In this document: positions 1-64,000 of the stretch, piece by piece
Position numbering within the stretch: position 1 is the stretch's first letter
How the letters are laid out: each line of letters starts with the position of its first letter
Assembly (NCBI RefSeq): GCF_010093205.1
Contig: NZ_PDWN01000004.1
Location: 62,001 to 126,000 of the forward strand
DNA from: Pseudoxanthomonas daejeonensis
GTDB lineage: Bacteria; Pseudomonadota; Gammaproteobacteria; Xanthomonadales; Xanthomonadaceae
Direction of reading: 5' to 3'
DNA: 64,000 nucleotides
Made by a program: the position numbers and the translations under genes
The notes under the pieces: model-generated
Databases searched by the model: none
What the model was told of the DNA's origin: nothing
What the model saw: the letters and a program-made list of their open reading frames with translations, nothing else

Positions 1-46
1 GATGCGCTTTGAATAACAAGGCGTCGCGCACGTCGACGGCGTCAGT

Positions 47-70
47 GTCGCGGTCATGCCCGCTCCTACA
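47..70. repeat. GTAG-type REP arm at the end of greB
   Basis: A 24-bp sequence, read on the minus strand as TGTAGGAGCGGGCATG followed by ACCGCGAC, occurs here and is exactly repeated at 4263-4286 (other orientation), 4331-4354 and 63274-63297. The head tetranucleotide GTAG matches the known class of RAYT-associated REP sequences of gammaproteobacteria. The stop codon of greB (TAG, 68-66) lies inside the GTAG head. Any partner arm would be beyond the left edge. Confidence 0.8.
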
Positions 71-578
71 GAGGCGCTGCGCCGTACTCCACCGAGATGA
101 TCGCGAAGCGTGCCGGTCCGCCCGGCAGCTGTGCTTCGACTTCATCGTCGACGCGCTTCTTCAGCAGCGCCCGCGCCAGCGGCGAATCGATGCTGATCCA
201 GCCGGTCGCCGCATCGGTTTCGTCCGGTCCGACGATGCGATAACGGCTCAGGTCGCCGCTGTCGATGCGCTCCAGCTCGATCCACGCTCCGAAGAACACC
301 GCTTCCGGATCGGCTGGGACTTCGTCGACCACGCGAAGGGCGGGCAGGCGTTTGCTCAGGTAGCGTACGCGCCGGTCGATCTCGCCGAGCTGCTTCTTGC
401 GGTAGGTGTATTCGGCGTTCTCCGAGCGGTCGCCCTCGGCTGCCGCTGCCGCCAGTGCCTTGACCACTTCCGGTCGTTTCACCCGCCACAACTCGTCCAG
501 TTCGGCCTTGAGCCGGTCATGGCCGCCGCGCGTGATCAGCGCGGTGCTTTTCTCCGGTGGTGGCCGCCAGCGCGACAT
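66..578 (-). CDS. greB: Transcription elongation factor GreB
   Basis: A 170-residue Gre factor that would enter the RNA polymerase secondary channel and stimulate cleavage of backtracked RNA. The N-terminal coiled coil (about residues 14-85) carries the tip motif GDRSENAEY, with acidic residues D50 and E53 at the catalytic tip. The C-terminal half (about 90-170) fits the FKBP-like domain. The [12 protein letters not shown] and [16 protein letters not shown] segments favour GreB over GreA. The start is the ATG at 578, just before the conserved LITRGG segment; the open frame extends upstream but runs through the neighbouring gene. The preceding NlpE-like gene ends 1 bp away, so the two may be cotranscribed. 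The stop codon lies in a REP sequence. Confidence 0.93.
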
Positions 579-579
579 G

Positions 580-1002
580 TCAGCGTGCCCACGGGGTGGG
601 TTGCGCGCGGTGCAGGCTGCGGCCGCGGGGATCCTCGACCGGTTCGATGCAGCTGCCCTCCGCGAGAACCAGCAGGTCGTCCAGTGCGATGGCGAATTCG
701 CGCGCACCTGCCAGGCCGTCGGGCACCAGCCGCACACAGGTGCCGTTCCACTCCATCGACCAGTCGCCCTGTTCGAGTGGCAGGTCCTCGAGGGTAGTGC
801 GGCAATGCGCCTGCATCGCATAGCGCCGGTCGGGGCCGAGCCGGAGCAGGGCATCGGCGTGGGTGCAGCCTGCGAGCGGCACGCTTCCGAAGAACGTGCC
901 GGACATCGCCGGGAGCTCACGGTCGGCCGCATCCGATGCGAGGGTGCCTGCTGGAAAGACGATCGCCAGCAGCGCCAGCAGGCTGCGCGGGAAAAACATC
1001 AT
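580..1002 (-). CDS. NlpE-like secreted protein
   Basis: A 140-residue exported protein. Residues 1-23 form a signal peptide ([19 protein letters not shown], then LASDA) without a clear lipobox cysteine. The mature part ([19 protein letters not shown], then an [15 protein letters not shown] stretch) resembles the N-terminal domain of the copper-resistance/stress lipoprotein NlpE, with a cysteine in the position typical of that family. The gene starts with two consecutive ATG codons, 1002 or 999. It sits between a HerA-type ATPase gene and greB, all on the minus strand with small gaps. The assignment is a family resemblance; its exact role is unknown. Confidence 0.6.
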
Positions 1003-1025
1003 GGAGACGCTGCTACGCACATGTT

Positions 1026-2537
1026 TCAGCGCTTCTTGCCGCCGAACAGGCCGCCCAGGATCCCGCGCACGATCTGGTTGGTGATGGTGCGCGCGGCCTG
1101 CTTGCTCGACGCTTCGATAACGCCCTGGCGACGGCCGTTGCCGAACAGCACGTCGCTGACGGTCTTGCCGATGCCGCCTTCTTCCTGCGGCTGGGCGCGT
1201 CCGCCGCGCGTGCCGGTGCCACGTGCCGGCGGCGCTTCGGCGGCATCGGCCGCGGCCTGCGCGCGCCCGGCCAGTTTTTCCGCGGCCGATTCGCGATCGA
1301 CTGCCTGGTCGTAGCGGGTGCCGACCGGGCTGCCGGCGCGGACCTGGCTGCGTTCGGTTTCGCTGATCGCACCCATCCGGCAGCGCGGCGGCGCGATTTT
1401 GGTCTGCTGCACGGGCGAGGGCACGCCCTTGTCCTGCAGGGTCGAGACCAGCGCTTCGCCGGTGCCGAGTTTTGAAAGCGTCGCGGCGACATCCAGCTTG
1501 GGATTCGGCACGAAGGTCTCGGCGGCGGTCCTGACCGCCTTCTGGTCGCGCGGGGTATAGGCGCGCAGCGCATGCTGCACGCGGTTGCCGAGCTGGCCGA
1601 GGATGTTGTCCGGCACGTCGTCGGGGAACTGCGAGCAGAAATACACGCCCACGCCCTTGGAGCGGATCAGCCGCACCACCTGTTCGATGCGCTGCTGCAG
1701 CGCGGCCGGCGCGTCGTCGAACAGCAGGTGGGCCTCGTCGAAGATGAAGGCCAGTTTCGGCTTGTCCAGGTCGCCCACCTCGGGCAGGTTCTCGAACAGC
1801 TCCGACAGCAGCCACAGCAGGAAGGTCGCGTACAGGCGCGGCTTGAGCACCAGCTGGTCGGCGGCAAGGATGCCGATCACGCCACGGCCGTCGTGGTTGA
1901 CGCGCATGAGGTCGGCCAGTTCCAGGGCCGGCTCGCCGAAGAAACCTTCGCCACCGTCCTGCGACAGGCGCAGCAGCGCGCGCTGGATCGCCGCGACCGA
2001 CTGCGCGCTGACCAGGCCGTATTCGGTCGACACGGACTTGCGCTCCTCCACGACAAGGGCGAGCAATGCGCGCAGGTCGTCCAGGTCCAGCAGCAGCAGG
2101 CCGCGGTCGTCGGCCAGCTTGAACACGATGTCGAGCACCCCGGACTGGGTGTCGTTGAGTTCGAGGATCCGCCCAAGCAGGGTCGGCCCCATTTCGCTGA
2201 CCGTGGTGCGTACCGGATGTCCGAGCTTGCCGTACAGGTCCCAGAACACCACCGGGCTGGCCTCCGGCGCGTAGCCGGCCACGCCGATTTCCGCGGCGCG
2301 CTGCACCAGCGCATCGCCGCCCTGGCCGGCCACGGCCAGTCCGGCCACGTCGCCCTTCACGTCGGCCATGAACACCGGCACGCCGATCCGCGAGAAGCCT
2401 TCGGCCAGGGTCATCAGGGTCACGGTCTTGCCGGTGCCGGTGGCGCCGGCGACCAGCCCGTGGCGGTTGCCGTACTTCGGCAGCAGGGGGACCGGGATGT
2501 CGTCGGTGATGCCCTTGCCCAGCAGGATCGGGTCCAT
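1026..2537 (-). CDS. HerA/FtsK-like ATPase, DUF853 (YjgR) family
   Basis: A 503-residue cytosolic P-loop ATPase of the DUF853 family, the same length class as E. coli YjgR. Walker A is GATGTGKT at residues 31-38, and Walker B is LAFIFDEAH at about 262-270, followed by sensor-like segments (GVGVYFCSQFPDDVP). The C-terminal region (about 400-503) is basic and rich in Ala and Pro and looks flexible. DUF853 proteins are related to the HerA DNA translocase, but their substrate is not established. The start MDPILLGKG agrees with the family. It is transcribed divergently from the lytic transglycosylase gene. Confidence 0.88.
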   Translation of the reverse strand: MDPILLGKGITDDIPVPLLPKYGNRHGLVAGATGTGKTVTLMTLAEGFSRIGVPVFMADVKGDVAGLAVAGQGGDALVQRAAEIGVAGYAPEASPVVFWDLYGKLGHPVRTTVSEMGPTLLGRILELNDTQSGVLDIVFKLADDRGLLLLDLDDLRALLALVVEERKSVSTEYGLVSAQSVAAIQRALLRLSQDGGEGFFGEPALELADLMRVNHDGRGVIGILAADQLVLKPRLYATFLLWLLSELFENLPEVGDLDKPKLAFIFDEAHLLFDDAPAALQQRIEQVVRLIRSKGVGVYFCSQFPDDVPDNILGQLGNRVQHALRAYTPRDQKAVRTAAETFVPNPKLDVAATLSKLGTGEALVSTLQDKGVPSPVQQTKIAPPRCRMGAISETERSQVRAGSPVGTRYDQAVDRESAAEKLAGRAQAAADAAEAPPARGTGTRGGRAQPQEEGGIGKTVSDVLFGNGRRQGVIEASSKQAARTITNQIVRGILGGLFGGKKR

Positions 2538-2668
2538 TCATGGCCTCTTGGCGGTATTGCGGATCGCGGAGTGGGTTGCCCCGGCGATTCTAGCCGGTGT
2601 GCCGCGGCTTGCCGCCCGGCGCTTCCCACGGCTAACCTGCCGGTCGCTTTCGTCGTACGAAGTCGCTG

Positions 2669-4216
2669 ATGTTCCCCCGCTTTCCGAAATACTGGCCGCT
2701 GGCGGCCCTCCTGCTGGTCTGCGCCAGTCCATCCGCCCTTGCGCAGCGCGTCTCCGCCAAGGACAAGGTCGCGGCCGACGTGCTGGTCCAGCGCATGGCC
2801 ACCGCCGAGCAACGCTACAACAACGCGCTGGTCCTGGCCGCCAATGGCGACGCCAAGGGCGTGACCGAAAGCAATGCCGCGCTCGAGGACATGGAAGATG
2901 TGGTCGACGCCTGCGTGAAGCAGCGCGGCTGCCCGATGTCGGACCTGCTGGCGACCTGGAAGCGGCTGCTCAAGGCCGAGATCGACACCGCCGGCGAGGA
3001 GCTGGACGAGGACCCGGGCGAAGAGGCCCTGCTGGAAGCCGATACCGCGCTGGCGGCCGACATCCCGGAGGCGGCCCGCGCCGCGCGCCTGCTCGGCGAT
3101 GACAATCGCCATGCGTTCGACCGGATGGTGAAGTTCAACCCGGCGATCCAGGCCGGCATCCGCCGCTGGCTGACCGACATGCGCCCGCAGCTGATGGACA
3201 GCTACGAGAACTACCAGGTCATGCGCCACCTGATGTGGCCGGAGTTCGAGCGACGCGGGCTGCCGGAGGCGCTGCTGTTCGGGATCATGGCCAAGGAATC
3301 CAACGGCCGCGTGCATGCGGTTTCGCGCGCAGGCGCGGCCGGGCCGATGCAGTTCATGCCCGCCACTGGTCGCCGCTTCGGCCTCGGTCCCGACGACAGC
3401 GGCTTCGACAGCCGCTATGACCCGCGCAGCGCGGCCATGGCCAGCGCCGCCTACCTGAACGAGCGGCTGCGCCAGCTCAACAACGACATGGAGCTCTCGC
3501 TGGCCGGCTACAACGGCGGCGAAGGCCGCGCCTTGCGCGTGCACCGCCAAAGCGGCGGCACCGGTTTCTGGGACGCGTCGGTCTACGGCCAGTTCCCGGC
3601 CGAGACCCGCGACTACGTGCCAATGGTCATCGCCGCGGCCTGGATCTACCTGCACCCGCGCCAGTACGGGGTCAGCTTCCCCAAGGTCGACGCGCATCCG
3701 GCAACGTTCAAGCTGGCGCGGCCGGCGAGCATCTACGAGCTGACCATCTGCCTGGGCAACCACGGCAACCGCGACGGCTACATGCGCACCTTGCGCAACC
3801 TCAATCCGCGCTACGAGGCCGAGAGCTGGATCCCGGCCGGCACCACGCTCAACGCCACCACCCGCGTCGCTGGCCTGTACGCACGCCATTGCAGCGGCGG
3901 TGCCCGCACGGATCTGGCGCGTGCGCTGGTCACCGCCGACGTCAATGCCGCGATCGTCAGCGATACGCGATCGGGCAATGTCGCCGTAGGCGAAGTGGTG
4001 CCGTTGCCGGGCGATGCCGCGTTTGTGCCGGCGCCGGTTCCGGCGGCGAAGCCGAAAGCGCGCACCCATCGCGTCGCCAAGGGCGACACCCTGGGCCGCA
4101 TCGCCCAGCGTTACGGCTGCGAAGTGAAAACCCTGGCGCGCGCCAACGGGCTCAAGGCGCCGGGCTACAGCGTCCGCCAGGGCCAGCAGATCCGGCTCGA
4201 GGGTTGCAGCCGGTAA
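2669..4216 (+). CDS. mltD: Lytic transglycosylase with LysM domain (MltD type)
   Basis: A 515-residue periplasmic murein lytic transglycosylase. Residues 1-25 are a signal peptide (LAALLLVCASPSALA) with no lipobox, unlike E. coli MltD. The SLT domain covers about 190-330: catalytic glutamate E210 in MAKESNG, the GAAGPMQFMPATGRRFG segment at about 222-238, and AGYNGGEGR at 279-287. One LysM repeat (about 466-511, HRVAKGDTLGRIAQRYG) ends the protein and should bind peptidoglycan. E. coli MltD carries two LysM repeats, so this one is shorter at the end. It lies alone, divergent from the DUF853 gene, with a REP pair 46 bp downstream. Confidence 0.9.
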   Translation: MFPRFPKYWPLAALLLVCASPSALAQRVSAKDKVAADVLVQRMATAEQRYNNALVLAANGDAKGVTESNAALEDMEDVVDACVKQRGCPMSDLLATWKRLLKAEIDTAGEELDEDPGEEALLEADTALAADIPEAARAARLLGDDNRHAFDRMVKFNPAIQAGIRRWLTDMRPQLMDSYENYQVMRHLMWPEFERRGLPEALLFGIMAKESNGRVHAVSRAGAAGPMQFMPATGRRFGLGPDDSGFDSRYDPRSAAMASAAYLNERLRQLNNDMELSLAGYNGGEGRALRVHRQSGGTGFWDASVYGQFPAETRDYVPMVIAAAWIYLHPRQYGVSFPKVDAHPATFKLARPASIYELTICLGNHGNRDGYMRTLRNLNPRYEAESWIPAGTTLNATTRVAGLYARHCSGGARTDLARALVTADVNAAIVSDTRSGNVAVGEVVPLPGDAAFVPAPVPAAKPKARTHRVAKGDTLGRIAQRYGCEVKTLARANGLKAPGYSVRQGQQIRLEGCSR

Positions 4217-4570
4217 GCGGACGTCGCTGGCCAGCCTTTCGCGCCGGGCTCTGCCTGTGTTCTGTAGGAGCGGGCATGACCGCGACCCGACGACGTCGGG
4301 TGGCGACGCCCGGCATTCAGAGGATGTGGTGTCGCGGTCATGCCCGCTCCTACAAGGATCAAGAGCGTGCAGGACGCCAGCGCAGCGGCTGCGTGCGAGG
4401 CCTGACGCGCCGCGGACGGGTGCAGGACGTATGCGGTTGGAAAGCCTGCGGAACACGGTCCACGGAGGCGGCGCGCAGTACGCGGCGCTGGGGCGAGCCT
4501 CGCTGACGCGCGATATCGCACAGGCGGGTAGGGTCGTGTAGCGCCCGCAGGCGCCGCCAGTAGCCGTTGC
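4217..4570. other. Gene-free stretch between mltD and psd
   Basis: This 354-bp stretch between two convergent genes holds the REP pair at 4263-4354. In the remaining part (4355-4570) I see no coding sequence with a believable start and no clear terminator or other element. Confidence 0.6.
4263..4354. repeat. REP inverted pair (REPIN-like)
   Basis: Two copies of the 24-bp REP head face each other as perfect inverted repeats, 4263-4286 and 4331-4354, 44 bp apart. Inside the left unit, CCCGAC and GTCGGG (4286-4291 and 4295-4300) form a 6-bp hairpin with a 3-nt loop, as usual for REPs. The arrangement (GTAG at both outer ends, palindromes inside) matches REP doublets mobilised by REP-associated tyrosine transposases. 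It lies between the convergent mltD and psd genes. Confidence 0.85.
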
Positions 4571-5419
4571 TCAGCTTCGACGGTGCGCCAGCGCCTGGCC
4601 CAGGCGCACCGGTGATTCGGCGGCAAGCCCCGGCGCCAGCGTCGCTGCACCCGGCGGCAGCAGCACGATGACCGTCGAGCCGTAGTTGAAGCGCGCCATC
4701 TCGGCGAAACGCTCCAGCACGATGCCCTTGCCACGCCAGTCCTTGCGCGTGATGTCGTCGCCGTAGGCCGGGATCTCCTCACCGCTCCACACCGTTTCCA
4801 CGCCCGATACCAGCAGCGCACCGACCATCACCGAGGCCATCGGCCCGAAGTCGGTGTCGAAGTGGCAGACCAGCCGCTCGTTGCGCGCGAACAGTCGTGG
4901 CACCTTGCGGACCGCGGCCGGGCCGACGCTGAACAGCCGGCCGGGCACGTGCACGGTCTCGCGCAGGGTGCCTGTCCAGGGCATGTGCACGCGGTGGTAG
5001 TCGCGCGGCGACAGGTAGACGGTTGCGAAGCTGCCGCCGGCGAATACCCGCGCCGCTTCGCTGTCGCCGAGCAGTTCGGCCGCCGTGAACGACTGACCCT
5101 TGGCCTGGAAGATGCGGCCGTCGGCCTCGATCGCGCCGAGCTGGCTGATCCGCCCGTCGGCGGGCATCAGCAGCGCACGCGGATCCGGGTCGGGCGTGCG
5201 CGCGCCGGGCTTCAGCGCACGGGTGAAGAAAGCATTGAAGCTGGCGTACGACGCTGGATCCGGGTTGGCGGCCTCGGCCAGGTCGACATCGAAATTGCGC
5301 AGCACCGTGTCGATGAAGCGCTGCTTGAGCCAGGGGTTTTCCGAGTAGGCGGCGCTGCGCGCGATCGAGGACAGCAGCCGGTGCGGCAGCACCCAGCTCA
5401 GCGTGGTGGCCAGGCTCAC
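4571..5419 (-). CDS. psd: Phosphatidylserine decarboxylase proenzyme
   Basis: A 282-residue inner-membrane enzyme that decarboxylates phosphatidylserine to phosphatidylethanolamine. The self-cleavage site is GST at residues 247-249 (FNYGSTVIV), so S248 would become the pyruvoyl group of the short alpha chain. The protease-triad residues are visible: D88 in PADGR, H142/H145 in YHRVHMP, and S248. The start is the GTG at 5419, which overlaps the TGA stop of sco1 (5418-5416) as GTGA; the longer open frame upstream only covers sco1 in another frame. Translational coupling with sco1 is likely. Confidence 0.93.
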
Positions 5420-6069
5420 GGCGCGCGGTCCGCGGCAGTCAGCAGGGCCAGGTCGCTGGCGATGGCCTGCGGCTGGAACGGCGGGCGGATCAGCCCGGCC
5501 AGGCGGCCCTGCGGATCGAGCACCGCGATGTTCGCCGAGTGGTCCACGCTGTAGTCCTGCGGGTTCTGTTCGAAGTTCTTGCCCGGCACCTTCATGAAGA
5601 CGAAGCCGACGGAGGTGGCGAACTTCTCCAGCGCGGGCACGTCGGCGGTGGCGGCCAGCGTATCCGGGTGGAAGGCGTGGGCGTACTCGCCGGTCTTGCC
5701 GGGCGTGTCGCGGTCGGGGTCCACCGACACGAACAGCACGCGCGGGCGGGTGGATTCGGGCAACGCTTGCCACTGCTTCTGCGCCTGCGCCAGCTCCGCC
5801 AGGGTCGTGGGGCAAACGTCCGGGCAGAAGGTGAAACCCAGGAACACCAGGGTCCAGTGCCCGGCCAGTTCGCCGGCGACCAGCGGGGTGCCATCGGACT
5901 GGCGCAGGTTGAAGGCCGGCAGGTCCCGCGGCTGCGGAAGCAGGGTCACGGCCTGCAGCGCCGGCGCGGCCGGAGCGGTGTCGCCGCCGAGGAAATGGCG
6001 CGCGGCCAGCAGCCCCAGGCCGGCGGCCAGCGCGGCGACCAGGATGTAGCCGAAGGTGCGGTTGAACAT
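5416..6069 (-). CDS. SCO1/SenC copper chaperone
   Basis: A 217-residue membrane-anchored thioredoxin-fold protein of the SCO1/SenC/PrrC family, which delivers copper to or keeps reduced the CuA site of cytochrome oxidase. An N-terminal anchor is at about 7-24. The copper ligands are present: C82 and C86 in FCPDVCP and H177 in SVDHSAN. It is followed directly by psd with a 4-bp overlap. No cytochrome oxidase gene is in the window. Divergent from prmB across 132 bp. Confidence 0.92.
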
Positions 6070-6154
6070 GCGGAAGGCGTCCGGAAGCGGCTTTCGGGCC
6101 AGCCATGATACGTGCGGCAGCGGCGGGCAGGGCCGTCGTTGCCGGCCGATGGCC

Positions 6155-6160
6155 TATAAT
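6155..6160 (+). promoter_or_regulatory. Probable -10 element of prmB
   Basis: A perfect TATAAT stands in a GC-rich gap 42 bp before the prmB start. No good -35 box is seen at 17 bp, which is common in very GC-rich genomes. Confidence 0.5.
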
Positions 6161-6201
6161 CGCGGCCCGTTTCCGAACCAGCCGCCTGCGCGGCGCGCGC
6201 C

Positions 6202-7131
6202 ATGACCGCAGATCCGGCTGCCGAGCTGCACACGATCATCGACCTGATCCGCTACGGCGGCAGCCGCTTCAACGAAGCCGGGCTGACCTTCGGCCACAGC
6301 TACGACAACGCGATGGACGAGGCGACCCAGCTGGTCCTGCATGCGCTGCACCTGCCGCACGACCTGAGCCCGGTCTACGGCCAGTCGCGGCTGACCACCC
6401 GGGAAAAGCACAGGATCCTGGCCCTGTTCCAGCGCCGCATCGACGAGCGCGTGCCGGCCGCCTACCTGGCGGGCGAGGCGTGGTTCGCCGGCCTCAACTT
6501 CAAGAGCGACGCGCGCGCACTGGTGCCGCGCTCGCCGATCGCCGAGCTGATCGAAGGCGGCTTCGAGCCCTGGCTGGGCGGTCGCGAGGTGCGCCGCGCG
6601 CTGGACCTGTGCACCGGCTCGGGCTGTATCGCCATCGCCATGGGCCACTACAACCCGGACTGGCAGGTCGACGGCGTGGACATCAGCGACGACGCGCTGG
6701 CCCTGGCCGGTGAGAACAAGGCGCGCCTGCACGCCGACAACGTCACCCTGCTCAAGTCCGACCTGTTCGCCGGCCTGACCGGGCGCCACTACGAGCTGAT
6801 CGTCACCAATCCGCCGTACGTCACCGACGACGAGACCGACGCGTTGCCGAAGGAATACTCGTACGAACCGGAGCTGGGCCTGCGCGCCGGTCCGGATGGC
6901 CTGGACCTGGTGCTGAAGATCCTGCGCGACGCGCCGCTGCACCTGTCGCAGGACGGCCTGCTGATCTGCGAAGTCGGCGAGTCCGAGCAGCACCTGGTCA
7001 AGCTGCTGCCCGAGCTGGACCTGGCCTGGATCGAATTCAAGGTCGGGCAGATGGGCATCTTCGCAGTCGAGTGCCGCGAGCTGATCACGCACAACGCGCG
7101 CATCGCCGAGCTGGCCGCGCAGCGGAGATGA
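6202..7131 (+). CDS. prmB: Ribosomal protein L3 N5-glutamine methyltransferase
   Basis: A 309-residue SAM-dependent methyltransferase that methylates a glutamine of ribosomal protein L3. The SAM-binding loop is DLCTGSGCI (135-143), and the catalytic NPPY motif is at 203-206, as in the HemK/PrmC superfamily. Length and the N-terminal segment ([20 protein letters not shown]) point to PrmB rather than to the release-factor enzyme PrmC. It is followed by aroC, a common arrangement in gammaproteobacteria. Confidence 0.93.
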
Positions 7132-7271
7132 CGGCGCATCCGCGCGTGCGCTGAACACGTGCGACCGTTACCGCGGCAACGTTTCCGGCCACGCTGCCGC
7201 ACTGCAGCAGGCAGCGCCGAATATGCGATCCTTGCCCGTCTCCCCACCGGTTCCCCCCGCGGAGCGGCGCC

Positions 7272-8387
7272 TTGAGCAGCAACACCTTCGGCAAACTGTT
7301 GTCGGTCACCACCTTCGGCGAATCGCATGGGCCGGCCATCGGCTGCGTCGTCGACGGCTGCCCGCCGGGCCTGGAGCTCGCAGCGGAGGAGTTCGCGCAC
7401 GACCTGCAACGCCGCGCCACCGGCAAGTCGCGCCACACCTCGGCGCGACGCGAAGCCGACGAGGTCGAGATCCTTTCCGGCGTGTACGAGGGCCGCACCA
7501 CCGGCACGCCGATCGCGCTGCTGGTCCGCAACACGGATGCGCGCAGCAAGGACTACGCAGACATCGCCGCGCAGTTCCGCCCGGGCCACGCCGACTACAG
7601 CTACTGGCAGAAGTACGGCATCCGCGATCCGCGTGGCGGCGGGCGCAGCTCGGCGCGCGAGACCACCATGCGCGTGGCCGCCGCGGTGATCGCCAAGAAG
7701 TGGCTGCAGCAGCGCCATGGCGTCAGCGTGCGTGGATTCCTCGCCCAGATCGGCGAGGTGAAGCCGGGTGGCTTCGACTGGAGCGCGGTGGAGGACAATC
7801 CGTTCTTCTGGCCGCATGCGCCGCAGGTGCCGGAACTCGAAAGCTACATGGACGCCCTGCGCAAGTCCGGCGATTCGGTCGGTGCGCGCGTGACCGTGGT
7901 TGCCGACGGCGTGCCGCCGGGCTGGGGCGAGCCGATCTACGGCAAGCTCGATGGTGAGCTCGCCTCGGCGCTGATGAGCATCAACGCGGTCAAGGGCGTG
8001 GAGATCGGCGACGGCTTCGACGTGGTCGCGCAGAAGGGAACTCATCATCGCGACCTGATCGCGCCGGACGGGTTCGCCAGCAACCATGCCGGCGGCATCC
8101 TCGGCGGCATCTCCACCGGGCAGCAGGTGGTGGCGTCCATCGCGCTCAAGCCGACCTCCAGCCTGCGCCTGCCCGGTCCGACGGTCGACGTGAACGGCAA
8201 TCCTGTCGAGGTGGTCACCACCGGTCGCCATGATCCCTGTGTCGGTATCCGCGCCACGCCCATCGCCGAGGCGATGGTCGCGCTGGTGCTGATGGACCAG
8301 GCGCTGCGCCATCGCGCCCAGTGCGGCGATGTCGGCACGATCACGCCGCGCATCCCGGCCGGTCCTGGCCTGGGCGAAGCGGAATAG
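7272..8387 (+). CDS. aroC: Chorismate synthase
   Basis: A 371-residue flavin-dependent enzyme that converts 5-enolpyruvylshikimate-3-phosphate to chorismate, the last step of the shikimate pathway. Family signatures are [12 protein letters not shown] near the N-terminus, the GRSSARETT segment at about 126-134 and the [16 protein letters not shown] segment. Translation starts at a TTG (7272), supported by GGAG at 7261-7264 with 7-nt spacing and by the family's conserved N-terminus (SNTFGKL). Chorismate feeds the trp genes 5 kb downstream. The next gene starts 5 bp after the stop. Confidence 0.96.
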
Positions 8388-8392
8388 GGACC

Positions 8393-9445
8393 ATGTCCGG
8401 CGACCGTCCACGCGTGTGGGTTTCGCAGCCGCTGTTCGACGATATCGTCGGCCAGCTGGCGGCCCATTGCGACGTGAATGCAGCGACCGCGGTGCGCCAA
8501 TATGACGCGGCCGCGATCGCCGCCGCGCTGCGCGGCGCCGATGGCGCACTGGTCACGCTCAACGAACGCATCGGCGCGGATGAGCTTGCCGGTGCCCCCC
8601 GGTTGCGCGCGGTCGCCAACGTCGGTGTCGGCTACAACAACCTCGATATCGCCGCGCTGGACGCGCGCGGGGTGATCGCCACAAACACGCCGGATGTCCT
8701 CACCGAAACCACCGCCGACCTGGGCTTCGCCCTGCTGATGGCGGCCGCGCGCCGGATCACCGAATCGGAGCGCTGGCTGCGCGAGGGCCGCTGGGGCCAG
8801 TGGTCGTTCTCGACCATGCTGGGCGCCGACATCCATGGCAGCACGCTGGGCATCCTGGGCATGGGCCGGATCGGGCAGGGCATCGCCCGGCGCGGCCACC
8901 ATGGCTTCGGCATGGATGTGCTGTACCACAACCGCTCGCGCCTGCCCGCCGGCGTCGAACGCGAAACGGGTGCGCGCTGCGTCGACTTCGACGCGCTGCT
9001 CGCCCGGGCCGACCACCTGGTGCTGGTGCTGCCGTACTCGCAGGCGTCGCACCACATCATCGATGCGGCGGCGCTGGCGAAGATGAAGCCCACCGCCACG
9101 CTGGTGAACATTGCCCGTGGCGGCCTGGTCGACGAACTGGCCCTGGCTGATGCGCTGGCGAACGGTCGCCTCGCCGCGGCCGGGCTGGACGTCTACGAAG
9201 GCGAGCCGGACGTACGCCCCGAGCTGCTGGCTTTGCGCAACGTGGTGCTGACCCCGCACATCGGCAGTGCCTCGCTGGCCACGCGCCGGGCGATGGTGCA
9301 GTTGGCCGTGGACAACCTGCTGGCCGCACTGGGCTTCGGCCCGCAGGCCGGTCATCCGCCGACTCCGGTCACCGCCAGGACCACCGCGAAAGCCGCCACT
9401 GCCGACATTACCGGCGCGGTCAAAACCGCGAACGGCAAACGGTAG
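8393..9445 (+). CDS. D-2-hydroxyacid dehydrogenase (glyoxylate/hydroxypyruvate reductase type)
   Basis: A 350-residue NAD(P)-dependent dehydrogenase of the GhrB/glyoxylate reductase group. It shows the Rossmann motif GMGRIG (156-161) and the catalytic residues R242 (NIARGG), E271 (YEGEPDV) and H289 (LTPHIGSAS). The C-terminus has an Ala/Thr/Lys-rich tail of about 20 residues beyond the usual domain. The start is the ATG at 8393, 5 bp after aroC; the upstream extension would overlap aroC. The exact substrate cannot be read from the sequence; glyoxylate or hydroxypyruvate is the likely one. Confidence 0.88.
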   Translation: MSGDRPRVWVSQPLFDDIVGQLAAHCDVNAATAVRQYDAAAIAAALRGADGALVTLNERIGADELAGAPRLRAVANVGVGYNNLDIAALDARGVIATNTPDVLTETTADLGFALLMAAARRITESERWLREGRWGQWSFSTMLGADIHGSTLGILGMGRIGQGIARRGHHGFGMDVLYHNRSRLPAGVERETGARCVDFDALLARADHLVLVLPYSQASHHIIDAAALAKMKPTATLVNIARGGLVDELALADALANGRLAAAGLDVYEGEPDVRPELLALRNVVLTPHIGSASLATRRAMVQLAVDNLLAALGFGPQAGHPPTPVTARTTAKAATADITGAVKTANGKR

Positions 9446-9572
9446 GGAACCACCCAGGCGCTCGACGGGATCGGGCAGCACCCGGGACGAGGTTCCCCGA
9501 ATCCGGCACGCACGCGCATCGCGCGACATCGCATCCATTCAATCCCAGACAGAACACAAAACGAGAACATCC

Positions 9573-10598
9573 ATGAGCACTGCAGAACGTCGTTTCACCG
9601 TCGCCGTCGTCGGCGCCACCGGCGCGGTCGGCGAGACCATGCTGGCCATCCTGGCCGAGCGCCAGTTCCCGGTGGGCAAGCTCATCGCCCTGGCGTCCGA
9701 GCGCTCCGCCGGCGGTGATGTCCTGTTCGCCGGCCGCAAGGTCGACGTCCATGACCTGGCCAAGTTCGATCCCACCGGCGTGGACATCGCGCTGTTCTCG
9801 GCCGGCGGCTCGGTGTCGAAGGAATACGGCCCGAAGTTCGCCGCCGCCGGCGCGGTGGTGATCGACAATTCATCCGCATTCCGCTACGACGACGACGTGC
9901 CGCTGGTGGTGTCCGAGGTCAACCCGGAGGCGGTGAAGAACCGCCCGCGCGGGATCATCGCCAACCCGAACTGCTCGACCATGCAGATGCTGGTGGCGCT
10001 GGCGCCGATCCACCGCGAGTACGGCATCGAGCGGATCAACGTGGCCACCTACCAGTCGGTGTCCGGCGCCGGTCGCTCCGCGCTGGAGGAACTGGGCCGC
10101 CAGACCGGCGCGCTGCTCAACTTCCAGGAGGCCGATCCGCAGCGCTTCCCGGTGCAGATCGCCTTCAACCTGATCCCGCACATCGACGACTTCATGGAAA
10201 ACGGCTACACCAAGGAAGAGATGAAGCTGGTCTGGGAGACGCGCAAGATCCTGGGCGACGACAGCATCCAGGTGAATCCGACCGCGGTGCGCGTGCCGGT
10301 GTTCTACGGCCATTCCGAGGCGGTGGCGATCGAGACTACGCGCAAGGTCACCCCGGAAGCGGCGCGCGCGCTGCTGGAGAACGCACCGGGTGTGGAAGTG
10401 GTCGACGAGCGCAAGCCGGGCGGCTATCCGACCCCGGTGACCCATGCCTCGGGCAACGACGCGGTGTATGTCGGCCGCATCCGCGAGGACTTCTCGCACC
10501 CGCGTGGGCTGAACCTGTGGATCGTCTCGGACAACATCCGCAAGGGTGCCGCCCTCAACGCGGTGCAGCTGGCCGAGCTGGTCGCGAAGGAAGGCTGA
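9573..10598 (+). CDS. asd: Aspartate-semialdehyde dehydrogenase
   Basis: A 341-residue NADPH enzyme that reduces aspartyl phosphate to aspartate semialdehyde, the branch point to lysine/diaminopimelate, threonine and methionine. It has the dinucleotide motif GATGAVGE (14-21), the active-site cysteine C134 in NPNCSTMQ, and the histidine H247 in FYGHSEA. The start ATG at 9573 matches the family; the open frame upstream runs through the previous gene. A 127-bp gap separates it from the dehydrogenase, so it may have its own promoter. A strong hairpin follows the stop. Confidence 0.95.
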   Translation: MSTAERRFTVAVVGATGAVGETMLAILAERQFPVGKLIALASERSAGGDVLFAGRKVDVHDLAKFDPTGVDIALFSAGGSVSKEYGPKFAAAGAVVIDNSSAFRYDDDVPLVVSEVNPEAVKNRPRGIIANPNCSTMQMLVALAPIHREYGIERINVATYQSVSGAGRSALEELGRQTGALLNFQEADPQRFPVQIAFNLIPHIDDFMENGYTKEEMKLVWETRKILGDDSIQVNPTAVRVPVFYGHSEAVAIETTRKVTPEAARALLENAPGVEVVDERKPGGYPTPVTHASGNDAVYVGRIREDFSHPRGLNLWIVSDNIRKGAALNAVQLAELVAKEG

Positions 10599-10603
10599 GC
10601 CGG

Positions 10604-10632
10604 CAGCGGCGCGGACGGGGTCCGCGCCGCTG
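10604..10632 (+). terminator. Hairpin after asd
   Basis: Perfect 12-bp inverted repeat (10604-10615 with 10621-10632), 5-nt loop, beginning 6 bp after the asd stop. There is no T-run, so termination is inferred from stem strength and position. Confidence 0.6.
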
Positions 10633-10644
10633 TGTCGATGGCCC

Positions 10645-10679
10645 GAGCCGGGGAATGGGTCGTATCCCGGCTCCTACAA
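10645..10679. repeat. Degenerate GTAG REP between asd and fimV
   Basis: GAGCCGGG (10645-10652) and CCCGGCTC (10666-10673) form an 8-bp stem with a 13-nt loop. Read on the minus strand, the right end gives TTGTAGGAGCCGGG, which resembles the head of the REP family at 47, 4263 and 63274. Confidence 0.5.
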
Positions 10680-10694
10680 CGGCGGGGCCTCGGC

Positions 10695-10700
10695 TATAGT
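10695..10700 (+). promoter_or_regulatory. -10 element placing the start of fimV mRNA at its ATG
   Basis: TATAGT ends 7 bp before the fimV ATG (10708), and no Shine-Dalgarno sequence lies between them. A transcript starting 6-8 bp after this box would be leaderless. No -35 box is evident. Confidence 0.4.
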
Positions 10701-10707
10701 GCGCCGC

Positions 10708-12429
10708 ATGAGCACAAGGGGACGGGGCGCGACGCGCCCATGGCATTGGCTGTTGGCGATCGGCTTGTCGCTGCTCAGCAGCGGGGCGATGGCGCTTGGC
10801 CTGGGGCAGATCCGGGTCCTGTCATCGCCGGGGCAGCCTCTGCTGGCCGAGATCCCGATCATCTCCAACGAGCCAGGCGAGCTGGAGAACGCGCGTGCGC
10901 GGCTGGCCTCGCCGGAGACCTTCGCCCGCGTCGGCCTGCAGCCGCCGTCGGGCCTGGTCAACGATCTGCAGTTCGAGATCACCAGCGACGCCCAGGGTCG
11001 CGCGGTCGTGCGCGTGACCAGCTCCGCGCCGGTGGACGTGCCGGCACTGGGCTTCCTGGTCGAGGTCGACTGGGGGCAGGGGCGGTTGGTGCGCGAGTAT
11101 TCGGCCCTGGTCAACGCGCCGCAGACCGCGGTGGCGATCGAGGCACCGGCCATCCAGGCACCGCAGGCGATGCCGTCCGATTCGATCGTCCGCGAAGCGC
11201 AGCCCGCCCCGACCGCGCCAGCGTCGGTCCAGGAATCCGAAGCTGCACCCGTGGCGCCGGCCCCGGTTCCACGGGCCGCCAGCGTCGACCGCGGTGCCAG
11301 TCTCGCGGCCGGCGACGTGCTGGCCCGGATCGAGCGCGGCCAGACCCTTTCCCAGGTCGCCGCGGGCATGGACCGGGGCGGGCACACGCTCGACGAAGCG
11401 ATGGTCGCGCTCCTGCGGGCCAATCCGGAAGCCTTCATCGGCGGCAATATCCATCGCGTGCGCAGCGGTGCGGTACTGCGCATGCCCGGCGCGGCCGACT
11501 TCGGCCAGGCCGATGCGGCAGCCGCGGCGGCACTCGTGCGCGAACAGACCGCACAGTGGCGGCAGGCGGCGCGGCCGGTCCAGCAACCGGCCGATGCAGG
11601 CACGACGCCGATCGCGGCCAGTGCCGCGGCTGCGCCGGCACCGCCTCCGGCGCCAGCGGCAGGCGCATCGGGCGCCCGGCTGGAAATCGCACCGGCGGTC
11701 GCGGCGGCCGGTTCACAGGCGACAGAATCCGGACTCGGCGCCGGCGGCGAGGGCGACATGCTGGCAAACGAACAACTGCGTCAGGCCCAGGAAGACCTGG
11801 CTACGCGCGACTCGGAGCTGCAGGAACTGCGTACCCGGGTCGAAGACCTGGAGAAGATGCAGCAGGCGCAGCTCAAGCTGATCGAACTCAAGGACAGCGA
11901 ACTGGCGGCCGCGCAGCAGACGCTGGCGCAGACCAATGCCGCGTCGGCGACCCCGGGGGCTTCGGCGCCGGTGTGGCTGTGGGGCGGGCTGGGCCTGCTG
12001 GTGACGGCCGCCCTGGTGTGGTGGCTGGCGCGTCGACCCAAGCCGATGTCGATCCCGGCCAGCCGCCGCAGCGGATTCGATGCGGCCGCGCTGGCTGCGG
12101 CGCTGCCGCAAGCCTCGCCGGAGTCGGCGCATGCCGATGATGGCGTCGATGAGGTGGAGCACGTGCGCGAAGAGGCACCGTCCTACCCGGCGCCGACCCA
12201 TCCGGACGATGGCGCGGTCCCGGCCTGGCACACCGGTGCCTCCGGCGCGGCGATCGGCCTGGCTTCGCTGAATCCGGCACCGGCCGGTCGCGAACGGCTG
12301 GAGCTCGCCATCGCCTACCTCGACCTGGGCGACGTGGAGACCGCACGCAGCCTGCTGCACGAGGTCGCCATCGGCCAGGATCCGTCCGCGCGCGACGAAG
12401 CGGCACAGCTGCTGCGCGAGATCGGTTGA
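10708..12429 (+). CDS. fimV: FimV-like pilus assembly/polar protein
   Basis: A 573-residue inner-membrane protein of the FimV/HubP family, which organises type IV pilus assembly and polar protein placement. Order of parts: signal peptide (1-29), conserved N-terminal FimV domain ([19 protein letters not shown], about 30-130), Pro/Ala-rich linker, LysM-like domain (about 203-260), a second linker, coiled coil (about 351-405), one transmembrane helix (about 421-441), and the C-terminal FimV cap (about 525-573, [15 protein letters not shown]). It is much shorter than P. aeruginosa FimV (over 900 residues), with a short cytoplasmic part. The start ATG at 10708 directly precedes the signal peptide. 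Confidence 0.9.
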
Positions 12430-12448
12430 GCCGGGGCGAGCGGCCGAC

Positions 12449-13222
12449 ATGCGTTACGCGTTGGGCGTGGAGTACGACGGCGGTGGATTCCAGGGCTGGC
12501 AGGGACTCGGGCCGTCCGGCCCGCCAACCGTGCAGGCCGCGCTCGAACGGGCGCTGAGCTCGGTCGCCGACCAGGCCATCACCGTGAGCTGCGCCGGGCG
12601 CACCGACGCCGGCGTCCATGCCGAATGCCAGGTGGTGCATTTCGACAGCAGCGCCGCGCGCGATCCGCGTGCCTGGACGCTGGGTGTCAGCGGCCGGCTG
12701 CCGCCAGCGGTATGCGTACGCTGGTGCGTGCCGGTGGCGGACGACTTCCATGCCCGTTTTTCCGCGCGCGCGCGCCGCTACCGCTACCGGCTGGTCAACC
12801 GGCAGGTGCGCCCGGCGCTGTATCGCCAGCTGATGGCGTGGGAGCGGCGCGAGCTGGACGCCGGTGCGATGCACCGCGCGGCCCAGTCACTGCTCGGCGA
12901 GAACGACTTCAGCGCCTTCCGCACGGTCCATTGCCAGGCGCCGCACGCGCGCCGCGACCTGCAGGAGATCATCGTCCGCCGGATCGGCGAGACGGTCGAG
13001 ATCGAGGTCCAGGCGAACGCATTCCTCCATCACATGGTTCGCAATATCGTGGGCTCGTTGCTCGAAGTGGGCGCGGGTACGCAACCGGAAAGCTGGATCG
13101 CGCAGCTGCTGGCCGGGCGCGACCGCACCCTGGCCGGGCCGACCGCGCCGCCGCAGGGACTGGTGTTCCTGCGTCCGCTGTATCCTCCCCAATGGGCCCT
13201 TCCCGCGGAAGTGACGCTGTGA
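12449..13222 (+). CDS. truA: tRNA pseudouridine(38-40) synthase
   Basis: A 257-residue TruA enzyme that makes pseudouridine at positions 38, 39 and 40 in the tRNA anticodon arm. The catalytic aspartate is D53 in [10 protein letters not shown]. Other conserved blocks are [10 protein letters not shown] near the start, the [12 protein letters not shown] segment and [11 protein letters not shown]. It follows fimV by 19 bp and overlaps trpF by 4 bp, an arrangement common in gammaproteobacteria. Confidence 0.95.
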
Positions 13223-13872
13223 ACCGCACCCTCTATCGCACCCGGATCAAGTTCTGCGGCATGACCCGTCCGGGCGACGTGCGGCTGGCGGGCGAACTGG
13301 GCGTGGATGCGGTGGGTTTCGTCTTCGCCCATGCCAGTCCGCGCCGGCTGACCGCGGCCGAAGCGCGCCAGTTGCGGCTCGCGCTGGCGCCGATGGTCAG
13401 TGCGGTCGCGCTGTTCCGCGACAACACCGCCGCCGAGGTGCGCGAAGTCGTGCGCCAGGTGCGTCCGGCCCTGCTGCAGTTCCATGGCGACGAGGACGAT
13501 GCGTTCTGCCGCGCGTTCCGCGTGCCATGGATGAAGGCGGTGCCGATGGCGTCCGGCGAAGCCTGGGACGCCCATGTCCTGCAGCAGCGCTGGCCCAACG
13601 CCGACGGCTTCCTGTTCGACAGCCACCGTCGCGGCGGTGCCGGCGGCACCGGCGAAGCGTTCGACTGGAGCCGCATTCCGACCGGGCTGCATCGTCCGTT
13701 CGTACTGGCGGGCGGGATCACGCCGGACAACGCGTTCGACGCGATCCAGGCCACGCTGCCGTGGGCAGTGGACGTGGCCAGTGGCATCGAGGTGTCGCCC
13801 GGCATCAAGGACGGCGAGAAGATGCGCCGCTTCGTAGCCGAGGTGCGACGGGCGGACTGCCACAGCGACTAG
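13219..13872 (+). CDS. trpF: Phosphoribosylanthranilate isomerase
   Basis: A 217-residue TIM-barrel enzyme that isomerises N-(5'-phosphoribosyl)anthranilate in tryptophan synthesis. The catalytic cysteine is in IKFCGMTR near the N-terminus, and the catalytic aspartate is in the [10 protein letters not shown] block near the C-terminus; the phosphate-binding segment is LAGGITPDN. Translation starts at GTG 13219, overlapping the truA stop (GTGA), and the conserved N-terminus supports this start. The rest of the pathway in the window is trpB and trpA, about 1 kb downstream. Confidence 0.95.
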
Positions 13873-13913
13873 CGAGGCCGGTGTTCCGCGTCCCCGCGGC
13901 TTCCTGGGCCGCT

Positions 13914-14810
13914 TCAGTCGCCGCTGCCGCCGAGTTCGTGCCGCAGCCAGCCTGCGAGCGCGCGGATCCGCGGGTCATCATTGCCGCGCAGCGTGCACAG
14001 CGCCCATTCGCCTCCGGTGGCCGCGAAGCCCCACGGTGCGATCAGGCGGCCGCTGTCCAGGTCGGCCTGGACCAGTTCCTGCGGCGCTATCGCCACGCCC
14101 AGGCCGGCGGCGGCGGCCTCCAGGAGGTAGGTGAGGTGGTCGAAGCCAGTGCCGGGCCGCCACGCATCGGGCGCCAGCGAATGCGCGGCGAACCAGCGTG
14201 GCCAGGCCTGCGGGCGCGAAGCGGTGTGCAGCAGCGGCTGCTCCAGCAGTGCCGCCGGTGGGGCTTCGCGCAAGGCCGCGTAGCGTGGATGCCGCGGACT
14301 CAGCACCGGGCCGATGCGTTCGGGGCCCAGGACATGGATCTGCCACTCGGATGGCAAGGGTGATTCGCCCAGCAGTAGCGCCGCATCCAGTCCCGGCAAG
14401 GCCGCATCGAAACCGCTCTCCTGCGCCGACAGGTGCAGCTTCAGCTCGGGCAGCGCCACGGCCAGGCGCTCGAGCCGCGGAATCACCCAGCGGGCCAGCA
14501 GGCTGCCCGGGCAGCCCAGGACCAGTGCCGCCGGGCGGCCGTCGCGGCGCAGGCCGGCCCAGGCCGTCTGCAGGGTGGTGAACGCATCGCCCGCTGCTTC
14601 GCGCAGGCGCAGGCCGGCCGCGGTCGGTGCGATGCCACGTCCCTCGCGCTCGAACAGCGGCGCCCCCAGCGCCTCCTCCAGGGTCCGGATATGGCGGCTG
14701 ACCGCGCCATGGGTGACATGCAATTCGTCCGCGGCGCGGCTGATGCTGCCCAGCCGGGCTGCGGCCTCGAAGGCGCGCAGGGCGTTCAGTGGTGGCAGGG
14801 GGCGCGACAT
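13914..14810 (-). CDS. trpI: LysR-type regulator, TrpI-like
   Basis: A 298-residue LysR-family regulator of the GcvA/AmpR/TrpI branch: N-terminal winged helix (LNALRAFEAAARLGSISRAA, then DELHVTHGAVSRHIRTLE) followed by a periplasmic-binding-fold effector domain. It is divergent from trpB with 96 bp between the start codons, the arrangement of trpI and trpBA in Pseudomonas, where indoleglycerol phosphate is the coinducer. The role as activator of trpBA is inferred from this context. A perfect inverted repeat lies immediately before its start codon, consistent with autoregulation. Confidence 0.8.
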   Translation of the reverse strand: MSRPLPPLNALRAFEAAARLGSISRAADELHVTHGAVSRHIRTLEEALGAPLFEREGRGIAPTAAGLRLREAAGDAFTTLQTAWAGLRRDGRPAALVLGCPGSLLARWVIPRLERLAVALPELKLHLSAQESGFDAALPGLDAALLLGESPLPSEWQIHVLGPERIGPVLSPRHPRYAALREAPPAALLEQPLLHTASRPQAWPRWFAAHSLAPDAWRPGTGFDHLTYLLEAAAAGLGVAIAPQELVQADLDSGRLIAPWGFAATGGEWALCTLRGNDDPRIRALAGWLRHELGGSGD

Positions 14811-14811
14811 A

Positions 14812-14832
14812 CATGTGAGTTTATCTCACATG
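14812..14832. promoter_or_regulatory. Inverted repeat between the LysR gene and trpB
   Basis: CATGTGAG-TTTAT-CTCACATG, perfect 8-bp arms and a 5-bp spacer, ends 1 bp before the LysR start codon and lies 75 bp upstream of the trpB ATG. It contains the LysR-type T-N11-A pattern (TGAGTTTATCTCA). A Crp/Clp site is less likely because TGTGA and TCACA are 7 bp apart instead of 6. Confidence 0.6.
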
Positions 14833-14906
14833 ATTGGCCGAAATTGTCGATTAACACGCATGGATGTGTGCGTTAGCCTGAGGCATCTCCGATCGCGACC
14901 CCGTCC

Positions 14907-16118
<1,212 letters not shown>

Positions 16119-16230
16119 GCGTCGCGTACCGACGGCGACCCGATGCGGTATCCACCCCCACGTTGATGCGATGCCTGGCGAACCGCTCCACGAAGCCCGC
16201 AGGCGCGCCCCCAGACCCGACAGGCCACCC

Positions 16231-17034
16231 ATGAGCCGCTTAGACAACAGGTTCGCGCACCTCCGCAGCGCCGGTCGCAAGGCCCTGATCCCCTTCATCA
16301 CCGCCGGCGATCCATCGCTGGAGGCGACCGTTCCGGTCATGCACGCGCTGGTCGAGGCCGGCGCCGACGTGATCGAACTGGGCGTGGCGTTTTCCGATCC
16401 GATGGCGGACGGGCCAGTGATCCAGCGCAGCTCCGAGCGCGCGCTGGCGCGCGGCGCCGGTACCGGCTACGTCTTCGAGTGCGTGCGCAGTTTCCGCGAA
16501 CGCGACGCGCAGACACCCGTGGTGCTGATGGGCTACCTCAATCCGGTCGAGATCCGCGGCGCAGCGCGCTTTGCCGCCGGCGCGGTCGCGGCCGGTGTCG
16601 ATGGCGTACTCCTGGTCGACCTGCCTCCGGAGGAGGCGACCGGATTCCAGCAGCCGTTCGACGAGGCCGGGCTGGCGCTGGTGATGCTGGCTTCGCCGAC
16701 CACCTCGCCGGAGCGTGCAGCGATGCTGAGCGCCAACGCCCGGGGCTACCTGTACTACGTCAGCTATGCCGGCGTGACCGGCGCCGACCGGCTCGATACC
16801 GGGGCGGCGGGCAAGCGCCTGCATGCGCTGCGTGCCGCTTCGACGGTGCCGGTTGTGGCCGGGTTCGGCATCAAGGACGCGGCCAGCGCCGCCGCAATGG
16901 CCGTCGACGCCGATGGCGTGGTGGTCGGCAGCGCGCTGGTGTCGGCGCTGGCCGATGCGCGCGATGCCGACGAGGCGGCGGCGCGCGCGAAGGCATTCCT
17001 GGCGCCGTTGCGACAGGCGATAGACGCCGCCTAG
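16231..17034 (+). CDS. trpA: Tryptophan synthase alpha chain
   Basis: A 267-residue TIM-barrel subunit that cleaves indole-3-glycerol phosphate to indole for the beta subunit. The catalytic residues align with the Salmonella enzyme: E49 in DVIELG and D60 in FSDPMAD. The start is the ATG at 16231; an in-frame extension to 16171 lacks family similarity. In Xanthomonas genomes I know, accD and folC usually follow trpA; here a convergent ogt gene follows instead. Confidence 0.96.
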   Translation: MSRLDNRFAHLRSAGRKALIPFITAGDPSLEATVPVMHALVEAGADVIELGVAFSDPMADGPVIQRSSERALARGAGTGYVFECVRSFRERDAQTPVVLMGYLNPVEIRGAARFAAGAVAAGVDGVLLVDLPPEEATGFQQPFDEAGLALVMLASPTTSPERAAMLSANARGYLYYVSYAGVTGADRLDTGAAGKRLHALRAASTVPVVAGFGIKDAASAAAMAVDADGVVVGSALVSALADARDADEAAARAKAFLAPLRQAIDAA

Positions 17035-17035
17035 C

Positions 17036-17051
17036 GCGGGGACTGCCCCGC
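17036..17051. terminator. Short hairpin between trpA and ogt
   Basis: GCGGGG-ACTG-CCCCGC, 6-bp stem, directly after the trpA stop in the gap between two convergent genes. The stem is short and has no T-run. Confidence 0.35.
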
Positions 17052-17086
17052 TTCCGGGTGGTTGAACGCGGCGCGGAGGGGCGGTT

Positions 17087-17602
17087 CTACGCGAACAGAT
17101 CCGGCGCAGGCGCGGTCCGTGGAAGTGCCCCTTCCAGTTCCAGCAGGAAGCGCTTGGTCGGCAGGCCGCCGCCGAAACCGGTGAGCGAACCGTCGGCGCC
17201 GATCACGCGATGGCAGGGCAGCACGATCGGCAGCGGATTGCGCCCGTTCGCCGCGCCGACCGCGCGTGTCGCCGATGGCCGGTCCACGCGTGCCGCAAGT
17301 TGCGCGTAGCTGGCGGTCTGTCCGTAGGGAATCGCGGCCAGCGCGAACCACACCTCGCGCTGGAAATGCGTGCCTCGCGGCGCCAGCGGCAAGTCGAAGG
17401 CCTGGCGCCGGCCGGCGAAGTAATCCGCCAGCTGCGCTTCGGCCTCCTGCAGCAGCGGGTGGTCGCCCTCACGCCAGTCCTGGTCGCGGCGCACCGGATG
17501 CCGGTTGCTGGGGAATTCGATCGCGTGCAAGCCGGCGTCGGACGCGGCCACGGTCAGCGGGCCGACCGGGCTGGCGATGCGGCGGTAACGGATGGTGCTC
17601 AT
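17087..17602 (-). CDS. ogt: Methylated-DNA--protein-cysteine methyltransferase
   Basis: A 171-residue suicide DNA-repair protein that takes the alkyl group from O6-alkylguanine onto its own cysteine. The acceptor is C130 in LPCHRVIG, and the helix-turn-helix segment lies just before it (AIPYGQTASYAQLA). Its ATG overlaps the stop of the upstream Ada-AlkA gene by 4 bp (ATGA), so the two repair proteins are probably made from one transcript. Adaptive regulation by the upstream Ada domain is inferred. Confidence 0.93.
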   Translation of the reverse strand: MSTIRYRRIASPVGPLTVAASDAGLHAIEFPSNRHPVRRDQDWREGDHPLLQEAEAQLADYFAGRRQAFDLPLAPRGTHFQREVWFALAAIPYGQTASYAQLAARVDRPSATRAVGAANGRNPLPIVLPCHRVIGADGSLTGFGGGLPTKRFLLELEGALPRTAPAPDLFA

Positions 17603-19128
17603 CGTTTCTTCTCCACGGGAACGTGCGCTGCTGCCATGGCATCGCGCCAGAGATGGATGACGGCGTAGCCGCGCCAAGGCCGCCAGGCCTCGGCGTGCTG
17701 GCGTAGCTGTCGTGCGCCCAGCCGGCTGCCATCCCCGGTCAGCGCCCTTTGCAGGACCAGGTCCTCGGCGGGGAAAGCGTCGGGATGGCCGAGCGCGCGC
17801 AGCGCCAGGTAATGCGCGGTCCACGGTCCGATGCCGGGCAGCGCGCTCCATGAGTCGGTGAATTCATCGAGGGTCTGCTCGGCGCGGAAATCGACGCGTC
17901 CTTCGAGCAGGGCGACGGCGACCGCGCGCACCGTGGCGGCACGCGCGCCGGTCAGTCCCAGGCCTTCGAGGTCACCCGTCGCCAGCGCGACCGGTTCCGG
18001 GAACAGCCGATCGAGCCCGTCCGGTCCGGCGATCGCGACCGGACGGCCATGGCGCTGGGCCACCCGCGTGGTCAGCGTGCGCGCGGCGGCGACGCTGACC
18101 TGCTGGCCGATGATGGCGCGCACCGCGATCTCGAAGCCGTCCCACCCGCTGGGCAGGCGCAGGCCGGGGTGCTTCTTCAGCAGCGGTTGCAGTTGCGGAT
18201 CGGCCGACAGTGCGGCCGCGATCGCCCGGGGATCGGCATCGAGGTCGAACATGCGTCGAACCCGGGCGACGATGCCGGCCAGTTGCGTGGGCGCGGCACC
18301 GTGCAATTCCAGCTTCAGTGCATGGATGCGGCCACCGCGGCTGCCCGGCCAGGCGCTGACCCGCAGCCAGCCTGGCGACTGCGGCGTGCCGACCACCCGC
18401 GCATAGCTGCGCGTATCGACCGTTTCCACGCCGGGCAGTGCGCGGCCTCGCAGGAAGTCGAGCATCGCGCCGAACTCGTAGGGCGGGCGATAGCCGAGCT
18501 TCAACACCAGCGGCTGCGACGCATCGCGCACGGCCGGTTCGGCGGGGGTGCGCCGGCGCAATTCCCGCGGTGCCATGCGATAGGCGTCGAGGAACGTCGC
18601 ATTGAAGCGGCGCAGGCTGGAGAAGCCTGCGGCCAGCGCGACCTCGGTGACCGGCAGCGTGGTCTCGGTGAGCAGTTGCTTGGCGAACAGCAGGCGGCGG
18701 GTTCCATGCACCCCGATCGGCGCTGCGCCGAGGCGCTCGACGAACAGGCGGCGCAGCTGGCGCTCGCCAAGGTGCACCCGGGCGGCCAGGTCGGCGAGCG
18801 TGGATTCGGCCAGGAATCCCTGGTCGATCAGCTTGAGTGCGCGAGCCACCGTCTCGTCGCCACGGCGCCAGGCGCCATCCCCCGGCGCCAGTTCGGGGCG
18901 GCAGCGCAGGCAGGGCCGGAAGCCGGCCGATTCGGCCGCCGCGGCGCTGCGGTAGTAATCGACATTCTCGGGCCTGGGCGCCGGGGCGGGACATACCGGG
19001 CGGCAGTAGATCCCGGTGCTGCGCACGGCGGTGAAGAACAGTCCGTCGAAGCGCGCGTCGCGGCTCAGCCGGGCGCGTTCGCACACGCGCGGATCGGGCA
19101 GGGCGGCGGGGGAGGGCGCGGACGACAT
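17599..19128 (-). CDS. Ada-AlkA fusion: sensor/regulator and 3-methyladenine glycosylase
   Basis: A 509-residue three-part protein. Residues about 15-90 are the Ada N-terminal zinc domain, with cysteines C42, C46, C73 and C76 (YCRPVC and RPCLRC) that accept methyl groups from phosphotriesters. About 90-195 is an AraC-type DNA-binding domain (GERQLRRLFVERLG, then a second helix-turn-helix FSSLRRFNATF). From about 205 follows the AlkA N-terminal domain, and about 330-500 is the HhH-GPD glycosylase fold with catalytic D456 (AFPAEDLVLQ). It lacks the O6-methylguanine domain, which the coupled ogt gene supplies. Fusions of this type are known in actinobacteria and proteobacteria. Confidence 0.9.
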   Translation of the reverse strand: MSSAPSPAALPDPRVCERARLSRDARFDGLFFTAVRSTGIYCRPVCPAPAPRPENVDYYRSAAAAESAGFRPCLRCRPELAPGDGAWRRGDETVARALKLIDQGFLAESTLADLAARVHLGERQLRRLFVERLGAAPIGVHGTRRLLFAKQLLTETTLPVTEVALAAGFSSLRRFNATFLDAYRMAPRELRRRTPAEPAVRDASQPLVLKLGYRPPYEFGAMLDFLRGRALPGVETVDTRSYARVVGTPQSPGWLRVSAWPGSRGGRIHALKLELHGAAPTQLAGIVARVRRMFDLDADPRAIAAALSADPQLQPLLKKHPGLRLPSGWDGFEIAVRAIIGQQVSVAAARTLTTRVAQRHGRPVAIAGPDGLDRLFPEPVALATGDLEGLGLTGARAATVRAVAVALLEGRVDFRAEQTLDEFTDSWSALPGIGPWTAHYLALRALGHPDAFPAEDLVLQRALTGDGSRLGARQLRQHAEAWRPWRGYAVIHLWRDAMAAAHVPVEKKR

Positions 19129-19252
19129 GCAAGCAGGCTAGCACCTGCCGGCAGCCCGGACTCGCCGTTTTCGGACATCGATGCCGGACGCGGGCGGACG
19201 CTTGCCGCCGCCGCGTTGCAGGCATCGCGGCAGCACCGCAGGGGGCCTTGTC

Positions 19253-20518
19253 TCAGGGTTCGCGCAGCGCCGGCGCGAGCGTGGCCGGATCGCCGTCGTT
19301 CGGCTGCGCCGTGATCCCCAGCAGCCGCGCCAGCAGCGGATACACATCGACGTTGTCGAACGGCGCCAGCACCGCGCCTTCGCGGAATGCCGGGCCGTGC
19401 GCGATGAACACCGCGCGCATCGCCAGCAGGTCCGGATCGTAGCCATGGGCGCCACGGTCGTGGCTTCCGTTGGCATCGCGACGGTCGAGGATCGTGCGGG
19501 GCAGCGCGTTCCAGCCCTCGTCCATCTGGCACAGGATCGGCGGGATGCGCGGGTGGCTGCCGTACTGCAGGCGCTTGGGGATGCCGGCACGGTCCCAGCA
19601 CTGGTAATGCGGATGACGGCCCACGAGGCGGCTCTCCACCGCCGCTTCGTGGCCGGTGCGCGGGATCAGTCCGATCACCTGGCCGATACTCACCACCTCG
19701 GCTTCCTCCATCGACGCCATGTCCTCGACGGCGATGTAATGGCCATCGGGCACCTCGGCCATGCCGTGGTCGGAGACCACCACCACGTTGGTCCGATCGG
19801 AAAGGCCGGCGGCGTCCAGTCGGGCGAGCAATGCGCCCAGTGCCGCATCGACGGCACGGATCGCGGCGTGGGTTTCCGGTGCCGCCGGGCCATGGTCGTG
19901 CCCGGCGCCGTCGACGTTCTCCAGGTACACGGCGACCAGGCCCGGGCGTGGGCCGTCCGCTGCCTGCAGCCATCCGGCGATCTCGTCGACCCGCGTGTCC
20001 AGCGGCACGGCTGCATCGAAGGCGTGCCAGTAACGCGGCAGCAATCCATCGCGCGGCGCCGATGCGCCCGGCCAGGCCCATACCCCGGTCGCGATGCCGG
20101 CCTGCTCGGCGCTGGTCCACAACGGCACGCCCTGCCACCAGCCCGGGACGCGGCCCGCATCCTGGTCGGCGACGATGAAGCGTCCCAGCTGGGCATCCTT
20201 CATCGAGTTGTGGACGATGCCGTGGTGGTCCGGGCGCAGGCCCGTCACCAGCGTGTAGTGGTTCGGGAACGTGAGCACCGGGTAGGACGGCCGCATCCAT
20301 TGCGCGCGGACCCCGCCGGCGGCGAGGCGGTCGAGGTGCGGCGTGTCGCCGCGTCCCAGCGCGTCCGCGCGCAGGCCGTCGATCGACACCAGCAGCAGCA
20401 AGGCCGGTTCGCTGGCGGCGACGGGGACCGGGGATCGAGGGCGGTGGGGCGAGGCCGCGCAGGCGGACAGGGATAGCAGCAGGACGAGGCTGGCGAGACG
20501 GATCAGGCGACCGGACAT
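19253..20518 (-). CDS. Secreted NPP-type nucleotide pyrophosphatase/phosphodiesterase
   Basis: A 421-residue lipoprotein of the alkaline-phosphatase superfamily, NPP branch, which hydrolyses phosphodiester or pyrophosphate bonds of nucleotides. The lipobox is LSAC with C20 as the lipidated residue. Metal and nucleophile residues are visible: D47 in VSIDGLRAD, the nucleophile T83 in YPVLTFPNHYT, and the VVVSDHGM metal motif in the middle. The Xanthomonas NPP is a structurally studied homologue. The C-terminal part (HGYDPDLLAMRAVFIAHGP) fits the family. It stands alone on the minus strand. Confidence 0.92.
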   Translation of the reverse strand: MSGRLIRLASLVLLLSLSACAASPHRPRSPVPVAASEPALLLLVSIDGLRADALGRGDTPHLDRLAAGGVRAQWMRPSYPVLTFPNHYTLVTGLRPDHHGIVHNSMKDAQLGRFIVADQDAGRVPGWWQGVPLWTSAEQAGIATGVWAWPGASAPRDGLLPRYWHAFDAAVPLDTRVDEIAGWLQAADGPRPGLVAVYLENVDGAGHDHGPAAPETHAAIRAVDAALGALLARLDAAGLSDRTNVVVVSDHGMAEVPDGHYIAVEDMASMEEAEVVSIGQVIGLIPRTGHEAAVESRLVGRHPHYQCWDRAGIPKRLQYGSHPRIPPILCQMDEGWNALPRTILDRRDANGSHDRGAHGYDPDLLAMRAVFIAHGPAFREGAVLAPFDNVDVYPLLARLLGITAQPNDGDPATLAPALREP

Positions 20519-20653
20519 TGCGCAACGCGGCTGGAACGACCGTCACAGCTTGGCAGACTCCCGCGCAATGCGCATGGCATCGCGCCGCCGGACGGCTTGA
20601 CGCGGTGACTGGGCACGCCGATGCTCGCGACGTCACTCCCTGGAGTTGCCGCC

Positions 20654-21019
20654 TTGAAACCCATGCTCGCGCTGGTTGCCGGTCTCGCCCTTGCCCCGTT
20701 GTCCGATGCGCATGCTTCGCTGGGCAATCCCGTGCGGCAGGATGCTTCCCCCTTGCGGGTGGAGGCGCCGGTTGCACCGGAAAGCCGTGACGCCGCGGAC
20801 CCGTCGGTCCAGCCCGCCCCGCGGCGCAGCCGGATGGCCGATGTGGCGCCGGAAGATCGCCTGGTGATGCGTTTTTCGGCCATGTACCAGGAGATCCAGG
20901 CCGGGGACAAGCCGCCGCCGGACCATTGCCTCCAGGGCACGGGCAGTCGCCTGAAACGGGAAGGCGGTGGATCGACTGGCTGCAGCGGCTATGGCCGGGC
21001 CTACTTTCCCGAACGCTGA
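20654..21019 (+). CDS. Hypothetical small secreted protein
   Basis: I do not recognise this 121-residue protein. It begins at TTG 20654, chosen because GGAG (20642-20645) stands 8 nt before it; the nearby ATG 20663 would be too far away. An N-terminal hydrophobic segment followed by DAHA looks like a signal peptide. The rest is Pro/Arg-rich, with two cysteines near the end (residues about 92 and 109). It is followed after 9 bp by an NTF2-like secreted protein. Coding status is only moderately sure, because opposing frames are also open here. Confidence 0.45.
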   Translation: MKPMLALVAGLALAPLSDAHASLGNPVRQDASPLRVEAPVAPESRDAADPSVQPAPRRSRMADVAPEDRLVMRFSAMYQEIQAGDKPPPDHCLQGTGSRLKREGGGSTGCSGYGRAYFPER

Positions 21020-21028
21020 GGCGCCTGC

Positions 21029-21559
21029 ATGCGCGCAGGTCCAAGCGTCGTGTTCGCCGTGCTGGCGTCGCTGCTGGCGTCACCGGCATCGCATGCCTTC
21101 GCGCCATCGGCGGCCGCCGACGCTGCCCGGTGTGAAGTCTGGGATCGCGAACTGTCCTTTGCGCAATCGGTGGCCGACCATGACACCGAGGCTTTCGCTT
21201 CCCACCTGCATCCGTTCGCGGTGTTCGGGGTAAGTCGGCCCAACCCGCAGCGCGGCCAGGGCGAGATCCTCGAAGCCTGGGCGGGACTGATCGCAGGCCG
21301 CCAGACGCGCCTGTGGTGGTATCCGGAACATGTCCATGCCGGCGGCGATGCCGGCATCGTTTCGTCCAGCGGTCCGGCGCTTTACCAGGACGTCGCCAGC
21401 GGGCAATACCGGCTGGGCCGTTTCAGCTCCGTGTGGCAGCGCGGTGCCGATGGCGTGTGGCGCGTCGTGTTCGACGACGGCCTGGCGCCGCAGCCGGCCG
21501 ATCCGGCGAAGGTCGAGGCGTTCCATCGCGGCCGCGTCGGGGCTTGCCCCCCGGCGTGA
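21029..21559 (+). CDS. Secreted NTF2/SnoaL-like protein (DUF4440 type)
   Basis: A 176-residue exported protein with signal peptide 1-23 (ending in ASHA). The mature part has the outline of the SnoaL/NTF2-like fold: the helix RELSFAQSVADHDTEAFASH, the core FGVSRPNPQRGQGEIL, and the closing strands YRLGRFSSVWQRGADGVWR. Such proteins often carry no conserved enzyme activity, so none is assigned. It may be cotranscribed with the small gene 9 bp upstream. Confidence 0.72.
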   Translation: MRAGPSVVFAVLASLLASPASHAFAPSAAADAARCEVWDRELSFAQSVADHDTEAFASHLHPFAVFGVSRPNPQRGQGEILEAWAGLIAGRQTRLWWYPEHVHAGGDAGIVSSSGPALYQDVASGQYRLGRFSSVWQRGADGVWRVVFDDGLAPQPADPAKVEAFHRGRVGACPPA

Positions 21560-21623
21560 GCGCGGGCTGAAGTCGCGCCGATGGTTCACCTCGGCGTCGA
21601 ATCCTGCGGGGTATAAGCGAGGG

Positions 21624-22088
21624 ATGGACGCCCGCAGGATTTCCCCGCATGCAGTCGTATCCGGTGCCCTGGCTCGGCTTCCCGGTGCTTGTGTGATCTC
21701 GCTGCTGTTCGCCTTGGCGGGGCTGGCCGCCCCCGCGCAGGCCCAGTCGGTCGCACCCAACCGCTACGGCACGCCGGCGATCCCGCCGCCGAGCAGTACC
21801 TACGAGCGCCAGCGGCAGGTGACCGAAGACACGCAGCGTCGCCAGGATGATGCGTCGCGCCAGGCCGAGCAGGATCGCATCGGGCTCGCCATCGACGCCA
21901 ACCGGCGCAAGGTCGAGGTGGATCGCGCACGCACCGATCGCCGGCGCGCCGCGACACAGAACCCTGTCGAATCCGAGCGGATGCGCCTGGACTACGAACA
22001 GCGCCGGCAGGCCTACGAGCGTGAGCGCGAGGAACTGGAGCGGCAACGTGCCGCTTCCGAGGCGCGTCCCGCGCCGCCGCAGCCCTGA
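21624..22088 (+). CDS. Secreted coiled-coil protein, function unknown
   Basis: A 154-residue exported protein. The signal peptide ends near APAQAQS (about residue 43), which makes the N-region long; a GTG about 30 codons downstream is an alternative start. After a short Pro-rich part, residues about 65-145 are a highly charged Glu/Gln/Arg coiled coil ([20 protein letters not shown] and similar). I do not recognise a family. It precedes hutU by 82 bp. Confidence 0.6.
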
Positions 22089-22170
22089 TCCACCCGCACG
22101 CTGCAGCGCCGCGGGATGGCGGGGCGGTCACCCTGCGATAATGCCGGCCTGTCCTTCGAGATCCCCCGGC

Positions 22171-23838
<1,668 letters not shown>

Positions 23839-23887
23839 TCGGGCATCATGTCGGGGCCAGCAGGGGGCTGGTACGGCAGGGGCGTGA

Positions 23888-24622
23888 ATGGCGGTTCGAG
23901 CGGTTGGCGGGGGGCGGGGGGCAATGCTGCTGGCGCTTGCCAGTGGGGCTGCCCCGGCGGAAGACATGGCCGCGGCCACGGCCGGGGCGTGTCCGTTCCC
24001 CGCCTACGTGGAGCCTGTATATCCAGAAAGCATGCGCCAGCAGGAGCTGGGTGGGGAGGTGCTGCTGGACCTCTCCGTCGATACCTGCGGACGGGTCACC
24101 CAGGCCCGGGTCAAGCGCGGCAGCGGCCATCCATCACTGGACGAGGCAGCGCTGGTCGCGGCCCGGCGATGGGTCCTCAATCCCGCCGACCGCGCGCGCG
24201 CGGCGGGTGGCCGCATCGAGGTTCCGCTCGCCTTCGGCATGGAGCGACCCAAGATCTATGCGTACGGCCCGCACGGGTGGCCGAAGAGCCACAAGCGCGT
24301 GCGCTACGTGCAGGACGTCCTGCCCGGTTACGAGTCGCCGCAGCAGGTGCTCGACCGGTATCCGCTGGATCCGGCAAGCATGATCACGCCGCCGTACCCG
24401 AGCCTGCGCAGCATGTTCTTCCGCCAGCGCAGCGATCCGGACGAGTACTGGCTGTTCGTGTACCTGCAGGGCGAGCCACGCATGGCGACCCGTTACCGCC
24501 TCGGATCGGTGGGGGACGAGCCGGTGGTGCGCGTGGCGTATCTCTGCGACGCCACTCCGGCGACCTGCGAACAGGACCGGAAGATGATCATGCGCGGGCT
24601 GCCGTTCGCACGCGCGCGCTGA
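23888..24622 (+). CDS. TonB C-terminal domain protein
   Basis: A 244-residue protein with a weak N-terminal hydrophobic segment (AMLLALASGAAPA) that looks like a signal peptide. Residues about 36-115 form a TonB C-terminal-type domain (EPVYPESMRQQELGGEVLLD, then ALVAARRWVLNPA). The C-terminal half (120-244) is not familiar and contains four cysteines in all. It has no Pro-rich periplasm-spanning stretch, so it is probably a periplasmic TonB-C protein rather than a working energy transducer. Confidence 0.65.
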   Translation: MAVRAVGGGRGAMLLALASGAAPAEDMAAATAGACPFPAYVEPVYPESMRQQELGGEVLLDLSVDTCGRVTQARVKRGSGHPSLDEAALVAARRWVLNPADRARAAGGRIEVPLAFGMERPKIYAYGPHGWPKSHKRVRYVQDVLPGYESPQQVLDRYPLDPASMITPPYPSLRSMFFRQRSDPDEYWLFVYLQGEPRMATRYRLGSVGDEPVVRVAYLCDATPATCEQDRKMIMRGLPFARAR

Positions 24623-24785
24623 GCGTGGGCGCGCCCTGGGGCGGATGAACCGGCCGCCGCGCCGGGTGGGCGGCCCGATGGGCGCCGGGTCGCCAGCCGC
24701 AGCATCCGCGTAGGTACAAGGTCCCCTTCGTCGCGCGAGGAACGGCTGCCTATGCTGGCGGCCAACCGTTCCGGAGCGCCTCGCC

Positions 24786-25205
24786 ATGTCCATCGTCCGC
24801 GGCACCATCCTCCTCTTGGCCCTCGGATTTGCCGCGCCCCTGGCAGCGCAGGAGGCATCGCCTTCGCCCGTGAGCTCGACGGTCGGGTTCAGGGCGCTGG
24901 ATGCGAACGGCGACGGCGTCGTCAGCCGGTACGAATACGACGGCGACATCTTCTCCACGCTGGATGCCGACCACGACAAGCGCCTTTCCGCCGCCGAGCT
25001 CGACGCCGTGCTGGGCCGCCTCGCCAAGGATGGCCCCTCGGCGTCCGAGCGCATCGTGGTCGCCGACCTTGATCGCGACGGCCAACTGGACGAGAACGAG
25101 CTGCGTCATGCAGCGGAGATGCGCTTTACCTCGATGGATCGCGACAGCGACGGCAATCTCGATGAGGCCGAGTTCGCAGCCGGTTTCGGCGTGCGCGTCC
25201 GCTGA
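24786..25205 (+). CDS. Secreted protein with four EF-hand loops
   Basis: A 139-residue calmodulin-like exported protein. The signal peptide ends at APLAAQ (about residue 22). Four EF-hand loops follow: DANGDGVVSRYE, DADHDKRLSAAE, DLDRDGQLDENE and DRDSDGNLDEAE, each with acidic residues at positions 1, 3, 5 and 12. Loop 2 has K at position 6 in place of glycine and may bind calcium less well. It is likely a periplasmic calcium buffer or sensor. Monocistronic by position. Confidence 0.82.
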   Translation: MSIVRGTILLLALGFAAPLAAQEASPSPVSSTVGFRALDANGDGVVSRYEYDGDIFSTLDADHDKRLSAAELDAVLGRLAKDGPSASERIVVADLDRDGQLDENELRHAAEMRFTSMDRDSDGNLDEAEFAAGFGVRVR

Positions 25206-25247
25206 GCCGAAACGCTGTTCCCACGGCTGGCGCCGCCCGCGCGAGCG

Positions 25248-25652
25248 TCAGCCCGGTTGCGCCGGGAACGCCTGCAGTGCCGGATCGATGTGCGCCCAGG
25301 CCGGGGCCGACGCCGTCCAGATCACCACGGTCGGCGTGATCCCCGACGCGTCGTCCAGCGTGCCGACGCGGATCACCATGTTGGCCAGGTTGCCGCTCGA
25401 TTCGCTGAACAGCTGGGTCCCGCAATCGGCGCAGAACGAGCGGCGCATGCGGTTGCCGCTGTCGGCCTGGCTGTCGAAGTGGCGCGGCGTGCCGGCGACG
25501 GTGACCGCGGCACGCGGCACCATGATGTTCACTGCGGCGTTGCCGAGCGCCCAGTACTGGCAGTCCCGGCACCAGCACAGGCGCGTGGCCAGCGGTTCGG
25601 CCGCCAGCGTGTAGCGGATCGATCCGCAGCGGCATCCTCCGGTCCGGGTCAT
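25248..25652 (-). CDS. GFA-family zinc protein
   Basis: A 134-residue protein of the GFA (glutathione-dependent formaldehyde-activating enzyme-like) family. It has the zinc cysteine pattern GGCRCGSIRY, CWCRDCQYW and FCADCGTQLF. Most members have no proven reaction, so only the family is called. The start is the ATG at 25652, right before the first cysteine motif. A second GFA protein lies at 42889. Confidence 0.85.
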   Translation of the reverse strand: MTRTGGCRCGSIRYTLAAEPLATRLCWCRDCQYWALGNAAVNIMVPRAAVTVAGTPRHFDSQADSGNRMRRSFCADCGTQLFSESSGNLANMVIRVGTLDDASGITPTVVIWTASAPAWAHIDPALQAFPAQPG

Positions 25653-25789
25653 GGGCTGTCCTTCGTTGGATAGGCGGATTCCAGTGCGCTGCGCGCGCCC
25701 GCATCCGGCCGGCCGGACCCGACGCGCGGCGCAGCGGGCGAGGGCGAACACGTCGGTTCCTCGCCAGCCGCCTGCCGCGCGTCCGGCGA

Positions 25790-26149
25790 TCAGCGCGTCA
25801 GTTCGAACGCCGCGGTGAAGCCGCCGAAGATCATGCGCTTGCCGTCGAACGGCATCGGGCTTGCGGACGGATCCATGCGCGGGTCCTCCATCATCTTCTT
25901 GACGCCCGCGTCGCGGGTGGCCTTGTCCGGCCATTCGACCCACGAGAACACCACGGTCTCGTCGTCCTTGGCCTGCACGGCGCGGAAGAAGTCGGTGACC
26001 TGTCCGCGTGGTACGTCGTCGCCCCAGGCTTCGATCACGCGGGTCGCGCCGAATTCCAGGAACATCGGGTCGAACTCGCGGGCATGGGCGAGGAACTTTT
26101 CCTTGTTGGCGGTGGGAACGGCAATCACGAAACCATCGACGTAGGACAT
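25790..26149 (-). CDS. DUF1428 family protein (YbaA-like)
   Basis: A 119-residue cytosolic protein of the DUF1428 family (MSYVDGFVIAVPTANKEKF, then TVVFSWVEWPDKATRDAG and KRMIFGGFTA). The fold is a dimeric alpha/beta barrel related to antibiotic-biosynthesis monooxygenases; no activity is known. The start is the ATG at 26149, which matches the family N-terminus. It is divergent from the MAPEG gene across 241 bp. Confidence 0.88.
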   Translation of the reverse strand: MSYVDGFVIAVPTANKEKFLAHAREFDPMFLEFGATRVIEAWGDDVPRGQVTDFFRAVQAKDDETVVFSWVEWPDKATRDAGVKKMMEDPRMDPSASPMPFDGKRMIFGGFTAAFELTR

Positions 26150-26390
26150 GGTTGGGTCTCCTCCAAGGCGGACCGGCATTGGTCCTTTGCGATGCGACGG
26201 CCAGGACCGGCCGGGATCGACATCGGCAACCAGCGTGCCCCCGACCTTGTTCATGGCATGGCAAGGCGGCGGGCCGGAATCCCGCAGCGGCTCCCCTGGA
26301 ACCCTTGCCCGCCGCCGTCCGTCCCGCATCAGGCGCCCGCTGCCCCGCTGCCTGCTACGCTGCGGTCGCATCCAAGGGAAGGAGAGCGGC

Positions 26391-26780
26391 ATGGCGATCG
26401 AACTGCAGTTCCTGGCCTGGGCGCTCGTGCTCGGGTTCGTCCAGCTGCTGCTGGCCGACATGCTGGTGACCCGCCAGCGTGGGCTGGCCTGGAATACCGG
26501 GCCACGCGACACCTCGCCACCCCTGGCAGGCGTGGCCGGGCGCAGCGACCGGGCGTTCCGCAACTTCCTCGAGACCTTCCCCTTCTTCGCCGCCGCGGTG
26601 CTGGCTGTCACCATGGCCGGCCGAACCTCTGAGCACACCGCGCTGGGCGTGCAGCTGTACGTCTGGGCGCGGGTGGTTTATGTGCCGCTGTACCTGGGCG
26701 GCGTGCGCTACGTCCGTTCGCTGGCGTGGGTGGTGGCGATGGCCGGGCTGGTGCTGGTACTGCTGCCCCTGCTGCGCTGA
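26391..26780 (+). CDS. MAPEG family membrane protein
   Basis: A 129-residue integral membrane protein with four hydrophobic segments, of the MAPEG superfamily (eicosanoid/glutathione metabolism-like). Typical features are the first helix, the arginine-rich loop GRSDRAFRNFLETFPFFAAA and the WARVVYVPLYLGGV segment near the C-terminus. The start ATG 26391 is preceded by a strong ribosome-binding site (AAGGGAAGGAG). The bacterial function is unknown. Confidence 0.85.
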   Translation: MAIELQFLAWALVLGFVQLLLADMLVTRQRGLAWNTGPRDTSPPLAGVAGRSDRAFRNFLETFPFFAAAVLAVTMAGRTSEHTALGVQLYVWARVVYVPLYLGGVRYVRSLAWVVAMAGLVLVLLPLLR

Positions 26781-26868
26781 GTGGCCGACACGTTCATCGC
26801 AGGTTGGCTGCGCGGGCTTCGCTGCGCCTAGACTGGTCGCGTCCCCCGCATGTCGTGATGTCGCCGTA

Positions 26869-28068
26869 ATGCCGATCCTGCGCGTCTGCCTGTTCCTCGC
26901 CTGCGCCAGCCTGCTTGCCGGCTGCAGCCGCGAACCGGCGTCGGCGCCCGCCGACGATGTGCAGACGCAGACGGTCGCTTCGCCGGAAGAGGGGGGCGCG
27001 GTCAGCCGCGCGCCGATGGCCACGCCCGCCCAGCCCACGCCGGTGGCAGCGCCCGTGCCGTCGCCTCCCGTGGCGAAGGTGCCGGACTGGTCGCCGCTGG
27101 AGCTGGCCTCCGGCCAGGCCTGGATCGACTGTCGCCTGGACTACCGGGAAGGCGACGGCGAACCGTTCTCGACGCCGACCCGGGACAACCTGCGCCACCT
27201 GCTGGAACCGTGCCGCGATGGCGACGTGTTGCGCCTGCGCTACCGCGGCAAGATCGCCAGCGATTTCACCGCGCTGGTCGAACGCGTCACCCGGGTGGCC
27301 GACAGCCTGGGCATCGAGAGCCGCGTGCTGGACCTGGACTCCACCGGTGGCCAGGTCGAGGACGCGATCCGCGCCGGCGACTGGATCGGCGGCAACCGCT
27401 GGACGATCTGGGTGCGAGAGGATTCGGTCTGCCACAGCGCCTGCGTGTTCGTGCTGGCCGGCGGCGACAGCCGTCGGCTTGCGGGTCGAGTCGGCATCCA
27501 CCGCATCATCCGGCTCAGTTCCACCGCCACCAGCCGCACCGAACTGAACACCGAGCTGCAGGCCGTGTATGCCACGGTGCGCGGCTACCTGGAACGCAAT
27601 GGTGCTTCGCCATTGCTGGCCGACGTGATGAAGACCGTGCCCAACCGCAGCCTGCGCCTGCTCACCGGCGACGAGCTGCGGATGTACGGGCTGGACGGCA
27701 ACAATGCCGCGCAGGACGACCTGGACCGGGTCCGGCTGCTGGACAAGTGCGGCGACGATTTCATGCGCCGGCGCGATGCCTGGGTGCGCGCGTTCGACGG
27801 ACGCTGCCGCGAACAGCCGGAGGTCTACGCGCTCAATGCCTGCGGCCTGCAGTTGCGGCGCGATTTCGGCTTCCCCGACGACGACTGCCCGGCCGAGAGC
27901 CCGCTGGCGGAGTTCAACGAGTTGCCGGAGGCGTTGCCGGCCGAGATGGAGCCGCCGGCGACGACCACGATCGGGGAGCCGGCGACGGCAATCGATGCGC
28001 AGGCCACGGCCGGCGAGCCGCCGGCAGGGGAAGGCCAAGGCAGCGATACCGCTGCGCCTGCCGGCTGA
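26869..28068 (+). CDS. ClpP/crotonase-fold periplasmic lipoprotein
   Basis: A 399-residue lipoprotein with lipobox LAGC and an N-terminal disordered Pro/Ala/Val linker (about 22-70). Residues about 110-235 fit the ClpP-like fold of the COG3904 group: the oxyanion segment LDSTGGQVEDA (156-166) and CHSACVFVLAGGD (188-200), where S190 sits at the nucleophile position, followed by GRVGIHR. A cysteine-rich C-terminal part and a low-complexity Ala/Glu/Pro tail follow. Protease activity is not demonstrated for this group. The start is the ATG at 26869, directly before the signal peptide. Confidence 0.7.
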   Translation: MPILRVCLFLACASLLAGCSREPASAPADDVQTQTVASPEEGGAVSRAPMATPAQPTPVAAPVPSPPVAKVPDWSPLELASGQAWIDCRLDYREGDGEPFSTPTRDNLRHLLEPCRDGDVLRLRYRGKIASDFTALVERVTRVADSLGIESRVLDLDSTGGQVEDAIRAGDWIGGNRWTIWVREDSVCHSACVFVLAGGDSRRLAGRVGIHRIIRLSSTATSRTELNTELQAVYATVRGYLERNGASPLLADVMKTVPNRSLRLLTGDELRMYGLDGNNAAQDDLDRVRLLDKCGDDFMRRRDAWVRAFDGRCREQPEVYALNACGLQLRRDFGFPDDDCPAESPLAEFNELPEALPAEMEPPATTTIGEPATAIDAQATAGEPPAGEGQGSDTAAPAG

Positions 28069-28181
28069 ACGGGCGCAAGGCCCCTATTCAGCCCCGACGC
28101 GACAAGGCCCGGCCATGGGCGCACAATAGCGGGCCTTTCCAGCACGTTCGCCGCGCCTTCGCGCGTGCCGCCGGAGCTCCG

Positions 28182-30134
28182 ATGTCAACCCCCGATCAAG
28201 AAAACCCTGCCGCCCTGCGCTTCGGCGACCTCGGCCTGCCCGAACCGTTGATGGCCGCGCTGGCCTCCGTCGGTTACGAATCGCCGTCGCCGATCCAGGC
28301 CGCCACGATTCCCGCCCTGCTGGCGGGTCGCGACGTGCTGGGCACCGCCCAGACCGGCACCGGCAAGACCGCCGCGTTCGCGCTGCCGGTACTTGCGGGG
28401 CTGGACCTGTCCAAGACCAAGCCGCAGGCCCTGGTGCTGGCACCCACGCGCGAACTGGCCATCCAGGTCGCCGAGGCGTTCCAGCGCTACGCCACCAGGA
28501 TGCCCGGCTTCAATGTCCTGCCGATCTACGGCGGCCAGGGCTACGGCCCGCAGCTGGCGGCGCTGCGCCGCGGCGTGCACGTGGTGGTGGGCACCCCGGG
28601 ACGGGTGATCGACCACCTCAACCGTGGCACGCTGGACCTGTCCGAGCTGAAGTGCCTGGTCCTGGATGAAGCCGACGAGATGCTGCGCATGGGTTTCATC
28701 GACGATGTCGAGGCCGTGCTGCTGAAGACCCCGCCGACGCGCCAGGTGGCGCTGTTCTCGGCAACGATGCCGCCGCCGATCCGGCGCATCGCCCAGACCT
28801 ACCTCAAGGATCCGACCGAAGTCACGATCGAGGCCAAGACCACGACCGCGGCCAATATCCGGCAGCGCTACTGGTTCGTCAGCGGCATGCACAAGCTCGA
28901 CGCGCTGACCCGGATCATCGAAGCCGAGCCGTTCGACGCGATGATCGTGTTCGCCCGGACCAAGGCCGGCACCGAGGAGCTGGCGCAGAAGCTGCAGGCG
29001 CGCGGTCAGGCCGCCGCGGCGATCAACGGCGACATCCAGCAGCAGCAGCGCGAGCGCACCATCCAGCAGCTCAAGGACGGCAAGCTCGACGTGCTGGTCG
29101 CCACCGACGTGGCCGCGCGCGGCCTGGACGTGGAGCGCATCAGCCATGTGCTGAACTACGACATCCCGTACGACACCGAAAGTTACGTGCACCGGATCGG
29201 CCGCACCGGCCGCGCCGGCCGTACGGGCGACGCGATCCTGTTCGTCACCCCGCGCGAGAAGGGCATGCTGCGCGCGATCGAGCGCGCCACCCGCCAGCCG
29301 ATCGAAGAGATGCGCCTGCCGACGGTGGAAGCGGTCAACGACCGCCGCGTGGCGCGTTTCTTCGAGAAGATTTCCGGCGCGCTGGAAGCCGGCGGCCTGG
29401 AGCCGTACCGTGAGCTGATGGACCGCTACGCCGGCGAGCACGACGTGGGTTCCAACGAGATCGCCGCCGCGCTCGCGAAGTTGCTGCAAGGCGAGACGCC
29501 GCTGTTCCTCGAGGCGAGGGAGCCGGCGCCGGCTCCGCGTTTCGAGCGTCCGTCGCGCGACTCGGGCAATGACGAGCGCCGCGGCCCGCGTCCGCCGCGG
29601 TCGAACGATGAAGGCTTCACGCCGCGCCCGCCACGCCCGCACGGATCCGATGCCACCTCGCGTCCGCAGCGCACGCACGATTCCGACTTCGCCGCGCGCC
29701 CGGCTCGCGCGCCCGATTCCGAATTCGGCGCGCGCCCGCCGCGCGCGGCCAAGCCGCCGCGTTCGGCGCCCGATACCGGCATGGAAACCTACCGGGTCGA
29801 GGTCGGCCACGCGCACGGGGTCAAGCCGGGGAACATCGTGGGCGCGATCGCCAACGAGGCCGGGCTGGAGAGCCGCTTCATCGGCCGCATCGACATCCAC
29901 GACGACCATTCGATCCTGGACCTGCCCGAGGGCATGCCGCCGGAAATCATGTCGCACCTGCAGAAGGCCTGGGTGGTCGGCCAGCAACTGCGGATCACCC
30001 GCTGGGACGGCAGCCACGCTCCCGCAGCGCAGGCGCCGAAGAGCTTCCGGCCGCAGGGCGCCCGTCCGGGCAAGCCCGGCAATGGGCCGCCGCGTCCGCA
30101 CCGCAAGGGTCCGCCCAAGCCGCACGGCGGCTGA
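28182..30134 (+). CDS. deaD: DEAD-box ATP-dependent RNA helicase (DeaD/CsdA type)
   Basis: A 650-residue RNA helicase. The N-terminal helicase core has the Q motif (ESPSPIQ), motif I AQTGTGKT (56-63), DEAD (162-165) and SAT; the second core domain ends with HRIGRTGRAGR. After about residue 445 comes a disordered Arg/Pro-rich linker with a 12-residue tandem repeat, and residues about 534-607 form the DbpA-type RNA-binding domain (TYRVEVGHAHGVKPGNIVGA). A basic tail closes the protein. This layout matches CsdA/DeaD, which acts in ribosome assembly and cold adaptation. A good terminator follows. Confidence 0.93.
   Translation: MSTPDQENPAALRFGDLGLPEPLMAALASVGYESPSPIQAATIPALLAGRDVLGTAQTGTGKTAAFALPVLAGLDLSKTKPQALVLAPTRELAIQVAEAFQRYATRMPGFNVLPIYGGQGYGPQLAALRRGVHVVVGTPGRVIDHLNRGTLDLSELKCLVLDEADEMLRMGFIDDVEAVLLKTPPTRQVALFSATMPPPIRRIAQTYLKDPTEVTIEAKTTTAANIRQRYWFVSGMHKLDALTRIIEAEPFDAMIVFARTKAGTEELAQKLQARGQAAAAINGDIQQQQRERTIQQLKDGKLDVLVATDVAARGLDVERISHVLNYDIPYDTESYVHRIGRTGRAGRTGDAILFVTPREKGMLRAIERATRQPIEEMRLPTVEAVNDRRVARFFEKISGALEAGGLEPYRELMDRYAGEHDVGSNEIAAALAKLLQGETPLFLEAREPAPAPRFERPSRDSGNDERRGPRPPRSNDEGFTPRPPRPHGSDATSRPQRTHDSDFAARPARAPDSEFGARPPRAAKPPRSAPDTGMETYRVEVGHAHGVKPGNIVGAIANEAGLESRFIGRIDIHDDHSILDLPEGMPPEIMSHLQKAWVVGQQLRITRWDGSHAPAAQAPKSFRPQGARPGKPGNGPPRPHRKGPPKPHGG
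29589..29744 (+). repeat. 36-bp tandem repeat in the helicase linker
   Basis: Four 36-bp units plus a partial fifth encode RPPRSNDEGFTP, RPPRPHGSDATS, RPQRTHDSDFAA and RPARAPDSEFGA, then RPPR. The common pattern is R-P-x-R, an acidic/Ser centre, and two small residues. It lies in the disordered linker between the helicase core and the RNA-binding domain. Confidence 0.75.
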
Positions 30135-30169
30135 TCGACCGTCGGCGCCCGCTGCGTCGCATCCTCTGC

Positions 30170-30203
30170 AAGGCCGCCCCCCAAAGGGTCGGCCTTTTTC
30201 TTT
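30170..30203 (+). terminator. Rho-independent terminator of the RNA helicase gene
   Basis: AAGGCCG (30170-30176) pairs with CGGCCTT (30190-30196), followed at once by a run of T residues. It lies 36 bp after the helicase stop. Confidence 0.8.
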
Positions 30204-30238
30204 GGGCGTCACAGGCGTCGCGAGCCGACAAACGGCAC

Positions 30239-30283
30239 TTGACTTGCTTTTTTAAGCAATTAGCATATTAGTTAAATAAGTAA
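30239..30283 (+). promoter_or_regulatory. AT-rich promoter/operator of the membrane protein-ArsR pair
   Basis: In a very AT-rich island, TTGACT (30239-30244) and TAGCAT (30261-30266, 16-bp spacing) form a candidate promoter. The spacer contains TTGCTT-TTTT-AAGCAA (30244-30259). Next to the expected start is TTAGTTAAATAAGTAA (30268-30283), an interrupted palindrome of the form TTA-n-TTA-nn-TAA-n-TAA, similar to ArsR/SmtB-family operators. Repression by the ArsR protein encoded downstream is inferred. Confidence 0.55.
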
Positions 30284-30322
30284 TTCATTACCGATCAACC
30301 GACCGCAGAAGGAGCTACCGCC

Positions 30323-30739
30323 ATGACACTCGAACTGGGATACCTGCTGTACCTGGGCGTTTCCATCGCCATGACCATCTGGGTGGCGCGTACGCTGTCT
30401 AAGAATGGCGAGGTGTTCCTGGTCAAGTGCTTCGGCCAGGACGAACAGCTCGCGAAGTCGACCAACCACCTGTTGGTGGTGGGGTTCTACCTGGTCAACA
30501 TCGGCTTCATCGCCCTGCGCATGGATGGCTGGAACGAGGGCAGGGCGGTCGCCTCCATGATTCCCTACGTGGCGGCCAAGATCGGCCTGTCGGTACTGGT
30601 CCTGGGCGCGATGCACTTCTTCAACATGGCGATGATCGCCCGCTATGGACGCACGGTCGCCAACTGGGCGCACGGCCAGGAAGCGATGCGCGCGCCGCTG
30701 CCGGCGCACCTGCCGCCGCTGCCGCCGCAGCAGCGCTGA
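30323..30739 (+). CDS. Integral membrane protein, function unknown
   Basis: A 138-residue membrane protein with about three transmembrane helices (residues about 4-22, 48-66 and 82-104) and a Pro-rich C-terminus (APLPAHLPPLPPQQR). I do not recognise a named family. It has a strong ribosome-binding site (AAGGAG, 8 nt before the ATG) and an AT-rich promoter with a likely operator. The next gene encodes an ArsR-family regulator 129 bp downstream, which suggests that expression of this protein responds to some signal read by that regulator. Confidence 0.78.
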   Translation: MTLELGYLLYLGVSIAMTIWVARTLSKNGEVFLVKCFGQDEQLAKSTNHLLVVGFYLVNIGFIALRMDGWNEGRAVASMIPYVAAKIGLSVLVLGAMHFFNMAMIARYGRTVANWAHGQEAMRAPLPAHLPPLPPQQR

Positions 30740-30868
30740 GGCGCGCGCCCGCGCACGGATTGCGCTGGCGTTCCGACAGGACCCGGGATACTTTCGGCAG
30801 GGACGGCATCGCGATCGCGGTGCCGTCCCGCGATCACTACCGCGACCGCAGCGCAGACGTACCGGACC

Positions 30869-31189
30869 ATGAGCACCGACAAGATTTTCGAAGCACTCGC
30901 CTCCAGCCCGCGCCGGCAGATCCTGGCCTACCTGTCGGAACAGGAGCTGCCGGCCGGCGACATCGCCGCGCGCTTCGAGATGAGCGCACCGGCGGTGTCG
31001 CGGCACCTGGCGGTGCTGGAGAACGCCGGCCTGATCGCCGGCGAGCGTCGCGGCCAGTACGTGGTCTACCGGCTGGTGCCCGACAGCCTGGTCAACACCC
31101 TGACCCAGTTCGCCTTCGAGATCTGCCCGGTCGGCGCGCCGCTCAAGCGCGAGTCGCGACGGGCGAAGAAGTCCGCCGGCGCGGCCTGA
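30869..31189 (+). CDS. ArsR-family winged-helix repressor
   Basis: A 106-residue winged-helix protein of the ArsR/SmtB superfamily (KIFEALASSPRRQILAYLSE, recognition helix MSAPAVSRHLAVLENAGLI, wing RRGQYVVYRL). It lacks the ELCVCDL-type metal-binding motif; a single cysteine remains (ICPVG). It therefore may sense something other than a metal, as SdpR-like members do. It probably controls the upstream membrane-protein gene and itself. Confidence 0.85.
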   Translation: MSTDKIFEALASSPRRQILAYLSEQELPAGDIAARFEMSAPAVSRHLAVLENAGLIAGERRGQYVVYRLVPDSLVNTLTQFAFEICPVGAPLKRESRRAKKSAGAA

Positions 31190-31226
31190 TCGCGCCGCAG
31201 CGGGGACGCGGCGGGGTCCGCTCGTC

Positions 31227-31232
31227 GATAAT
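31227..31232 (+). promoter_or_regulatory. -10 element placing the rluF mRNA start at its ATG
   Basis: GATAAT ends 6 bp before the ATG at 31239, and no Shine-Dalgarno sequence lies between them, so a leaderless transcript is possible. No -35 box is evident. Confidence 0.35.
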
Positions 31233-31238
31233 GGACCC

Positions 31239-31958
31239 ATGACCGTCCGCCTCAACAAGCACATCGCCGAAACCGGCTTCTGTTCGCGCCGCGAGGCCGA
31301 TCGCCTGATCGCCGCGCGCCGCGTCACCGTGAACGGCCAGCCGGCCGGGATGGGCGCGGTGGTCGGGGAGGGCGACACGGTGCTGGTCGACGGCCAGCCG
31401 CTGAAGGTGCGCACGGCCAAGGCCGGCAAGCGTCGGCACGTCTACATCGCGCTGAACAAGCCGGTCGGGGTGACCTGCACGACCGAGAGCTCGGTCGACG
31501 GAAACATCGTGGACTTCATCGGCCACGAGCAAAGGATCTTCCCGATCGGTCGCCTGGACAAGGATTCCGAGGGCCTGATCCTGCTGACCAGCAACGGCGA
31601 CATCGTCAACCAGATCCTGCGTGCGGAGAACCGCCACCAGAAGGAGTACCTGGTGGCGGTCAACAAGCCGGTGACCGACGAGTTCCTGCGCGGCATGTCG
31701 CGCGGGGTGCGGATCCACGGCGAGACGACCCTGCCATGCCGCACCGCGCGGATCGCGAAGTTCGGTTTCCGCATCGTGCTCGAGCAGGGCCTCAACCGCC
31801 AGATCCGGCTGATGGCCGCCGCCTTCGATTACCGGGTGACCCAGTTGCGCCGGGTGCGGATCGACAACATCAAGCTGGGCGCGCTCAAGCCCGGCCAGTG
31901 GCGCAACCTCAGCGAGGCCGAACTGCAGGGCCTGCTGCCCGGGCACCCGGACTGGTGA
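31239..31958 (+). CDS. rluF: 23S rRNA pseudouridine synthase, RluF type
   Basis: A 239-residue RsuA/RluB/RluF-family enzyme. An N-terminal S4 RNA-binding domain (about 1-60, LNKHIAETGFCSRREADRLI) precedes the catalytic domain with D107 in GRLDKDSEGLILLT. The KDSEG form of the motif and the length suggest RluF, which modifies U2604 of 23S rRNA. C-terminal blocks (GLNRQIRLMAAAFDYRVTQL) agree. The start is the ATG at 31239. Confidence 0.88.
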   Translation: MTVRLNKHIAETGFCSRREADRLIAARRVTVNGQPAGMGAVVGEGDTVLVDGQPLKVRTAKAGKRRHVYIALNKPVGVTCTTESSVDGNIVDFIGHEQRIFPIGRLDKDSEGLILLTSNGDIVNQILRAENRHQKEYLVAVNKPVTDEFLRGMSRGVRIHGETTLPCRTARIAKFGFRIVLEQGLNRQIRLMAAAFDYRVTQLRRVRIDNIKLGALKPGQWRNLSEAELQGLLPGHPDW

Positions 31959-31975
31959 CGCGGGGCCGGGCGGCC

Positions 31976-32017
31976 TTGATCCGGATCATTCCCGGACGCC
32001 GTCGCCGGGAATACGAT
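31976..32017 (+). promoter_or_regulatory. FNR-type site and promoter of the universal stress gene
   Basis: TTGAT-CCGG-ATCAT (31976-31989) matches 9 of 10 positions of the FNR/ANR consensus half-sites. A TACGAT -10 box lies at 32012-32017. If transcription begins 7 bp after it (32024), the FNR site is centred at -41.5, the standard class II position. The start codon of the stress gene is at 32054. Confidence 0.6.
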
Positions 32018-32053
32018 CGATCCATACCCTGACGCGGCAATCGGAGCGAAGCC

Positions 32054-32476
32054 ATGAAAATCCTGCTGGCAGTGGATGGCAGTGCGGTCGGCGCTGCGGC
32101 GGTACGCCGCGTGGCGAAACTGGCGAAGGCGCTGAAGGCGCCGCCCGAGCTGCACGTGCTGCAGGTGGTGCCGCGGCTGTCCAAGGCCGCCGAGAAGGAA
32201 TTCGGCAAGGCCGGCCCGGGCCGCTACTACGAGGCGCAGTACGAGGCGACGATGGCGGTGGTGCGCCCGCACCTCAAGCGCGCGCGGCTGGCGTTCCAGG
32301 AGCGCAAGGCGATCGGCGACGTGGTGCCGACCCTGCTCGACGAGGCCAAGGCGGTGAAGGCGGAGATGATCGTGATCGGCAGCCACGGCAAGGGCGCGCT
32401 GAAGAGCCTGCTGCTGGGCTCGGTGACGCAGAAGGTGGTCGCGTTGAGTCCGGTGCCGGTGCTGGTCGTGCACTGA
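32054..32476 (+). CDS. Universal stress protein (UspA family)
   Basis: A 140-residue single-domain universal stress protein. The ATP-binding pattern G-2x-G-9x-G-S/T is present (GSHGKGALKSLLLGSVTQKV near residues 113-132), and the N-terminal strand MKILLAVDGSAVGAAAVRR fits the family. GAGCGAAG before the ATG can serve as ribosome-binding site. An FNR-type site upstream suggests induction at low oxygen, as seen for several universal stress genes of Pseudomonas. Confidence 0.92.
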   Translation: MKILLAVDGSAVGAAAVRRVAKLAKALKAPPELHVLQVVPRLSKAAEKEFGKAGPGRYYEAQYEATMAVVRPHLKRARLAFQERKAIGDVVPTLLDEAKAVKAEMIVIGSHGKGALKSLLLGSVTQKVVALSPVPVLVVH

Positions 32477-32503
32477 GGCTCCACCGGGCAAGGCTGCGCC
32501 AGG

Positions 32504-33472
32504 TCAGTCGACCAGTTGCTTGGCCTCGGATGTGCCGAGCATTTCCGGATGCTGCACCTCGGCGTCCGGGGCTGCACCGGAGCGTCGTCGCGCCAGCAGC
32601 GGATCCAGGAACACCGCGCCCAGGATCACCGCCACGCCCAGGTAGAACAGCGGCGTGAGTTCGTGCTGCTCGCCCAGCAGCAGCGCGGCCAGGATGATCG
32701 CGTAGACCGGCTCCAGGTTGGTCGCCAGCTGCACGGTGTACGCGCTCAGGTGGCGCAGCGCGACCAGTGACAGCGCGAATGGCAGCAGGGTGCAGCCCAG
32801 TGCCAGCACCAGCAGCAGTGCGCCGTCGTGCAGGCCGGGAACCACCAGCAGGTCGCCGGCGAAGGCGGGCAGCAGCAGCGGCATCAATGGAGCCAGCGCG
32901 GTCAGGGCCAGGGTACCGGCGCCCAGCTCGATCGCGGTGACGGTCAGCGGATCGGCGTGTTCGACCAGGCGCTTGTTGTACGAGCCGAAGATCGCCACCA
33001 GCAGCGCCGACAGCGCGCCGACCGCCACGCCCAGGCGCATGCCATCCGGTACCCCGCCGACGACCAGCGCCACGCCGGGCAGGACCGCCACGCCCAGCGC
33101 CAGTTCGCGCGGGCGGAACGGACGCTTGGCCACCCACGGTTCGATCACCGCGGTGAACACCGGCGCCAGGGCAATACAGGTCGCGGCCACCGAGGCATTG
33201 GCCAGCTTGATCGCGCCATAGAAGGTCAGCCAGTGCAGTGCGACCACCACGCCGATGCCGGCATAGGCCAGCACCAGCCGCGGCGGCAGCGCGCGCAGTC
33301 CGCGCCAGACCCGCGGTACCAGCGCCAGTGCGGCGACCACCAGCAGCATCCGCCACCACACCAGCGGCAGCGCGGGCAGGCTGATCAGCTTGCCGAGGAT
33401 CGCGGTGAACCCCCACAGCAGGACGCAGAAATGGATTTGCAGTTGCGCGCAGGTGCGATCGGTCATCGGCAT
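32504..33472 (-). CDS. EamA/DMT-superfamily transporter
   Basis: A 322-residue inner-membrane protein with about ten transmembrane helices in two EamA repeats (first half about 10-145, second about 158-290). The first repeat contains FYGAIKLANASVAATCIAL, and the second LSAYTVQLATNLEPVYAI. The substrate is unknown; related proteins export amino acids and metabolites. Its start codon is 45 bp from the stop of the DUF2238 gene, same strand. Confidence 0.85.
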   Translation of the reverse strand: MPMTDRTCAQLQIHFCVLLWGFTAILGKLISLPALPLVWWRMLLVVAALALVPRVWRGLRALPPRLVLAYAGIGVVVALHWLTFYGAIKLANASVAATCIALAPVFTAVIEPWVAKRPFRPRELALGVAVLPGVALVVGGVPDGMRLGVAVGALSALLVAIFGSYNKRLVEHADPLTVTAIELGAGTLALTALAPLMPLLLPAFAGDLLVVPGLHDGALLLVLALGCTLLPFALSLVALRHLSAYTVQLATNLEPVYAIILAALLLGEQHELTPLFYLGVAVILGAVFLDPLLARRRSGAAPDAEVQHPEMLGTSEAKQLVD

Positions 33473-33517
33473 CGGCGCATTATCGCCCGGCGCCGGGCGT
33501 GCGTCCCGGCGCGAACG

Positions 33518-34189
33518 TCACCCGGGCGAGGCGACCTTCCTCGGGCAGGGCGCCAGCCAGCCACGCAGGCCGAGCACCGACACCGCCAGCACCGAGCCCA
33601 GGGTGGCCAGCAGCATGTCCTTCTGCGCATCCCACTCGTCGCCCTGGGTGCCCAGGTAGGCCTGGCCCAGGTCGCCACCGAAGAGGCTGGCGGCCAGCCA
33701 TTCGAACATCTCGAACAGCAGCGAGTGCGACATGATGAAGCTCACTGGCAGCACGAAGCGCCAGGCCCCGCGCGGCGGCGCCACCCGGTCGAGCAGTTCG
33801 ATGCAGGCCGGCGTCACCAGCACGCCATAGAGCAGGTGCACCAGCCGGTCGAAGGAGTTGCGCTGCAGGCCGAGCAGGGCGTCGATCGAGAATCCTGCGA
33901 CACGCTGGATGGAGGCGTCATAAGGCACTTCCGCATACGTGTAGTGCGCGCCGATCTCGTGCAGCACGCCGAACACGAACAGGCAGGTGTAGCTGAGCCT
34001 TGTCAGCGGCATGCGTCGCCAGCCCCAGGCCAGCACCGGCACGGCGACCAGGACCAGCACGTTTTCCAGGGCCCAGTCCTCGCGGTACCAGGGCGAGATG
34101 GCCAGCGCGATCCATACCGCAACGAACAGGCAGAGCAGGGCCAGCGCGTAGCCGGAGGTGGCAGGCGTCCGCTGGAAACCGGTGTTCAC
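33518..34189 (-). CDS. DUF2238 membrane protein (YjdF-like)
   Basis: A 223-residue inner-membrane protein with six or so hydrophobic segments. The family's conserved polar residues are present: HEIGAHYTYAEVPY at about 86-99, RLVHLLYG, FEMFEWLAA and GDEWDAQKDM (about 179-188). The function of the family is unknown. It belongs to a minus-strand run of small genes (DUF72, DUF2238, EamA). Confidence 0.88.
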   Translation of the reverse strand: MNTGFQRTPATSGYALALLCLFVAVWIALAISPWYREDWALENVLVLVAVPVLAWGWRRMPLTRLSYTCLFVFGVLHEIGAHYTYAEVPYDASIQRVAGFSIDALLGLQRNSFDRLVHLLYGVLVTPACIELLDRVAPPRGAWRFVLPVSFIMSHSLLFEMFEWLAASLFGGDLGQAYLGTQGDEWDAQKDMLLATLGSVLAVSVLGLRGWLAPCPRKVASPG

Positions 34190-34254
34190 GGGCGCCTCCT
34201 TTCACGCAAGCCGGTGCGGGCATCAAGCATGGGCATGGCCATCCGCGGTGCGGG

Positions 34255-35082
34255 TCACGAGAGCCGAGCGATCAGTGCGCGGGCAGCGGCCGGGTTGCGT
34301 TCCTTGGCGCTGGCGATGAAGAACACGAACGCCTCCCTCGGCGCGGTGCCGGGCCGGGGCGGGCCCACGTGCGGCAGTTCGGCGGGATCGCCGCCCGCCG
34401 CCCAGGCGCGCGCCCGCGCCGCCCAGGCGTCCAGCTCCGCTTCGGGATATCCGTGCTCGAGGTCGGCGCGGGACTGCATGACGCGCGCGTAGGTGAAGTC
34501 GGCGGTGACATCGGCGAAGGCCGGATGCTCGTCGGAGCCGGCGAACACCAGCGCGACGTTGCGCTGGCGCAGCAGGGCCAGCAGGTCCGGCGTGAACAGC
34601 GCGGGCTCGCGAAGTTCCAGCGCATGCCGCAGGCGCCGTCCGTCCACCTGCGCCGGCAGCAGCATCAGGAAGGCCGCCAGCTCATCGGGCGTCGGCGCCT
34701 GGCCGCGCTCGAACTGCCATGACAGCGCGCCGAGCCGGTCGCCCAGTTCGCCGATGCCGCCGACGAAATCCTCGATCTGCGCCCCGGTGCCGGCCAGGCG
34801 CCGGCTGGCCATGATCCGCTTCGGCGCCTTGGCGGTGAACAGGAAGCCGGGCGGCGTCTCGTCGCGCCACTTCGCGTACGTGGCGGGCTTCTGCGCGCCG
34901 TAGTAGGTGCCGTTGATCTCGATCGCGGTCAGTTCGCGGCTGGCGTATTCGAGCTCGCGCCGTTGTACCAGTCCGGCCGGATAGAACATCCCGCCGCGCC
35001 ATGGCGCATAGGTCCAGCCGCCGATGCCGACATGGATGCGCCTGGCCGGGCCGGAAGCGGGTGCGGCGAACAGGTCCTGCAT
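34255..35082 (-). CDS. DUF72 family protein
   Basis: A 275-residue cytosolic TIM-barrel-like protein of the DUF72 (YecE) family, with the typical HVGIGGWTYAPWRGGMFYP, the EINGTYYGAQKPATYAKWRD segment and FLFTAKAPKRI. No function is established. The start is the ATG at 35082; the longer frame to 35184 has no family similarity. The C-terminus departs slightly from the common W-N motif end but fits in length. Confidence 0.88.
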   Translation of the reverse strand: MQDLFAAPASGPARRIHVGIGGWTYAPWRGGMFYPAGLVQRRELEYASRELTAIEINGTYYGAQKPATYAKWRDETPPGFLFTAKAPKRIMASRRLAGTGAQIEDFVGGIGELGDRLGALSWQFERGQAPTPDELAAFLMLLPAQVDGRRLRHALELREPALFTPDLLALLRQRNVALVFAGSDEHPAFADVTADFTYARVMQSRADLEHGYPEAELDAWAARARAWAAGGDPAELPHVGPPRPGTAPREAFVFFIASAKERNPAAARALIARLS

Positions 35083-35242
35083 CGGTCGGCCTCCGGGTTG
35101 CGTGGGGCGATGATAGTCGCCGCACGCGTGAGGGCGTCGGCATCGTGCACGTCCGCCGTGGGGCCGGGCGCGGACTTCTGTCACTGGCCATCCGGGTATG
35201 GCCAGCGCCTAGAATCGAGGCCCGGTACCCGGAGCCTCCTGC

Positions 35243-36895
35243 ATGCGCCTGTTTTCTTCGCCACGTCCCGTCCGTTGTCTCCTGTGGTTGTGCCTGGTTG
35301 CGTTTGCGCCATTGACCGCACTGGCGGCCGAGGCGTCGGCCCGGACGGCGGATGCAATACCCGCAAACGCGACACAGGTGGGTCCTTTGGATCCCGCCCA
35401 GCTCGATGCCTGGGTCGAGCAGGTCCGCGAACGCTTCGAGGTTCCGGGGGTGGCCGTGGCCGTGGTCAAGGACGGCCAGGTCGTGCTGGAGCGCGGCTGG
35501 GGCGTGCGCGAACTCGGCAAGCCGGAAGCGGTCGACGCGCACACCCTGTTCGCGATCGCCTCCAACACCAAGGCCTTCACCGCCGCCTCTTTGTCGATGC
35601 TGGCCGACGAAGGCAGGCTGTCCCTGGACGACAAGGTGGTCGAACACCTGCCGGACTTCCGCATGTCCGATCCCTACGTCACCGGCGAAATGCGCGTTCG
35701 CGACCTGCTGACCCACCGCAGCGGCCTGGGACTGGGCGCCGGCGACCTGCTGTTCTGGCCCGGCAGCAGCTACAGCAACGAAGAAGTCGTGCGCCGGCTG
35801 AAGGATGTGCCGCTGAAGACCGGGTTCCGCGAGCGTTACGCCTACGACAACATCCTGTACGCGACGGCGACACGGCTGGTCGAAAAGGTTTCCGGCCAGT
35901 CCTATGCGTCCTTCCTGCAGCAGCGCTTCTTCGATCCCCTGGGCATGGATGGCACGCGCTTCAACGCCGACGCGCTGCGGCCTGGCGACAACGCCGCCAC
36001 CGGGCACGCGAAGGCCGACTTCACCACCTTGCGCCCGACGTTTCCGCTGACCTGGCACAACGCCGCGGGCGCAGGCGGCGTGTACTCCAGCGTGCACGAC
36101 ATGACCCGCTGGATGCGGGCGCAACTGGCCGGTGGCAGCTTCGCCGACGCGCAGGGCCGCTCGCAAAGACTGTTCTCGGAAAAGCGGCAAAAGGAAATGT
36201 GGTCGCTGATCTCGCCCATGCCCATCCCCGATCCGGCGGTGCCGGCGCTGGCCCCATCGCGGCCGGATTTCCTCGGCTACGGCGAAGGCTGGATCACCTC
36301 GTCCTACCGTGGCGAGAAGCTGGTCTGGCACACCGGCGGCTGGCCGGGCATGGTCTCGCGGGTGACGCTGGTGCCCGGCCGCGACCTGGGCATCGTGGTG
36401 CTGACCAACCAGGAGGCGGGGGGGGCGTTCAATGCGCTGACGATGCAGATCCTCGATGCCTTCCTGCAGCCGGCAGAGCGTACCGACTGGATCGCCGCCT
36501 ACGCGGACGCCGCCGGCAACGCGCGGGCGAAGGCCGATGACGCGTGGCGCAAGCGGGTAGCTGCGCGCGATGCGCGCTCCAAGCCATCGCTGCCGCTGGC
36601 GGGCTATGCGGGCCTGTATCGCGATGCCTGGTACGGCGACGTGGAAGTCGTGCAGGAGGGCGGGCGGCTGCGGATGCGCTTCAAGCCCAGCCCGCTGTTG
36701 AGCGGCACCCTGCAGCACTGGCAGCACGACACCTTCCTGGTGAAGTGGGACGACCGCACACTCAACGGCGACGCCTTCGTGACCTTCGCGCTCGACGCCG
36801 ACGGCAAGGTGCGCGAGGCGCGGATGGAGGCAGCATCGCCCCTGACCGATTTCAGCTTCGACTTCCAGGACCTGCGGCTGGAGCCGGTGCGCTGA
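35243..36895 (+). CDS. Serine hydrolase (class C beta-lactamase/PBP4* family) with DUF3471
   Basis: A 550-residue exported serine hydrolase. The signal peptide ends at TALAAEA (about residue 30). The active site of the penicillin-binding fold is complete: S107-N-T-K110, Y201-D-N203, and HTGG near residue 368. Residues about 440-550 match the DUF3471 tail (LAGYAGLYRDAWYGDVEV). Members act as D-amino peptidases or esterases, so beta-lactam resistance should not be assumed. A TAGAAT box at 35210-35215 may be the -10 element. Confidence 0.88.
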   Translation: MRLFSSPRPVRCLLWLCLVAFAPLTALAAEASARTADAIPANATQVGPLDPAQLDAWVEQVRERFEVPGVAVAVVKDGQVVLERGWGVRELGKPEAVDAHTLFAIASNTKAFTAASLSMLADEGRLSLDDKVVEHLPDFRMSDPYVTGEMRVRDLLTHRSGLGLGAGDLLFWPGSSYSNEEVVRRLKDVPLKTGFRERYAYDNILYATATRLVEKVSGQSYASFLQQRFFDPLGMDGTRFNADALRPGDNAATGHAKADFTTLRPTFPLTWHNAAGAGGVYSSVHDMTRWMRAQLAGGSFADAQGRSQRLFSEKRQKEMWSLISPMPIPDPAVPALAPSRPDFLGYGEGWITSSYRGEKLVWHTGGWPGMVSRVTLVPGRDLGIVVLTNQEAGGAFNALTMQILDAFLQPAERTDWIAAYADAAGNARAKADDAWRKRVAARDARSKPSLPLAGYAGLYRDAWYGDVEVVQEGGRLRMRFKPSPLLSGTLQHWQHDTFLVKWDDRTLNGDAFVTFALDADGKVREARMEAASPLTDFSFDFQDLRLEPVR

Positions 36896-36949
36896 CACCT
36901 GCTCCTGGCGCCATCGATCGATGGCGCCAGGGCGATGCGACGCCGGTCG

Positions 36950-39900
36950 TCAGGACAGGTATGGCCGTTCGGCGACGAACAGCAATGACTTGGCGCCTTC
37001 GCGCCAGGTCGCCGGGCATCGCGTCCCCATCAGCACCGCGGCGCTGCTGTAGGCGATTCCGCGGGTACGCAGTCCCACATTGCCCAACCGCTGCTCGGCG
37101 GTTGCGGCATCGGCGCCGCTGCGCAATGCATCGAGGAAGCGTGCGATCGCCTCGCCTTGTTCCGGATCAGTCGCCAGCGCGGCCTCGCGCAGCGCCGTGG
37201 TGTCGCGACCTTCGCGGCTGGCCAGGGCGAAGGTCGCCCAGGCCGTTGCGTCGTCAAGACCGTCCTGGAGCGGAAGCGCCAGCGCACGGGTGACCAGCTC
37301 GCGCGATGCGCCGTCGGAAGCGGCGGCCAGGCGAAGCATCCGGCCGGAGGACTCGGCGTCGTTCACCGCGATACCCATCGCAGCAGGCAGGTCGCCTCCC
37401 GCAAGGTACCGGTAGGCGGCCATGGGCGTGCCTTCGGTACCGTCGCCGGACTCCAGCGCGAGCATGGTGGACACATAGTCCGAGCGCTTTGCGAGGTCGC
37501 CAAGGTCGACCGGTTCATCGCTGGAAGCCCGACGCATGCGCGCCATCTCGATGGACGCATCCTCGGCCAGCATCGGATTGCGTGCCGCCTGCCTGAACAG
37601 ATCAAGCGCCTGGTCCCATTCCTGGCGTTCGCTGTGGACGTAGCCGGCGGCCATCGCCAGCCAGGGCTCCTTCGGCCAGCGCTGGTATCCGGCGAGGAAC
37701 GCATCGTCGCGCGCCTGCGGATCGGTGAGGCAGCGTATCGCCAGGTACTGCAGCGCGCTGGAATCGGCCGCCGATCCGGCGAGCGAGCGATGGCGTTCGC
37801 AGACCGCGTCATGGGTGGCGGTGCCCTCGGATTCATCCTGCTCCATGCGCAGCGACACGATTTCCCGGGGCGCTCGGTCCAGGCGGCTGCGAAGCACCTC
37901 CGGGAGAATCCCGGCTTCCTTTGCGTGCCACATCCACCGGCGCAGGTGACGCGAGTCGGCGTCATCCCAGGTGGCGTGGGCTGCGATCATCGCCTTGGCT
38001 TCCGCGTCCGAGCGCGTCGCGGCGAGCATCTGCCGCGGCGATTCCCCGCTCATGCCCGACAGCACCCGACGGGTATCGCCTCCGGTCTTGGTGGAGACCG
38101 TTTCGGGCGGTTCGCTGAAAACATGGTCGACCCGGGTGGTGGTCCAGCGCACGGTACCGAGTTGTCGCGGCGCCACTTCGCGGGCGTTGCCATAGCTGGC
38201 GGTCCATTCCACCAGTGGTGCGGCTGCGCCGATGTTGTAGGCAAGATGCGGGGAGCCGTTCGGGGCCTCGCCGGAGAAATGTTCGATCAGCGCGCCACCG
38301 TCGGCCAGGTAGGCCGACACCTCGTGCGCGGTCTTGTTCGGAAGGCGCATGGAAGCCGTTCGCGCCGGTCCGATCGTGGCGCGTTGGCCATCGATTTCCA
38401 CCTCCACCGTGCGATCCAGCCCATTGAACACAGTCACCTGGCTGAGGCCGACTGCGCCTCCGGCCACCAGCACCGCCACGACGATGGCCGCGGCCACCAC
38501 TAGGCGCGTGCCTCCGGCGAGCCAGCCGTCGGCGGTGTGGAACCGGTCAAGCCAGCCCAGTCGATGCTGGAGGCGGCGGCCACCACCCGGCAGCAGCGTC
38601 GGATACTCCGACGGTGAAGCGGCCGCGGCAGACACGGTGACCTCGTCCGTTCCACCGCGAAGTTGCCGGGCGACCTGGTCTTCGCTGGCGAGCAGCGACT
38701 CCAGCGCGGCGTGTGCAAGCCGCGAAAGGCCGTCCGATACCGGGCGGTGCCAGCTGTCGATCGCCTTCATCCATTGCGAGATGTTCGACTCGCCAGCCAT
38801 CGGCAGCGAGAAGTCCTTGCCGATGACGTCCGGCCAGGCCTGTCCATCGAGCTCCCGCGCCATGACTTCGTCGAGGCGGACCTGGCCGGCCTGGTCATGG
38901 ATCCGTTGCAGGGAGCGATGCAGGTCGTTGCACGATGCCACCAGCCGGCGCAACTCGGAGGACGATACGCGGCCATCGGCGGCGACGACCTGGTAGGTGT
39001 TGCCCAGCAGGCCGTAGGCATCGGCCAGCTCGGCGCCGGCGTGCTCGGCGTAGTGCAGCACGCGCAGGGCGCCTTCCAGTTGTCCTGTCCAGTCCTGCCG
39101 CAGTGCCAGCGACGCACGACGGTGGAGGCTCCGGCACAGCTGGTCGTGGTGGGTCACCCGCGCCTGGACCGGGCCGAGTTCGGCGTCGATTTCGGCCAGG
39201 ATGCGGGGCAGGTCCTTGCGCGACATGCGCATGCCGCGCCAGTGGAGCGCATCGCCTTCGGTGCGGTAGCGTCCCTGCTGGATCGCCTCCAGGGCGGCGC
39301 GCTGCTGCCGCAGTTCGCGCAGTTGCTCGATCTCCCCGCCCAGCGACGCCGGATACAGCGTATCGATCCGCTCGAGCAGGCCATCGTCGCTGCCCACCTC
39401 GATGTAGAGATCCTGCGGGCGCGAATGCGCGCGCACGATCGACCTGCCCAGGTAGCTGCCGCGATAGCGGCGCGACATGGACAATGCGGCGTAGCCGCGA
39501 TCCAGGCTGACCAGCGACGTTTCCATCGGCGGGGCCTCGGGCAACTCGCCGCGGAACAGGCCTTGCGACAGTTGCACCTTCAGCTGCGTGCCGTCGCGGA
39601 ACAGGTCCAGTGCCGGACGCTGGTCGATCTCGCAGGCCACGTACCGGCGCTTGATGCTCGCCTCGCGGGCGGTGTTGGACGGGTGCGTGGACCACATCTG
39701 CGGCGGCGGCGCCAGCTCGGCCACGAACAGGCGGTGGCCTTCGCGCGCGGCCGCTGGCAGCTCGGGTGAACGACCGTAGCCGGGATCGTCGAGCACGATC
39801 TGCAGGTGTTCGATCACCCGCGCCTGGATCGCGAACAGGTCCTGGACGCTGCGCCCCTGGCGCAGTTCGTCCGATGCGAAGGACAGGGCCCGGTTCCACG

Positions 39901-40774
39901 CCTCGTCCGCCGCGCCCAGGCGGTGCAGGGCATGGACAAGCGCGTCGCTGCCGGTCAGCGAGGCGGCGACGAGGTCGGCCTGGTATTCCATCTCGCGCGA
40001 AAGCGCGCGCTGGGCGAGCGATACGCCGCGGAAGGCGAGGTCGGCCAGCGAACGGATCGACCAGACCACGAGCGACAGTCCCCAGCCGATCCAGGCCACG
40101 CGCAGGTCGAACCGCGAGAGCGCGGCCAGCAGGCGATCCAGCGCGTCGCGACGTTGGACGATTTCGTTGGCGATCTGCTGGGCGACATACACCCATCGGC
40201 CGACCGCCATCGAGCGCTGGGCGAAGTGGCCGAACTCATGGGCAAGCACCGCCTTGAGCTCGCCCAGGTTGAGGACGTTGACCAGGGCCAGGCCGATCTC
40301 CAGGTTCTTGCGCGAGGGCAGCAGGAGGTTGGCCACGGACAGGTCGTAGAACACGCACGCGTTCACCTGTGCCGAGAGATAGACCCGGTGCGGACGCGGC
40401 GCACCGGCCTCGTCGGCCAGGCGGTGCAGGAAGGCGAACAGTTCGGGTTGCTGCGCGGCGGTCAGCTCGACCCTGCCGGCAGGCACCTGCGCGCGGCGGC
40501 GGAAGACCAGTGCCTTGGCCATGAACACCGCGAGCAAACCTGCGGCGAACGCCGCCAGCAGGGTCAGCAGGTCCAGGCCGCTGCTGCCCGGCTCGACCAT
40601 GCCCTTGAACAGGCGGAAGGAAGTCCAGGCGAACCAGGACAGCAGTCCCAGGTAGGCCGCGATGAAGCCGAGCAGGCCGGCGACGGCGAGCCAGGCCTGG
40701 CGACGATAGGTTTTGCTGGGCAGCGTGAGACCGTCGGGCACCGAAACGGGCCCGGCTGGATAGAGTGATTCCAT
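36950..40774 (-). CDS. Large membrane M48 metalloprotease
   Basis: A 1,274-residue membrane protein. N-terminal helices at about 26-50 and 68-91 anchor the M48 domain; zinc ligands are H179 and H183 in HEFGHF, with E253 in EYQAD as the probable third. More hydrophobic segments follow (about 217-233, and about 760-785 ahead of a beta-rich region). The C-terminal third resembles helical TPR-like repeats (SERQEWDQALDLFRQAARN). Common HtpX/M48 proteases are 300-500 residues, so about 800 residues are additional. The start ATG 40774 is preceded by a G-rich site. It is 36 bp longer in frame upstream, without support. Confidence 0.88.
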   Translation of the reverse strand: MESLYPAGPVSVPDGLTLPSKTYRRQAWLAVAGLLGFIAAYLGLLSWFAWTSFRLFKGMVEPGSSGLDLLTLLAAFAAGLLAVFMAKALVFRRRAQVPAGRVELTAAQQPELFAFLHRLADEAGAPRPHRVYLSAQVNACVFYDLSVANLLLPSRKNLEIGLALVNVLNLGELKAVLAHEFGHFAQRSMAVGRWVYVAQQIANEIVQRRDALDRLLAALSRFDLRVAWIGWGLSLVVWSIRSLADLAFRGVSLAQRALSREMEYQADLVAASLTGSDALVHALHRLGAADEAWNRALSFASDELRQGRSVQDLFAIQARVIEHLQIVLDDPGYGRSPELPAAAREGHRLFVAELAPPPQMWSTHPSNTAREASIKRRYVACEIDQRPALDLFRDGTQLKVQLSQGLFRGELPEAPPMETSLVSLDRGYAALSMSRRYRGSYLGRSIVRAHSRPQDLYIEVGSDDGLLERIDTLYPASLGGEIEQLRELRQQRAALEAIQQGRYRTEGDALHWRGMRMSRKDLPRILAEIDAELGPVQARVTHHDQLCRSLHRRASLALRQDWTGQLEGALRVLHYAEHAGAELADAYGLLGNTYQVVAADGRVSSSELRRLVASCNDLHRSLQRIHDQAGQVRLDEVMARELDGQAWPDVIGKDFSLPMAGESNISQWMKAIDSWHRPVSDGLSRLAHAALESLLASEDQVARQLRGGTDEVTVSAAAASPSEYPTLLPGGGRRLQHRLGWLDRFHTADGWLAGGTRLVVAAAIVVAVLVAGGAVGLSQVTVFNGLDRTVEVEIDGQRATIGPARTASMRLPNKTAHEVSAYLADGGALIEHFSGEAPNGSPHLAYNIGAAAPLVEWTASYGNAREVAPRQLGTVRWTTTRVDHVFSEPPETVSTKTGGDTRRVLSGMSGESPRQMLAATRSDAEAKAMIAAHATWDDADSRHLRRWMWHAKEAGILPEVLRSRLDRAPREIVSLRMEQDESEGTATHDAVCERHRSLAGSAADSSALQYLAIRCLTDPQARDDAFLAGYQRWPKEPWLAMAAGYVHSERQEWDQALDLFRQAARNPMLAEDASIEMARMRRASSDEPVDLGDLAKRSDYVSTMLALESGDGTEGTPMAAYRYLAGGDLPAAMGIAVNDAESSGRMLRLAAASDGASRELVTRALALPLQDGLDDATAWATFALASREGRDTTALREAALATDPEQGEAIARFLDALRSGADAATAEQRLGNVGLRTRGIAYSSAAVLMGTRCPATWREGAKSLLFVAERPYLS

Positions 40775-40908
40775 CGAAGAACATCCCCCCGGATTGGCGA
40801 TCGCAGTCGCGCCGGGCGAGTCCCCTGCCGGCCGCTGCGGACTGGCCCGCCGCGACCCCCGCGGCGGGACGTTGCCGACGTTACCCAACTGCCCCGGGCA
40901 AATCCAAT

Positions 40909-40929
40909 CCCCCCGGCGATGCCGGGGGG
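40909..40929 (-). terminator. Hairpin after the DUF885 gene
   Basis: CCCCCCGGC-GAT-GCCGGGGGG, a 9-bp stem with a 3-nt loop, lies 15 bp beyond the stop of the DUF885 gene. On the minus strand it is followed by ATTGGATTT, a weak T-rich stretch. Confidence 0.6.
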
Positions 40930-40943
40930 CAAGTGGCGAAGCC

Positions 40944-42752
40944 TTACTCGATCGGCTGGTCCAGCATCAGCTCGCGCACGAAGCGCACCGGCGGGGCGCC
41001 GTAGGACAGCACCTGGTCGTGATAGGCCTTCAGGTTGAAGTCCGCACCCAGTTTCTGCTCCACGGCCTTGCGCGTGTCGAAGTGCTCCTGCACGCCGACG
41101 AAGTAGGTCGGCAGCTGCGCGGACGTCAGCTGCGCGCGCGTCCACTTGCCGGCCGCCTCGCGCTCCTGCTGGAAGGTCTGGTTGACCATCAGGTCCATGG
41201 CCTGCTCGCGGCTCCAGCCGTCCACATGCACGCCCTGGTCGAGGATCGCGTTGGCAATGGTGCGCAGGTAGAACTTGAGCTGGACCAGGCGGAACAGCGG
41301 GTCGTTGTCGAGGTAGCCGGCATCGGCCATCATTTTCTCGGTGTAGACCGCCCAGCCCTCGGCGAACATGCCCGAACGCAGCACCGCGCGCAGGGTCGAG
41401 GGGAACTTGGCCGAATGCCAGCCTTCCAGGTAGTGGCCGGGCGTGCCTTCATGGATGCTCAGCAGCTCGATCATTCGCGAGTTGTATTCGCGCAGGAACG
41501 AGTCGACCTGGGCCTGGGTCCAGTCTTCCGGGATCGGCGAGACCGCGTAGAAGGTCTTCAGGTTCTTGTCGAGCGGGCCCGGCGAATCGGCGTAGGCCAC
41601 CGCGACGCCGCGCTGGAACTCCGGCATCTCGATGATCTCCACCGGTGCGTCGGGCAGGGTCACCAGGTCCTTGGCGCGGACGAACTCGGTGGCCCTGGCC
41701 AATGCGGCCTCCGCGTCGGCGACCACCTTGTCGCGTTCCGGACGCTCGGCATACGCCAGCTCCAGCGCCGCCTCGATCGCCTTCTGCTGCTGCGCGGGCG
41801 TGGGGGTGTCGGGCAGCTCGGGCGCGCCGGGCTTGTCCTTGAGCACCTGCTGCGCGATGCCGTACATCTCGCCGCGCACGCGCACCAGCTCGGCTTCGGC
41901 GCGCTGCTTGATGTCGGCGCGCGACAGCGAGGAGAGCAGCGCGAACTGCAGCTTCTGGTCGTACAGGTCCGCGCCGATGCGGAATTCGCCCTTGGCGTTC
42001 GGCACGAGGGTCTTGTCCAGCCATTCCTGGTGCTCGGCTACCGCTTTCTTCAACCCCTCGATCGCCGCGTCGGCGCGCTGGCGATCGGCGTCGCCCAGCT
42101 GGCCCAGGTTCGGGCTGATGAAGGTATCGACAATGCTCAGGATGCCGGCGTTCTGCCGGGCCACGGTTTCCGCATGGACCTTGGGCACGCGCGCGGGATC
42201 GAGGTTGGCACGGGCCTGGGCCAGCAGCGCCGGGATCTTCTCCATCCGCGAAGTGGCCGAATTCAGGCGCTGGGGCAGCGGCGCGAACTCGCGCGCCATC
42301 AGCCCGTAGATCGCGCTGCCGGCCAGCCCGCTGTAGGACTGCGGATCCCAGGCCCAGCCCTGCAGGGTTTCGGCATTCCAGATGTCGTACCCGAGCTGGT
42401 TGCGCAGGATCGCCGCGTCGACCTGGTTTTCGCGCGACAGCTTGCCTGCGTCCATCGCATCGAGCTCGGCGAGGATCTTCTTGCTGAAGTCCAGCGACTT
42501 CTGCCGGCCTTCGGCGCTGAGGTCGTCGAGTTCGCCGTCGTAGCGGTGCTCGCCGGTCTGGGTGGCGCCCACCGGGGAAAGCTGGAACCAGCCGTCGAGG
42601 GCGCGCGTGGACAGGTCGGCGAACGCGGCATCGGCCTGCGTGGTGTCTGTGGCGGCGGCCGTCTCGCCAGCGGCCGGCGCGGCTGGCGTTTCGGCCTTCT
42701 GGCAGGCGGCCAGGCTGGCGAGGAGGGCAAGGGCGAGCAGGGAATGGCGCAT
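40944..42752 (-). CDS. DUF885 family lipoprotein
   Basis: A 602-residue lipoprotein (lipobox LAAC, C17) followed by a short Ala/Thr linker and a mostly helical DUF885 domain. The C-terminal motif SIHEGTPGHYLEGWHSAKF (about 430-448) has the HE-5x-H pattern of a gluzincin-like metal site, so a peptidase role has been suggested for the family. The start is M12 of the open frame (ATG at 42752), in agreement with the signal peptide. Located upstream of the M48 gene on the same strand, separated by a terminator. Confidence 0.88.
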   Translation of the reverse strand: MRHSLLALALLASLAACQKAETPAAPAAGETAAATDTTQADAAFADLSTRALDGWFQLSPVGATQTGEHRYDGELDDLSAEGRQKSLDFSKKILAELDAMDAGKLSRENQVDAAILRNQLGYDIWNAETLQGWAWDPQSYSGLAGSAIYGLMAREFAPLPQRLNSATSRMEKIPALLAQARANLDPARVPKVHAETVARQNAGILSIVDTFISPNLGQLGDADRQRADAAIEGLKKAVAEHQEWLDKTLVPNAKGEFRIGADLYDQKLQFALLSSLSRADIKQRAEAELVRVRGEMYGIAQQVLKDKPGAPELPDTPTPAQQQKAIEAALELAYAERPERDKVVADAEAALARATEFVRAKDLVTLPDAPVEIIEMPEFQRGVAVAYADSPGPLDKNLKTFYAVSPIPEDWTQAQVDSFLREYNSRMIELLSIHEGTPGHYLEGWHSAKFPSTLRAVLRSGMFAEGWAVYTEKMMADAGYLDNDPLFRLVQLKFYLRTIANAILDQGVHVDGWSREQAMDLMVNQTFQQEREAAGKWTRAQLTSAQLPTYFVGVQEHFDTRKAVEQKLGADFNLKAYHDQVLSYGAPPVRFVRELMLDQPIE

Positions 42753-42888
42753 CGGGATTCCAGCGTGACGTGAAGCGCCAAGCATAGGCCCCGTTGCCCG
42801 GGCTGCGCACGTGCCGGAGTGGCGTGCGTGCGTTCACGGGGCCGGCTAACCTGTGCTTCCTGCTACCCGCACGCCACGGAGCACGCAC

Positions 42889-43245
42889 ATGAAACAGGCT
42901 GGAGGCTGCCATTGCGGCCGCATCGCGTTCGAGGTCGACACCGGCGAGGGCATCACCGAGGTCTACGACTGCAACTGCTCGATGTGCCGGCGCCGCGGCG
43001 GCCTGCTCTGGTTCGCGCCGCGCACGGCGCTTGACCTCAAGACGCCGGCATTGGACCTGGCCACCTACCGGTTCAACAAGGAACATCTCGCCCACCACCA
43101 TTGTCCGGTGTGCGGCATCGCACCCTTCAGCGAGGGCAGCAACCCGAAGACCGGCGAAGCGACGGTGGCAGTCAACGTCCGCTGCCTGCCCGAGGTGGAC
43201 CTGGCGGCATTGAAGATTGTGACTGTCGACGGCGCCAGTTTCTGA
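42889..43245 (+). CDS. GFA-family zinc protein
   Basis: A 118-residue GFA-family protein with zinc cysteines in GGCHCGRIAFEV, CNCSMCRRRGGL and HHCPVCGIAPF. It is slightly shorter than, and only distantly similar to, the GFA protein at 25248. The start is the ATG at 42889, immediately before the first motif. The biochemical role is unknown. Confidence 0.85.
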   Translation: MKQAGGCHCGRIAFEVDTGEGITEVYDCNCSMCRRRGGLLWFAPRTALDLKTPALDLATYRFNKEHLAHHHCPVCGIAPFSEGSNPKTGEATVAVNVRCLPEVDLAALKIVTVDGASF

Positions 43246-43262
43246 GCGGATAACGAACGCGG

Positions 43263-43556
43263 TTATTGTTCGTCCGTCTCGAATTCGACCACCAGCCCGA
43301 GCCGGATCGCGAGTTCTTCCACCGCCTCGCGCACGCGTCCGGCGGTGTAGTCGTTGGGCGCGTCGACTTCCAGCTCGTGCGTGCCCGGGCCGATGTCGTC
43401 GGACAGGCCGGCCGAGCTGGAGTCCTCGTCGTCCATGCGAGGCATCAGGTCGGCCACTTCCTCGACGTGCTCGATGCCTTCCACGCTCTGCAGCAGGTCG
43501 GACACGGCGCGCAGGTCGTCGTCGCTGCCGGTGATGCGGATGCGGAGTTGGGGCAT
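43263..43556 (-). CDS. Small acidic protein, function unknown
   Basis: A 97-residue cytosolic acidic protein (MPQLRIRITGSDDDLRAVSD, then VEGIEHVEEVADLMPRMDDE). The start with a strand and helix resembles an ACT/ferredoxin-like fold, but I cannot name a family. The start is the ATG at 43556. It ends 17 bp after the convergent GFA gene. Codon usage agrees with a real gene. Confidence 0.65.
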   Translation of the reverse strand: MPQLRIRITGSDDDLRAVSDLLQSVEGIEHVEEVADLMPRMDDEDSSSAGLSDDIGPGTHELEVDAPNDYTAGRVREAVEELAIRLGLVVEFETDEQ

Positions 43557-43633
43557 GGCGTGGGTTCCTTGTGGGACGCAGCCAGCGTGCATTCCGTGCG
43601 ATCAAGGCACGGTGAGGAAGTTCCTTCCTGGGC

Positions 43634-44590
43634 TCATGTGCGCGCCGGTTCGCGTCGCGGCGGCGGGCGTCGCTTTGCGCGCGCCACCGGCTCCGGACGT
43701 GGCGCCCGTTCGGCCAGGGCCTGGCGCTTGAGCCAGTCCAGGAACAGGGTCGCGGCGGGCCCGGGAATCCGGTGCGCCGGGTACACGGCGTAATAGGCGA
43801 ACCGCGCCTTCAGCACGGGCCCGGGGAGGCGCACGAGTTCATAGCGTTGCAGGTAGGGCTGGGCGAGGTGGGTACGCGCCAGCGCCGCGCCGATGCCGAA
43901 AACCGCGGCGCGCATCGAGGCGGTGCTGTCGACGAAGGTGTGCATCGGCGGCAGGGTGAGTCCGTGCACGCCCGCAGCCCGGAACCAGTCGCGCCAACCC
44001 TGCAGGCCCATGTCCGAGACCAGTGGCAGTGCGGCGATGTCGCGCGGGGTCTTCGCGCCGGCCAGCCCGGGCAGGGTGGGTGACGCGACCGGGAACAGTT
44101 CGTCGTCCATCAGGTGGTGCGCGGCCAGTCCGCTCCAGTGGCCGGGACCATAGCGGATGGCCAGGTCGTGGCCGCCCTCCTCGAAACGGGCCAGCGCGGA
44201 GCTGGTATCCACTTCCAGGCGGATGTGCGGATGGGTCGCGCAGAACGAGGACAGCCGCGGAAGCAACCAGCAGTAGGCAAGAGAGTGCAGCGTGCTGATC
44301 CGCAGTACCGAAACTCCCGCCGCGGGCTGCAGGTTGCCGGCTACCGCGGCCACGTCGGCGAGCGCGGCCGACGCGGCATCGGCGAGCTGGCGGCCCTCGG
44401 GCGTGAGTGAAACGCCGCGGGCATGGCGCAGGAACAGGCGGGTATCGAGCAGCGACTCGAGCTTGCGCACGTGGTGGCTGACCGCACTGGCGGTCAGGTG
44501 CAGCTCCTCGGCGGCATGGGCGAAGTTCTGGTGCCGCGCGGCGGCGGCGAACACGCCCAGCGCGGGTAGCAGGGTGGGGCGCAGGTTCAT
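43634..44590 (-). CDS. LysR-family transcriptional regulator
   Basis: A 318-residue LysR-type regulator (LPALGVFAAAARHQNFAHAA, then TASAVSHHVRKLESLLDTRLF) of the GcvA-like branch, ending in an Arg/Pro-rich tail of about 20 residues. It is divergent from the small protein/EamA gene pair across 116 bp, so it probably controls that pair; this is inference from position. The start is the ATG at 44590. Confidence 0.85.
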   Translation of the reverse strand: MNLRPTLLPALGVFAAAARHQNFAHAAEELHLTASAVSHHVRKLESLLDTRLFLRHARGVSLTPEGRQLADAASAALADVAAVAGNLQPAAGVSVLRISTLHSLAYCWLLPRLSSFCATHPHIRLEVDTSSALARFEEGGHDLAIRYGPGHWSGLAAHHLMDDELFPVASPTLPGLAGAKTPRDIAALPLVSDMGLQGWRDWFRAAGVHGLTLPPMHTFVDSTASMRAAVFGIGAALARTHLAQPYLQRYELVRLPGPVLKARFAYYAVYPAHRIPGPAATLFLDWLKRQALAERAPRPEPVARAKRRPPPRREPART

Positions 44591-44706
44591 GGTCGAGGCA
44601 TGAGTCAGATTTGTGGCTTGGGCTGATACTACGCGCTTGTCCGCCCCTGCTGGCCGGCGGATGCTGGCGGTCCGCAGGGATGGCTGGCCGTTCAAGGAGT
44701 GCTGAC

Positions 44707-44940
44707 GTGCAACACCGGGTGCTGTTCGATTTCGAGATCGCATTTTCCAATGGCGGCGACCTGCGTGGTCGGGGTTTTCGCCTGGACATTCCGGGCGCGT
44801 CCATCGACGAGTCCGCGCTTGCGCGACAGCTCGTCCAGGACATGCGCCTGCTGATGGTGAGCACGGTGCGCATCGCCAACGCACGGGTCATCGAGGAAAC
44901 GCACAAGCGCGACGTGGCCGCGGCCGGGGCGGCGCCGTGA
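44707..44940 (+). CDS. Small protein coupled to an EamA transporter, function unknown
   Basis: A 77-residue protein starting at GTG 44707, supported by AAGGAG at 44695-44700 (6-nt spacing). The sequence (VLFDFEIAFSNGGDLRGRGF, then LDIPGASIDESALARQLVQD) resembles small conserved proteins of unknown function that begin with a beta-rich half and end with a helix. Its stop overlaps the start of the EamA gene (GTGA), so both are probably translated together. Confidence 0.6.
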   Translation: MQHRVLFDFEIAFSNGGDLRGRGFRLDIPGASIDESALARQLVQDMRLLMVSTVRIANARVIEETHKRDVAAAGAAP

Positions 44941-45836
44941 GCGGCGGGCCGGCGGCGCCGCTCGATGCCGCAGCGGGCGCGGGCACGCGCGACTGGCGGA
45001 CTCCGCTGGAAATCCTCGTGCTCGGTGCGATCTGGGGCGGCTCGTTCCTGTTCATGCGCGTGGCCGCGCCTGCGTTCGGCCCTTATGCGCTGGTCGAGCT
45101 GCGCCTGGCCCTCGGCGCGCTGGTGCTGCTGCCCTTCCTTTGGCTTGCGCGCACCCAGTTTCCGTTGCGACTGTGGCCGCGGCTGGCGGTGATCGGGATC
45201 ATCAATTCGGCCCTGCCGTTCCTGCTGTTCGCCTGGGCCGCGCAGCGCGCGCCGGCGGCGATCGGTGCGATCTGCAATGCGATGACCGTGCTGTTCGCCG
45301 CACTGGTCGCGTTCCTCGCCTTCGGCGAAAAGATCGGCGTGCGCCGCGCGTTGGCGCTGCTCACCGGTTTCGCCGGCGTGGTGGTATTGGCCACGGCCAA
45401 GGTCTCCGGCCTGACCCTCGGCCCGGCGGTGCTCGCCGGTGCGAGTGCTTCGCTGCTTTACGGCATCGGCCTGAACCTGGTGAAGCGCTACATGGTCGGC
45501 CTGCCGCCGGCCGCGTCGGCAGCGGTGACCCTGGGCTGCTCGGCGTTGCTGTTGCTGCCCCTGGCGATCACCCACTGGCCGGCCGGGCCGGTGCCGGCAC
45601 TGGCATGGGCCGCGGCAGTGGGCCTGGGGGTGCTCTGCACCGGGCTGGCCTTCATCTACTTCTACGGGTTGATCCATCGCATCGGCGCGGCGCGCACGTC
45701 GACGGTGACCTACCTGGTCCCGCTGTTCGGCGCGCTGTTCGCCTGGCTGCTGCTGGGCGAAGCGGTGACCGGGAAGATGCTGCTGGCCGGCGTGCTGATC
45801 CTGGGCAGCGTGGCGATCAGCCAGCGCGCGCGCTGA
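44937..45836 (+). CDS. EamA/DMT-superfamily transporter
   Basis: A 299-residue inner-membrane protein with ten predicted helices in two EamA repeats (GAIWGGSFLFMRVAAPAFGP at about 24-43; second repeat from about 160, with YLVPLFGALFAWLLLGEAVTG). It begins at GTG 44937, which overlaps the stop of the 77-residue gene. A divergent LysR gene upstream suggests inducible export of a metabolite. Confidence 0.88.
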   Translation: MSGGPAAPLDAAAGAGTRDWRTPLEILVLGAIWGGSFLFMRVAAPAFGPYALVELRLALGALVLLPFLWLARTQFPLRLWPRLAVIGIINSALPFLLFAWAAQRAPAAIGAICNAMTVLFAALVAFLAFGEKIGVRRALALLTGFAGVVVLATAKVSGLTLGPAVLAGASASLLYGIGLNLVKRYMVGLPPAASAAVTLGCSALLLLPLAITHWPAGPVPALAWAAAVGLGVLCTGLAFIYFYGLIHRIGAARTSTVTYLVPLFGALFAWLLLGEAVTGKMLLAGVLILGSVAISQRAR

Positions 45837-45842
45837 GCCGGT

Positions 45843-46748
45843 TCAGTCCTTCGCCACGCGCACCGGCAGCGGCACGTTGCACAGGTCGATGTGGCCGGCC
45901 GGGCGCTTGTAGAAATCGTCGCGACGGTTGCGGCGGGCCTCGACCACGTCGTTGAAGGTCTGGGTGCCGGTGCGCAACAGTTGCAGGCGGGTGCGTTCGC
46001 CTTCGGGGATTTCGCTGGCCAAGTGCACTGCGCGGATCGGCGTGCGCTGCGCGGCTTCGGCGTAGAAGCCCATCGGTTCGGGCCCGCGCGGCAGCGCGCT
46101 CAGCAGTTCGATGCCCTGGATGACGCGACCGACCTGGGTGATGTTGCGGTCCAGCTGGCGCGGCGACTGGCCGATCACCACGTAGAGTTCGGCGCCGATG
46201 CTGCTGTCGGCGTCCAGGTTGCGGCCGGCGCCAACCACGCCGTAGCAGTGAGCCAGCCAGGCTTTGTCCGTGGCCGGATCGCGTCCGGCGGCGAAGCCGT
46301 CCACGAAGCCGACCTGCGGCGACCAGCCGTCACTGTCCGGCAGCCGGTCGAAGGCCAGGCCGGTGGCGTCGCGTTCGAACTCGGCCGGCAGCTTCCGCTT
46401 CGCGCTGCCCAGGCTCCTGGCCTTGGCCGCATCGTCGGCGTCGGCATCGCCGAACTGGGCGACGAAGTTGTCCTGCACGCGATAGATGCTGGTCCCGTCC
46501 CAGAAACCTTCGCGGGCGAGCGTGCGGATGTTGGCCACGTGTTGCGGGGCGAAACCCGGCGCCAGTTCGATCACCACCCGGCCGGCATCCAGCTCCATGT
46601 AGAGCGTGTTGGCCGGGTCGGGCGTGCGCCAGTCGCTGGCGGGGGAGGCATCCAGGATCTGCTGCATGCTCCGGTAGGGGGCAGCGGCGGTCGCGGCCAG
46701 CGCGGTTGCCGAAAGGGCGCAGGCGAGCAGGAGGGGGCGCAGGGTCAT
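45843..46748 (-). CDS. Periplasmic cyclophilin-type peptidyl-prolyl isomerase
   Basis: A 301-residue exported protein with signal peptide 1-23 (ending TAAA). The cyclophilin domain runs from about 45 to 215: [20 protein letters not shown], then [17 protein letters not shown], and the core [20 protein letters not shown]. An extra C-terminal part of about 80 residues is not typical of short cyclophilins. The role is folding of periplasmic proteins. It converges with the EamA gene (7 bp). Confidence 0.88.
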
Positions 46749-46917
46749 CGGATGGCCGGCAGAGGCGGAAGGTGGACCGATTCTCGCCGCGGTGCCCGTT
46801 GCCCGCCAAGGCCGCCTTCACGGGGTAAAGCCGAAACCCGTCGGGGGGCGGTGTCCACGGTCGGAATGACTAACGGCACATCCGCTATACCGAACTTGAG
46901 AATAGATTGGCCTCCAG

Positions 46918-46938
46918 ACTAGCGAACCCAACGCTAGT
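46918..46938. promoter_or_regulatory. Inverted repeat in the padR leader
   Basis: ACTAGCG-AACCCAA-CGCTAGT, perfect 7-bp arms with a 7-bp spacer, ends 12 bp before the padR ATG. It is a reasonable site for autorepression by the PadR protein, but it does not match the PadR consensus (ATGT-N8-ACAT). Confidence 0.5.
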
Positions 46939-46950
46939 GGAGCGGCCGTC

Positions 46951-47316
46951 ATGGGCGACAACGAAGCGCAGCTGAAGAAATTCCAGAAGGAACTCAGCGC
47001 CGGCACGGTCTCGCTGGCGCTGCTGGCCGTCCTGGCCCAGGCCGCCGAGCCACTCTACGGCTACCTGATCGCCAAGCGCCTGGAGCAGGTCGGGGAGGGC
47101 GTGCTCGCCGGGAAGCAGAGCGCGCTGTATCCGGTGCTGCGCAACCTGGAAGGGGCCGGCCTGCTGGAAAGCCACGTCGAGCCGTCCGTGGCCGGTCCAC
47201 CGCGCCGTTACTACCGCATCACCGGCGAGGGCCGCGAGGTCCTCGACCAATGGTCCGCCGCCTGGCGGGCCACCCGCGATTCCGTCGATTCCGTGCTGGA
47301 GGGAGTATCCGCATGA
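46951..47316 (+). CDS. PadR-family transcriptional regulator
   Basis: A 121-residue winged-helix regulator of the PadR family (GTVSLALLAVLAQAAEPLYG, then GKQSALYPVLRNLEGAGLLE and GPPRRYYRIT). Its stop overlaps the start of the next gene (ATGA). PadR regulators paired with membrane sensor-domain proteins are a known two-gene theme; the signal is unknown. Confidence 0.9.
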   Translation: MGDNEAQLKKFQKELSAGTVSLALLAVLAQAAEPLYGYLIAKRLEQVGEGVLAGKQSALYPVLRNLEGAGLLESHVEPSVAGPPRRYYRITGEGREVLDQWSAAWRATRDSVDSVLEGVSA

Positions 47317-48254
47317 ACAGCAACGCATACGCGCCGTCGGTTACGCGCCCGATGCCGACCACCATTCCCGAATACCTGGAGCAGTTGCGCGAAGCGCTCA
47401 GGGGTGCCGATCCGGCAATGGTCCAGGACGCCCTGTACGACGCCGAGGAATACCTGCGTTCGGAGCTGGCCGCCAACTCGACGGGGCGTTCGGGCCGCAG
47501 CGAGGCCGAAGTGATCGCCGCGGTCGCCGGCAGCTACGGCGCACCCGGGGAGGTCGCCGAGATCTATCGCGAAACCGAAGTGACGGTGAATCGCGCGCTG
47601 CGCCCGCCGCGTCCGCCCAAGCGCCGTTCACTGGCCGGCCGGTTCTTCGGTGTAGTCGCCGATCCGTACACCTACGGCTCGCTGTTCTACATGCTGCTGG
47701 CGATGGCGACGGGCACGTTCTACTTCAGCTGGGTGGTCACCGGCGCCAGCCTGTCGGCCGGATTGCTGATCCTGATCGTGGGCATCCCGCTGCTGCTGCT
47801 GTTCCTGATGTCGGTGCGCCTGCTGTCGCTGGTGGAAGGACGCATCGTCGAGGTGCTGCTGGGCGTGCGCATGCCGCGCAGGCCGCTGTACACGCAGCGC
47901 GACAAGCCGTGGCCGACCCGCCTGAAGGAACTGTTCACCGACTGGCGCACCTGGACGGCGATGGGCTACCTGCTGCTGATGCTGCCCCTGGGCACGGCGT
48001 ACTTCAGCATCGCCGTTACCCTGCTGGCGCTGTCGGCCGGCCTGATCGTCGCGCCAGTCGCCCTGCTGCTGGGCCATGCAGGCATGTTCTCGCTGCATGG
48101 CGTCAACATCACGCCGGACTCGCCCTGGCTGTGGCCGGTGTGCCTGGTGGTCGGCGTGCTGCTGCTGTTCGCGACCCTGCACCTGGCGCGGATCGTCGGC
48201 CGATTCCACGGCTGGCTGGCCAAGCAGCTGCTGGTGCGTGACCCGGTGGTCTGA
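47313..48254 (+). CDS. Membrane protein with HAAS-like N-terminus and sensor domain
   Basis: A 313-residue protein. Residues about 15-85 form a small helical domain like HAAS/DUF1700 (EYLEQLREALRGADPAMVQD). A membrane part follows with six or so helices in two related halves (FYFSWVVTGASLSAGLLILI and YFSIAVTLLALSAGLIVAPV), which fits the 'sensor' domain found in two-component-like proteins. The start ATG 47313 overlaps the padR stop. It probably works with PadR in sensing an envelope condition, by inference. Confidence 0.78.
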   Translation: MNSNAYAPSVTRPMPTTIPEYLEQLREALRGADPAMVQDALYDAEEYLRSELAANSTGRSGRSEAEVIAAVAGSYGAPGEVAEIYRETEVTVNRALRPPRPPKRRSLAGRFFGVVADPYTYGSLFYMLLAMATGTFYFSWVVTGASLSAGLLILIVGIPLLLLFLMSVRLLSLVEGRIVEVLLGVRMPRRPLYTQRDKPWPTRLKELFTDWRTWTAMGYLLLMLPLGTAYFSIAVTLLALSAGLIVAPVALLLGHAGMFSLHGVNITPDSPWLWPVCLVVGVLLLFATLHLARIVGRFHGWLAKQLLVRDPVV

Positions 48255-48278
48255 CCGCAGGCGACATGCGGCAGAAAG

Positions 48279-48306
48279 CGAAAGCCCCGCGGAAGCGGGG
48301 CTTTCG
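48279..48306. terminator. Bidirectional terminator between convergent genes
   Basis: Perfect 12-bp stem (48279-48290 with 48295-48306) and GGAA loop in the gap between the sensor-domain gene and the convergent PHB depolymerase gene. The A-rich left and T-rich right flanks allow use in both directions. Confidence 0.75.
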
Positions 48307-48323
48307 TCGTTACTGGCGTGGCT

Positions 48324-49568
48324 TCAGCCCGCGTACCTGGCGATGAAGTCGCGTACTTGCGGGTAGACCGTCTCCCGCCAGCGGCGACCGCTGAAGATGC
48401 CGTAATGGCCGGCCCCCTCCACGGTCAGGTGCTCCTGCCTGGTCTTCGGGATGCCGGTGCACAGGTCGTGCGCGGCCTGGGTCTGGCCGAGGCCGGAGAT
48501 GTCGTCCAGCTCGCCTTCGATGGTCATCAGCGCGGTGCCCTTGATCGCCGACGGTTTCACCGGCTCGCCGTTGACCTTCCACTTGCCGCGCGGCAGCAGG
48601 AATTCCTGGAACACGGTCTTGATGGTGTCCAGGTAGTACTCGGCCGGCATGTCCAGCACCGCGTTGTATTCGTCGTAGAACTTGCGATGGCCGTCGGCGT
48701 CCTGCAGGTCGCCCTTGATCAGGTCCGAATAGAAATCCCAGTGCGACATGAAGTGGCGGCTGGGATTCATCGCCAGGAAGCCGGCGTGCTGCAGGAAGCC
48801 CGGATACACCTCGCGGCCTTCGCCCGGATAAGGCTGCGGCACGCTGTGGATCACGTTGTTCTCGAACCACGAAAGCGGATTGCGCGTGGCCAGGCTGTTG
48901 ACCGCGGTCGGGCTGCGCTGCGCGTCGATCGGGCCGCCCATCATCACCAGCGAACGCGGCACCGGCTCGCCGCGCGCGGCCATCAGCGAGACCGCGGCCA
49001 GCACGGGCACGGTCGGCTGGCAGACGCTGATCACGTGGAGGTCGGTGGCGCCGATGTGGCGGATGAAATCCTCGACGTAGGCGACATAGTCGTCCAGGCC
49101 GAAGGCGCCGTCCTCGACCGGGACCATGCGTGCGTCGATCCAGTCGGTCACGTAGACCTTGTGGTCGCGCAGCAGGGTGCGCACCGTGTCGCGCAGCAGG
49201 GTGGCGTGATGGCCGGACAACGGCGCAACCACCAGCACGACCGGGTCGTCCTTCAGCGCGGCGATGGTCGGGGCGTCGTCGCTGTAGCGCTTGAAGCGCA
49301 CCAGCCGGCAGAACGGCTTGCGCACCACTTCCTGTTCCAGCACCGGGACCTTGTGGCCCTCGACCTCGACCTCGTGGATGTTCCACGGAGGCTTCTCGTA
49401 ATCCTTGCCGAGGCGATGGACCAGCTCGTTGCCGGCGGCGATGCGCTCGGCCCCGGGCAGGCCCGACGCCCAGCTGGAAGGGTTGGAGAAGATCCGCGAA
49501 TTGGCTTCGGCCAGATGGACCCAGGGGGCCATCATTGCGCGGTTGAGTTCGTGTAGTTGATAGAGCAT
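48324..49568 (-). CDS. phaZ: Intracellular polyhydroxyalkanoate depolymerase
   Basis: A 414-residue alpha/beta hydrolase of the intracellular PHB depolymerase family. C183 in ISVCQPTVPVL stands at the position of the active-site Cys183 of the Ralstonia PhaZa1 enzyme; further candidates for the triad are the aspartate in EGELDDISG and the histidine in GAGHYGIFSG. The start MLYQLHELNRAMMAP is typical. No PHA synthase or phasin gene is in the window. Confidence 0.9.
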   Translation of the reverse strand: MLYQLHELNRAMMAPWVHLAEANSRIFSNPSSWASGLPGAERIAAGNELVHRLGKDYEKPPWNIHEVEVEGHKVPVLEQEVVRKPFCRLVRFKRYSDDAPTIAALKDDPVVLVVAPLSGHHATLLRDTVRTLLRDHKVYVTDWIDARMVPVEDGAFGLDDYVAYVEDFIRHIGATDLHVISVCQPTVPVLAAVSLMAARGEPVPRSLVMMGGPIDAQRSPTAVNSLATRNPLSWFENNVIHSVPQPYPGEGREVYPGFLQHAGFLAMNPSRHFMSHWDFYSDLIKGDLQDADGHRKFYDEYNAVLDMPAEYYLDTIKTVFQEFLLPRGKWKVNGEPVKPSAIKGTALMTIEGELDDISGLGQTQAAHDLCTGIPKTRQEHLTVEGAGHYGIFSGRRWRETVYPQVRDFIARYAG

Positions 49569-49725
49569 GGAATGGCCACGCTTCCGGCTGGGGTGCTGCA
49601 TCGCACAATGCTAACCGGATTCGTGCGTTTGCGGCAGCCGCGCCGCCTGCCCGGCGTGGCGGGCCTTCATGAACATGATCCGGGCCACCATGCGGCAGCC
49701 CGGCCATGCCAATCAATGACTTGCG

Positions 49726-50448
49726 TTACTCGTTATTCGGGCGCAGCCAAGCGTAGATGATCCCGCCCAGGGCGCCGCCGATCAGCGGTGCCAGCCAGAA
49801 CAGCCACAGCTGGCCCATCGCCCCGGAACCGGCGAACACCGCAACGCCGGTGGAACGGGCCGGATTCACCGAGGTGTTGGTGACCGGGATGCTGATCAGG
49901 TGGATCAGGGTCAGGGCCAGGCCGATGGCGATGGGGGCGAAGCCAGCGGCAGCCTTGTTGTGGGTGGCGCCCATGATCACCACCAGGAAGAACGCGGTCA
50001 GGACCACCTCGCACAGGAACGCCGCACCGAGCGTGTAGCCGCCTGGCGAGAGGACGCCATAGCCGTTGCTGGCGAAGGTGCCGGCCGCGCTGGGGTCGAT
50101 GGTGAAGCCGCCGCCCCCCTTTGCGATCTGCAGCAGGATGAAGCCGGCCATGATGGCACCCGCCACCTGGGCCAGGATGTAGGGCAGCAGGTCCTTGGCG
50201 CCGAAGCGGCCACCGGCCCACAGCCCCAGGCTTACCGCCGGATTGAAGTGCCCGCCCGAGATGTGCCCGAACGCGAAGGCGCCGGTCAGCACGGTCAAGC
50301 CGAACGCCAGCGCCACGCCCAGGAAGCCGATTCCCAGTGGATTGCCGTCGCCGCCGAAATTGGCCGCCAGCACCGCACTGCCGCAACCGCCCAGCACCAG
50401 CCACAGCGTGCCGAGGAATTCGGCCGCCAAGCGTTTCGTGAGAGTCAT
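49726..50448 (-). CDS. aqpZ: Aquaporin Z
   Basis: A 240-residue six-helix water channel with two NPA motifs: N69-P-A71 in [11 protein letters not shown] and N195-P-A197 in SVNPARSTG. The selectivity-filter region ([28 protein letters not shown]) and length match bacterial AqpZ rather than glycerol facilitators. It stands alone between the depolymerase and pirin genes. Confidence 0.95.
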
Positions 50449-50600
50449 CGTCGTCCCCAGTCGGATGTGCCCGGAGCGGGCAGGCCGAGCCTACGCCTCT
50501 CAGGCGGGCGCGGCGTTGGAATCCGGTTAAATCATCGTGGCCATGCGGCAGGAGGCGACGACCGGCGATGCGCCGGGCGGGACCGCACGGAGCCGCCGCC

Positions 50601-51464
50601 TCAGCGCTGTGGCAGCGGGATGAATTCGTCGTCGCCCTCGATCCGGCCGAAGCGGCCTTCCAGCCAGTCCAGCTTGGCCTGTTCGATCCTGTCCTTGGAG
50701 CTGGAGACGAAGTTCCACCAGAGGTGGCGGTGGCCGTCGAGCGGCTCGCCGCCGAGCAGCATCGCCTTGAGCGGGGTCTTGGCGCGCAGCTTGGGCCGCG
50801 TGCCGCGGTCGGGGATGACCAGGTGTCGGGCGGGGATATCCACCCCGTCCAGCTGGGCTTCGCCTTCGAGGATGTAGAGCGCGCGTTCGACATGCGCGTC
50901 GTCCAACACGAGTTCGGCATCCGCGGCCAGGTCCAGGGCCACGTTGAGCGTGTCGGCGAAGACCTTCACCGGTGATTCCTCGCCGTAACTGCGCCCGGCG
51001 ATCACCCGCAGCCAGACGCCATCGCGGTGCTGCTGCGGCAGGGTTGCGGCGGGGTGGTGGTAGAACGCCGGGTCGGTCTCCTCGTGTGCCTTCGGCAGTG
51101 CGACCCAGGTCTGCATCCCGTGCGCCTGGCTGCCGGTCGCGCGCTCGGGGCCGGGCGTGCGTTCGGAGTGGGCGATGCCGCGGCCGGCGGTCATCCAGTT
51201 CACGTCACCCGGGCGGATCACCTGTTCGGAGCCGAGCGTGTCGCGGTGGTTGATCGCGCCGGACCAGAGGAAGGTCACCGTGGCCAGGCCGATGTGCGGA
51301 TGCGGGCGCACGTCGAGCCCGCGCCCACCTTCGAACACCACCGGCCCCATGTGGTCGACGAACACGAAGGGCCCGACGCTGCGCGCCTGGATCGAGGGCA
51401 CCGCACGACGGACGATGAAGCCGTCGCCCAGGTCGTGCACGCGCGGTTCGATGATCGTGGTCAT
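50601..51464 (-). CDS. Pirin family protein
   Basis: A 287-residue bicupin. The metal site of the N-terminal cupin is intact: H55 and H57 in RPHPHIGLAT, H99 and E101 in IAHSE. Pirins bind iron, and some have quercetinase activity; the reaction of this one is unknown. The start is the ATG at 51464, which fits the family N-terminus (MTTIIEPRVHDLGDGFIVRR). Confidence 0.92.
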   Translation of the reverse strand: MTTIIEPRVHDLGDGFIVRRAVPSIQARSVGPFVFVDHMGPVVFEGGRGLDVRPHPHIGLATVTFLWSGAINHRDTLGSEQVIRPGDVNWMTAGRGIAHSERTPGPERATGSQAHGMQTWVALPKAHEETDPAFYHHPAATLPQQHRDGVWLRVIAGRSYGEESPVKVFADTLNVALDLAADAELVLDDAHVERALYILEGEAQLDGVDIPARHLVIPDRGTRPKLRAKTPLKAMLLGGEPLDGHRHLWWNFVSSSKDRIEQAKLDWLEGRFGRIEGDDEFIPLPQR

Positions 51465-51557
51465 GGCGGACTCCGTCGGGGACGACGCGAGGATGGCACA
51501 GGCCCGCCACCATGGCATCGCATGGCAGTGCGACGGAGTGTTGCGGCCCGGGCTGCG

Positions 51558-52274
51558 TTATCGCGGGAGTGTCGATGAGCGACCGGCTTCGCGTCGCGAG
51601 GCGAGCCGGTCGGCCAGTCGCGTCGGTTCCGGCAGGCGGTAGCCGGCGAGGAAGCGCACCACCAGCTCGGCCGCCGTCGTCAGGGAAACGCGATGGCCGG
51701 GCGAGACGATCAGCGGGTTGCAGCGCAGCTTGCTGCGCAGCGCGAAGCCGACCAGCTCACCCCGATGCGTGATCGGGCTGCGATCGCCGCGCGCCGGGCC
51801 GGGCGCGTCGAAATCGCCCACCAGCACACTCTTGGCCACCCCCAGGCTTGGCAGTCCGGTGGCCACGCCGAAATGGGCCGCGATGCCGAGGCGACGCGGA
51901 TGTGCGATCCCCTGTCCATCGACCATGGCCAGGTCCGGCGGTTGCGACAGCATCTCCAGCGCCAGCAGCAGCGCCGGCAGCTCCCGGAAGCTGAGCAGTC
52001 CTGGCACGTAGGGCATCGCGGTCGGCAGCCGCGCCACATGCGATTCCAGCGTCTGCAGGCTCTCCGCATCCAGCAGCACGACGGCAGCGCGGGTGATGTC
52101 GCCCTGGTCTTCGAATCCGACGTCGAAACCGGCCACGGTGCGCAAAGGCCGCGGGAAGACATCCTCCAGCACCACTTGCGCGGCCAGCTGCGCCTGCAGC
52201 GTGCGTGCACCGGCGACGCTGCCGTCCCAACCGGGAAAGGCTTCGAAACCATGCGTCGAGGAAGGGGCCACCAT
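51558..52274 (-). CDS. nfi: Endonuclease V
   Basis: A 238-residue deoxyinosine-specific endonuclease that nicks DNA next to deaminated adenine. The metal-binding acidic residues D51 ([10 protein letters not shown]), E98 (GLLSFRELP) and D119 ([15 protein letters not shown]) are present, consistent with the D43/E89/D110 set of the Thermotoga enzyme. The start is the ATG at 52274. Divergent from gpmA. Confidence 0.93.
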
Positions 52275-52417
52275 GGATCGAGTATGCAGGGGCGACCCGT
52301 GAAGCCGTGGCGAGGTTCCGCGCCGAGCTGGTTGCGACCACAACCATCCGCCGCCGCGACGGAGCCTGCCGCTACAATCGGAGTTCCCAACCCGCGCACG
52401 TACCGGAGATTCCCCCA

Positions 52418-53167
52418 GTGACCCGCAAGCTCGTCCTGCTGCGCCACGGCCAGAGCCAGTGGAACCTCGAGAACCGCTTCACCGGCTGGGTCGACGTCGA
52501 CCTGACCGAGCAGGGCCGCGCCGAAGCCGCCGCCGGAGGCAAGGTGATGCGCGAGGAAGGCCTGCGTTTCGACGTGGCCTACACCTCCACGCTCAAGCGC
52601 GCGATCCGCACGCTCAACCTGGCGCTGGGCGAGCTGGACCAGGACTGGCTTCCGGTGCACAAGAGCTGGCGCCTCAACGAGCGCCACTATGGCGCGCTGC
52701 AAGGCCTGGACAAGGCGGAGACCGCGGCCAAGCACGGCGAAGAACAGGTCAAGATCTGGCGTCGTTCCTACGACATCCCGCCGCCGCCGATGTCGCTGGA
52801 GGATCCGGGCCATCCGGCCAACGATACGCGCTACGCCGGGCTGGACCGCAATGCACTGCCGGCGACCGAATCGCTGGCCACGACCCTGGACCGCGTGCTG
52901 CCGTACTGGCATGACGCGATCGCGCCGTCGCTCAAGGCCGGCAAGACCGTGCTGGTGGCCGCGCACGGCAACTCGTTGCGCGCCCTGTACAAGTACCTCA
53001 ACGATGTTTCGAAGGAAGAAATCCTCGAGCTGAACATCCCCACCGGCATCCCGCTGCTGTTCGAGCTGGACGACGAGTTGCGCGTGCAGTCGTACCGCTA
53101 CCTGGGGGATCCGGAAGCGGCCCGGCGCGCCGCCGAGGCGGTGGCCAACCAGGGCAAGGCGAAGTAG
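52418..53167 (+). CDS. gpmA: 2,3-bisphosphoglycerate-dependent phosphoglycerate mutase
   Basis: A 249-residue glycolytic enzyme that interconverts 3- and 2-phosphoglycerate. The phosphohistidine is H10 in [10 protein letters not shown], and the second catalytic histidine is in VAAHGNSLR. Translation starts at GTG 52418, with GGAG about 10 nt before it; the length of 249 fits the family exactly. A TACAAT box at 52373-52378 may be the -10 element. A strong terminator follows. Confidence 0.95.
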
Positions 53168-53195
53168 GGGACTGTTCCCGCCCGCCGACCCGCAG

Positions 53196-53230
53196 CAGAC
53201 ACCCGGCCCAGGCCGGGTGTCTGCGTTTGG
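53196..53230 (+). terminator. Terminator of gpmA
   Basis: A 13-bp perfect stem (53196-53208 with 53211-53223), 2-nt loop, followed by CGTTTGG. It ends about 25 bp before the -35 box of the next promoter. Confidence 0.75.
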
Positions 53231-53254
53231 GGGCACCAAACAGTGCATCCCGCC

Positions 53255-53283
53255 TTGTAAAATGAGATTGATTCGCATTTAAT
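53255..53283 (+). promoter_or_regulatory. Fur-controlled promoter of the siderophore receptor operon
   Basis: TTGTAA (-35, 53255-53260) and TTTAAT (-10, 53278-53283) are 17 bp apart, and the spacer is filled by AATGAGATTGATTCGCATT (53261-53279), a Fur-box sequence resembling those before siderophore genes of Pseudomonas and Xanthomonas. Bound Fur would block the promoter. The expected transcript start is near 53290, giving a leader of about 150 nt. Confidence 0.78.
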
Positions 53284-53442
53284 GTGCCGGAACTTCCGTC
53301 CGGCCTGCCTTTGCTGGGTCGCCAGGCGAAGACTCAGCGGTGGTGGCCCTTATGGCAGGGCGCCGCCGCGCGCGAGGTGGGCGAAGCGGTTCACCTCGAT
53401 TCGTTTGCCCACTCTCTTCTAACGACAAGGCAGTTTCCCCCG

Positions 53443-55653
53443 ATGCGTCCGATCCGTTCCTCCCGCCAGGCCAGCCCCCGTCGTCCCGCGTTCCGCTCCC
53501 CGGCCAGCAGCAGCCTGCCGCTGGCGATCGCGATTGCCCTGGCCTGCATGTCCGGAACGGCCGTGGCGGCTGCGCAGGAATCTGCGGCGGGCGGCACGTC
53601 CGGGAGCGACACCTCCACCACCGAGCTGGACGCGATCCTGGTCGTCGGTCAGCGCGCCAGCCGCGTCAGCAATGGCGCGACCAACCTGGACCTGGACATC
53701 AAGGAAACCCCGCAGTCGATCAGCGTGGTGACCAGTGAACAGATGAGCCTGTTCGGCGCGAACAGCGTCAACGATGCGCTGCGCCTGGCGACCGGCGTGC
53801 GCGTGGACGAGTGGGAGACCAACCGCACCAGCTACAGTGCTCGCGGCTTCGACATCCTCAACACCCAGATCGACGGCGTCGGCCTGCCCAACAGCTGGGG
53901 CATCGCCACCGGCGCGCAGGACACGTTCGGCTACGAGAAGGTGGAAGTGATCCGTGGCGCCAACGGCCTGCTGACCGGCGTGGGCAATGCTTCGGGCACG
54001 ATCAACTATGTACGCAAGCGCCCGACCAACGAGGCGCAGGGAATGGTGGGCCTGAGCTACGGCTCGTGGGACACCGTGCGTGCCGAAGCCGACTATTCCA
54101 CTCCGTTCACCGACGACGGCCGCTGGGCCGGGCGTATCGTGGCGGCGTACGAGGACGGAGATTCGTGGCTGCAGGCCAACCAGAACGACCGCACCTTCCT
54201 CTACGGCGTGGTCGACGGCCAGATCGGCGACAACGGCACCTTGACCGTCGGCTATTCGCACCAGCAGGCCAACTCGGTCGGCATCATGTGGGGCGCGCTG
54301 CTGTTCATGAACAGCGATGGCACCCAGAACGAATGGCCGCGCAATGCCACCACCACCCAGGATTGGACCTACTGGGATACGACCAACGAAACCGCCTTCG
54401 CTGAGTACGTCCACCAGCTGGGCGCGGACTGGCGGTTGAACGTGTCATACAACTACCGCCGTGCAAGCGGCGACGAGGACATGTTCTACGCCTACCTGGC
54501 GGATGCGGATTTCGACGGCACCCCCGAAGGCCTGGATCCGGCCACCGGCCTGGGCCTGGTCGGCTATCCGTGGAGCGGCAAGGATGAGGTGACCAGCCAC
54601 CTGGGCACGATCAGCCTCAATGGCGTCTACACCATGTTCGGTCGCCAGCATGAGGCGGTGGTCGGTGTCAGCGCCTCGCGCAGCACCACCGACAACTGGG
54701 AACGCAGCGCGGAATTCCCGCACCCGGCCTGGGGCCTGCTGCCACCGTTCCCGTACCCGACCGATGCCATTCCCGAGCCCGCCTGGAGCGAATTCTCGCA
54801 ATCGGCGGAACTGGACCAGAGCCTCAAGCGCGTGTTCGGCGCCACCCGGATCGCCGTGACCGACCGCTTCAAGGCGATCATCGGCGCCAACTACGCCGAA
54901 TACCGCCGCGAGGGTGTTTCCTATGGCGTGGATTTCGATGACACCACCAGCCATACCAGCCCCTACGCCGGCCTGACTTTCGACTTCACCGACCGCGTGC
55001 TCGGCTACGTCAGCTATTCGGATATCTACCAACCGCAGGACCAGGCCGATGCCAACGACCGCCTGCTGGGCCCCAGCAAGGGCGTGAACTACGAGGCTGG
55101 CGTCAAGGCCGAGTGGCTGGACGGGCGCCTGCTGACCACCGTGGCGGTGTTCAAGGCCGACCAGCAGGGCCTGGCCACGCCTACGGGTGAATACAACGAG
55201 TTTGGCCAGACCATCTACGCGCCGGTCGACGTGAAGTCCAAGGGCGTGGAGCTCGAGGCCACCGGCCAGCTGAGCGACAATGTCGACCTGGTAGTGGGAT
55301 ACACCGCGCTGGAGATGGATGGCCTCAATGGCGATGACACCTATCCGTGGGTGCCGCGCCGCAGCGCCAACCTGATCCTGAGCGCGCGTGCGCCCGGCTA
55401 TGCGGCGCTGTCATACGGCCTCGGCGGGCGCTGGCAGAGCGGGATTTCCAACACCGAGAGCAGTGGCTTCACCGTGCGCCAGGGTAGCTACGCAGTGCTC
55501 AACGCTTTCATGGGCTGGGACTTCGTCGAGAACGCGACCGTGCGCTTGAACGTCAACAACGTGTTCAACGAGAAGTACATCAACACCCTGCGCTACAGCG
55601 GCTATTACGGCGCGCCGAGCAACTACACCCTGACCGTCAACTGGCGGTTCTGA
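53443..55653 (+). CDS. TonB-dependent siderophore receptor
   Basis: A 736-residue outer-membrane receptor of the ferric-siderophore class (FhuE/FoxA-like). It has a signal peptide (residues 1-45, ending VAAAQ), a plug domain (DAILVVGQRAS, then TPQSISVVTSEQM and YEKVEVIRGANGLL), and a beta barrel that ends in the aromatic YTLTVNWRF. The start is the ATG at 53443; an open frame continues upstream to 53284, but that region overlaps the promoter. The substrate is not predictable. It heads the DUF3649/PepSY/DUF3325 genes. Confidence 0.93.
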   Translation: MRPIRSSRQASPRRPAFRSPASSSLPLAIAIALACMSGTAVAAAQESAAGGTSGSDTSTTELDAILVVGQRASRVSNGATNLDLDIKETPQSISVVTSEQMSLFGANSVNDALRLATGVRVDEWETNRTSYSARGFDILNTQIDGVGLPNSWGIATGAQDTFGYEKVEVIRGANGLLTGVGNASGTINYVRKRPTNEAQGMVGLSYGSWDTVRAEADYSTPFTDDGRWAGRIVAAYEDGDSWLQANQNDRTFLYGVVDGQIGDNGTLTVGYSHQQANSVGIMWGALLFMNSDGTQNEWPRNATTTQDWTYWDTTNETAFAEYVHQLGADWRLNVSYNYRRASGDEDMFYAYLADADFDGTPEGLDPATGLGLVGYPWSGKDEVTSHLGTISLNGVYTMFGRQHEAVVGVSASRSTTDNWERSAEFPHPAWGLLPPFPYPTDAIPEPAWSEFSQSAELDQSLKRVFGATRIAVTDRFKAIIGANYAEYRREGVSYGVDFDDTTSHTSPYAGLTFDFTDRVLGYVSYSDIYQPQDQADANDRLLGPSKGVNYEAGVKAEWLDGRLLTTVAVFKADQQGLATPTGEYNEFGQTIYAPVDVKSKGVELEATGQLSDNVDLVVGYTALEMDGLNGDDTYPWVPRRSANLILSARAPGYAALSYGLGGRWQSGISNTESSGFTVRQGSYAVLNAFMGWDFVENATVRLNVNNVFNEKYINTLRYSGYYGAPSNYTLTVNWRF

Positions 55654-55692
55654 ACGATCGCATCCGCCACGAAGAGACAGTAGCCTGACGCC

Positions 55693-56022
55693 ATGTCCAC
55701 GCCATCCTCCCTGATCGACTCCGGACCGGCCACGGTCCGCGCCCCGCGGTTGCGCATCGCCGCACGCGTGGGCGCGGCGGTGCTCGGCGGGTACGCCTTC
55801 ACCTGGGGGCTGGTCGCCCTGGCCACCGCGCTGCTGTTCAAGGCCGGCATGGGCTTCCACGATGCCGAGTTCCTGGCCAGCGCGGTCGGGCTGCTCGTGT
55901 TCCTGGTCGCATTGCTGTGGACGATCGCCTGCCGCCGGGTCGCGCTGGCGTGGCTGGTGCTGGCCGGCGGCGGGGCGGCGATGGCCGCGCTGGCGTCGCT
56001 CGTGCAGAAGAGCATCGTCTGA
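55693..56022 (+). CDS. DUF3649 membrane protein of iron uptake module
   Basis: A 109-residue inner-membrane protein with three predicted helices (about 27-47, 63-80 and 85-103), family DUF3649. Such proteins occur with PepSY-TM and DUF3325 proteins beside siderophore receptors and probably help in periplasmic or inner-membrane handling of the iron complex. It lies 39 bp after the receptor and 4 bp before the PepSY gene. Confidence 0.85.
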   Translation: MSTPSSLIDSGPATVRAPRLRIAARVGAAVLGGYAFTWGLVALATALLFKAGMGFHDAEFLASAVGLLVFLVALLWTIACRRVALAWLVLAGGGAAMAALASLVQKSIV

Positions 56023-56026
56023 CGCC

Positions 56027-57724
56027 ATGGCCGCTACGCAGGAATCCGTGATGACCCAGAGCTTCCGCCAGGCGATGGCCTGGCTGCATACCTGGTTCGG
56101 CCTGGTCCTGGGCTTCGTGCTCATGGCCGCGTTCTTCTTCGGCGCGCTGTCGGTGTTCGACCGGGAGATCGACCGCTGGTCGATCCCGTCCACGCGCTTC
56201 GAACCACAGCCGATGCCCTCGTACGAGGCAATCCTGCGGCCCGCGTTCGAGCGCATGCAGCCGTTGCCGGCAGCGGTGGCGGCGATGGCCCCGCGGGTCG
56301 AAGGACCGATGCCGCAGCGCTTCGACATGGTCGGCAGCTGGAGCGCCTACACCACCCACCGCGACCCGGTGCTGGAGTTGTTCGCCGGCTACATCGTGCC
56401 CAATGCGAAAGACCCGGACGAGCAGATCTGGGCCTATGCCACCATCGATCCGCGCGACGGCACGCCGCTGCCCGACGACCGGCTCAAGGTCGGCAGCGGG
56501 TTCTTCTATCCGATGCACTACAGCCTGACCCTGGACTGGAAGAACCTCGGCTTCTGGATCGTCGGCCTGTCGGCACTGGTGATGCTGGCCGCGCTGGTCA
56601 GCGGCGTGGTCATGCACCGCAAGCTCTTCCGCGAGCTGTTCACCTTCCGCCCGGGCAAGGCGCGGTTGCGCAGCGTGCTCGACCTGCACAACCTGACCGG
56701 CGTGGTCGCGCTGCCGTTCCATTTCTTCTTCGCCTTCACCGGCCTGCTGATCTTCGCCGCGACCTACTACTTCCCGGTCGGCCACACCCAGCTGCACGAC
56801 CTTCACGACCGGTATGCGCAGATCGAGGCAAGCCAGACCGGCCTGCCGCACGAGCGCGCCGGCGTGGCGGCCGGACTGGCCAACGTCGATGCGATGGTGG
56901 CCCAGGCCCAGCGACGCTGGGAGGCCAGCGGCAAGGCCGGCGACGTCGGTTTCCTGGTGCTGCAGCACGTGGGCGATGCCAACGGCTACGTCAGCGTCTA
57001 TCGCGCGGGTACCGACCGCATCGCCCTGGTGGGCGACGGCATCCACTTCAAGGCCAGCACCGGCGAACTGATCCGCCAGGACCCGGCGGCCACCCCGGTC
57101 GAGAAGGTCAGCGAGTTCCTCACCGGCCTGCACCTGCAGCATTTCCGCCACTGGCTGCTTCGCTGGTTGTACGTGCTGGGTGGATTGCTGGGCGCGGTCT
57201 GCATCGCCACGGGTTTCATCTTCTTCGTGGAAAAGCGCAAGCGCCAGCACGCGCGGCAAGGCAGCCAGGGCGCGCGCATCGTCGACGCGCTGGCGGTCAC
57301 CACCGTCACCGGCATGGTGCTGGCCGCACTGGCTCTCCTGGTCGCCAACCGCCTGCTTCCCGAAGACCTGCCGGCGCGTGGCGACTGGGAGCGTTACGCC
57401 TTCTGGGGCAGCTGGCTGCTGGCAATGGTCCACGCATCGGTGCGCAGTGCGCCGGTCGCACGCGGCCTGGCCAATCCGGCGTGGCGCGAACAATGCTGGG
57501 CGATCGCCGTGCTGGCGGTGGCTGCAGTGCTGCTGAACTGGATCACCACCGGTGACCACCTGCTGCGCACGCTGGCGGCCGGTTACTGGCCGGTGGCCGG
57601 TGTCGACCTGGCACTGCTCACCACCGGCGCCATCGCCGCGCTGGCGGCGCACGCCCTCGGTCGTCGGGCCCGTGCCAGCGCACCGGCGCACATGCCGGTC
57701 GCGGAGGATGCGGCACGTGCCTGA
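56027..57724 (+). CDS. PepSY-TM ferrisiderophore reductase-like protein
   Basis: A 565-residue inner-membrane protein of the PepSY_TM family. Helices at about 20-40, 180-205, 235-260 and 375-400, with more in the C-terminal third; the HRKLFRELFTFR segment and the histidines in LDLHNLTGVVALPFHFFFAF are typical. FpvG of P. aeruginosa and FoxB are related proteins thought to reduce the ferric siderophore or release iron. The start ATG is 56027 (ATG 56051 is an alternative). It overlaps DUF3325 by 8 bp. Confidence 0.85.
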   Translation: MAATQESVMTQSFRQAMAWLHTWFGLVLGFVLMAAFFFGALSVFDREIDRWSIPSTRFEPQPMPSYEAILRPAFERMQPLPAAVAAMAPRVEGPMPQRFDMVGSWSAYTTHRDPVLELFAGYIVPNAKDPDEQIWAYATIDPRDGTPLPDDRLKVGSGFFYPMHYSLTLDWKNLGFWIVGLSALVMLAALVSGVVMHRKLFRELFTFRPGKARLRSVLDLHNLTGVVALPFHFFFAFTGLLIFAATYYFPVGHTQLHDLHDRYAQIEASQTGLPHERAGVAAGLANVDAMVAQAQRRWEASGKAGDVGFLVLQHVGDANGYVSVYRAGTDRIALVGDGIHFKASTGELIRQDPAATPVEKVSEFLTGLHLQHFRHWLLRWLYVLGGLLGAVCIATGFIFFVEKRKRQHARQGSQGARIVDALAVTTVTGMVLAALALLVANRLLPEDLPARGDWERYAFWGSWLLAMVHASVRSAPVARGLANPAWREQCWAIAVLAVAAVLLNWITTGDHLLRTLAAGYWPVAGVDLALLTTGAIAALAAHALGRRARASAPAHMPVAEDAARA

Positions 57725-58046
57725 ATCCGGACAATCGGCCTTGCTGCTGGCTGCTGCGCTGGCGGCGTGTGTGGCCGGCATGGGCTGGCTGGCCCTGGCC
57801 ATGCCGGCGCATGCACGGCAGGTCTGGGGCAGGGCGTTGACGCCCGCCACGGTCCTGGCCTTGCGGGTACTCGGTGCGCTGGGGCTGCTGGCCGCGCTGA
57901 TGCTGTGCCTGGCGGTGGACCATGCATCGATGGCGTCGCTGGTATGGGTGATGGCGATTGCTGGCGCAGCGCTGCTGGTCGCGTTCCTCCTGGCCTGGCG
58001 CGCGCACTGGCTTGGCGTGCTCGCGCCGTGGGTACGGAAGTACTAG
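57717..58046 (+). CDS. DUF3325 membrane protein of iron uptake module
   Basis: A 109-residue inner-membrane protein with three or four helices (GQSALLLAAALAACVAGMGW and later), family DUF3325. The start is GTG 57717, chosen because GGAGG (57703-57707) stands 9 nt before it; the ATG 57708 directly touches that site. It overlaps the PepSY gene and completes the module, which ends at a strong terminator. Confidence 0.82.
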   Translation: MPESGQSALLLAAALAACVAGMGWLALAMPAHARQVWGRALTPATVLALRVLGALGLLAALMLCLAVDHASMASLVWVMAIAGAALLVAFLLAWRAHWLGVLAPWVRKY

Positions 58047-58104
58047 AACGGCCCCATTGCGCCGGCGATGCCGTCGCCCGCATCCCGTAGACGCGACCCA
58101 ACGA

Positions 58105-58130
58105 AAACACCCGGCCGAAGCCGGGTGTTT
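58105..58130 (+). terminator. Terminator of the siderophore module
   Basis: AAACACCCGGC (58105-58115), loop CGAA and GCCGGGTGTTT (58120-58130) form a perfect 11-bp stem with A- and T-rich ends. It lies between the DUF3325 stop and the convergent small gene. Confidence 0.8.
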
Positions 58131-58152
58131 CCAGTTTGCGCTGCGCGGGGTT

Positions 58153-58269
58153 TCAGCCCGGCATCGAGCCGCGCGTGCCCTTCTTCTCGCTCTTGTCCGC
58201 CCGCTTTTCCTTCAACGTCTTGGCAGGCTTCTTCTTCTGCTCTTTCTTCTTGTCCAGGCCCTTGGCCAT
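58153..58269 (-). CDS. 38-residue basic protein
   Basis: A minus-strand frame of 38 residues, MAKGLDKKKEQKKKPAKTLK continuing EKRADKSEKKGTRGSMPG, with 14 lysines. GAGG stands about 8 nt before its ATG (58269). Short Lys-rich proteins beginning MAKG-x-DKKKE are widespread in proteobacteria without known role; nucleic-acid binding is plausible. It lies just beyond the terminator of the iron module. The overlapping longer frame at 58043-58333 is an out-of-frame shadow. Confidence 0.7.
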   Translation of the reverse strand: MAKGLDKKKEQKKKPAKTLKEKRADKSEKKGTRGSMPG

Positions 58270-58580
58270 TGCCGCGTCCCTCGTGGTGGTGGTGACCGGC
58301 AAAGCATGGCATGACCGGAGCGGCGAGGTGCAACCGGGCCGCCGGCCACCCGACCCGTGACTTCTGGCCTATCTCCGCCGCGCGCGCTGCACAGGGAAAA
58401 GCCCGGCCGACGCCGGGCCTTTCCGTTCAAGGGGCCTTGGGGCCCGATGTCATGCAGGCGGGTCCGATGATCGAAGCAGCCCGCCCTTGAGCGGCGGGAA
58501 CGGGGGAGTCCCCACATCGCCATCGCGCCGGGCGCCTACAATCAGCGGGCCCGGCTTTCACCGGCGCGCACGGGATCGCA
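58270..58580. other. Gene-free stretch between the 38-residue gene and the cardiolipin synthase gene
   Basis: This 311-bp gap contains the hairpin at 58397-58422 and a TACAAT -10-like box at 58537-58542. I see no further coding sequence. Confidence 0.55.
58397..58422. terminator. Hairpin upstream of the cardiolipin synthase gene
   Basis: GCCCGGC (58401-58407) pairs with GCCGGGC (58412-58418), loop CGAC, flanked by AAAA on the left and CTTT on the right. It resembles a terminator in both directions, but no gene clearly ends at it. Confidence 0.45.
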
Positions 58581-60143
58581 ATGAAGAGGAAGACGTTCAT
58601 GTGGATCGGCATCGTCCTGGCTGCATTCGTGGTCGCTTCGCTGCTGTCCCTGTACGCCTATGGCCGCTTCGCCGAGAGCGCGCGCGGACCGCAGGGCCAT
58701 GCGCTGCCCATCGCCGGCGAGCCGACCCCGGTCGACCAGGTCGTCGCGCCGATGACTTCGGCCCACCCGGGCGAGGCAGGCCTGGTGATCCTGGCCGACA
58801 ACCTGGATGCCTTCGCCATCCGCGCCGCGACCGCCCGCTCCGCCGGCCGCAGCCTGGACCTGCAGTACTACATCTGGCATCCGGACTTCACCGGCAACCT
58901 GCTCTACAGCGAGCTGCTGCGCGCGGCCGACCGGGGCGTGCGCGTGCGCCTGCTGCTGGACGACATGAACGTGCACGGCAGCCACACCGTGCTGGCGGCG
59001 CTGGACAGCCATCCTTCGATCGAGGTGCGACTGTTCAATCCCACCCGGGCGCGCGAGGGGACCGTGGCCCGTGGCATCGAGCTGCTGCTGCGCTTCTTCA
59101 GCGTCAACCGGCGCATGCACAACAAGGCCTGGATCGCCGACGGGCAGGTGGCGGTCGTGGGCGGGCGCAACGTCGGCGACGAATACTTCGATGCGGCCGC
59201 CGACGTCAATTTCATGGATACCGACGTGGCCGTGATCGGGCCGCCGGTGCGCCAGGCCGAGCAGATCTTCGATGCCTACTGGAACAGCCCGACGGCCATC
59301 CCGCTGGAAGCGCTGGCCCACGCCGAGCCGGACGCGCTGCCGCGCCTGCGCGCGAGCATCGATGCCGGGCTGGAATCGGATCGCGCAGGTCCGTACGCCG
59401 AGCGCCTGGAGCGGGCCCAGGGCGTGCGCGACCTGATCGAGGGCCGGCGCAAGCTGCACTGGACCGCCGACGCGGTGGTCGTCTCCGATCCGCCGGAGAA
59501 GGCGCAGGGTGCATCGCCGGGACCGGACTGGATGACCCCCGTGCTGCTGGAACGGGCCTCGCGCGCGCAGCACGAACTGAAGGTGATCTCGCCGTACTTC
59601 GTGCCCGGGAGCGACGGGGTGCGCTGGATCGAAGGCCTGCGCCAGCGCGGGGTGGATGTGAGCATCCTGACCAACTCGCTGGTCGCCACCGACGTGCTGG
59701 CGGTGCATGGCGGCTACGCGGGCTATCGCGCGCCCCTGCTGCGCGCCGGGGTGGAGTTGTTCGAGCTCAAGCCGCACGGCCCGCAGGGTGGCCGCAGCCT
59801 GTTCGGTTCGAGCGGCGCGAGCCTGCACACCAAGGCCTTCGTCGTCGACCACGCGCACGGGTTCATCGGTTCGTTCAACCTCGATCCGCGCTCGATGAAC
59901 CTCAACACCGAGATGGGGCTGCTGTTCGACTGCCCGGACGCGGCCGCCGAACTTGAAGCGCTCTACCGGACCAAGACCTCCGCCCAGACCAGCTACCGGC
60001 TGGAGCTGGCCGACGGCGCGCTGCGCTGGCATGACGACGCGGCCAAGCCGCCGCATACCTGGGACCATGAGCCTGAATCCAGCGTGTGGAGCCGCGGCGC
60101 GGCGCGGGTCATCGGCTGGTTGCCGCTTGAGTCGCAGCTGTAG
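58581..60143 (+). CDS. clsC: Phospholipase D-like cardiolipin synthase, ClsC type
   Basis: A 520-residue protein with an N-terminal membrane anchor (about 8-27) and two HKD domains: H180, K182, D187 (MHNKAWIADGQVAVVGGRN) and H416, K418, D423 (LHTKAFVVDHAHGFIGSFNLD). This matches the ClsC (YmdC) class, which uses phosphatidylethanolamine and phosphatidylglycerol to form cardiolipin. E. coli ClsC works with YmdB, which is not seen here. The next gene follows after 156 bp. Confidence 0.87.
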   Translation: MKRKTFMWIGIVLAAFVVASLLSLYAYGRFAESARGPQGHALPIAGEPTPVDQVVAPMTSAHPGEAGLVILADNLDAFAIRAATARSAGRSLDLQYYIWHPDFTGNLLYSELLRAADRGVRVRLLLDDMNVHGSHTVLAALDSHPSIEVRLFNPTRAREGTVARGIELLLRFFSVNRRMHNKAWIADGQVAVVGGRNVGDEYFDAAADVNFMDTDVAVIGPPVRQAEQIFDAYWNSPTAIPLEALAHAEPDALPRLRASIDAGLESDRAGPYAERLERAQGVRDLIEGRRKLHWTADAVVVSDPPEKAQGASPGPDWMTPVLLERASRAQHELKVISPYFVPGSDGVRWIEGLRQRGVDVSILTNSLVATDVLAVHGGYAGYRAPLLRAGVELFELKPHGPQGGRSLFGSSGASLHTKAFVVDHAHGFIGSFNLDPRSMNLNTEMGLLFDCPDAAAELEALYRTKTSAQTSYRLELADGALRWHDDAAKPPHTWDHEPESSVWSRGAARVIGWLPLESQL

Positions 60144-60299
60144 GGTCGCCCGGGTACGCCCGGCCGCGCTTGCAACTTCGCCGCAGCGCGTACAACGATA
60201 GCCGGGGCAGGCGAGGTGTCGCCGCACCGGCGCCCCCGGGCCGAAATCGCAAGCGAAACCGGCTGCCGCCCAGCGGCTGCGGACCACCGGAGGAAAGGG

Positions 60300-61349
60300 A
60301 TGGCGAAGGCTTCCGCAGGCACGACCGGGCCATTGCCATGGCTGCATGCGCCGCGCCCGCTGCGCTGGCTGCTTGGCCTGCTGCTGACCTTGCCGCTGCT
60401 GTGGGCGGCGCTGGCGATCGGCTACGCGCCGGTGCCGGTGCCGGGTCGCTGGCTGCTCGCCGGCTTGTTCGCCGTCTTTTCGTTATGGGCCCTCTGGCGT
60501 GCGTCGCGGCGCTGGCCGGTCGTCGTCGCGGCCCTGCTGTTCGCGGCGCTGATGGTCGGCTGGAGTTTCGTGCGGCCCTCGCACGACCGGCCCTGGCGGC
60601 CGGAAATCGCGGTCATGCCGCGCATCGACGTCGATGGCGACCAGATCCGGATCAGCGGCTACCGCCACTTCGAGTACCGCACCCGCGACGAGTTCACCGG
60701 GCGCTGGGAGGAGCGGCAGCTGCGCCTGTCGGACCTGCAGGGCCTGGATTTCTTCGTCTCCTACTGGAATCCGGACGGTGCGATCGCGCACACCTTCGTC
60801 AGTTTCGATTTCGCCGGGGTGGACCCGGTCGCCATCTCCATCGAGATACGGCCGGAGGTGGGCGAGAGCTTCCACCCGGTGCAGGGGCTGTTCCGGCATT
60901 TCGAACTGGTCTACGTGGTCGGCGACGAGCGTGACATCGTCGCGGTGCGCAGCAACCACCGCGACGAGGAGGTATTCCTGTATCGCACCCGGGTTTCGGC
61001 CGAGTCGGCGCGGCGGCTGTTCCTGGTCTACGCCGAGCGGATCAACGCGCTGGCCGACGCGCCGGAGTTCTACAACGTCGTCAGCAACAACTGCACGGTC
61101 AACATCGTGCGCTACGCCAATCGCATCGGCCGCACCGGCGGCTGGGACATCCGCCACCTGCTCAATGGCTGGAGCGACCGCTACCTGTACGACGCCGGGC
61201 TGATCGACACCTCGATGCCCTTCGCCGAGCTGCGCGGACGCTCGCGGATAAACGAAATTGCCCACGGCGCCGAACGCGATCCGGCGTTCTCCCGGCGCAT
61301 CCGCGAAGGCCGGCCCGTGCCGCCGGCGCTGCCGTCGCTACCCCGCTGA
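60300..61349 (+). CDS. DUF4105 membrane protein
   Basis: A 349-residue protein. Three N-terminal hydrophobic segments (about 25-44, 52-65 and 75-90) precede a DUF4105 domain (about 95-340) with conserved blocks FVSYWNPDGAIAHTFVSFDF, YAERINALADAPEFYNVVSN and NCTVNIV. The cysteine of NNCT and the histidine of AHTF recall papain-like enzymes, which related lipid-attached proteins are; activity is not shown here. The start is the ATG at 60300 with GGAGG before it. Possibly cotranscribed with the next gene (23 bp). Confidence 0.85.
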   Translation: MAKASAGTTGPLPWLHAPRPLRWLLGLLLTLPLLWAALAIGYAPVPVPGRWLLAGLFAVFSLWALWRASRRWPVVVAALLFAALMVGWSFVRPSHDRPWRPEIAVMPRIDVDGDQIRISGYRHFEYRTRDEFTGRWEERQLRLSDLQGLDFFVSYWNPDGAIAHTFVSFDFAGVDPVAISIEIRPEVGESFHPVQGLFRHFELVYVVGDERDIVAVRSNHRDEEVFLYRTRVSAESARRLFLVYAERINALADAPEFYNVVSNNCTVNIVRYANRIGRTGGWDIRHLLNGWSDRYLYDAGLIDTSMPFAELRGRSRINEIAHGAERDPAFSRRIREGRPVPPALPSLPR

Positions 61350-61371
61350 TGTCCCCAGGCAGGCAGCGTCC

Positions 61372-63195
61372 GTGAATCTCGAACTGGTCCTCGTCCTCGG
61401 CCTGCTGGTGCTGGCCATCGTCCTGTTCTCGATCGGACGCCCGCGGACCGACGTGGTCGCGCTGCTGATGGTGGCGACACTGCCGTTCACCGGCGTGATC
61501 GACATCGGCGAGGCGATCGCCGGCTTCTCGGACCCGAGCATCGTCCTGATCGCTTTGCTGTTCGTGATCGGCGAAGGCCTGGTCCGCACCGGCGTGGCCC
61601 AGCGCCTGAGCGAACTGATCATCCGCGTTGCGGGCGGCAACGAAACCGTGCTTCTGGTCGCGCTGATGCTGGCGGTGGGCGCGATCGGTTCGGTGATGAG
61701 TTCCACCGGCGTGGTCGCGATCTTCATCCCGATCGTGCTGCGGATCGCGCGCAGCAGCCGGATCGCGCCGGGCCGGCTGATGATGCCGCTGAGCGTGGCC
61801 GCGCTGTGCAGCGGCATGATGACCCTGGTGGCGACCGCGCCCAACCTGGTCGTGCATGGCGAACTGTTGCGCGAAGGCTACGGCGGATTCGCCTTCCTGG
61901 ATTTCCTGCCGTTCGGCGTGCCGGTGCTGGCGCTGTCGGTGCTGTACATGCTGTTTGCGCGGCGCTGGCTGCCTGGCGCCGCATCGGCCATGGTCTCGGG
62001 TGCGCCGCGGCTGGAGGACTGGATCACGGAGTACCGGCTCGATGGCCGGGCGTTCCGCGTGCGCATCGCGGCGGATTCGCCGCTGGCCGGGCAGGTGGCC
62101 TCGACCCTGGAAGGCGGCGCGCTGGCGGGCATGAACGTGCTGGCGGTCGAGCAGAGCGGCCGCTTCGGCATGCGCATGCTGGCCTCGCCGCTGGGCATGC
62201 GCATGGATCCGGGCGACGCGCTGCTGCTTGACGTGCACGATGCGGGCGTGGACGCGCAGGCCCGCTTCAGCGAACTGCGCCTGGAGCCGCTGCCGCTGGA
62301 GGGCGCGTACTTTTCCGGCTATGCCAACGACATCGGCATGGCCGAGATGATGGTCGCGGCGAACTCGCCACTGGCCGGCAACAGTGCCAGCCGTGCGCGC
62401 CTGCACGAGCGCCACGATCTCGCCCTGATCGGGCTCAAGCACGGACGTACCGCCGAGGTGCTGGGCCTGGCCGAGGAAAAGCTCGAAGTGGGCGACACCT
62501 TGCTGGTCGCTGGACCGTGGCCCGCGATCCGTGCGCTGGGTTCGGGTCCCGATGGCCTGATCCTGCTGAACCTGCCGCTGGAGGCGGAGGAAGTCGCACC
62601 GAGCGCGGCCCGCGCGCCGTTCGCGCTGGCCTGCCTGCTGTTGACCGTGGGGCTGATGGTCAGCGGGATCGTGCCGAACGTGCACGCGGCACTGATCGGC
62701 TGCCTGCTGATGGGCCTGACCGGCTGCGTGGACCTGCGCAGCGCGTACCGCTCGATCCACTGGCCGAGCCTGGTGCTGATCGTTGGCATGCTGCCGTTCT
62801 CGCTGGCATTGCAGCGCACCGGCGGCGTGGACCTGGCCGCGGACCTGCTGCTGGATTCGGTCGGCGAGGCCGGGCCGCGCGTGGTCCTGGCGGCGATCTT
62901 CGTGGTCACCGCGGTGTTCGGCATGTTCATCTCCAACACCGCCATCGCCGTGCTGATGGCGCCGGTGGCGCTGGCGGTGGCCCAGCACCTGGGCCTGTCG
63001 CCGTATCCGTTCGCGATGACGGTGGCCCTGGCCGCCTCGACCGCGTTCATGACCCCGGTGTCCTCGCCGGTGAACGCGCTGGTGGTGGGGCCGGGCGGCT
63101 ACCGCTTCGTTGATTTCGTCAAGGTCGGCACGCCGCTGGCGGTACTGACCCTGCTGCTGGTCGTGCTGCTGGTGCCGTGGGTGTTCGGGATGTAG
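61372..63195 (+). CDS. SLC13-type permease with two TrkA-C domains
   Basis: A 607-residue inner-membrane transporter of the divalent anion/sodium symporter class. Two transmembrane halves (about 1-210 and 410-607; SSTGVVAIFIPIVLRIARSS and SNTAIAVLMAPVALAVAQHL are the related re-entrant segments) flank two TrkA-C-type cytoplasmic domains (about 225-300 and 325-400). It begins at GTG 61372, which keeps the first helix intact. Substrates of this group include sulfate and dicarboxylates; none can be assigned. Confidence 0.88.
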   Translation: MNLELVLVLGLLVLAIVLFSIGRPRTDVVALLMVATLPFTGVIDIGEAIAGFSDPSIVLIALLFVIGEGLVRTGVAQRLSELIIRVAGGNETVLLVALMLAVGAIGSVMSSTGVVAIFIPIVLRIARSSRIAPGRLMMPLSVAALCSGMMTLVATAPNLVVHGELLREGYGGFAFLDFLPFGVPVLALSVLYMLFARRWLPGAASAMVSGAPRLEDWITEYRLDGRAFRVRIAADSPLAGQVASTLEGGALAGMNVLAVEQSGRFGMRMLASPLGMRMDPGDALLLDVHDAGVDAQARFSELRLEPLPLEGAYFSGYANDIGMAEMMVAANSPLAGNSASRARLHERHDLALIGLKHGRTAEVLGLAEEKLEVGDTLLVAGPWPAIRALGSGPDGLILLNLPLEAEEVAPSAARAPFALACLLLTVGLMVSGIVPNVHAALIGCLLMGLTGCVDLRSAYRSIHWPSLVLIVGMLPFSLALQRTGGVDLAADLLLDSVGEAGPRVVLAAIFVVTAVFGMFISNTAIAVLMAPVALAVAQHLGLSPYPFAMTVALAASTAFMTPVSSPVNALVVGPGGYRFVDFVKVGTPLAVLTLLLVVLLVPWVFGM

Positions 63196-63210
63196 TCGGT
63201 TGCGTCTTCC

Positions 63211-63297
63211 GCAGGAGTGGGCATGCCGGCGTCGCTGGAATCGCGAGACCGCTGCCCGTGGCGAGGCGTCGGTGTCGCGGTCATGCCCGCTCCTACA
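63211..63297. repeat. REP pair between the permease gene and mfd
   Basis: The right arm (63274-63297) is an exact copy of the 24-bp REP head seen at 47 and 4331. The left arm (63211-63227, GCAGGAGTGGGCATGCC) is a degenerate inverted copy that lost the GTAG start. It lies between the convergent permease and mfd genes. Confidence 0.75.
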
Positions 63298-63323
63298 GCA
63301 CGCCGCAGTCCGACGCGGGTGGC

Positions 63324-64000
63324 TCAGCCCGGCGCCAGCGTGGTCAGCAGTGCGCGTGCGGCGTTGAAGCGGTCGGCGGCTTCCGGCAGCGGCACGCGGA
63401 TGCGCAGCTTGTCCGGGCCTTCCATCGCGTAGAGCTTGGGCTGCTGCTGGATCATCCGGATCACCGACATCGGATCCACGTTGGGCTTGGCCTCGAACAC
63501 GATGCGGCCGCCGGCTTCGCCCAGGTCCAGCTTGCGGATGCCCAGCACGTTGGCCTGCAGCTTGAGCTCGGCGATGGCGAACATGTGCTTGACCGGGTCC
63601 GGCAGCAGGCCGAAGCGGTCGATCATCTCCACCTGCAGCTCGCGCAAAGCGTCCACGTCGCGGGCGCTGGAGATGCGCTTGTACAGGGTCAGGCGGGTGT
63701 GCACGTCGGGCAGGTAGTCCTCGGGAATGAGGGATGCCACGTGCAGCTCGACCTCTGCACCGTGCGCTTCCTGGCCGGCGTCCAGGTCCGGCAGCTTGCC
63801 CTGGCGGATGCTGCGCACCGCGCGCTCGAGCAGCTCCGTGTAGAGGCTGAAGCCGACCTCGGCCATCTGCCCGCTCTGGTCCTCGCCGAGCAGTTCGCCG
63901 GCGCCGCGGATCTCCAGGTCGTGGGTGGCCAGGGTGAAGCCGGCGCCCAGTTCGTCCATCGAGGCGATCGCCTCCAGCCGCTTCTCCGCGTCAGGGGTCA
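63324..64000 (-). CDS. mfd: Transcription-repair coupling factor Mfd, C-terminal part
   Basis: A partial gene cut by the right window edge; 225 codons plus stop are visible. Mfd removes stalled RNA polymerase and recruits UvrA. The visible part contains the end of the translocase domain (LEAIASMDELGAGFTLATHD, then IRGAGELLGEDQSGQ) and the C-terminal TRCF domain (LPDVHTRLTLYKRISSARDV, then AIAELKLQANVLGIRKLDLG). It converges with the permease gene, with a REP pair between. Confidence 0.95.
   Translation of the reverse strand, partial: TPDAEKRLEAIASMDELGAGFTLATHDLEIRGAGELLGEDQSGQMAEVGFSLYTELLERAVRSIRQGKLPDLDAGQEAHGAEVELHVASLIPEDYLPDVHTRLTLYKRISSARDVDALRELQVEMIDRFGLLPDPVKHMFAIAELKLQANVLGIRKLDLGEAGGRIVFEAKPNVDPMSVIRMIQQQPKLYAMEGPDKLRIRVPLPEAADRFNAARALLTTLAPG

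Follow-up and report, generated by a model that had tools for sequence, protein, structure and literature searches.

The window, by which we mean the whole 64,000-nucleotide stretch of Pseudoxanthomonas daejeonensis DNA that was analyzed, carries a lone universal stress protein (usp) gene, with an RluF-type pseudouridine synthase gene (rluF) on one side and an EamA gene on the other. Between the end of the rluF-type gene (31958) and the start of usp (32054) lies a gap of 95 bp, which contains an FNR-type box. The features of this region are as follows:

31239-31958, + strand: RluF-type pseudouridine synthase gene, the upstream neighbor (TIGR00093, above cut-off)
31976-31989, + strand: FNR-type box TTGATCCGGATCAT (TTGAT-CCGG-ATCAT), center 31982.5, predicted center at -41.5
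31989-31994, + strand: TTCCCG at the -35 position, assigned from sequence; poor, 3/6 to TTGACA
32012-32017, + strand: -10 element TACGAT, 36 nt after the box start
32024, + strand: predicted transcript start, placed by a 6-nt gap after the -10 element
32043-32046, + strand: probable ribosome-binding site GGAG before the usp ATG, assigned from sequence
32054-32476, + strand: universal stress protein gene, 140 aa, single Usp domain (PF00582, 92.6 bits, cut-off 24)

Residues 2-140 of the Usp align to positions 4-141 of the 141-position PF00582 profile, such that the domain spans the whole protein, and its relatives in the PDB include 1wjg and 1mjh. A G-x2-G-x9-G-S pattern is present by eye, which we take to be the motif of ATP-binding-type Usp proteins, and ATP binding by this Usp is thus putative. 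The upstream neighbor scores 296 bits against the NCBIfam RluF model, under the cut-off of 318. Farther upstream, we note an open reading frame of 138 aa (30323-30739) with no Pfam match, preceded by an AT-rich stretch (30235-30300) that is unusual for this genome. The second usp gene of the genome is without a box (best match 6/10).

The original prediction had placed TTGAT-CCGG-ATCAT exactly 41.5 bp before the start point expected from TACGAT, and the coordinates of the box, of the -10 element and of the predicted start at 32024 all proved exact, with 41.5 bp separating the box center from the predicted start. This is the box position described for FNR-regulated promoters in the accessible text of PMC4886647. 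The box agrees with the consensus TTGATNNNNATCAA at 9/10 positions and TACGAT with TATAAT at 4/6, and the poor -35 (3/6), together with a simple sigma-70 scan that returned no promoter in 31850-32150, fits an activator-dependent promoter. A terminator scan of the same interval was likewise negative. No RNA families were found at gathering score in 31500-32600. Since the -10 element reaches just 4/6 and the sigma-70 scan found no promoter, the argument that two elements agree in their spacing, which had been presented as unlikely to arise by chance, is only moderate, and weaker than claimed, when a single sequence is considered. A perfect inverted repeat of 8 bp, ATTCCCGG / CCGGGAAT, also lies at 31988-31995 and 32005-32012, between the box and the -10 element; we weighed it as a possible second operator and rejected this, because by eye it is absent from congeners.

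In the window, the box pattern with at most one mismatch occurs twice, compared to 0.30 matches expected, and two matches are reached in 4 of 100 shuffles; the other match, at 7971, falls inside a predicted gene according to the script's gene calls. When matches of at least 8/10 are counted, the window holds 15, of which two besides the usp box are intergenic (34913 and 53268). Across the whole genome there are 63 sites with at most one mismatch compared to 7 for the reversed pattern, and 4 perfect sites compared to 0.

For the comparison of orthologues, we used three sets. In the congeneric set (the window genome and 16 congeners), the gene is present in 12 of 17 genomes, and a box of at least 8/10 precedes it in 11 of these 12, starting 73-81 bp before the ATG. 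The single exception, G014, is a genome only 57% complete. All 11 box-bearing congeneric orthologues also carry TAnnAT 35-37 nt after the box start, and the predicted box center ranges among the orthologues from -40.5 to -42.5. In the family sample (297 genomes drawn from a larger group, 78 of them with a usp homologue), a box of at least 8/10 lies within 200 bp upstream of 46 of the 78 homologues, compared to an average of 1.15 in shuffles (at most 5 in any of 60), 0/78 for the reversed pattern, 4/78 for the first 200 coding bases and 4/78 for positions -400 to -201. At the stricter threshold of at least 9/10, 39 of the 78 retain a box, compared to 0.05 in shuffles. The offset of TAnnnT from the box start is equally constrained among the 46 box-bearers, with 8 cases at 35 nt, 12 at 36, 2 at 37 and 3 at 28, and none at 29-34 or 38-45.

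The third set comprises named records, taken as the best 80 of 446 and reduced to 79 by removal of one record (L236) with too short an upstream region; 20 of these repeat genomes of the family sample. Among them the box is found in 40 of 79, with 2, 1 and 3 matches of at least 8/10 in the far-upstream, reversed and coding controls, respectively. Restricting these best 80 of 446 to the 59 homologues outside the family sample leaves a box in 24, with TAnnnT at 35 nt (7 cases), 36 (7), 40 (2) and 45 (1), and outside Lysobacteraceae (sorted by title, with Tahibacter omitted) the box is present in 21 of 54 at 8/10 or better and in 10 of 54 at 9/10 or better. The nearest named relative among the best 80 of 446 is Pseudoxanthomonas kaohsiungensis, a congener of the window genome, whose Usp is 82% identical and whose usp upstream region is identical to that of the congener G007. 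In P. kaohsiungensis DSM 17583 (L177) the box is perfect and is followed by TACCAT, 35 nt from the box start. In five Comamonas homologues (L215, L225, L226, L238 and L243) the dyad is looser, TTGAG-N4-GTCAA, and is followed by TAGTCT or TAGGCT at 36 nt from the box start; here the spacing may have been retained as the box sequence drifted. The comparative data thus make the spacing argument a strong one, and the site is indeed conserved before orthologues, as the original prediction called for.

The prediction likewise depended on an oxygen sensor of the Crp/Fnr family being encoded, and the genome, which encodes four proteins with a cNMP domain, has a canonical FNR as well as an FnrL-like protein. 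The canonical FNR (C9:20500-21252), when aligned to the FNR of a solved structure, shows C-x2-C-x5-C, a fourth cysteine and an ETVSR helix, and its best model is NCBIfam Fnr, at 199 bits, under the curated cut-off of 228. The second sensor is FnrL/FnrN-like (C31:122023-122763 of the window genome, G000), with C-x2-C-x7-C, a fourth cysteine and an ETVSR helix, and its best model is FnrL, at 148.5 bits, under the cut-off of 300. Its gene adjoins no obvious target, and its cysteines are kept in similar proteins of other genera. The third protein is of the CRP/Clp type, and the fourth has, by eye, a GGDEF-like part. An FNR-type regulator that has both an ETxSR helix and the four cluster cysteines is therefore encoded in the genome; as described in the accessible part of PMC7349173, ETxSR binds TTGAT and the four cysteines hold the cluster.

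Further FNR-type boxes precede genes that are linked to low oxygen, namely ccoN, a bacteriohemerythrin gene, hemF and hemN-fnr (L128: hemN 5078-6481, fnr 6501-7256, with the box before hemN), and another sits between a divergent gene and ubiD, which is itself followed by ubiU. Seven stretches of the genome, chosen for boxes or Crp/Fnr genes among the matches listed and hence providing no unbiased sample of a regulon, contain 14 boxes of at least 9/10, of which nine were aligned with their downstream sequence and five left aside. Four of the nine (before bacteriohemerythrin, hemF and hemN, and at C9:40856) are followed by TAnnnT 35-36 nt after the box start, as at usp, and for the other five, ccoN included, TAnnnT is absent at this distance. 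Three FNR-type boxes lie close together at C9:51257-51358 (L129 15258-15359), before a gene that we take by eye to be of the nir type.

Taking these observations together, we consider it probable, with good confidence, that the 95-bp gap is a class II, activator-dependent FNR-type promoter of usp, activated at low oxygen and most likely by canonical FNR, and usp is very probably switched on when oxygen runs low. Low oxygen leaves the iron-sulfur cluster of FNR intact. With falling oxygen, a dimer of an iron-sulfur protein of the FNR type, most likely canonical FNR, would bind TTGATCCGGATCAT at -41.5, where it would substitute for the weak -35 contact and bring RNA polymerase to TACGAT, so that Usp would be produced at low oxygen together with the cbb3 oxidase and the products of the heme synthesis and anaerobic ubiquinone genes.

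The protein that acts at the box is a separate matter from the class of the site, and here the distribution of sensors across the family is informative. Canonical FNR, scored as present at E <= 1e-60 (a score from which unread stretches could hide some genes), is found in 177 of the 297 family genomes. The box does not follow it, because it is present before 36 of 61 homologues in genomes with canonical FNR and before 10 of 17 in genomes where none was detected; dropping G016 (87% complete) and G203 (with unread letters in its loci) changes the latter to 8 of 15. In G203 (L121, a record with unread stretches), only one perfect box was found, and it is located before usp, and in G173 the five perfect boxes that the genome has all fall within 13.5 kb around usp. 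A tree of the 78 proteins contained too few informative pairs on box versus FNR, with 25 of its 74 inner branches open. Of the FNR class II reading, the site class is thus supported by the sensor and by conservation, and the acting protein is less settled, given the second FNR-like sensor and the lineages in which the box persists although no canonical FNR was detected.

These data bear on the possibility that the box is oxygen-linked, but is served mainly by the FnrL/FnrN-like protein (C31:122023-122763) or by both sensors jointly. This protein has the cluster cysteines and the same ETVSR helix as canonical FNR, and three of the eight box-bearing genomes just mentioned (G237, G280 and G308) combine a perfect box with the FnrL-like type and no detected canonical FNR. 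However, in group g47, whose 13 homologues are among the 32 of 78 without a box, a box of at least 8/10 occurs in none of the 13 although 11 of these genomes have the FnrL-like type and 7 have FNR, and the other five of the eight, all of group g15, have the box with neither sensor type detected. We also considered whether the box tracks the FnrL-like type and rejected this, as there is no consistent link across homologues. Overall, we regard a leading role for the FnrL-like protein, alone or shared, as unlikely, while giving it real weight.

The g15 genomes encode another Crp/Fnr protein 6-7 kb from usp, which, as read in G152 only, lacks CxxC and carries an ETVTR helix. More broadly, in L120 (G152), L118 (G104) and L119 (G060), and partly in L122 (G139) and L123 (G165), the usp homologue belongs to a cluster that also includes more Usp genes and genes for a FixK-like Crp/Fnr protein, a response regulator and a PAS-containing hybrid kinase; where read, the FixK-like protein lacks CxxC and has an ETVTR helix, and the L120 cluster also has cydA. 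One possible, if tentative, view of these distributions is that the usp promoter, whose box lies near -41.5, persists longer than any one of its regulators, such that canonical FNR, FnrL-like proteins and FixK-like proteins without CxxC would interchange across Lysobacteraceae and some betaproteobacterial homologues, with the FixK-like protein encoded near usp and, in one genome, alongside cytochrome bd. Judging from the sequences compared, the box belongs to the FNR class, and the acting member of that class may differ between lineages.

Two further explanations fare far worse. That a CRP/Clp-type protein acts on the box, rather than one of the FNR type, is very improbable: the third cNMP-domain protein does belong to the same superfamily, with 313 bits compared to a cut-off of 266, but CRP-type sites have the form TGTGA-N6-TCACA, from which the box differs, and the helix of the encoded CRP-type protein is without ETxSR. 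A chance match before an ordinary promoter, for which the 0.30 matches expected per window and the 4/6 of the -10 element could be cited, can hardly account for conservation at a fixed spacing that stands against near-zero controls.

The preferred reading, of an FNR-type class II promoter, places usp in familiar company. In Pseudomonas aeruginosa, according to the accessible text of PMC8509486 and PMC8575079, anaerobic expression of uspK (PA3309), uspN (PA4352), uspL, uspM and uspO needs the FNR homologue Anr, which bears out the statement that universal stress genes are anaerobic targets in Pseudomonas. The window gene resembles these Anr-controlled genes in being a usp gene, in its case one predicted to be under FNR-type control; it comes from another family. 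Furthermore, two Usp domains are present in each of uspL, uspM and uspO, as the accessible part of a review has it, whereas the window Usp has one. The predicted promoter itself is like the class II FNR promoters known from Escherichia coli and the promoter of cld in Ideonella dechloratans, which, in the accessible parts of PMC4886647 and PMC7349173, have a box of the TTGATN4ATCAA type at -41.5 and an activator with ETxSR and four cysteines; those promoters were tested by experiment, whereas that of the window is predicted from sequence.

A third comparison is with Burkholderia cenocepacia, where, as far as the accessible text of PMC6127331 and PMC9733578 describes it, usp genes of the lxa locus are up at low oxygen and an Anr-like CRP-family protein has been proposed. 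That locus has six usp genes among its 50 genes, whereas the window usp stands alone: no lxa-like island, with several usp genes and a regulator clustered, was found in the window. Such clusters occur in some relatives, and the usp clusters described above (L118-L120 and others) resemble the lxa locus. The literature covered on FNR and usp in Xanthomonas, Stenotrophomonas, Pseudoxanthomonas and Xanthomonadales, a coverage outside which most subscription journals fall, contained no report of the window usp promoter, and the main text of an anammox meta-regulon paper (PMC8510549) is without the term "universal stress". The kind of promoter is thus already known, and the window usp is an ordinary, well supported case of it.

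By analogy with the Anr-dependent usp genes, the window Usp may aid survival of energy shortage without oxygen. The finding connects a solitary universal stress gene with low-oxygen respiration and provides a testable low-oxygen regulon for Pseudoxanthomonas and its relatives, and those relatives that have the box but no detected canonical FNR would offer natural cases for the exchange of regulators at a fixed promoter.
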